Position numbers and translations under genes: made by a program. From IMG/VR virus record IMGVR_UViG_3300001533_001854, positions 1-31,125 of that record: DNA of 31,125 bases. One strand, given 5' to 3'. Below the pieces are notes generated by a model. It made no database searches and was not told the DNA's origin. It saw only the letters and a list, made by a program, of their open reading frames with translations. Positions 1 through 31,125 of the stretch are shown here, piece after piece; positions within the stretch are counted from its first letter, which is position 1; each line of letters opens with the position of its first letter. The stretch comes from a virus.

Positions 1-78
1 TTGTTGACCTTTGTCCGGATTGTAAAGGACCCCGCAGGGAGCTTTAGGCCTCAAGGGGGGAAGAACAAAAAACTCTGA
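1..78 (+). CDS. C-terminal fragment of the upstream gene (reading frame uncertain)
   Basis: Two frames are open from the left edge. Frame 3 reads VDLCPDCKGPRREL and stops at 45-47; its CPDC pair looks like a zinc-binding knuckle. Frame 1 reads 25 codons ending GGKNKKL and stops at 76-78. Only one is likely to be real and the fragment is too short to decide; I lean slightly to the CPDC frame. The next gene is a capsid scaffold-like gene, so a portal, protease or other head gene would be expected here, but nothing in the fragment identifies it. Confidence 0.3.
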   Translation: MLTFVRIVKDPAGSFRPQGGKNKKL

Positions 79-100
79 ACCCAAAAAAAGAGGAATGAAA

Positions 101-1117
101 ATGACACAGAGAACTCGTCTTACAGAAAAAAAAGCTGGCGAAACCTTAAGCGGACCATTAGACGCTTCACAGGAATACAACACTGGCGATGCCTTTAACA
201 AAAAGTATGACATTGGTGATCCTTCCAACTTCGGAGAAGACCCTATCTCTACTCAAGAAACCAAGGCCCTGCACGATAAAGATGTGAAAGAACGTAACGA
301 AATGAACATCGGTGAATTACGCTTAGCTTTTGCTAGCGAAATCCGTAATTCTAAAAATGTTCGGGAACATGCTGCTAAGTGCGTTACTGCTTCTGAATGT
401 ATGTTACCTGGCGCTTCTGAAGAGATTATTACAGCCAACGCTACTGATCTGATGTTTCTTCCTGATTTTGCTCTTGATGGCATATTAAGTCGTCAAGCGG
501 CTTTAGCAGAAGAAGTATTACAATCTGCTAAAGAAGAAGGCGAAGAAAAGAAAGCCGGTGAAGAAGCTAAAGAAGAAGGCGAAGAAAAGAAAGCCGGTGA
601 AGAAGCTAAAGAAGAAGGCGAAGAAAAGAAAGCTGGCGAAGAAGCTAAAGAAGAAGGCGATGAAAAGCTAGTCGCTTTAGAAGCTACTGTTGCTTCTCTG
701 AAGGCCGAATTAGAAGCTTTAAAACAAAAACCAGAGGGCGAAGTTGCTCCTGAAGGTGAAGGTGCTCTTGAGGGTGATGTCGCTCCTGAAGGTGATGTCG
801 CTCCTGAAGGTGATGTCGCTCCTGAAGGTGATGTCGCTCCTGAAGGTGGTGAAGAAGATGACTTAGAGATCACTTTCAGTGATGAAGAAGGAAATGTAGA
901 AGACGAAGGTCTTGGTGATGCAGAGGTAGAAGGACAAGGAACTGCTAAAACAGCAGGTACTGTAGATATGCTGGATTCTATTTTCCGAGCGTACGAACCT
1001 GCTGCAAGTGCTATGCACTCTGGTATGGTGCGCCAAGCCTCTGCTATAAACGATGAAGATGAACTTGCTGCTGTGTGGGGAACTACTCCTGACGTATCTA
1101 GTGTTTACGGGAGATAG
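101..1117 (+). CDS. Acidic repetitive capsid scaffold-like protein
   Basis: This 338-residue, strongly acidic protein lies two genes upstream of the major capsid protein, the usual place for a scaffold or capsid assembly protein. An N-terminal half of mixed helical character is followed by three copies of a 13-residue Lys/Glu/Ala unit, a coiled-coil-like stretch (LVALEATVASLKAELEALKQ), four APEGDV hexapeptides, and a conserved-looking C-terminal end from about residue 285 (DMLDSIFRAYEP). Charged, low-complexity helical proteins that nucleate capsid assembly and are then removed fit this pattern, but the scaffold role rests on position and composition, not on a recognised domain. An ATG lies at 95, but AGAGG at 89-93 is only 1 base from it and 7 bases from the ATG at 101, so 101 is preferred. 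Codon use (CGT, GCT, GAA) resembles the capsid genes downstream. Confidence 0.62.
   Translation: MTQRTRLTEKKAGETLSGPLDASQEYNTGDAFNKKYDIGDPSNFGEDPISTQETKALHDKDVKERNEMNIGELRLAFASEIRNSKNVREHAAKCVTASECMLPGASEEIITANATDLMFLPDFALDGILSRQAALAEEVLQSAKEEGEEKKAGEEAKEEGEEKKAGEEAKEEGEEKKAGEEAKEEGDEKLVALEATVASLKAELEALKQKPEGEVAPEGEGALEGDVAPEGDVAPEGDVAPEGDVAPEGGEEDDLEITFSDEEGNVEDEGLGDAEVEGQGTAKTAGTVDMLDSIFRAYEPAASAMHSGMVRQASAINDEDELAAVWGTTPDVSSVYGR
527..667 (+). repeat. 39-bp in-frame tandem repeat, 3.6 copies
   Basis: Three full 39-bp units start at 527, 566 and 605, with a partial fourth at 644-667. They encode a 13-residue unit beginning AKEEGEEKKAGEE. The copies are nearly identical at the DNA level, which points to recent expansion; copy number can vary without breaking the frame. 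Confidence 0.9.
773..844 (+). repeat. 18-bp in-frame tandem repeat, four copies
   Basis: Four identical 18-bp units (GGTGATGTCGCTCCTGAA) run from 773 to 844, encoding the hexapeptide GDVAPE in the scaffold-like protein. Diverged flanking copies (EGEVAPEGEGALE) lie upstream. Perfect identity suggests slippage-prone, recently expanded DNA. Confidence 0.92.
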
Positions 1118-1136
1118 TTTTAGCAGTTAACCCACT

Positions 1137-1157
1137 CCCGTCTACCCACTAGGCGGG
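1137..1157 (+). other. Intergenic hairpin upstream of the decoration gene
   Basis: CCCGTCT at 1137-1143 pairs with AGGCGGG at 1151-1157 (seven pairs including one G-T) around a 7-base loop. No T-run follows, so it is not a rho-independent terminator. It may be an mRNA-processing or stability element between two genes that need different expression levels. Its role is unknown. Confidence 0.35.
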
Positions 1158-1183
1158 GAATGTGAATAAAAAGAAGGTAAAAA

Positions 1184-1753
1184 ATGGGACGAGGATTAAG
1201 CAATAAGCTGGCTTCTGATCTACAGTTACAACCTTTGTACCGTGGTACTCTTAATGGCCTTTGTGCTATTAGTGACGACGGCTTAGAGTTGCAAAACCGT
1301 GTCAATGCTCAGCAATTAGCAAACTCTACACTATCAGTTGATACTCCAAACGGTGTTTTAGCTGGTTCTGTATTAGCAATAGTATCTGCCTACACTGTAG
1401 GACCAGCTAAGGCTGTAAAGGGTATTTTGGCTGGTATCGTAGGTATCGCTGTACGTAATGCAGACGGTGCAGAATATGAAAGCATGCGCTCTAGCGCATC
1501 AGGTGGTATCACCTATTTACACAGTACAGGCTCTGTTGTAGAAGTACCTGTGTACGAAACTGTAGCTACCGACGGGATAACTCCGTTAGTATACACAGCT
1601 GGTGAAAACTTGTATGCATCTCAAAACGGTTTGTTAACAAACGCTTCAGGTTTAGTAGATGGCGTAGCCGCGGCAGATGCAACAGTTGTAGCGATCTTGA
1701 TAGACCCACCAACTGCCAACAATCAACTTATGACCGTGCAGTTGCGCGTTTAA
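1184..1753 (+). CDS. Probable capsid decoration / head-stabilising protein
   Basis: This 189-residue protein sits directly between the scaffold-like gene and the major capsid gene, 13 bases before the latter. It is beta-rich and small-residue rich, with Gly/Ala/Val/Thr repeats (GSVLAIVSAYTVGPAKAVKGILAGIVGIAVRNA) and no transmembrane or catalytic signature. Capsid decoration proteins of lambda gpD type and other head-binding beta proteins usually occupy this position, so decoration is the best reading, by context only. The start ATG at 1184 follows AAGAAGG at 1171-1177. Codons are of the highly expressed type (CGT, GGT, GCT), as in the capsid gene. An alternative is a head-fibre protein. Confidence 0.6.
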   Translation: MGRGLSNKLASDLQLQPLYRGTLNGLCAISDDGLELQNRVNAQQLANSTLSVDTPNGVLAGSVLAIVSAYTVGPAKAVKGILAGIVGIAVRNADGAEYESMRSSASGGITYLHSTGSVVEVPVYETVATDGITPLVYTAGENLYASQNGLLTNASGLVDGVAAADATVVAILIDPPTANNQLMTVQLRV

Positions 1754-1766
1754 GGGGGACGTTATC

Positions 1767-2639
1767 ATGACTATGAAAGTATCTAACGCACAGAAAAACG
1801 CCGTTATCGGTAAACATATCAATACCCCATCTGGCCGTGTTCGTATTGCTTCATCTATGCAGAAGCCTTTACGTGACCGTAGGGACTACTCCTCTATCGG
1901 AAGAAAAGCTTTCGAGGTGGATGAACTTCCTGACGGTGCTTTGCCATTGTATGACAAGGACCCAGAAGTAAAAGCTTATGCGGTATCTGAGGAAGGTGAA
2001 AACATTGTAACCACTTCTCGTGGTACTCGTGTACTTTTCTCTATGTTTGAAATCGCAGCCAACCCTGAAATTCCTATATCTCAAATTAAAGAACGTCGCT
2101 ACGACTTAGTAGAACGCTCTATGAATTTAGGTAAAACACAAGTTCAGGCTGCAGAAGATTCACGCGTTTTTGACGTTATGGACGTTTTGTCTGTAAGCGG
2201 CTTTAATGGTGGTGTTTCTAACCCTCAGGTGAATGTAAACGCTCCTATCAGCCCATCTGCTTTTATTGACGCTTTTGCTGAAGTAGAAGGTTATGGTAAC
2301 CGCGTAGCCTACATTTTTATGAATGCTCGCGATTTTGCTGACTTGCGTCGATGGGGTCGAGATGTTCTTGACATCGAAACTCAAGCTACTCTTTTGAAAA
2401 CTGGTTTGTTTGGTCAATTACATGGCGCACAAATCATGGTTTCACGTATTGTAGAACCTGGTTACATCTATGTATGTACCGAGCCCGAATTCTTAGGTCG
2501 TTTCCCAGTACGTACTGAATTGACAGTACTTTCTGCTGATGATACTAAAGCTCGTCGTATCGGTTTCAGTATTTTTGAACAAGTAGGTATTGGTGCTTTT
2601 AATCCTAAAGGATTAACTCGTATCAAAGTTGCTCGCTAA
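1767..2639 (+). CDS. Major capsid protein, HK97 fold
   Basis: This 290-residue protein builds the icosahedral shell. Its second half has the usual HK97-type capsid pattern: VAYIFMNARDFADLRRW (spine helix and P-domain), then KTGLFGQLHGAQIMVSRIV and a C-terminal beta segment (RRIGFSIFEQVGIGAFNPKG) ending in IKVAR. The pattern of a Met/Asn-rich helix, then a short loop with LFGQLHGAQI, then a GYIYV strand is common among major capsid proteins of tailed phages with larger genomes. The ATG at 1767 follows GGGGGAC; a second ATG (residue 3) is close. The gene directly follows scaffold and decoration candidates and ends at a strong terminator. Arginine is encoded almost only by CGT/CGC, unlike most of the window, fitting very high expression. 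Confidence 0.88.
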   Translation: MTMKVSNAQKNAVIGKHINTPSGRVRIASSMQKPLRDRRDYSSIGRKAFEVDELPDGALPLYDKDPEVKAYAVSEEGENIVTTSRGTRVLFSMFEIAANPEIPISQIKERRYDLVERSMNLGKTQVQAAEDSRVFDVMDVLSVSGFNGGVSNPQVNVNAPISPSAFIDAFAEVEGYGNRVAYIFMNARDFADLRRWGRDVLDIETQATLLKTGLFGQLHGAQIMVSRIVEPGYIYVCTEPEFLGRFPVRTELTVLSADDTKARRIGFSIFEQVGIGAFNPKGLTRIKVAR

Positions 2640-2662
2640 TAGTCAAAAATATGTATCTTATG

Positions 2663-2692
2663 AAGGACTAGAAGAATTTCTAGTCCTTTTTT
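2663..2692 (+). terminator. Rho-independent terminator after the capsid gene
   Basis: AAGGACTAGAA at 2663-2673 pairs perfectly with TTCTAGTCCTT at 2678-2688 around a GAAT loop, and T residues continue to 2692. It closes the capsid transcription unit. Confidence 0.93.
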
Positions 2693-2712
2693 CATACTAG
2701 GAAGGAGACCAT

Positions 2713-3312
2713 ATGAATATAAGAGTTGCTGAGTTACTAGAGAAGAAGATATCTGGTAGTAGACAGTTAAGCGCCAGTGTAAAAGATGTTTCTTTAGGTG
2801 TCTTATTATCCTCATTAGTCGAGGATCCCGAATTTCTTAAGGTATTCAAAGCAGAGGCCTTCCGTCTTTTCGTAGATATGGATGGTGTACTCACAGACTG
2901 GTTAAAACAATATGAAGACTTCAGTGGCAGACCCTTTGATGAATCCAAGGACATCACTTGGGGTATAACAAATAATCTGGAATTCTGGAGTACTATGAAG
3001 TGGTTACCTAAGGGTAGAGCATTATGGGATGCCTTAAAGCCTTTGTCCCCCGTGATATTATCCGCCCCGGCGAGTTCAACACATGCAGTAGATGGGAAGA
3101 CCCTATGGGTGCAAGAACACATAGGGCGGGATGTTCGGTATGTGTTTGAAAATGAAAAATGGATATATGCAGATGCCCGTTCTATCTTAATAGATGATAT
3201 GGACCGTAACATAGAACCCTGGGAAGAAAATGGTGGTATCGCGATAAAGTACACAGGAAACCCTACTGCGGCAATAAAAGAGCTAAAGAAAAAAGTACTC
3301 TCTAGATATTAA
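2713..3312 (+). CDS. HAD-superfamily phosphatase, 5'-nucleotidase-like
   Basis: A 199-residue protein with an N-terminal extension of about 50 residues and then a HAD fold. Motif I is DMDGVLTD at residues 55-62 (nucleophile D55, general acid D57), motif II is the Ser near 117 in VILSAPAS, motif III is probably K129 in GKTLWV, and motif IV is IDDMDRN at 160-166. The short cap and the motif I form resemble the 5'(3')-deoxyribonucleotidase (NT5C-like) branch, which hydrolyses nucleoside monophosphates; phage homologues are often annotated so. Substrate specificity is inferred. The ATG follows GAAGGAGACC at an ideal distance. The N-terminus (MNIRVAELLEKKI) is helical and not part of the HAD core. 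It is the first gene after the capsid terminator, with no clear promoter motif in between. Confidence 0.82.
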   Translation: MNIRVAELLEKKISGSRQLSASVKDVSLGVLLSSLVEDPEFLKVFKAEAFRLFVDMDGVLTDWLKQYEDFSGRPFDESKDITWGITNNLEFWSTMKWLPKGRALWDALKPLSPVILSAPASSTHAVDGKTLWVQEHIGRDVRYVFENEKWIYADARSILIDDMDRNIEPWEENGGIAIKYTGNPTAAIKELKKKVLSRY

Positions 3313-3328
3313 GAGAGTCGACCTCACC

Positions 3329-3341
3329 ATAATCTGTTAAT
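3329..3341 (+). promoter_or_regulatory. Putative phage promoter motif (exact)
   Basis: ATAATCTGTTAAT matches the consensus ATAATCTNNTAAT found at six intergenic sites. It ends 40 bases before the metallopeptidase start. No -35-like box is evident. Confidence 0.7.
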
Positions 3342-3381
3342 CCCCTACAGCTCTTTTAGTGTATTACTACTGGAGAAAAGC

Positions 3382-3999
3382 ATGTTAGATATCCCTAGAG
3401 AAAAATTACAAAGGTGCCACATAACTGTCTTTGATGGGACAGACCCTTTGCTCATGTCTAGGGTAGCTCGGTCTTTAGGTTTACTACCTGAGACTTTAGT
3501 TATAGACTGTGGTATAAAAAAACTAGGTTTTGAAGATTTGGGACCCTCTAGGGAATATTACCCTAACCATGGTTATTATGTAGATAATAAGCTGGTATTA
3601 AATTCTCAATTGATTGATGATAAGACTATATACAGGGATTCACAAGGAAAAGAGTTAGAGGCTTTTGATCATATTCTTTTCCACGAGCTAGGGCATGGCT
3701 GGGATAGCAAGATGGGAGATCTATCTTTAAGTCCAGATTGGTTAGCCCTATCAGGGTGGTCGGAGATCCCCGTAAAAGGTAAGGCACAAATTATTATAAA
3801 GGACAAGGGGGAGGGATCTATTAAAGCCGGTGAGTGGTATTATGATACTACGGCGGGTTTTGTAAGGTACTATGCAAGAACAAACCCTTGGGACGACTTT
3901 GCTGACACCTTTGCCTTCAAAGTGGCGGGGCTAGAAGAATTTATACCTAAAGATAAAAATAAATACTTTGAAGAAAAATTGAAGGGGTACTCGTGGTAG
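3382..3999 (+). CDS. Putative zinc metallopeptidase (HELGH)
   Basis: This 205-residue protein carries a zinc-peptidase core. DHILFHELGH places HExxH at residues 101-105 (H101 and H105 zinc ligands, E102 catalytic). About 70 residues later NPWDDFADTFAF matches the downstream 'E/D-D-F-A-E-x-F' helix that supplies the third ligand in gluzincin-type enzymes; here the candidates are D172 and D175. The segment between (DWLALSGWSEI) is typical of secreted or phage-borne peptidases of this kind. There is no signal peptide, so it would act in the cell or as a virion component; capsid maturation or host-protein cleavage are both only guesses. The ATG follows TGGAG with a 6-base gap. It is the first gene after a promoter motif and is followed closely by the long coiled-coil gene. 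Confidence 0.72.
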   Translation: MLDIPREKLQRCHITVFDGTDPLLMSRVARSLGLLPETLVIDCGIKKLGFEDLGPSREYYPNHGYYVDNKLVLNSQLIDDKTIYRDSQGKELEAFDHILFHELGHGWDSKMGDLSLSPDWLALSGWSEIPVKGKAQIIIKDKGEGSIKAGEWYYDTTAGFVRYYARTNPWDDFADTFAFKVAGLEEFIPKDKNKYFEEKLKGYSW

Positions 4000-4030
4000 G
4001 CTCTTCTTATCCTTAGCTAACGAGCTAGAG

Positions 4031-6748
4031 ATGAGCCACAAAGAAAACCCCTCCTTATATACTGCAGAGGTAGTAGGGGCTCTAAAGGGCTTAGACCAAG
4101 GGATGAAAGAAGCAGCTAAAGCCTTGTCCGATGTAGGGCTGTGGCAGGGTAATCAAGAAAAATTCTTAGACATAGTAGAAAGGTCCCTGCAAGAGAGAAG
4201 GGCAGCAGATAGTGCTGCAATAACCTCCTATATTAATAACATACAAAGGTGGGCTAAGGTCTTCATCGAAAATGTATTTGCTTCTCAAAGAGTTTTTAAG
4301 GGGAACAACGATGCACTAAATAAGCTGTACTCGGTGGTCCATGATATACTATTAAGTAAGGGTGCCCTGCTTGATATGGTGGAAGAGGTAAGGTCTGCCT
4401 TAGAGAAAGAGAAAAAAGGGGTAGACATTGCGGATCCTGAAAGTAAAAAGAAGTATGATAAAAACAAATGGTTCGTAGATGAGGGGCTGGATAAGACTAC
4501 GGGCGCCGTCCGTGATAAAATCCAAAAGATACTATCAAAAAAGAATGACCCAGAAGACCGGTCTAAATACCTTAGTGCTGTGAAAGATTTAGAGGAAGAG
4601 ACTACTGTACCAGAGTGGCAAAGAATAAAAAGAGCATTAAAAAACAACGGGTTTAGCAGTACCGGGGAATTCTATCCTGAAATTTTTGAGAAAAAAGAAA
4701 GACAGATCGAGGGTCTAAAATTAGCCGCTGAAGATAGTATCATACCTTATACTAAAGATATGAGGGGGTTTATTGAGTCTTACAAGAAGGCTTTAAATCA
4801 CTACAAAGGGAACCCCAAAAAGAGGGATAGTGTAATAAACACTTTTCATCTTATTGTATTGGAGGGTGATAATAACCTATATAATGCTATAAAAAGTTTT
4901 TATGAAAGATTACCTTCAGTAGAGAGGGTGGACGCCACTCCTCAGAATTCTCCTGGGGAAAGGGGACAGGCAGACACTGCTCCCCAGATAGGAGAGGATC
5001 ATCTATCTCAGAGTCCTACTATGATAGCAGAAAGGACTTTAGAAAGAGGGGATAGGGATGCGGGGTCCGCTCTAATAGATGTGGTACTTAATGAAAATAT
5101 GGTTACTGGTGAAAAGCTAAGAGATAAGGTATCTCGGGTGGGGGAGAGAATAAAAGGTAAGTATCTTATTCCAGAAGGGGACATAGACAGCAAGACTTTA
5201 AGTATTGCCTATGTATTTAAGGGTTCACCTATGGTGAAGATGCTGAATTCTTTAGTGTCTCTATTATCTGACCCAAAGAGATCCGAAGAGGATATACTCA
5301 AGGTATTTGAGGCCGAGGGTAAAAGATTAGCACCTGTAATTACTTCTGTGAAAAAGAAAGTAGATGTTTTAAGAGAAGAGAGAAGGCAAAGGAAAGAGCA
5401 GGAGAAGGCGGAAAAGACTAAGGCTACCCCTACTAAGGTGACTCCAGGGACAGATGATACAGCAAAGAGCCCTGATGATACAACAGAGAGCCTTGGTGAG
5501 AAAACTACACGGGGTAAGAAGAAAGCACCTCCTTTTGTAAAACAGGATAAGGAAGAGAGGGCTGTCCCCAAAAAAAGAAAAAGTAAGGCACCATATAAGA
5601 AGGTACCTAAGAATGTAAAGGATGAGGAGGTCATCCCTTTCCTTGATGCGGTAAAGAAAAAAACACCTAAAGGAGAGAAGGTACCTGAAGAGACGGTACC
5701 CTCGATAGAAGGTGTGAAGAAGCGTGTAGAGACGGAGGTTAAAACTAAAGTACAGGATACTATAAAGGTGGAGGACTCGGTCTCCGATCTAGAGAAGGAT
5801 GTTAACAGGGCTTTACGTGAATTAGCCACAAGGCCACCGAAGAACGTAGTCACTTATCTGGAGGAGTCCATAGAGGAGGTCGGTAAGGTACTTAGTAGAG
5901 AGGTAAAGGATCCTCAAACTAGGAGGGCTACGTTAGGGTATCTAAAGGGTCTTCTTACTAAAACGGAGAGATTCTTAGATAAACCGGAGTCCCGGCAACA
6001 TCGAGGGAAGGTAGAAGAATTATTAGAATCCTTTAAAGAAAGTTTGGCTGATGTACAAGGTTCTTTTGCTGAGGAGAAAGAGGCATTAATAGATACACTG
6101 GAAAGCTTTCAAAGACTTCCTGGGACCTCCCTGATGACGGGAGAGGACGTGGGGGACGGTCTTATGGGCATAGTTAAAGAGACCTTGTATACATCAGAGA
6201 ATCCTTTAAAGGAGGAAACTGAGGCTTTAGAGAATGATACCAAAGAGATAAAGGATGAAGGGACCCCTCCTACCCAAGAGGAGGCCCCTACCCAAGAGGA
6301 GGCTCCCGCAGAGAAGGAAGAGCCCGTAGATGATAAGGTGGAGGAACCTGCGTCCCCGCAAAAGGGACAGAAACCTGAGGGGACACCTGGTAAGACATAT
6401 CCTCAATATGTAAGAGGCAAGTCTTCTACTTTACCTTTATATGAATTGGAAACAGCGTTATCTCGCATAATGTCACAGGTGGAGGGACCTGCGGTAGAGA
6501 AGCAGACGAGCATAGTAGAGGGGCTTGATGACTGGGTAGTTGAGAATTCCCAGGATTTTACAGATGCTAAGGAATTAGAGAGTTTCCTACCTTATAGGGA
6601 AGTTGAGGCTCTTATAGGTTACTTGAAGAATAAACGGGCTAAGATCTCTACCGTGGATAGGCAAGCCAAAAAAGTACTAGATGCGCTAAAGAAAGCGGCA
6701 GAAAGTAAAGAACTTATCTATTCGAGCGAGAAAACCCCTTCCCTTTAG
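4031..6748 (+). CDS. Large charged coiled-coil protein, probable virion or internal head protein
   Basis: A 905-residue protein dominated by Lys, Glu and Asp, with long predicted helices. An N-terminal helical part (1-300) contains SYINNIQRWAKVFIENVF; a Pro/Thr/Lys/Glu-rich linker covers about 450-570 and another about 740-800 (tandem TQEEAP). The helical C-terminal domain starts near 810 (LPLYELETALSRIMSQVEGP). I recognise no enzyme domain. Size and position among head-associated genes suggest an internal virion or scaffold-like protein. The ATG at 4031 has only a weak ribosome site (GAG at 4022-4024). The same frame is open upstream from 3983, inside the preceding gene, so a fusion by frameshift cannot be excluded. 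The last codons lie inside a palindrome of the IS605-like element, so the native C-terminus may have been altered. Confidence 0.72.
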   Translation: MSHKENPSLYTAEVVGALKGLDQGMKEAAKALSDVGLWQGNQEKFLDIVERSLQERRAADSAAITSYINNIQRWAKVFIENVFASQRVFKGNNDALNKLYSVVHDILLSKGALLDMVEEVRSALEKEKKGVDIADPESKKKYDKNKWFVDEGLDKTTGAVRDKIQKILSKKNDPEDRSKYLSAVKDLEEETTVPEWQRIKRALKNNGFSSTGEFYPEIFEKKERQIEGLKLAAEDSIIPYTKDMRGFIESYKKALNHYKGNPKKRDSVINTFHLIVLEGDNNLYNAIKSFYERLPSVERVDATPQNSPGERGQADTAPQIGEDHLSQSPTMIAERTLERGDRDAGSALIDVVLNENMVTGEKLRDKVSRVGERIKGKYLIPEGDIDSKTLSIAYVFKGSPMVKMLNSLVSLLSDPKRSEEDILKVFEAEGKRLAPVITSVKKKVDVLREERRQRKEQEKAEKTKATPTKVTPGTDDTAKSPDDTTESLGEKTTRGKKKAPPFVKQDKEERAVPKKRKSKAPYKKVPKNVKDEEVIPFLDAVKKKTPKGEKVPEETVPSIEGVKKRVETEVKTKVQDTIKVEDSVSDLEKDVNRALRELATRPPKNVVTYLEESIEEVGKVLSREVKDPQTRRATLGYLKGLLTKTERFLDKPESRQHRGKVEELLESFKESLADVQGSFAEEKEALIDTLESFQRLPGTSLMTGEDVGDGLMGIVKETLYTSENPLKEETEALENDTKEIKDEGTPPTQEEAPTQEEAPAEKEEPVDDKVEEPASPQKGQKPEGTPGKTYPQYVRGKSSTLPLYELETALSRIMSQVEGPAVEKQTSIVEGLDDWVVENSQDFTDAKELESFLPYREVEALIGYLKNKRAKISTVDRQAKKVLDALKKAAESKELIYSSEKTPSL

Positions 6749-6756
6749 GGGAGGGG
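6735..6756 (+). repeat. TTTA-loop palindrome, possible left boundary of an IS200/IS605-like element
   Basis: CCCCTTCCC at 6735-6743 pairs with GGGGAGGGG at 6748-6756 (nine pairs, one G-T) around a TTTA loop. It overlaps the stop codon of the 905-residue gene. No T-run follows. Short GC-rich stems with a TTTA loop are typical of the sub-terminal palindromes recognised by IS200/IS605 transposases, and a second one lies 185 bases downstream. Confidence 0.5.
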
Positions 6757-6970
6757 ATGAGAGCGGAAATAAATTAGAACGAAATAGTTGGTATTAAAAT
6801 TGAATGAATGTATATTTGAGTTAAGTCAGTCAATAAGACTCTAAAACCTCGGCGAGTACACTGATGGAGTGGGTGTAAGACCAATATGGGCAGTGCTTTT
6901 GCCTAACCCATAAAGGCGACTGCGGTGAAGTCAGAAGTTCCGACCCTTTAGGGTCGTGGGTAGTTCACTG
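6757..6970 (+). ncRNA. IS200/IS605 right-end / TnpB omega-RNA-like element, no tnpB present
   Basis: No convincing reading frame crosses this stretch. From about 6845 it can fold like the right end and guide-RNA scaffold of IS605-type elements: TATGGG (6885-6890) pairs with CCCATA (6907-6912); the loop GCCT (6901-6904) can pair with AGGC (6914-6917) as a pseudoknot; GACT (6918-6921) pairs with AGTC (6929-6932). The terminal hairpin is CGACCC-TTTA-GGGTCG (6941-6956), followed by GTGGGTAGTTCAC (6957-6969), which resembles the usual right-end sequence of these elements. In active systems the guide is the flanking sequence after the right end, here starting around TGAAAACTAG. No TnpB or TnpA is encoded in the window. 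It may be a remnant, a small non-autonomous element bounded by 6735-6756, or a retained RNA gene. The identification is from memory of the family, not from a search. Confidence 0.6.
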
Positions 6971-6994
6971 AAAACTAGAAAAGGACACAAAGAC

Positions 6995-7660
6995 ATGAAA
7001 GATGCAGTAGGTATTTTTAATGGTATTTTTAGAGGTGATAGGGCGGTAAAGACATCTTCCGTACCAGCGGTTATGCTACCTGAGGTAGAGGCAACTAAAG
7101 CAGACCTTATTGAGGGGTTGCAAGGTGATCTCATTTTGGAGTATACGGCGGCACTGCAGTATTACCAACATTACGCCGTTATGCGGGGTGCTTCCTATGA
7201 TAATATCCGTCAGCATTTGAAAGAGCATGCTGAGGAGGAGATAGAACACTCAGTCATTATTGCAGATCGTATAGCACAGTTGGGCGGTGTACCTGATGTT
7301 TCTTTAAGGGATATCAAGAAAAGTCCTAAATCCTCTGAAATGCTTTTACAAGATTTGGAGGATGAACACACGGCGGTTGCCCGTTATAAAGAAAGAATCG
7401 TACAGGCCATGGCATTAGGCGAGTACGGGTTGGCTGACGAGCTTATGGACATACTTCAAGATGAGGAGGAGCATGTCCAAGACCTTGAAACAAGTACGGG
7501 GGATCCCGATAGAGAACCAGGGAAGACATTAGAGGATCTCAGAGAGAATAAACCCGAGATGGCTGGAGTGGATGATTCTGGGGATTACCTAGCGCAGTTA
7601 GCAAAGACGCGAGAGTTGCGAAAAGAGAAAATTCTAGAAAGATTAGCAACTTTGCAATAA
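6995..7660 (+). CDS. Ferritin-like di-iron protein
   Basis: A 221-residue protein with a four-helix ferritin/bacterioferritin-like bundle at about residues 30-165. The metal-ligand pattern is visible: E49 in LILEYTAALQYYQ (helix A), E82-x-x-H85 in AEEEIEHS (helix B), E122/E124 in LEDEHTAV (helix C) and E157-x-x-H160 in LQDEEEHV (helix D). It should bind two irons and could oxidise or store iron or remove peroxide. A charged C-terminal tail of about 55 residues (ending in RELRKEKILERLATLQ) is added to the domain and may dock it to a partner. A GTG at 6956 extends the frame, but it lies inside the preceding RNA hairpin; the ATG at 6995 with AAGGA at 6981-6985 is a better start. Placement among virion genes suggests a structural or packaged protein; this is inference. 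Confidence 0.85.
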   Translation: MKDAVGIFNGIFRGDRAVKTSSVPAVMLPEVEATKADLIEGLQGDLILEYTAALQYYQHYAVMRGASYDNIRQHLKEHAEEEIEHSVIIADRIAQLGGVPDVSLRDIKKSPKSSEMLLQDLEDEHTAVARYKERIVQAMALGEYGLADELMDILQDEEEHVQDLETSTGDPDREPGKTLEDLRENKPEMAGVDDSGDYLAQLAKTRELRKEKILERLATLQ

Positions 7661-7669
7661 TCTACTAAT
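7657..7669 (+). promoter_or_regulatory. Putative phage promoter motif (exact)
   Basis: ATAATCTACTAAT; the TAA stop of the ferritin-like gene (7658-7660) lies inside the motif. It precedes the frameshifted gene by 90 bases, leaving room for a leader hairpin. Confidence 0.72.
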
Positions 7670-7699
7670 GGAAAAAGTACTGTTTTAATATAACAAAGA

Positions 7700-7722
7700 G
7701 TCTCCTTTGTTGAAAAGGAGAC
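7700..7722 (+). promoter_or_regulatory. 5' leader stem-loop
   Basis: GTCTCCTTT (7700-7708) pairs perfectly with AAAGGAGAC (7714-7722) over a 5-base loop. It lies between the promoter motif and the ribosome site of the next gene, with no T-run. It may protect the 5' end of the message or tune translation, as leader hairpins do for abundant phage mRNAs. Confidence 0.5.
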
Positions 7723-7759
7723 AAAATAAACAGCACATAAAATACAGGAGTACCACGCA

Positions 7760-9041
7760 ATGGGTATGAAAAGTTACGTTGTCCTAGAGAAATTCACTTT
7801 ATCTTTAATAAACAATCCCGGATTAAATATGGGCTTGACTGTGATTCCTGGGGAAATTATTCAGTATGATGGGTATAATGTTATTTATGGTAAGATAGAG
7901 GATGCCTCTGTCACCTTAAAAAAATGCATTGATTTAGGGTGGCTTCGAGAATTAGCGGGAAAAGCTGTAGATGAAATTGCACCTGCGCCAAAGGTAGAAT
8001 CTTTAGAGAAGAAAAATATCGAGGAAGCATATGAGGTAGCCCGGGAGGTTAAACACCCTAGCACTACTAATGGTAACAATGCTCAGCAGATATACTCAAG
8101 TGCTACCTTTGCAGAAAGAGGTTTAAGCGTTTACACCGAGGACGGAGAAGGGGTTATCGCCCGGGCAACAATGTATGAAGACGCGGGTTCTACACAGCAG
8201 CATGCTACCGCAGCACAGACGGGTAGAACCAAAATTGCTGTTTTAGACGAGGGTGACCAGAATGTGATTGTGGCGCCGGTTAGACATGATAGAGGTATAG
8301 TGACCCCTAGTACGGCATCATCGGCAAATCATAGCCGTATAGTTAGTAGTGGAATACAGGGCTATCAAGGGGATACCAATGTTATTCAGGAACAGGAAGA
8401 ACAAGAAGTTATTCCTTTAAAGTACAAGATACCTTCCCAGATTGGCAAAACAGAGGTTACCTCTAGAACACCTAGCTCGGATGAAGCCATTGAAAGAGGG
8501 ATTCTAAAGAAAGCTGGTTTGCAATATAGTGAGCATGTTTCAAAGTCATCTACTCTTTTAGTAGAAGGTGACCAAGGGATAGTTTCAGGGGATCCTCAAC
8601 AACAGGCTAAACAAAGAGAAGAGGCTCGCCGGGAATGGGAGTTAGCTAAGTTGGAGGCAATTGGAAGACGTAGGAAGAACCGCGAAGTACCACCAGCCCC
8701 AGAAACTCTTGAAAAGGCTCCTAGTGTGGAGGAAGAGGAAGAATTAACTGTAGGTGGTTACACCTATAAGGACATGAAGGGTGCCGGTTGGTCGGATGAA
8801 CAGCTACTAGCGTCTGAGTATGCTATGTTGGTGCCCGTTTCAAATAAAACTAAAAAGACACCCCCACCAACCTGTGGAGGGGGAGTACCCTGAAAACTGG
8901 GAAAAGCTAAACCTAACCCAAAAAATGGATTTAGTTAAAACGCTGGATTCAAAAGATCAGTTGGACTTTATCCGCGTAAGCCGTAAGTCCCATTGGAAAG
9001 TCAAGCAAGAAGCTATAGCACGATTGAAAGAGTTAGTTTAG
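7760..9041 (+). CDS. Structural protein of unknown role made by predicted +1 ribosomal frameshift
   Basis: The zero frame encodes 377 residues and ends GTA-CCC-TGA at 8885-8893. A +1 slip from CCC to CCT would continue as P-E-N-W-E-K through a 49-residue, clearly protein-like tail (KMDLVKTLDSKDQLDFIRVS...) to the stop at 9041, for 426 residues in total. The N-terminal 75 residues form a compact beta-rich domain (SYVVLEKFTLSLINNPGLNM), followed by a long polar linker and, at about residues 330-360, YTYKDMKGAGWSDEQLLASEY, a short helical motif I have seen in other phage proteins. The function is not recognised. SD AGGAG lies at 7745-7749. Shifted and unshifted forms may both be made, as with the capsid protein of Listeria phage PSA. 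The gene has its own promoter motif and ends at a terminator. Confidence 0.72.
8876..8893 (+). promoter_or_regulatory. RF2 (prfB)-like +1 programmed frameshift site
   Basis: GGAGGGGGAGTACCCTGA: an SD-like GGAGGGGG (8876-8883), a 4-base spacer, slippery CCC (8888-8890) and the poor stop TGA followed by A. Bacterial prfB uses AGGGGG, 3 bases, CTT, TGA. CCC-TGA is the +1 site known from Listeria phage PSA. A hairpin (8861-8867 with 8874-8881) overlaps the SD-like element. Confidence 0.7.
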
Positions 9042-9061
9042 CTCTTTCCTAAAAAAGACTT

Positions 9062-9093
9062 AAGAGGCACCCTTAAAGGTGCCTCTTTTCTTT
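9062..9093 (+). terminator. Rho-independent terminator
   Basis: AAGAGGCACC (9062-9071) pairs with GGTGCCTCTT (9078-9087) around CTTAAA, followed by a T-rich tail to 9093. It ends the transcription unit of the frameshifted gene. Confidence 0.93.
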
Positions 9094-9102
9094 AGCTATC
9101 CA

Positions 9103-9115
9103 ATATTCTTTCAAT
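9103..9115 (+). promoter_or_regulatory. Weak match to the phage promoter motif
   Basis: ATATTCTTTCAAT differs from ATAATCTNNTAAT at two of eleven fixed positions. Its place just after a terminator and before the next gene is right, but it ends only 9 bases before the first ATG, which would leave almost no leader. Confidence 0.3.
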
Positions 9116-9124
9116 ACAGAAAAG

Positions 9125-10441
9125 ATGTACATGAGTAATAAGATTTCAAAGAGTACAGCATATAGGGTGGCATCTAGATACCTAGGTTTTAATAAGGAAG
9201 AGGATAATCTCCCTTGGTTAGATTATCTTAGAAAGAAAAACACTCCGGTAGAAGAAGCTCCTAACCAAAACACTGTTAGGGAACTCTCTAAGACCGTGGT
9301 AGATGTGAATCCGGCAAATGCCGATGGGCAGCTAGGTAAGAGCCTTTTGGACGGGGTACAGGATGGCCGAAGTACCTCTAGGGTGCAGGATTACCAACCC
9401 GCAAATGAAAACGACAACTTAGGACCAGGTAGGGGAGATTTATTCCCAGCAGGGTTCACAAAACCTGACAGAAGTGAAATGCCTGATAATTCTATGTGGA
9501 TGTACTGGCTAAATAGACACCGGCAGGATGATGCAACGGGTACACCTTGGGGATCAAATTTATATGGCCCTTTTAACACCATAGAAGCGTCTCAGGGTAA
9601 GCATCTAAAAACCGCAAAAACTATCAAAGAAGTGATGGACTCAAGTACACATGAAAGAACAAGAGACATATTGGAAAGTGCTAAGGGTTTATCTGTAAGA
9701 GATATCTCCAGGAAGGGTGAGAAAGACGTAGGTAGATATGTATTGAAAGTAACTGGGGGGTCGGATGCCCAGGAGGTTACTCTCCAATTTTTAAAGGCAA
9801 AGGGTAAAGACTCCTTAGCAGAACACCCTTGCTTGATAGCTTGTACTTGTGAAGATTTTTTATGGGGAGGCCCCCAGTTTTATGCCGTGAAGGGTAAGTA
9901 CATGTACATGCCGAAATTTCGACCCCAGCTGATGGAGCCTAGGAGTAAGGATAATGGGGGGAGAGGTAAGGGTTTAACAGCCTGTAAGCATATAGCGGCA
10001 GTGTCAGCTAATTTATCTGATTTTCTTCCTACTGATGAATCCTACACAGAGGATATCCAGAGTAAACTGCTAAGTGTGAAGGATGATGCTTTTAAAGATT
10101 TGTCCACGTTACCTAAAGAGGAGATTACGGAGGAGTACCAATTAGATAGAAAGACGGATTTTGTGCAGTTCTTAGAAGATGAACGGCTACATAGTGAGGT
10201 ACTTGCTCAGGGTAGAAAAAGCTTAAAAGAAAAAGGTGTAAGCGAATATGCCTTGTATGACTATGTACAGGGAACCTTTTCAGAAATGAGAAAAGGAGTC
10301 CAGGAAAAGATTTTGGAAAGATTGGAGGATAGCCCTAGTACGATAGTGTTAATCCTTGTTGAGTACAAAAAAGCTTTTGGGAAGATACCTAGATATCTCT
10401 CAGATGCAGCTTACGAAATTATAAAAGATAAGATATCATAA
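9125..10441 (+). CDS. SWIM-type zinc-finger protein
   Basis: A 438-residue protein with a SWIM-like zinc-binding pattern: C240-x-C242 in IACTCEDFLW and C287-x-H289 in ACKHIAAV, about 45 residues apart. The wide insert contains KYMYMPKFRPQ. SWIM domains bind nucleic acid or protein; this long-insert form occurs in phage proteins of unknown role. The N-terminus (SNKISKSTAYRVASRYL) is a short amphipathic helix, followed by a Pro/Asn-rich linker (40-120) containing WMYWLNRH. The C-terminal 130 residues are helical. There are two ATG codons at 9125 and 9131; neither has a strong ribosome site (AGAAAAG at 9117-9123 favours 9131). Start choice is therefore uncertain by two residues. It is followed 13 bases later by a zinc-ribbon gene, so the two may work together. 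Confidence 0.72.
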   Translation: MYMSNKISKSTAYRVASRYLGFNKEEDNLPWLDYLRKKNTPVEEAPNQNTVRELSKTVVDVNPANADGQLGKSLLDGVQDGRSTSRVQDYQPANENDNLGPGRGDLFPAGFTKPDRSEMPDNSMWMYWLNRHRQDDATGTPWGSNLYGPFNTIEASQGKHLKTAKTIKEVMDSSTHERTRDILESAKGLSVRDISRKGEKDVGRYVLKVTGGSDAQEVTLQFLKAKGKDSLAEHPCLIACTCEDFLWGGPQFYAVKGKYMYMPKFRPQLMEPRSKDNGGRGKGLTACKHIAAVSANLSDFLPTDESYTEDIQSKLLSVKDDAFKDLSTLPKEEITEEYQLDRKTDFVQFLEDERLHSEVLAQGRKSLKEKGVSEYALYDYVQGTFSEMRKGVQEKILERLEDSPSTIVLILVEYKKAFGKIPRYLSDAAYEIIKDKIS

Positions 10442-10454
10442 AGAGGAGAAAAAT

Positions 10455-10886
10455 ATGCCTGTCTACACGTATAAGTGTTCCTGTGGGGAAATGAGGGACG
10501 TCGCACATAAATTAGGAGAAAAACCCGAGGTGCTATGTGATAAGTGCGGGGAACCCATGAATAGGTATGCTACGGGGGGTTCTGGTTCCTATATAAAAGG
10601 GCCTACTGCTAGTAAATACTATATGGAAGAAAGAAGGCTGCGCAAGAAAAGGGCGCAGATGTCTGTAACTCAATTAGAAAGGTACGGTAATAAGGGTCTT
10701 ATACCCAATATCAATGGGGAAGAGATAGGTTCTTGGAAAGACGCCAAGATGATAGCCCAGGATAAGGGGGAGGACACAAGCAAGTTTAATAAGTATCTTA
10801 AAAAGGAGTCTCGGTCAAATAACTCTGCTGGTATAGACGAGGTTCGTTTAAGGAAGTTAAAAGAAAAAGCAAAGAACATTATTTAA
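10455..10886 (+). CDS. FmdB-like zinc-ribbon protein
   Basis: A 143-residue protein that starts with a zinc ribbon of the FmdB/putative regulatory type: MPVYTYKCSCGEMRD, then VLCDKCGEPMNR, with CxC and CxxC pairs within the first 40 residues. The rest is a basic, helical tail (RRLRKKRAQ, KLKEKAKNII) that could contact nucleic acid. An AGAGGAGA ribosome site lies 5-7 bases before ATG. It follows the SWIM protein by 13 bases, so is surely co-transcribed. Zinc ribbons of this family occur in phage genomes near structural genes, mostly without known function. Confidence 0.78.
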   Translation: MPVYTYKCSCGEMRDVAHKLGEKPEVLCDKCGEPMNRYATGGSGSYIKGPTASKYYMEERRLRKKRAQMSVTQLERYGNKGLIPNINGEEIGSWKDAKMIAQDKGEDTSKFNKYLKKESRSNNSAGIDEVRLRKLKEKAKNII

Positions 10887-10900
10887 AGGGGTAGATAGAG

Positions 10901-10963
10901 ATGGCAGCTCCTGTAGTACAAATATTCTCTAAGAACAAAACTATCAACATAGTATCTATCTAA
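10901..10963 (+). pseudogene. 5' fragment of the next gene, cut off by a 4-bp duplication
   Basis: An ATG at 10901 with AAAGGGG upstream begins a 20-codon frame (MAAPVVQIFSKNKTINIVSI) ending at TAA 10961-10963. Deleting one TATC of the tandem pair at 10953-10960 joins it in frame to the downstream frame as INIVSKTGVEGTFYVILTRI. So this is most likely the true N-terminus of the gene ending at 11477. Confidence 0.6.
10953..10960 (+). repeat. TATC tandem duplication causing a frameshift
   Basis: Two adjacent TATC units. Loss of one restores a single frame of 190 codons plus stop from 10901 to 11477. A 4-bp change is the simplest explanation of the break. Confidence 0.6.
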
Positions 10964-11063
10964 AACGGGAGTTGAAGGGACATTTTATGTCATTCTTACT
11001 AGAATACCTAATCAAAGTATTAGGGGTAAAAATCTTTCTGGTTGTACCTTTTTAAGAAGTTCG

Positions 11064-11477
11064 GTGGGGCTGGAAGAGTCCGATACTTTTTATATAGCCC
11101 TTAAGGGGGTGGACGCTTTAGGCGGGGAGAGTATACTAGGCCCATCTAGGATGATACCCTCTAATGCAGACCAGAAAGTGGATGCGGGAGCGCAGCAGAG
11201 CCCTATAGTCTCCTCCGAGAATTTATCCCGATTCATAGGGGCTAATGCACAGAGGCTACTATTTACCCAGGACGTATTCTTTATAGAATTCTTCAACAAT
11301 TCTGGGGAGGAAGTACTATACGTGGATATTACGGGAGTGGAGTCAACCCCTCAGAAGAGCATGCCGGTATACCCTAGGACGTACTATACTATCTTTAGGC
11401 ACATACCTAAAGACATGGGCGTGTCTTTAGTCTCTGGTGGGGGTTTAGTAGATACACGTATAGTGGTGCATTTCTAA
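11064..11477 (+). CDS. Beta-rich virion protein, frame broken near its 5' end
   Basis: The frame starting at GTG 11064 encodes 137 residues, but it is open and protein-like back to 10953 (GTFYVILTRIPNQS, then GCTFLRSSV), with no usable ATG. GTG 11064 lacks a good ribosome site. With one copy of TATC removed the gene would run from the ATG at 10901 and encode 190 residues. The protein is made of beta strands with Ser/Gly turns (VFFIEFFNNSGEEVLYVDI, YPRTYYTIFRHI), like small adsorption or fibre-base proteins. It has no recognised domain. It lies 9 bases before another beta-repeat protein gene. If the break is real, only a truncated product from GTG or nothing is made. Confidence 0.6.
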   Translation: MGLEESDTFYIALKGVDALGGESILGPSRMIPSNADQKVDAGAQQSPIVSSENLSRFIGANAQRLLFTQDVFFIEFFNNSGEEVLYVDITGVESTPQKSMPVYPRTYYTIFRHIPKDMGVSLVSGGGLVDTRIVVHF

Positions 11478-11486
11478 GGGGGTGGT

Positions 11487-12602
11487 ATGCTTTTAGGTTT
11501 TCAACAGAGCAGCCAGGTAAGTGCAGGCGTAGCCTCCTCTGTCCTAGGGGATCAGGTAGGTGCATATACTAGTGTTTTTAACAACACCACGGTAGTAAAT
11601 GGTGTTTATCGGTTGAGACACCCCTTTAACACTAAGTCCGTAGTAGTGCAGGTATATGATGATAATAATCAAATGGTTTTACCCTCGGAGATAATTTTAA
11701 TAAATAATTATCTCATAGATATAGACCTCTCAGGATCCTCCTCAATAGTAGGGGATTGGAGGGTTACAGTTTTGTCTAACACGGGTGGGACGAAGCAGAT
11801 ACGGTCTTTTACACAAAACTTCACACAAACGGATATCACGGTAAACGAGGACATAACCTTTACACATAACATAGGTTCGGAAGGGGTCTTTGTTCAGGTT
11901 TTTGATAACAACGGGAATTTAGTTCTTCCTTCGTCTATAGATGTATTAGACGCAAATAGGGTAAGAGTATCCGTTGCTGACGGTGGCCCCCTGGTGGGTT
12001 CTTGGAGCGTGCAGATATTAGGGGATAAGGAGGAGGCTAAGAAGGTTACCTCTTACGCAAGAAGTTTTAAGGATGAGGATTTAGTAGCGGGGGTATTAGA
12101 GGTAGAGCATATGCTAAATACCCTAAATGTAGTGGTACAGGTATATGATGAAAATAATCAGATGGTTCTCCCATCTGAGATAACTAGAGTTGGCTTAGAC
12201 AATGCTTCGATTTCTTTTGCTGGGGCGGAGGAAGGTATTGCTGGGGAGTGGCAAGTAACGGTAGTGGCGGCTGCTACAGATGTGCCTTTATCTCCTGAGT
12301 CTATGGTAAGTACGCTAGTACCCTTAGCAGCAACATCCATACTCGATACAGTGACTACAAGTGAGTATGAGGCTTTATCCTATTTCATGAGTATTCGTAA
12401 TACTACACAAGAGGCTTGTTTAGATTTTAAAGTTTTAAAGGGGTCGATCCCACCTACTTTTCAGATTTTTTCCGAAATAGGTGACAACTCTTTTTACACT
12501 CTTTCGGCAGAAGTTGTAAATGAAAAAACACATATCTTATTGAGTAATTTTTCTACGGAGGATGTTCACGTGTCATTCCTCAGAAAGACGCTAACCTCCT
12601 AG
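11487..12602 (+). CDS. Virion protein with three repeated beta domains
   Basis: A 371-residue protein containing three related domains at about residues 42-110, 120-190 and 203-265. Each has a strand pattern like H-x-hNTxxVVVQVYDxNNQMVLPSEI and then GEWQVTVV. Domains 1 and 3 share the string NNQMVLPSEI exactly, so they are recent duplicates; domain 2 reads NNGNLVLPSSI. This 'FVQVYD' domain is common in tail, baseplate and fibre proteins of large phages. A different C-terminal domain (285-371) may bind a partner or receptor. An AAGGGGGTGG ribosome site precedes the ATG. No enzyme motif. The gene precedes the collagen-like fibre genes and may be the base or adaptor of that fibre. Confidence 0.68.
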   Translation: MLLGFQQSSQVSAGVASSVLGDQVGAYTSVFNNTTVVNGVYRLRHPFNTKSVVVQVYDDNNQMVLPSEIILINNYLIDIDLSGSSSIVGDWRVTVLSNTGGTKQIRSFTQNFTQTDITVNEDITFTHNIGSEGVFVQVFDNNGNLVLPSSIDVLDANRVRVSVADGGPLVGSWSVQILGDKEEAKKVTSYARSFKDEDLVAGVLEVEHMLNTLNVVVQVYDENNQMVLPSEITRVGLDNASISFAGAEEGIAGEWQVTVVAAATDVPLSPESMVSTLVPLAATSILDTVTTSEYEALSYFMSIRNTTQEACLDFKVLKGSIPPTFQIFSEIGDNSFYTLSAEVVNEKTHILLSNFSTEDVHVSFLRKTLTS

Positions 12603-12603
12603 A

Positions 12604-12616
12604 ATAATGTATTAAT
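12604..12616 (+). promoter_or_regulatory. Putative phage promoter motif (one mismatch)
   Basis: ATAATGTATTAAT differs from ATAATCTNNTAAT only at position 6 (G for C). It lies directly after the stop of the previous gene and ends 41 bases before the collagen-like fibre gene, close to the 40 and 47 bases seen at two exact sites. Confidence 0.6.
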
Positions 12617-13144
12617 GGGTATAGCCTTTTGGGTACAGTTACTTAAGAGGTGTTTTTGTGAAAACGTTAAATATAAAGCATAAAGGTAAAATACTTCAGA
12701 TACCTGTTGTAAATACCCTGCAGAGGGATGGTCTTTCTGCGGAAGAGGGTTATGTCGTTTTACACAAAAGCGATTTAGGAGACCCCACGGGGGTACTCGA
12801 ATACTTTGATGGACAATCTTGGGTACAAGGGGCTATACAGGGGTATACAGGTGCTCCCCCCTCTGGAGGGATAACTGGTCCTGCGGGTCCTACCGGCATA
12901 CAGGGTGAAATGGGTATACAGGGTGAAACGGGTCTTCAAGGTGGAACGGGTCTTCAAGGTGAGACGGGTTTACCTGGTTCCCAGGGTGAGATGGGCGCTC
13001 AAGGCGAAACAGGTGTACAAGGTGAAACGGGCGCCCCAGGTATACAAGGGGTTACAGGTCCTCAGGGGTTAGCTGCAGATGTTATGCGCTTTCTTGGGGC
13101 GATAACCCAAGATTCTGATTTCCCTAGTGAGGTGTCAAGGTTAA

Positions 13145-16363
<3,219 letters not shown>

Positions 16364-16373
16364 GGGTATTATT

Positions 16374-18470
16374 ATGATTCAGTTTCCAAAGAAGTTTCCC
16401 TTTACAATAACAAATACTACTGAAGGTACGCTGTGCGGTATAGGGGCGGGGCAATCTAAATCTCTAGGACCTATGAATATGCAGGAAACATGGGATTTCT
16501 ATAATGCATACGCAGAAACTCTCCCGGGGTATTTAATAACGGGAGATATCACATCATCAGATGAGGGTGGAAACCCTATAGGGGGTCATGAGGCCTCTGT
16601 ATCCTTTATGAATGTTAGATCCATGATAATGGGATACCCTGAAGATGCCTCTGTACAGCAGAAGAATATGATAATCAGTGAGTACCTGCGCTTGTCCCCC
16701 GTTACAGCGGCACAGAGAGAGGATTTCCCCCAAGAGGATGGAGTACTTACTCTCCGGAGTGATACGGGTCAAGTAGAGGTGTATAGAGGTGGTCAATGGG
16801 CCCCCGGTTTTGGTGTAACGGGTGTACAAGGTGCCACGGGGTTACAGGGTATTCAGGGGGGTGCAGGCCCGCAGGGTGCTACGGGTGCGCAAGGTCTGCA
16901 GGGTGTACAAGGTACCCAAGGTCTACAGGGTGAGACGGGCGCACAGGGTCTCCAAGGTGCTACTGGCATGGTACCTAGTGGTTTAGTTATAATTCCTATA
17001 ACTACCGCTAGTGCTATTGAACAACTGGGTGTCGTTTACTCTTTGCAGGGGTCCTCATCCTATACCGTTACACTTCCCGAGTCTACCGCAGAAAATGAGG
17101 GCATGTTCGTGTATCTTTATAAGGAGGGTAATTCTTCTTTAGGAAACAAGATAACACTTAGTACGGTAGGTGGACAACCCATAAATGCAAATAAGAAAAC
17201 ATATGAAAGTCTATATCTCCGCTTTACGGGGGAGGCAATAGTATTAATCTCTCACGGAGATCATTGGGATACTCTCTCCGAATCTAATATGTTTAGCTTA
17301 AGTATATCTGTAGATGATGAAACTTCCTTTATAAATGCTATATCAAAACTGAATGATTTAGGTAACGGTGGGGATATAAAACTAGTAACGCAAATTCCCC
17401 TAACTACCTCGCATGATTTGACTCTATTAGGTATCCGAATCTTTGGTGATAGCGGTGATGGCACACGTATCATCTTCTCGGATGATACTATTAGACTAAC
17501 TGTCAGAAGGGGTTTCTACTTTGACTCTGTCCGTTTCACGGGTGTGCGTACACAAAGGCAGACGGGGACATCTCAGTACTTTTTAGAGTTGCTTAGGGAT
17601 GGGGCGGGAGCTAATGCTGGTAAGTTTGAAAATTGTATGTTTCGCGATATCACAACTATTAATAGGAACAACACAAATGGTAACATTTCTATTAATGACC
17701 CAACAGGGGGCGGCGGTTGGAATCTAACCTTCACAGATTGTGAGGTATTTACGGTAGGCACAGGGGTAGGGGACGGGCTTCACTTTGTGAATATAGCCTC
17801 TAGCCTAGGTTGGACTAACATAGCCATCTTTGGCCAGAAAAGACTTTCAGATAACTTTAATGTTATAAGATATACTGGTAATACAGTAACCAATGATAAT
17901 GTGATGGCGTACACAGACGGGAGTGTGGTATTTGATGGAACACCCGCAGATGATAGACTTTATAATAAGATAGTAACTATACAGAATCCACTGATAGAAT
18001 ATCAAACCCTGTTAGCTACGGGGGTAGGGGCGCAGGCTGAGTTCTTAGTTTCAGCGCAGGGGAGTCTGCATCGTGTACCCTTCTCGAAGATGACCGCCAG
18101 TATACCCTTAGTGACGGGGCCGCGGGGTGCTACGGGTGTACAAGGTATACAAGGCGATGCAGGGACAGATGGAGCACAGGGTACTACGGGTGCGCAGGGT
18201 ACTACGGGTGCGCAGGGTGCTACGGGTGCGCAAGGCGAAGCAGGGTCACAAGGTGAACAAGGATCACAAGGTGCTACAGGTGCGCAGGGCATACAGGGAG
18301 ATGCTGGGACGAACGGGTCACAAGGTGTTACCGGTATACAAGGGGCTACGGGTGTCGGGCCTATAGCTAATGTGGCGGGCACTAACATAGTAACAAGTAT
18401 AGAGGTGGTAGCAACGCTTCCTGATGTAGGGAGTCGTGTAACAGGAAGGCTATACTTCTTAGTAGGGTAA
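16374..18470 (+). CDS. Tail fibre with collagen segments and beta-helix
   Basis: 698 residues. The N-terminal 145 residues are globular ([20 protein letters not shown]), followed by a short collagen stretch (about 147-198), a linker, then a right-handed beta-helix-like region at about 300-530 with coils such as [31 protein letters not shown] and [11 protein letters not shown], and a second collagen stretch (about 585-660) ending in a short C-terminal cap. Beta-helices in phage fibres usually bind or cleave host surface glycans; I see no clear catalytic residues, so binding is as likely as cleavage. It starts 10 bases after the previous fibre gene and is likely co-transcribed. Here the triplets contain GAT/GVT as well as Ala and Pro, unlike the GET-rich neighbour. 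Confidence 0.8.
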
Positions 18471-18474
18471 TGCT

Positions 18475-19050
18475 ATGGCAGACACAGGTAATGTAGTAAT
18501 CAATTCTTTTACTGAAACTAGCGAAATCATAATAGGCCCTAATGATATATCACATGTATGGATGGGTGATAACCTGCTGTGGCAAAAAGGTGGTGCGGGA
18601 GCGGAGGTCTGGCAACCCTTTGTAGCGAATGATGTCTTTATGGTAGAGTATACACCAGCATCTACTATGACGGTAGAATCCCTTAGCATGACGCACGATG
18701 TAACCCCTCCTCATTATAATTATATAGTGGCGATATATGCAGCTAATCAAAGTAAAGTGTTCTCTCAAACGGGCATGTCTGGAGTTTCTGTAGTAACAGG
18801 CGATATAGTAGAGGGCGTAAACTCCTATATACACATGGTGTCCTTTGGGGGTTTGGGTCCTACCCTAACGGGCGGTAGCACATACTATATAGGTCTAGGC
18901 GAGAGGTACGCGACGTATAGGACACTGGTCAGCACCCGAGACGATTCAGGAGCGGGAGCTTCCGTAAAGGGGTGGTCATTGACCAATAGCACCTGTCAGC
19001 CTTTCACCAGTACATCCTCCAATTTATATCTAAAGGTGGTACCTCTATGA
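18475..19050 (+). CDS. Fibre-tip-like beta-sandwich protein
   Basis: A 191-residue protein. Residues 1-40 form an attachment-like segment (NDISHVWMGDNLLWQK, a motif common in phage tail proteins). The rest is a beta-sandwich with the strand pattern seen in the C-terminal domain of the collagen fibre at 13145: YNYIVAIYAANQSKVFSQ and GGSTYYIGLGERYATY against GTFTLGIYDSSFNLI and AGTLYYLGVAGN. The two are probably paralogous receptor-binding or trimerisation modules. AGGG precedes the ATG. It starts 4 bases after the beta-helix fibre gene and overlaps the next start by 4 bases (ATGA), so translation is coupled. Confidence 0.68.
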   Translation: MADTGNVVINSFTETSEIIIGPNDISHVWMGDNLLWQKGGAGAEVWQPFVANDVFMVEYTPASTMTVESLSMTHDVTPPHYNYIVAIYAANQSKVFSQTGMSGVSVVTGDIVEGVNSYIHMVSFGGLGPTLTGGSTYYIGLGERYATYRTLVSTRDDSGAGASVKGWSLTNSTCQPFTSTSSNLYLKVVPL

Positions 19051-19655
19051 TTTATTTAATGAAACAGTCAACATCTAAAATAATAGGGTCTTTTGACACG
19101 ATAGCGCTGGCAAAGCAGTTTCTAGTATCACACGGGATAGTAGACCACTCCCCGTACTTATATCTAAGGAGAGTAGAGGATATGAGCTATATCAGTAGGA
19201 TTTGTTATGTAGATGGGGTATGTGTTTATAACAACAAGGATTTTTGGTTAAACCAGTCTCATGCAATATTAGACGATTACGCAACACACGTAGTTATTGA
19301 TTTCTTTGGGGAGACCGTTCCGCAGTCTCGGTACGAGATAGAAATGAACAACAACTGCATGCGTCTGAATAATGTTTATACCTCTGCAGACGAGGTGGCC
19401 TACAATATTAAAGTGGGTTTCGAGTTCATTTCCCTGTTCAGGCAAGAGTGTTTAGTGTCCGATCTAGGAGGGCAAACGGGTTTAGGGATAACACAAGCCA
19501 CTACGAATCTGATCCCTCTGGTAATGACGGGCTCTTTCGATGAGGCTAAAATAGTCCTAAGAGGGATAACTAGGGATACTTTTTTAACTGAAGAAAGGGT
19601 AACTAGATATACGGAGTTCTTTGCTGCAGCAGACGTGATTACCTATCAAGGGTAA
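19047..19655 (+). CDS. Unknown protein of the fibre operon
   Basis: A 202-residue protein that I do not recognise. It starts with an ATGA overlap with the fibre-tip gene and is the last gene before a promoter motif. It is mixed alpha/beta: LAKQFLVSHGIVDHS looks helical, PYLYLRRVEDMSYISRICYV looks strand-rich, and a predicted beta segment with hydrophobic repeats follows (THVVIDFFGETVPQ). It has one Cys-rich area but no metal-binding pattern and no membrane segment. A chaperone for fibre folding, or a virion protein, are both compatible with the position. Confidence 0.55.
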   Translation: MIYLMKQSTSKIIGSFDTIALAKQFLVSHGIVDHSPYLYLRRVEDMSYISRICYVDGVCVYNNKDFWLNQSHAILDDYATHVVIDFFGETVPQSRYEIEMNNNCMRLNNVYTSADEVAYNIKVGFEFISLFRQECLVSDLGGQTGLGITQATTNLIPLVMTGSFDEAKIVLRGITRDTFLTEERVTRYTEFFAAADVITYQG

Positions 19656-19657
19656 TC

Positions 19658-19670
19658 ATAATCTACTAAT
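19658..19670 (+). promoter_or_regulatory. Putative phage promoter motif (exact)
   Basis: ATAATCTACTAAT, 3 bases after the previous stop codon. Its last two bases are the first two of the 24-bp palindrome, so a protein bound there should block or alter initiation. Confidence 0.72.
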
Positions 19671-19692
19671 ATGTATACCATGGTATACATAT
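19669..19692 (+). promoter_or_regulatory. 24-bp perfect palindrome, probable operator
   Basis: Positions 19669-19680 (ATATGTATACCA) are the exact reverse complement of 19681-19692. The palindrome abuts the promoter motif and covers the first two bases of the start codon of the RHH gene. It is too AT-rich and lacks a loop or T-run, so it is not a terminator. Operator for the RHH protein encoded next is the simplest reading; a translational hairpin is the alternative. Confidence 0.65.
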
Positions 19693-19861
19693 GTCTAATA
19701 AAAATAGAAAAATAGTTTGGTCTTTGAGAGTCTCTCCTGAAACAAAGGAGTGGTTTGAAAACTACTCCGCAGAGAGATTAACAGACCCCGCGGAAGAGGC
19801 GAGGGCTGCTCTTGCTAATTTCATAGAACATAAAAAACAAGAGATGGGGAGAATGAAGTGA
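19691..19861 (+). CDS. Small ribbon-helix-helix-like DNA-binding protein
   Basis: An ORF of 56 residues starts at ATG 19691: MSNKNRKIVWSLRVSPETKE. The short strand KIVWSLRV, a helix starting at SPETKEWFENYSAERL, a turn (TDPAEE) and a second helix (ARAALANFIEHKKQ) match the ribbon-helix-helix (Arc/MetJ/CopG) fold in length and pattern. Such proteins bind palindromic operators as dimers, inserting the strand into the major groove, and often repress their own promoter. The palindrome at 19669-19692 lies at its start. The stop overlaps the GTG of the glycosyltransferase gene (GTGA), so both are on one message and the glycosyltransferase would be under the same control. It lacks a clear ribosome site: the palindrome occupies that place. 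Confidence 0.68.
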   Translation: MSNKNRKIVWSLRVSPETKEWFENYSAERLTDPAEEARAALANFIEHKKQEMGRMK

Positions 19862-22800
19862 AAAAGAAGAAAGATGTATTACTGTCCTTGTGCATTATCG
19901 TAGGGGAAAAAGAGCAGGTAGAATTGGAAAGATGCCTGAAAAGTGTACAAGGAGATGTCTTCGATGAGATCATAGTAACATTAACACAAGAAGACCCCGA
20001 GGTAAAGAAAGTGGCAAAGAAATATGCCACGAAGACTCCATTTTTTAAATGGATAGATGACTTCTCAGCAGCTAGAAATTATTGTTATGATCAAGCCTCC
20101 GGTAAATATATCATGTGGTTAGATGCCGATGATGAAATCACCCCTGAATCCTACCGAAAGCTACGAGAGCTAAAACGTCTCGTATTAACCGAGGGTAAAG
20201 TACAATATATCTTAATGAATTACAATTACGCATGGAACGGGAACACGCCTATCCTAACGCTACCTCGTGAGAGAATCACATTAAATAGTAAATGGTACAG
20301 ATGGCAAGACCCTATCCATGAATATATCTTAACGTACTCTGATGTACCTCATCTAAATAGGACGGACATCAGTGTAGAACACAGAAGAGTAAAAACTACT
20401 CATACAGACAGAAACTTAAAGCTATTAGAGAAGCTGTATAAAAGTGGCAAGGCATCACCCCGAAATGTGTTTTACTATGTGAAAGATTTATTCGATTCGG
20501 GGGACAGAGAAAAGTCTATCCCTATACTGAAGGATTATTTAAACGGCCAGCAAGACTACTACCAAAACAGGGTACAGGGCTATTTAAGACTAGCTAGGTA
20601 CCTAAAAGAGAAACAAGACCTAGTGGCGGCAAAAGAAACACTTCTGAAAGCCTTAACGGTTAGCACGGAATACGCAGAAGTTTATGTCCAATTGGCTAAT
20701 ATCGAGATAGAGCTAAGTAAAGACAAGAAGAAGGCTATACCCTACCTAGAGAAAGCTCTTGCAAAAGACCCAAAAGGTCTCTTTGCTGCAGATCCTTCTT
20801 ACTACGACAAGAAACCTCTAGAAGCACTAATGTTTATTTATGACGAATTAGGTAACCCCGAGAAGGCACTATTCTACGCAGAAGGGTACTTGGAAATATG
20901 CCCACAAAGCGCTACCTATGCTAATAATGTTATTTATTTAAAGAACAAGATAAATAAAATGAAGGAGGTACCTAAAGGGCGTACCGGGCATTTATCCAAT
21001 TATAGAGTGGGTTGGTTTGAGGAAAATATCATTCCAGAGAACCCCTCGCAAAGAATAAGACGTTTAAATGTTTTGTTGGAAATGAAGAAAAGAGGGTACT
21101 CTGCTGGGATACATAGTAACTATCATAGAGTAGCTCTAGATAAAATAGTAGCAAAAGCTAAAAGTGAATTAGATGTGGCTATTTTTAGTTCCTACAGCTT
21201 CCTGGATATGGAATTGGTTAAGGCCCTGCAGAAAGAGGGTGTAACTGTTCTTTTTGACTTTAACGAGGGTGTTATAGGTATCACTAATGTAGAAAAGATG
21301 CTCCCCCTAGTAGACGGGGTAGTATGCTGCTCCAAAGAGCTTGCTAATATGGCGAGACCATACGCAAAAAATATTGCTGTCATAGAGGATGCCTATGAAC
21401 CACTGGAAGGCGACGCATACGATTACTTCCAAAAACAGGACAGGCTGAAGGCACTCTACATAGGCATGGGAGGTAATTCCTACCTGGCTACGGAGTATTT
21501 AAAGGAAGCTATAGAAAAGGCGGGGTATGAATTAGATGTTTGTACTGAGTGGGAAAATGCTACTACACCTTGGAGCTTAGAGGGGTGGCAAGACGTGATG
21601 AAAGATGCACACGTGGTATTATGTCCTCAGAGGATAAAGGAACAGCCCGCAAAATCCAATATCAAGGCAGCACAGGCCATGGCCTTCGGTATACCAGTCA
21701 TAGCCTCAAGTCTTCCCTCCTACTTAGAATTCATAAAACATAAACAAAATGGCTATCTATGCAATAATCCAGAGGAATGGTATGAGGCCTTACTAGAGTT
21801 AAAAGATTTACCTAAGAGGGTACAAATAGGTATGAACGGTAAGGATAGCGTAAAAGATAGATACTCTATCGAGGCTATCACGGATAAATGGGGGGTAGTA
21901 CTATCTTCGTGGGAGACACAGAAAGACATCCAACGGGCTACTAATAAACCTCCCAAAGAAGAGTCTCCTGTACCAATAGTGATACCTGTATATAATGAGG
22001 TACATTACTTAAAGGAATGTGTAGAGAGCATTAGAAGAAACACGGCGTATCCTTACCACATAATACTATCAGACGCAGGGTCAGACGAGGAGACCTGGAA
22101 GTATCTAGAGTCTTTAGAGGGTGTCACAGTTTTAGGTAAAAGGGGGGAGAGGAAGAATTTCTCCCAAGCGGTAAATACAGGCGTGGCTAGCCTAGGCGCT
22201 GGGAAGTACTTCGTAACACTTAACTCAGATGTGATAGTTTCTAAGGGGTGGTTACGTAACTTAGTAGAAAAGATGGGTAGAGAAGACAGACTAGCCGCGT
22301 GTGGTGTATTATCCAACTGTGACAGAGGTTGGTTACACGGTACTAAGAACACGCCGAATTACCCTATGTATTTAAAGAAAGCGAAGCTAGAGCTTGTTCC
22401 CGTTATGACCCTGGATCAAATAGCAAATAATATGGACGAATTAGATGAGTTTATGGAGGGATCGAACGGGGCACTTTATGGGCAGTTTAAGGAGCAGCCG
22501 TGGGTTGCCTATTATGCCACAATCTTTGCCCGTTCTGCGTGGGACGAGGTAGGGGATCTTGACCCCTCATTTAAGAATGGGTGTGAGGATTTAGATCATT
22601 GCCGGCGATTAACTAGTATGCATTATAGGATCGGGCAGGCCATGGACTCTTTTGTTTTTCATTTTGGGGGCGTAAGTAGAGGTGCCTACCAAAGAGAGGG
22701 TAAAGAGGAGTATGATAAGGAAGACAATTATAATCATTGGTTCTATCAAGAAAAGTGGAAAAAACCTAGAGTAGCTATCTATACCGGCCCAGCTTGGGAG

Positions 22801-23868
22801 AAGTGGGGGCGAGAGACTGTGGATCAAGGTATGGCTGGGTCAGAAACATGGGCGGCAGAACTTGCTGCGGAATTTAGCAGGCTGGGCTTGGATACATATG
22901 TTTTTAACGACTGCATACATGAGGAAAAAGATAGGGATGGTGTATCCTACATGCACTACGGTAAATATTTTGAGTGGTCTAAATATCTACATGTGGACTT
23001 TCTCATTATGTCAAGAACCTGTGAATTATATAAGCTGGGTAAACTGCACGCCGGTAGGGTAGATGTTATGGTGCATGATATCTGGTTATCTCAGGACAAG
23101 GGCTATGACACAAAGAAATGGGCTGTTAAGAAATTTGGAGTACTCAGTGAATGGCATAGGGAGTTCTTTACTAGGCACCATGATATAACTCCAGAAAAAA
23201 CATTTCTAACAGCAAACGGAGTAAGGCAGGAGCTTTATGAGGATGTACAGGTACTTGAGAAGAAGAACATGGCTGTCTATAGTTCATCACCGGATAGAGG
23301 GTTGCTGCAGTTATTAAATATGTTACCCCATATCAGGGAGGAAGTACCGGAATTCGAGTTAGTAGTAGCGTACGGTTTTGAGAACTGGGAGAAGGCTGCA
23401 AAGGCACGTAACAGTGAAAAAGAGATGTCCCTTATAAATAAAATAAAAGAGGCTTTAAAACAACCAGGGGTGAAATACGTCGGTAGGGTATCAAAGAAGC
23501 AACTATCTGAATACCAAAAAATGTCTAAGATATGGGCATACCCTACGTGGTTCACCGAGACCTTCTGTATTTCTGCCGTAGAGGCTGGTCTAGCTAAAAA
23601 TGCTATCATCACAACACCCCTCGGAGGAATCCTAACAACAGTAGGGGAGGCGGGTTCTTATATAGCGGGACCAGATACCGTACACCCCACCCAATGGTCA
23701 TTTACAGAAGATTACCAAAAAAGGTTCCTTTCTGAAGTTATAAAAATGCTAAAGGATGAACCCTACCGGTGGTACTGGGCGGAGAAAGCCTACAAGAAAG
23801 TCTCTGCATACTCTTGGGAGGTTATTGCGCGGGACTGGTTAGTGGAATGGGGGATGCTAGAATCATAA
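19858..23868 (+). CDS. Four-domain glycosyltransferase (GT2-TPR-GT4-GT2-GT4)
   Basis: A 1336-residue protein. Order: GT2 domain (about 1-190) with the metal-binding L88-D-A-D-D92; TPR-like helices (about 205-365, LARYLKEKQDLVAAKETLLK); a GT4-like domain (about 385-690, AAQAMAFGIPVIASSLPSYL) in which the usual E(x7)E pair is not clear; a second GT2 domain (about 700-960, PIVIPVYNEVHYLKECVESI, acidic TLNSDV near 789, CEDLDHC near 908); and a second GT4 domain (about 970-1336) with TETFCISAVEAG, where E(x7)E is intact. It should transfer sugars from nucleotide-sugar donors to an acceptor, acting in the cytoplasm: no signal peptide or membrane segment is seen. TPR domains often present protein substrates. 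Its place after the fibre genes suggests that virion fibres are the acceptor; this is inferred. GTG start, coupled to the RHH gene; AGATGGGGAG upstream serves as ribosome site. Confidence 0.88.
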   Translation: MKKKKDVLLSLCIIVGEKEQVELERCLKSVQGDVFDEIIVTLTQEDPEVKKVAKKYATKTPFFKWIDDFSAARNYCYDQASGKYIMWLDADDEITPESYRKLRELKRLVLTEGKVQYILMNYNYAWNGNTPILTLPRERITLNSKWYRWQDPIHEYILTYSDVPHLNRTDISVEHRRVKTTHTDRNLKLLEKLYKSGKASPRNVFYYVKDLFDSGDREKSIPILKDYLNGQQDYYQNRVQGYLRLARYLKEKQDLVAAKETLLKALTVSTEYAEVYVQLANIEIELSKDKKKAIPYLEKALAKDPKGLFAADPSYYDKKPLEALMFIYDELGNPEKALFYAEGYLEICPQSATYANNVIYLKNKINKMKEVPKGRTGHLSNYRVGWFEENIIPENPSQRIRRLNVLLEMKKRGYSAGIHSNYHRVALDKIVAKAKSELDVAIFSSYSFLDMELVKALQKEGVTVLFDFNEGVIGITNVEKMLPLVDGVVCCSKELANMARPYAKNIAVIEDAYEPLEGDAYDYFQKQDRLKALYIGMGGNSYLATEYLKEAIEKAGYELDVCTEWENATTPWSLEGWQDVMKDAHVVLCPQRIKEQPAKSNIKAAQAMAFGIPVIASSLPSYLEFIKHKQNGYLCNNPEEWYEALLELKDLPKRVQIGMNGKDSVKDRYSIEAITDKWGVVLSSWETQKDIQRATNKPPKEESPVPIVIPVYNEVHYLKECVESIRRNTAYPYHIILSDAGSDEETWKYLESLEGVTVLGKRGERKNFSQAVNTGVASLGAGKYFVTLNSDVIVSKGWLRNLVEKMGREDRLAACGVLSNCDRGWLHGTKNTPNYPMYLKKAKLELVPVMTLDQIANNMDELDEFMEGSNGALYGQFKEQPWVAYYATIFARSAWDEVGDLDPSFKNGCEDLDHCRRLTSMHYRIGQAMDSFVFHFGGVSRGAYQREGKEEYDKEDNYNHWFYQEKWKKPRVAIYTGPAWEKWGRETVDQGMAGSETWAAELAAEFSRLGLDTYVFNDCIHEEKDRDGVSYMHYGKYFEWSKYLHVDFLIMSRTCELYKLGKLHAGRVDVMVHDIWLSQDKGYDTKKWAVKKFGVLSEWHREFFTRHHDITPEKTFLTANGVRQELYEDVQVLEKKNMAVYSSSPDRGLLQLLNMLPHIREEVPEFELVVAYGFENWEKAAKARNSEKEMSLINKIKEALKQPGVKYVGRVSKKQLSEYQKMSKIWAYPTWFTETFCISAVEAGLAKNAIITTPLGGILTTVGEAGSYIAGPDTVHPTQWSFTEDYQKRFLSEVIKMLKDEPYRWYWAEKAYKKVSAYSWEVIARDWLVEWGMLES

Positions 23869-23877
23869 TCTGTTAAT
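23865..23877 (+). promoter_or_regulatory. Putative phage promoter motif (exact)
   Basis: ATAATCTGTTAAT; the stop codon TAA (23866-23868) of the glycosyltransferase lies inside it. It ends 47 bases before the next gene. Confidence 0.72.
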
Positions 23878-23924
23878 GGTTTGGTAGCGGTTTTGAAAGA
23901 CATTGTAACAAAAGAGGCATAAGT

Positions 23925-24596
23925 ATGGCGGTAACAATAAGATTACAATTAGAAAAGCTATATAGTAATCAAGCAAATTTCTTTGTGGATAAGCAAGATA
24001 CAGGTAATTTAGATGCCCAGTATCTGAATATCTATGTGGCGGTGGGAGAGTTCTCTACTTTTTACAAGGCAAAAGGGAATATACCTTACCTATCCGAAAG
24101 GGGTATATCTAACCCCCTAGTACCATTTACTGTAACACTAGCTGAGGTGCAAGGGGCAGACACTAGCTTAGCAGATGCTTCCTTTGTTACTACTCCTTTA
24201 TTCTTTAAGGCCACTTATGTAGTAGAGGGTGGAGCGGAGAGTAACTTAGGCGAGGCTCCTATTAAAGCTGTAGGAACAGAGGGTGTCCTCCGAGGGCCCC
24301 AGATGGATAACTACGCAAAGAGTTCCCAGTTAACAGCTCTATCCAGTGCTGCAAGGGGTTGGGTCCCTAGTTCATCTTCGGCGCTAGGTGCCATAGCAGT
24401 ATCTAATATACCCTTTTATGAGGATGAGTTTGTTATCGAGAGGACGTTTGCTGGTGAAGGGTTAATAGCAACAGAAACTATTTACTTAAAGAAAGACCCT
24501 CCTGGCGCCAGAGCTATGCAGATAACCTATTCAGATTACTCGGGAAGTGTTCCTGGTAAGGTTGAGTATAATCTTATAGCAAGACCTGCTCCTTAA
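23925..24596 (+). CDS. Unknown virion structural protein
   Basis: A 223-residue, beta-rich protein: MAVTIRLQLEKLYSNQANFF, YLNIYVAVGEFSTFYKAKG, PLFFKATYVVEGG. No known domain. The C-terminal part (about 155-223) reads like a separate beta domain (FVIERTFAGEGLIATETIYL). It has its own promoter motif and ends at a strong terminator, so it is a single-gene transcription unit, as expected for an abundant structural component. AAGAGG lies 7 bases before the ATG. A tail or neck part is plausible by context only. Confidence 0.55.
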   Translation: MAVTIRLQLEKLYSNQANFFVDKQDTGNLDAQYLNIYVAVGEFSTFYKAKGNIPYLSERGISNPLVPFTVTLAEVQGADTSLADASFVTTPLFFKATYVVEGGAESNLGEAPIKAVGTEGVLRGPQMDNYAKSSQLTALSSAARGWVPSSSSALGAIAVSNIPFYEDEFVIERTFAGEGLIATETIYLKKDPPGARAMQITYSDYSGSVPGKVEYNLIARPAP

Positions 24597-24628
24597 CCAC
24601 GGCAAGATTACTTTAGATGGTGTATGAG

Positions 24629-24668
24629 AAGAAGCACTAGAGGAAGAATCCTGCTAGTGCTTCTTTTT
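24629..24668 (+). terminator. Rho-independent terminator
   Basis: AAGAAGCACTAG (24629-24640) pairs with CTAGTGCTTCTT (24654-24665), extended inward by AGGA/TCCT, then TTT. It is directly followed by a promoter motif at 24672. Confidence 0.92.
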
Positions 24669-24671
24669 GTC

Positions 24672-24684
24672 ATAATCTAGTAAT
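24672..24684 (+). promoter_or_regulatory. Putative phage promoter motif (exact)
   Basis: ATAATCTAGTAAT, 4 bases after a terminator. This terminator/promoter pair is the clearest support for its promoter role. It precedes the 107-residue protein by 85 bases, an untranslated leader with no ORF. Confidence 0.75.
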
Positions 24685-24769
24685 ACGATTATCTAAAAGT
24701 ACAAAGTCTTGTAAATCTAGTCCCAAGGTGGGGTAAGAGTGCAGACGAGTAATAAGAGAGGAAAAAAGC

Positions 24770-25093
24770 ATGTCTAAAAAATATACTGTACTTCGCTATG
24801 ATGGTGTTAACTACGGCGCTCTTTACTTAGAAGACGTAGGTGTTCGCCCACAGTTGTGTCTTGGTGTAATGGGCACTATCGGCCAGGATATCGTTGTTAA
24901 CCCTGGTGATTGTATTGCCCTAGTTAATACCGGAAACGTATTAATGTCTCGAGAAAAAGGTATCTTGAAGAAATTTGAAGATGCCTTTGTTTTTGGAGAA
25001 ACTGATACATTAGCTGGTGTAACTGGCCTAGGCATCCGCTCTGGTACCGTTGGTACTAAAGCAGATCCAAGCCGCACTATTGGTGATTTCTAA
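24770..25093 (+). CDS. Small abundant virion protein candidate
   Basis: A 107-residue protein (MSKKYTVLRYDGVNYGALYL) with a compact beta pattern (LGVMGTIGQDIVVNPGDCIALVN) and a Gly/Thr-rich tail. No domain recognised. It forms a single-gene unit: promoter motif 24672-24684, terminator 25123-25157, and a strong AAGAGAGG ribosome site. Codon use is of the highly expressed type (CGC, GTT, GGT) as for the major capsid gene and unlike its neighbours. These facts suggest a high-copy structural protein, such as a second decoration protein, or a tail-tube-related protein, though it is short for the latter. Confidence 0.6.
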   Translation: MSKKYTVLRYDGVNYGALYLEDVGVRPQLCLGVMGTIGQDIVVNPGDCIALVNTGNVLMSREKGILKKFEDAFVFGETDTLAGVTGLGIRSGTVGTKADPSRTIGDF

Positions 25094-25122
25094 GGTAGAA
25101 ATGTCTTAGAGAGTATAGCTTT

Positions 25123-25157
25123 AGAGACCTGGGTCACAGACCTCGGTCTCTTTTTGT
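25123..25157 (+). terminator. Rho-independent terminator
   Basis: AGAGACC (25123-25129) pairs with GGTCTCT (25145-25151), with an inner GGTC/GACC pairing, followed by TTTT and more T-rich sequence. Confidence 0.88.
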
Positions 25158-25272
25158 TTTCTATGGTGAAAGGGTATATTGAAATACTCTTTAAATATCC
25201 TTTTTAAACTATAAATAATATATGGACATTAGCGCCCCTAGCACGGGACGATATATACAAGGACATACGGCG

Positions 25273-25530
25273 ATGGCAGAACAAACAGAAGAATACCGTA
25301 CCTGTGACATGTACCAAGCAGCGAGCTTAATGGCAGCAGGGTGTAAATTAGTAAGATACTCGTCGGATAAAGGCAGGGTATACTTCCATTTGGATAACAG
25401 GACCAGTTTAGCCGGTTCCTTAGTAAAGGATTATTTAGCACACCAGTTACAGGTAGATGCATTGGAATTGGTGGATAAGATAAGATCATTAAAGTCTTTA
25501 TGTGGTGAGATACTAGGAAGCAGGAGATAG
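25273..25530 (+). CDS. DUF5659-like protein
   Basis: An 85-residue protein whose pattern matches DUF5659, a small domain frequent in phages: YRTCDMYQAASLMAAGCKLV, then a YFHLDN strand, then DYLAHQLQVDALELVDKIRS. Function unknown; the fold suggests a small alpha/beta domain. The frame is open to an ATG at 25222, but no ribosome site is near it; ATG 25273 has AAGGA at 25259-25263 with 9 bases spacing, and the domain begins just after it. The upstream stretch 25158-25258 is AT-rich and contains TATAAATA (25210-25217), a T4-late-like box; no copy of the ATAATCTNNTAAT motif is present there. Confidence 0.68.
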   Translation: MAEQTEEYRTCDMYQAASLMAAGCKLVRYSSDKGRVYFHLDNRTSLAGSLVKDYLAHQLQVDALELVDKIRSLKSLCGEILGSRR

Positions 25531-25531
25531 T

Positions 25532-26005
25532 ATGTTAACATACCCAGAAATCGTTAAGTTACTTGAGGACGCTAAAAAAAAGGTAAAGTGGGGAAATCCA
25601 CTGGTAGGGGAGATACACGAATCGGGTAATAAAGAGGTGGTAGGGATAGACGAAGAAGACTTCGTTCTATATGTACAGTTAACAGTTCCTTTTGAGGGTG
25701 AGCTTCCGGAAGATTACAGGGTAATTAATGCCATGGTATCGGACTTTGTTTCTGAGAGAAAGGAAACCTTAGAAGAGATTTCGCATAAACCCGTACTTGC
25801 TTATATCATTAGAGAATACCCGGGTGCAGATAGCACAGAACTAAGAGATGGCCTAGGGGAATTCCTATGGGAAGGCCAAGTAGACTATATTCCCCTTATT
25901 GACTACGAAAATAATCTCGTCTATATCGTACTAGAGCTAATATTGGCTATGGAAAGTGAAGGTGACGAGGAGGATGAAGAGGGTACAGGCGAAGAGGGCG
26001 CATAA
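25532..26005 (+). CDS. Unknown acidic protein
   Basis: A 157-residue protein beginning 2 bases after the stop of the DUF5659 gene, with CAGGAGATAGT as ribosome site. It has helical and strand segments (MLTYPEIVKLLEDAKKKV, DYIPLIDYENNLVYIVLELI) and a very acidic C-terminal tail (MESEGDEEDEEGTGEE). No known domain. Acidic tails like this occur on head-assembly and completion proteins; here that is only a suggestion. A promoter motif follows at 26019. Confidence 0.55.
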   Translation: MLTYPEIVKLLEDAKKKVKWGNPLVGEIHESGNKEVVGIDEEDFVLYVQLTVPFEGELPEDYRVINAMVSDFVSERKETLEEISHKPVLAYIIREYPGADSTELRDGLGEFLWEGQVDYIPLIDYENNLVYIVLELILAMESEGDEEDEEGTGEEGA

Positions 26006-26018
26006 CAAGCCCTCTAAG

Positions 26019-26031
26019 ATAATCTTCTAAT
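26019..26031 (+). promoter_or_regulatory. Putative phage promoter motif (exact)
   Basis: ATAATCTTCTAAT. It ends only 19 bases before the ATG at 26051, leaving a very short leader without a ribosome site. Confidence 0.68.
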
Positions 26032-26050
26032 CCATATAGCAGTTTTTATT

Positions 26051-26557
26051 ATGACTGCTTATGTACCAAATATCTCGAAGGAATCCTTAAATAAAACACC
26101 CGCAGAGGGTGGTTTTTATATAGAGGACCCCCTATACCCAGGACAAGTATCTCCAGTCCTGATAGAAAATCCTCAGATACCTATACTTAAGCACGGCATG
26201 TTCCTAACAGATGGGGACTTGAATATAGTCTTTAGAAATAGCATGCAAGACCCTTTTTCTCCTTATGACATATCCTATGCAGTAGGATTCTTTTTTCCGG
26301 AAGGGGATGACTTCTACCCCCTGGGGTTCGCGGAGAGAGTCCCTTTAAAATTAAGAGAAGGGAGATTTCGCCCTAACTTTATAGTGGGGGACACATGGTA
26401 TACAGGTAGATACGCCATTAGGTGGAAATACCGGGTACATCAGGAGGAAACACCCAGAGAGGTGGATACCCTATTTTGGGTTAAGAGTGCTGGGGCATCG
26501 GACAGGAAGATAACAAGCCCGTATATGGATATTAGGGCAACGGTAGTAATAATATAA
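26051..26557 (+). CDS. Virion protein with a 'DPY' beta domain
   Basis: A 168-residue protein. From about residue 50 it has a beta domain with FRNSMQDPFSPYDISYAVGF and, near the end, GRYAIRWKYRV. The same arrangement occurs in the first 100 residues of the protein at 27054 (IRNSNGQLVDPYAITYAVFD, GDWVVRWSFKEE), so the two share a domain, which is common in neck or tail proteins of large phages. No ribosome site is visible (GCAGTTTTTATT before ATG) and the promoter motif ends 19 bases upstream, so translation may be leaderless-like, or a later start may be used. Confidence 0.6.
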   Translation: MTAYVPNISKESLNKTPAEGGFYIEDPLYPGQVSPVLIENPQIPILKHGMFLTDGDLNIVFRNSMQDPFSPYDISYAVGFFFPEGDDFYPLGFAERVPLKLREGRFRPNFIVGDTWYTGRYAIRWKYRVHQEETPREVDTLFWVKSAGASDRKITSPYMDIRATVVII

Positions 26558-26570
26558 AGAGGAGATCAAG

Positions 26571-27041
26571 ATGATAAAGATAGATACAGAGGAAGTAAAA
26601 CAAAGAACCTTGTATGAGATACTAGCTTTAGCTGTTTTATATGCTAAGGGAGAGGATCCCATGGGCCTCGAAAGATATCTAGGTTTAAAGGATAAAGGTA
26701 AGACGGGGGTATTCACCTCGAGGTACGAGGGGAAAAAGAGCAAAATCCTGATGGTGCTGAAAGATGTATTAAGACAAGTCGAGCAAGCAGCCTCTCAAGA
26801 GAAAAAAGCTAACAAGGTCATCACCCCAGAGGATGCCTCAAAATTGGATGGGGAGCAGGTGTACGAGTTAAAAGTAGCGAGTAACACGGATATTGCTGAA
26901 TTAGTGGAGAAGAGACAAAAGGATAATAAAAAAGGTTTACCCGAAAACGAGAATGACCAGGTGCTGCGTCTACTAGGTAAAAAAGGTACATCAAGTAAAG
27001 ACACCGCCGGTAACGACGAACTATCCGTACTGTATAAGTAA
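26571..27041 (+). CDS. Unknown helical protein
   Basis: A 156-residue protein, mostly helical and highly charged (TEEVKQRTLYEILALAVLYA, KILMVLKDVLRQVEQAASQE). AGAGGAGA lies 6 bases before the ATG. The C-terminal 45 residues are polar and probably disordered. No known domain. It lies between two genes sharing a beta domain, so it may be part of the same head-tail or baseplate sub-assembly. Confidence 0.55.
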   Translation: MIKIDTEEVKQRTLYEILALAVLYAKGEDPMGLERYLGLKDKGKTGVFTSRYEGKKSKILMVLKDVLRQVEQAASQEKKANKVITPEDASKLDGEQVYELKVASNTDIAELVEKRQKDNKKGLPENENDQVLRLLGKKGTSSKDTAGNDELSVLYK

Positions 27042-27053
27042 GGGGGCGAATAG

Positions 27054-27962
27054 ATGAGTGTAGCTTTTCAAAAGGGGCAGGTCACAGGGCCTAGCGACTT
27101 AAAAGTATCTATCCGGAACAGCAACGGACAATTAGTGGATCCTTATGCTATCACTTACGCCGTATTTGATTTTACTACTGGTTTAGAAGTTTTGATTGGG
27201 GAGCCTAATCAGATACCTCAGTCTACGGGGGTAGGGGAGTTTTATGCAGCAGTTACTATCCCCTTAGATGCCAATATAGGTGATTGGGTAGTACGCTGGA
27301 GTTTTAAAGAAGAGGCAACTTCGCCTATCATGCAGGTGATCCAGAATTTTAATGTAGTGGATACTTCTACCGTCACCAATAAGTCTGGGTTTAGGCCTCC
27401 CCAGCTACCCTTCTTGGACGAGCTAATAAAAAGGCTAAGGATATCTCTAAGAGATAATAACCCAGACAGGAACTATCGTTTTAGACCCCCTTCTACGGAG
27501 AAGTTCCTCCAGACACAGACGGAGGTTTTCGGGTATATTTGGGAAGATGAAGAGCTATACTATTACTTACTAGACACAGTTTATGATTTTAATTCAGCGC
27601 CTCCTGCTACAGATATTACATTAGATAACCTACCTTATAACTGGTCATCCGCTATCATAGTAGGGGCTGGGGCGAGAGCTTGTCGTGCGGTAGCTCTAAA
27701 CTGGATCGCCGATGAGTTTAATTACTCTATATCAGGGGTATCCTTGGACCTTGAGAAAAGCTCTAAGTACATGTCCATGAAAGAGAATCTAGAACAAAGC
27801 TTTGACAAGTTGAAAGAGGAAGCGAAAAGAACTATTAAGATAACAAAAGGTTTGAAACAACCTAGGTTTGGGATAGGAATCTCGGCTGCGCTGGGCCCTT
27901 ACAGTAGAGTGGGTGTGCAGTCTAGAAGAAACTACGTAAGTAGTGGCGGCGGTTGGAGCTAA
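27054..27962 (+). CDS. Putative head-tail connector or neck protein
   Basis: 302 residues in two domains. The N-terminal beta domain (1-105) is a paralogue of the one in the 26051 protein (IRNSNGQLVDPYAITYAVFD). The C-terminal helical part (about 118-275) contains LIKRLRISLRDNNPDRNYRF, then YNWSSAIIVGAGARACRAVA and a long helix (MKENLEQSFDKLKEEAKRTI). Helical proteins with 'lr..lrDnnPd...rF.p' followed by a 'lP..w...iv.GA' region occur in the neck region of large phages; I infer that role but cannot name a family. The Gly-rich end (SSGGGWS) looks flexible. AGGGGGCGAA precedes the ATG. Confidence 0.58.
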   Translation: MSVAFQKGQVTGPSDLKVSIRNSNGQLVDPYAITYAVFDFTTGLEVLIGEPNQIPQSTGVGEFYAAVTIPLDANIGDWVVRWSFKEEATSPIMQVIQNFNVVDTSTVTNKSGFRPPQLPFLDELIKRLRISLRDNNPDRNYRFRPPSTEKFLQTQTEVFGYIWEDEELYYYLLDTVYDFNSAPPATDITLDNLPYNWSSAIIVGAGARACRAVALNWIADEFNYSISGVSLDLEKSSKYMSMKENLEQSFDKLKEEAKRTIKITKGLKQPRFGIGISAALGPYSRVGVQSRRNYVSSGGGWS

Positions 27963-27978
27963 AGAAGGAGAAAAAGCT

Positions 27979-28230
27979 ATGGCTTTGGAAGTAGAGTATT
28001 TTGAAGATATAGGTAACAACCACCCCTCTGGTAGCCTATCATTAGGGTATTCCCCTGTGCTACCCGATGAAGTCTCGGTAGATCCTATTGGGGGTCCGGC
28101 ACAGGTGTCTGGGGTAGATTTTAATGTTAGTGGTAGCACGTTAACATGGGACTTACCTAGTTCTGATATCAAGAGCGTGATAGCTGAGGGTTTTGTAGTT
28201 AATATCCGAGTGATGTACGAGAGGAATTAA
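27979..28230 (+). CDS. Small beta-rich virion protein
   Basis: An 83-residue protein (MALEVEYFEDIGNNHPSGSL) with an Ig-like pattern (DFNVSGSTLTWDLP, EGFVVNIRVMYERN). ATG 27979 has AAGGAG at 27965-27970; an upstream in-frame ATG at 27943 lies inside the preceding gene without a ribosome site and would add 12 residues. The stop overlaps the next start by one base (TAATG), showing translational coupling. No domain recognised. A similar phrase, VTFNGTTLTWPETFLSVSVP, occurs in the 29019 protein (residues about 77-96), so both may share a module. Confidence 0.6.
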   Translation: MALEVEYFEDIGNNHPSGSLSLGYSPVLPDEVSVDPIGGPAQVSGVDFNVSGSTLTWDLPSSDIKSVIAEGFVVNIRVMYERN

Positions 28231-29003
28231 TGGCTGACTATACCCTAAAAGTCCCTTATGACAGGGGGGTTGGTTTTATGATAGGTTCTATCCGTCCTCC
28301 TCTGTATGGGGAGGGTGCGCATACCTTTTCTATCGTGGGTGGTGATCCTTCTGGCCTTTTCCGTATAGGGGCTGATACGGGTGTAGTAGAGGTAAATAAT
28401 GAGGACTACTCAGATGCCTATCCCTTTCCAGATGAGATACAGGTAGCGATAGTGCATGAGGGGGTAACTACACAGTATACTGTAGCGATACAACCCTTTA
28501 CGTGGTTAGAGAGAAGTAGAAACACTGTCTATGTGGATGCTTTCAACGGGGTAAATATGGCCATGGGTGGGATGCTTACGCCAATAGCCTCTATGGATCT
28601 TGCCCAAGATATGTTAAGGGGCGGGGGTCTAATCTTACTATATCCCGCCGAATACGGGGAAAGAGTAATACAGAGGGTACCATGTAAGGTCAAAGGGGTA
28701 GATGCGGAGTTTCGGGCTAACTTGAAAAGATTAAGTATATCAAATGGATTATCTCTTACAGTAGATCAAATATACTTTACTGGGGAAGGGGTAGTGGCCG
28801 TTAATAGTACTCCGACCCAAAAAGGATCAGTAACAGTAAGGCGTAGTGTTTTTCGGGGTACCCGGGGTATAGAGGTGGATAATTATCTATACGCTAATAT
28901 CCACCAAAACGATGTAGGTACAGAGCAGCTAGGGGTAGATCTTAGGAGGGTTTCGGAGGTAGATGCACACTCTAATAGCATACACGGAACTATCGTGGCC
29001 TAA
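28230..29003 (+). CDS. Cadherin-like domain fused to a beta-helix, fibre or adsorption protein
   Basis: 257 residues. Residues about 25-92 fit a cadherin-like domain: HTFSIVGGDPSGLFRIGADT, GVVEVNNEDYSDA and EIQVAIVHEGVTTQYTVAI. From about 100 a right-handed beta-helix is suggested by repeating strands with Val, Phe and Asn ladders (RRSVFRGTRGIEVDNYLYAN, HQNDVG, DAHSNSIHGT). No catalytic residues are evident. Such proteins bind surface glycans or form short fibres. The start overlaps the preceding gene's stop, and a strong GGTCGGAGG site follows for the next gene, so it belongs to the operon. Confidence 0.62.
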   Translation: MADYTLKVPYDRGVGFMIGSIRPPLYGEGAHTFSIVGGDPSGLFRIGADTGVVEVNNEDYSDAYPFPDEIQVAIVHEGVTTQYTVAIQPFTWLERSRNTVYVDAFNGVNMAMGGMLTPIASMDLAQDMLRGGGLILLYPAEYGERVIQRVPCKVKGVDAEFRANLKRLSISNGLSLTVDQIYFTGEGVVAVNSTPTQKGSVTVRRSVFRGTRGIEVDNYLYANIHQNDVGTEQLGVDLRRVSEVDAHSNSIHGTIVA

Positions 29004-29018
29004 GGGTCGGAGGCTTTT

Positions 29019-30320
29019 ATGGCAAATACAAAGATCGTAAAAAGTGGTAGATCCCTTGTCCGTGTGGGGCAGATAGTACCTAGTACCTTTAAGGAGAGAC
29101 CTGTACTTACCCTAAGTAGTTCATATATGGTGAAGCATAGTACAGGAGCATCCATATTAGTCTATTCTGCGGAGGTAAGGGCTCCTCAGGATCTAAATGT
29201 ATGCACAAAGGTAGGAGATACAGAGGTCAGGTTGGCGCCTTCCTCTGTAACTTTTAATGGGACTACTTTGACATGGCCGGAGACTTTCTTAAGTGTAAGT
29301 GTACCCTCTTACACTTATATCTTACTGGAAAGTAATACAGGGGTGATTTCACAGTCTAGTACATATCTAGATGATTATGTACTTATAGCCATAGTACAAA
29401 CGAGCGGTAGCGCTATAGAAAGGATTTATAATTTCAGAGATGGCGCAAAACTTATATTTTATAAGAAACAAGTTTTTAATGGTACAGATTGGGAGTGGTC
29501 GGCAGGGGGTGCACATCCATTAGGTGCCGGGGTAGACCCCAAGTATAGTTTTGATGAGGGGATACTTACTATCCTTTTTGCAAAGAATGGGTCTTTATAC
29601 AGAAGGACGGTAGATGTAGAAGGGAACATATCCGAATTCCAATATAAGGAAGATTATCCTATAAATAACAGTATAGTGCAGCCAGACCCCTTTGAGAATA
29701 TTTTAAGATCGTGCCCCTGTTCCCAATCCAGCAGTAATGTTAGTGTATATGTACCCTATGCGATAAGCACACCCGCAGAAGGTAATCTTTTTAATATAGA
29801 TGGAACAGTAGAAGGGTATTATGTATCCGTCCCTTACTTGATAAGTCGGGCGCAGTTAGGGTTAGGCTATAGTAGGGTAGATAGTATACAGTTATATGAT
29901 GAGAACTTTATATTATTACAGACGATAGACATAGAAGATTGTGGGGATTTAATTAGACTATCAGGGAGTAGCCCCATATACTATTTAGGTTTCTCGGGGG
30001 CATATAGTGTGTACACCTCTGAGCGTTTTGCAAGTGCGTACGCTGCATCAAAAGAGTCTTCTATAGAGGTCATACCTGGTGATGAGACAGATAACTTTAA
30101 GGAGTTATCTAGGACGAATACGAGTAGTATCGAGGGCGGGTTTACTTTAACCAAAACGTTAGTATACATGAATAAGTTAACGGAGGAGAATTCTGTCTCC
30201 ATGGTTTCTGCTGAGGGATATTCTATGAATACAAAAACATTTAGCGTAACAACCAAAACTGTAGAAGAAGAAGCTACGGTAAATGTGGCCTGTACAGAAA
30301 ACACATTTACCATATTATAG
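29019..30320 (+). CDS. Unknown beta-rich virion protein
   Basis: 433 residues; many short strands. Segments include SYMVKHSTGASILVYSAEVR, a Trp-containing sequence FNGTDWEWSAGG, KYSFDEGILTILFAKNGSLY (like a propeller or sandwich blade) and a Ser/Thr-rich C-terminus from about 350. A part near 75-95 resembles the 83-residue protein (TLTWPETFLSVSV). The pair RSCPCS at about 230 is the only Cys cluster. I do not recognise a family. It is likely a tail or fibre component, by neighbours. GGAGG is 7 bases before the ATG. Confidence 0.55.
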   Translation: MANTKIVKSGRSLVRVGQIVPSTFKERPVLTLSSSYMVKHSTGASILVYSAEVRAPQDLNVCTKVGDTEVRLAPSSVTFNGTTLTWPETFLSVSVPSYTYILLESNTGVISQSSTYLDDYVLIAIVQTSGSAIERIYNFRDGAKLIFYKKQVFNGTDWEWSAGGAHPLGAGVDPKYSFDEGILTILFAKNGSLYRRTVDVEGNISEFQYKEDYPINNSIVQPDPFENILRSCPCSQSSSNVSVYVPYAISTPAEGNLFNIDGTVEGYYVSVPYLISRAQLGLGYSRVDSIQLYDENFILLQTIDIEDCGDLIRLSGSSPIYYLGFSGAYSVYTSERFASAYAASKESSIEVIPGDETDNFKELSRTNTSSIEGGFTLTKTLVYMNKLTEENSVSMVSAEGYSMNTKTFSVTTKTVEEEATVNVACTENTFTIL

Positions 30321-30331
30321 AGGGATTTGAT

Positions 30332-30883
30332 ATGAATTTTAAAGGGGTATATGAAGCACAGTTGATACATAAAGATACTGGAGAGGTTCTACAGGAGGAA
30401 CGCTTCGAGAATTTAATAACAGATACGGGGTACTCAATCCTCTTATTTGGTACGCGGCCCTCATATCTCTTTATTTATTCGGGGAGCGGGGAAGGTGGCC
30501 AAGATTATCGTAGGGTGTCTAGCCCCACGAGTGTACCAGGGTTTACTAGACAGGAGTCTAATTCTGCTAGTGAATCCAGTTTAAATAATAACAATAGCTT
30601 TCGTCTCACCTATAGCTTTGCCGCCCCTGTTACTACTATAGATATTAGTGCCTTCGGATCCGGGTCTTCCTCTATCTTATACTCTTTTGTATCCTTAACT
30701 AATCCAATAGTTCAAACCCCAGGGACTATTCTATACCTTAGTTATACTATTCATGCACTGGTCTCGAATAACTCTGCTTCAATGGGGGCGGTAAGTAATG
30801 CATGGGTGAACGCCTCTATATTAAATTGCTATATAACAGATCTTTGGATGAAGCCTATATCCTTGTTACCCCTTATTTTTTAG
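30332..30883 (+). CDS. Phage tail-type 'NLITDTG' protein, 3' end uncertain
   Basis: A 183-residue frame. The beginning (FKGVYEAQLIHKDTGEVLQE, then ENLITDTGYSILLFG) and the later strand patterns (SFRLTYSFAAPVTTIDISAF, LTNPIVQTPGTILYLSYTI) match a common phage tail-fibre module in which a 'N-x-I-T-d-x-G' segment is followed by a beta-sandwich. The last 30 residues (from about VNASILNCYITD) are less typical and overlap, by 82 bases, a second frame that looks coding up to the window edge, so the gene may really continue in that frame. AGAGGGA precedes the ATG. Confidence 0.62.
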   Translation: MNFKGVYEAQLIHKDTGEVLQEERFENLITDTGYSILLFGTRPSYLFIYSGSGEGGQDYRRVSSPTSVPGFTRQESNSASESSLNNNNSFRLTYSFAAPVTTIDISAFGSGSSSILYSFVSLTNPIVQTPGTILYLSYTIHALVSNNSASMGAVSNAWVNASILNCYITDLWMKPISLLPLIF

Positions 30884-31125
30884 AGGACAAAAACAACGCA
30901 GGGCGTTCAGTTAAAATACCTGGTGGAACGACATCAGATAGAGATGCTATCATCGAACTATCCGTTGAAAGAAGTAATGATGGGTGGTCGCAATCTACAA
31001 GTCTATTTAAAGTACAAAGAACACTTCCTATAACAATTTCGCAGTATTATGGTATGCACGCGACTACTGTCTATACCATGGGAGATAGAGATGTGATAGT
31101 AGCAGCTAGCGGGAATGCTAAGAAC
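30802..31125 (+). CDS. Partial gene running off the window, or frameshifted 3' part of the previous gene
   Basis: The frame opening at 30799 has an ATG at 30802 (MGERLYIKLLYNRSLDEAYI) and is open to the window end, 108 codons. The translation looks natural (LVTPYFLEDKNNAGRSVKIP, AIIELSVERSNDGWSQST, TLPITISQYYGMHATTVYTM). No strong ribosome site is near the ATG (GGGGGCGG lies 10 bases upstream). Either a separate gene overlaps the previous one by 82 bases, or the previous gene continues here after a -1 shift. No domain recognised. Confidence 0.5.
   Translation, partial: MGERLYIKLLYNRSLDEAYILVTPYFLEDKNNAGRSVKIPGGTTSDRDAIIELSVERSNDGWSQSTSLFKVQRTLPITISQYYGMHATTVYTMGDRDVIVAASGNAKN

Follow-up and report, generated by a model that had tools for sequence, protein, structure and literature searches.

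A 251-bp stretch at positions 6718 to 6968 (plus strand) of the 31,125-bp window, by which we mean the whole piece of viral DNA analyzed here, is very probably a PATE-like non-autonomous element of the IS200/IS605 family that carries an omega-RNA but neither tnpA nor tnpB. Its two ends, the left end (LE) and the right end (RE), were each recognized by an independent profile built from other elements, and the two matches, both on the plus strand, fall in the order expected inside 251 bp. Together with the target motif, reconstruction of the empty site, and the existence of tnpB-less relatives in other phages, these matches support the assignment. A sequence-only reading of this DNA had proposed a non-autonomous IS605-type element with an omega-RNA and a right-flank guide at 6735 to 6985. 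The same lines of evidence uphold that identity, while the LE and RE profiles move the boundaries to 6718 and 6968. The features on which that reading relied (a noncoding stretch, a TTTA-loop hairpin at 6939 to 6958, a GTAGTTCAC end at 6960 to 6968, and a further palindrome upstream at 6735 to 6756) are all present.

The LE (6718 to 6765, plus strand) has the form ...GAGCGAGAAAACC-hairpin-GGGATGAGAGCG. To search for it, we used a profile HMM built from 17 unique left ends of other phage loci, with the window excluded. This model gave one significant match in the window, which covers the model's full length and lies at 6714 to 6765 (E = 6e-6). The LE hairpin, CCCCTTCCC-TTTA-GGGGAGGGG (6735 to 6756, plus strand), has a folding energy of -17.9 kcal/mol (z = -2.7) and occupies the same position as in the relatives. 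It is the palindrome that had been described earlier as overlapping the upstream stop codon, which it does; as a second right end it was rejected, since it matches left ends in the LE HMM. The sequence GAGCGAGAAAACC (6724 to 6736) occurs once in the window, compared with 0.09 occurrences in shuffled sequences at up to one mismatch. Similar arrangements were found elsewhere: the LE of the complete element L044, read in the direction of tnpB, is TTTTATTAGACGGAGCGTAAAACCC-hairpin-GGGATGTAAGCG, and a pattern scan of viral contigs returned ten loci with GAGCGNNAAAACC-hairpin-GGNATGNNAGCG. At locus L051, this type of LE and an RE of the window's class flank one tnpB gene, indicating that the two ends belong to a single family.

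Immediately before the LE is a target-site or TAM-like motif, CTTAT (6713 to 6717, plus strand). The unique left ends of the family are preceded by TTTAT, or in two cases by ATTAT, and direct reading of the sequence likewise placed TTTAT before the left ends of L038 and L042. The window therefore shares the TTAT core with its family and differs in the first base. The element is inserted 3' of a fixed short motif without target duplication, with C as an atypical first base.

The omega-RNA scaffold and RE occupy 6845 to 6968 (plus strand). They were matched at 46.6 bits (E = 9.3e-11) by a covariance model, R1, built from the right ends of nine other elements, most of which sit 3' of tnpB genes; the window was again excluded. 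In the 31-kb window, this was the only strong match (the runner-up had an E value of 1.3), and across 88 sources R1 recovered the RE at most TnpB loci in this clade. The match indicates that the scaffold is homologous to omega-RNAs adjoining tnpB genes, and the right-end similarity anticipated by the sequence-only reading is thereby confirmed with a model derived from other elements. R1 matches that lacked convincing ends, L081:276-369 among them, were left out of the tally of solo omega-RNAs, and L046 was excluded because its apparent right end falls inside a tnpB fragment. The motif noted earlier, GTGAAGTCAGAAG...TTTAG...GTAGTTCAC, led to phage loci where a tnpB gene terminates in the same sequence, such as L003, and looser right-end patterns added further tnpB-ending loci (L038 to L044, L057, and L058). 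Within the window, GTGAAGTCAGAAG (6925 to 6937) is found once, compared with 0.04 times in shuffled sequences at up to one mismatch.

The terminal hairpin of the RE (6939 to 6958, plus strand; core CGACCC-TTTA-GGGTCG) is individually stable (z = -2.3) and nearly identical to that of the L112 RE. It covaries across the family: among seven ungapped examples that differ from one another, 98% of cells are paired; seven of the nine pairs show changes on both sides, and the covariation score was matched by no shuffle. The right terminus GTAGTTCAC (6960 to 6968, plus strand) is invariant across the nine-sequence right-end alignment. L112, a complete element with both tnpA and tnpB, is the closest relative of the window RE, and its last ~28 bases are almost identical. 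The folding energy of the entire stretch is ordinary (z = 0.2 and -0.16). The 6-bp stem (TATGGG/CCCATA) and 4-bp pseudoknot (CAGT/ACTG) proposed earlier can be drawn, but this segment is not conserved in the relatives, and the family shows a different long-range helix, CTGAT/GTCAG. The first omega-RNA stem is shorter in the window (CTC-GGC-GAG) than the 8-bp stem of the relatives, and a hairpin at 6883 to 6912 is not shared with them, so the scaffold may be degenerate. An Rfam counterpart, to which the sequence-only reading had looked for confirmation, did not appear: gathering and permissive thresholds gave chance matches only, and no Rfam family covers the region. Among named phages and plasmids, the region had no blastn match, and a scan of 395 Bacteroidota genomes found the RE in one Taibaiella MAG only and the LE in none.

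The insertion separates an upstream open reading frame (ORF) of 905 amino acids (4031 to 6748, plus strand; no family match) from a ferritin-like gene (6995 to 7660, plus strand; PF00210, E = 3.7e-23) that starts with the ATG at 6995 and is encoded amid virion genes. The last codons of the upstream ORF have been replaced by the insertion. It now ends ...SKELIYSSEKTPSL*, with the codons after ELI having become YSSEKTPSL, and its present stop codon (6746 to 6748) sits in the LE hairpin. The gap between this ORF and the ferritin-like ATG is 246 nt, compared with 9 to 13 nt in several other gene pairs of the window. When the element is removed and the flanks are joined, the upstream frame closes as ...ESKELIEN*; its stop codon then precedes the ferritin-like ATG by 16 nt, and a ribosome-binding site, AAAGGA, falls between the two. 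The reconstructed empty junction is CTTAT/TGAAAACTAG, where the slash marks the join, and the flanks meet without duplication. That removal yields such a clean gene end supports both boundaries, 6718 and 6968. Searches of viral contigs with the ferritin-like gene, the major capsid protein (MCP), and pattern queries found no empty site in a relative. The ferritin-like gene retrieved no related phages, and no empty-site comparison was available because the MCP relatives reach only 60% identity and do not carry the flanking genes. The sole contig that matched a degenerate empty-site pattern, L150, was dismissed, its match being fortuitous and located within an ORF unrelated to the site.

Between the element ends, at 6766 to 6844, no TnpB-like coding sequence was found. 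A tblastn search of the 31-kb window with TnpA and TnpB gave nothing better than an E value of 0.35, in agreement with the earlier statement that neither gene is present, and no TnpB-like gene in the window could serve as an adjacent tldR (a nuclease-dead TnpB gene). What this interval does contain is a promoter-like site, TTGGTA-N17-TATATTTG (6788 to 6818, plus strand), which we predict to drive the omega-RNA. The pattern TTG-N(19-22)-TANNTTTG is the promoter type usual in Bacteroidota, and a scan of both strands found it once in the window, at this site. The same pattern precedes tnpB at 10 of 61 family loci, compared with 0.5 in shuffled sequences, although the motif was picked after the sequence had been seen and this enrichment is suggestive only; eight of the ten matches are no more than 16 nt from the tnpB start. 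A sigma-70 scan flags 6788 to 6818 as well, at chance level. This arrangement is suggestive of a core deletion that took tnpB and left the tnpB promoter in front of the omega-RNA. Most likely, an autonomous TnpB-bearing ancestor, from a clade common in large phages, shed its protein genes and kept the LE, the promoter-like stretch, and the RE with its omega-RNA.

The reRNA of ISDra2 is ~150 nt long, and its last ~16 nt derive from the right flank (PMC8612924). By this rule, the predicted 16-nt guide of the window element is TGAAAACTAGAAAAGG (6969 to 6984, plus strand), which runs into the leader of the next gene. The right flank had already been put forward as the guide, from about 6970; the flank stands, and the predicted start becomes 6969, directly after the RE terminus at 6968. 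The inferred RNA would be ~160 nt long, extending from ~6825 to the guide end at ~6984.

The window MCP matches PHROG 2522, and its best GenBank match (59% identity) is in LR745208.1, a 485-kb uncultured phage, with matches of lower identity in further phages of very large size, among them Bacillus phage G. The 31,125-bp window, an IMG/VR virus record, thus most likely represents part of the genome of a very large phage, and the absence of a gene from it says little about the phage as a whole. A search with PF07282, the TnpB zinc-ribbon family, gave six matches in LR745208.1, one of which is followed by an omega-RNA that matches R1 weakly (27.4 bits) and whose ends differ in detail; a partner TnpB within the same phage lineage is plausible. 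In that genome (loci L061 to L065), several TnpB-like ORFs were observed, including very similar ones of ~485 amino acids at different places and an adjacent pair, which suggests that TnpB-like ORFs have spread within it. TnpB genes were common in large phages among the loci surveyed, and complete tnpA- and tnpB-bearing elements of the family also occur in phages (L044 and L112).

Several other genes of the window were noted in passing. Overlapping collagen-like ORFs at 12658 to 13188 and 13145 to 16363 look like one gene split by a change of frame near 13145 to 13188, through a sequencing error or a programmed shift. A 1,336-amino-acid protein that combines several glycosyltransferase domains with TPR repeats (19858 to 23868) is encoded beside very long collagen-like fiber genes. 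In the 9125 to 10886 region, a small zinc-ribbon protein (10455 to 10886; weak PF09723 match below the cutoff) neighbors a 438-amino-acid ORF with a SWIM-like Cys/His pattern, recognized by eye, and no Pfam match.

In IS200/IS605 transposition, a single DNA strand is cut out and reinserted beside the target motif by TnpA, and TnpB with a right-end RNA has been proposed to cut the donor joint, with an intact copy then serving as the repair template from which the element is regained (PMC8612924). An element that encodes no protein but retains its LE, its RE, and an omega-RNA could be served in trans by TnpA and TnpB. TnpA supplied in trans would peel the element out as a single-stranded circle and paste it 3' of TTAT. 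Transcription from ~6825 would yield the ~160-nt RNA, whose 3' end would lie in the right flank (TGAAAACTAGAAAAGG...), and a related TnpB made in trans, by phage or host, would load this RNA and cut CTTAT-TGAAAACTAGAAAAGG. That sequence exists only in element-free DNA, namely, the donor joint or an uninserted sibling phage. The inserted copy would escape cutting because GTTCAC, rather than TTAT, precedes the target, and repair from it would restore or spread the element. If the partner nuclease is supplied from elsewhere, the RNA would thus direct it at copies of the virus that do not have the element. Whether the element is currently mobilized or maintained in trans by TnpA and TnpB is, in our estimate, evenly balanced.

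Only a little less probable than even is that the same element is now a dead remnant, immobile and functionless, drifting as an untranslated spacer. The shortened first stem, CTTAT in place of TTTAT, the lineage-specific insert in the scaffold, and the lack of tnpB in the 31-kb fragment are all consistent with decay, and degeneration is frequent among PATEs and IS605 elements that have lost their core (PMC3119063). Set against this, the element retains each of its hairpins and termini, the CTGAT/GTCAG helix, and the promoter-like site in intact form, and a complete gene end still results when the flanks are joined. These features point to an insertion that is either recent or maintained. A reading with no transposon at all, in which the stretch serves the ferritin-like gene as a structured leader or a regulatory RNA, takes its appeal from the position directly upstream of that gene, into whose leader the RNA would run. 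We consider it highly improbable, given that the ends match transposon ends from many phages (E = 6e-6 for the LE and 9e-11 for the RE), that Rfam yields no match, and that the flanks join cleanly without the stretch.

A further alternative is that the phage keeps the RNA as a domesticated guide, so that TnpB made elsewhere cuts uninserted rival phages at the virion-operon site. The abundance of TnpB genes in large phages and the six TnpB matches in LR745208.1 are compatible with such a role, and interference competition by a homing endonuclease is known from a jumbo phage (PMC11620839). Nothing observed here sets such a role apart from the ordinary self-maintenance of a transposon, and we regard this alternative as unlikely. 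Similarly doubtful is a role as an active, guide-only homing element in a megaphage, with TnpB from phage or host cutting uninserted siblings at the virion-operon junction; were this the case, such homing would give inserted phages an advantage during coinfection.

The non-autonomous element favored here is a fresh example of the known PATE-type class, and its RNA is, as judged by homology, of the TnpB omega-RNA class. Uncommon for the class are its very large phage host, its retained guide RNA, and its insertion at a virion-operon junction. Five other elements in IMG/VR phage contigs resemble it in being short (188 to 355 bp) and having both ends and no intact tnpB, although their insertion sites differ from that of the window element: L040 (276 bp), L050 (355 bp), L053 (334 bp), L055 (L055:711-898, 188 bp), and L086 (300 bp). 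L055, on a 121-kb viral contig, contains little beyond an LE and an omega-RNA and is the smallest found here; a further element, L042 (about 515 bp), is internally deleted. L050, L053, and L055 differ from the window element in having an RE of another subfamily, with a GCAGTCAC terminus. L050 and L053 share the 86-kb contig IMGVR_UViG_3300031707_002920 with L048, an autonomous LE-tnpB-RE copy with the same ends, and the three form a natural set for studying guide RNA use in trans. Large phages thus carry protein-free transposons that retain a guide RNA, sometimes beside a copy with the matching nuclease, as L048 is with L050 and L053, which raises the question of whether one TnpB maintains or spreads many guide-only elements in trans and serves the phage against its siblings.

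Among known systems, the phage IS605/IS1341 elements L038, L044, L058, and L112 (IMG/VR) share the end architecture and omega-RNA class of the window element, but they encode TnpB and, in L044 and L112, also TnpA, whereas the window element encodes neither. The PATEs of Haloquadratum walsbyi are transposase-free derivatives of IS605-type transposons with near-terminal IS605-type palindromes, and they share with the window element a short target oligonucleotide, the lack of terminal inverted repeats, and a deleted core (PMC3119063). The window element differs from them in its location (a large bacteriophage, not a haloarchaeon), in belonging to another end family, and in having a recognizable omega-RNA scaffold and a promoter-like site. 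The ISDra2 TnpB/reRNA system likewise combines an RE scaffold, a right-flank guide, and a target motif that is also the TAM, but there the motif is TTGAT, compared with (T/A/C)TTAT in the window family, and the window has no tnpB in cis (PMC8612924). The guide RNAs of phage TldR proteins are also phage borne and TnpB derived; TldR, however, is a phage-encoded protein that regulates a host gene, whereas the window element encodes no protein and its predicted guide is simply the flank (PMC13418256).
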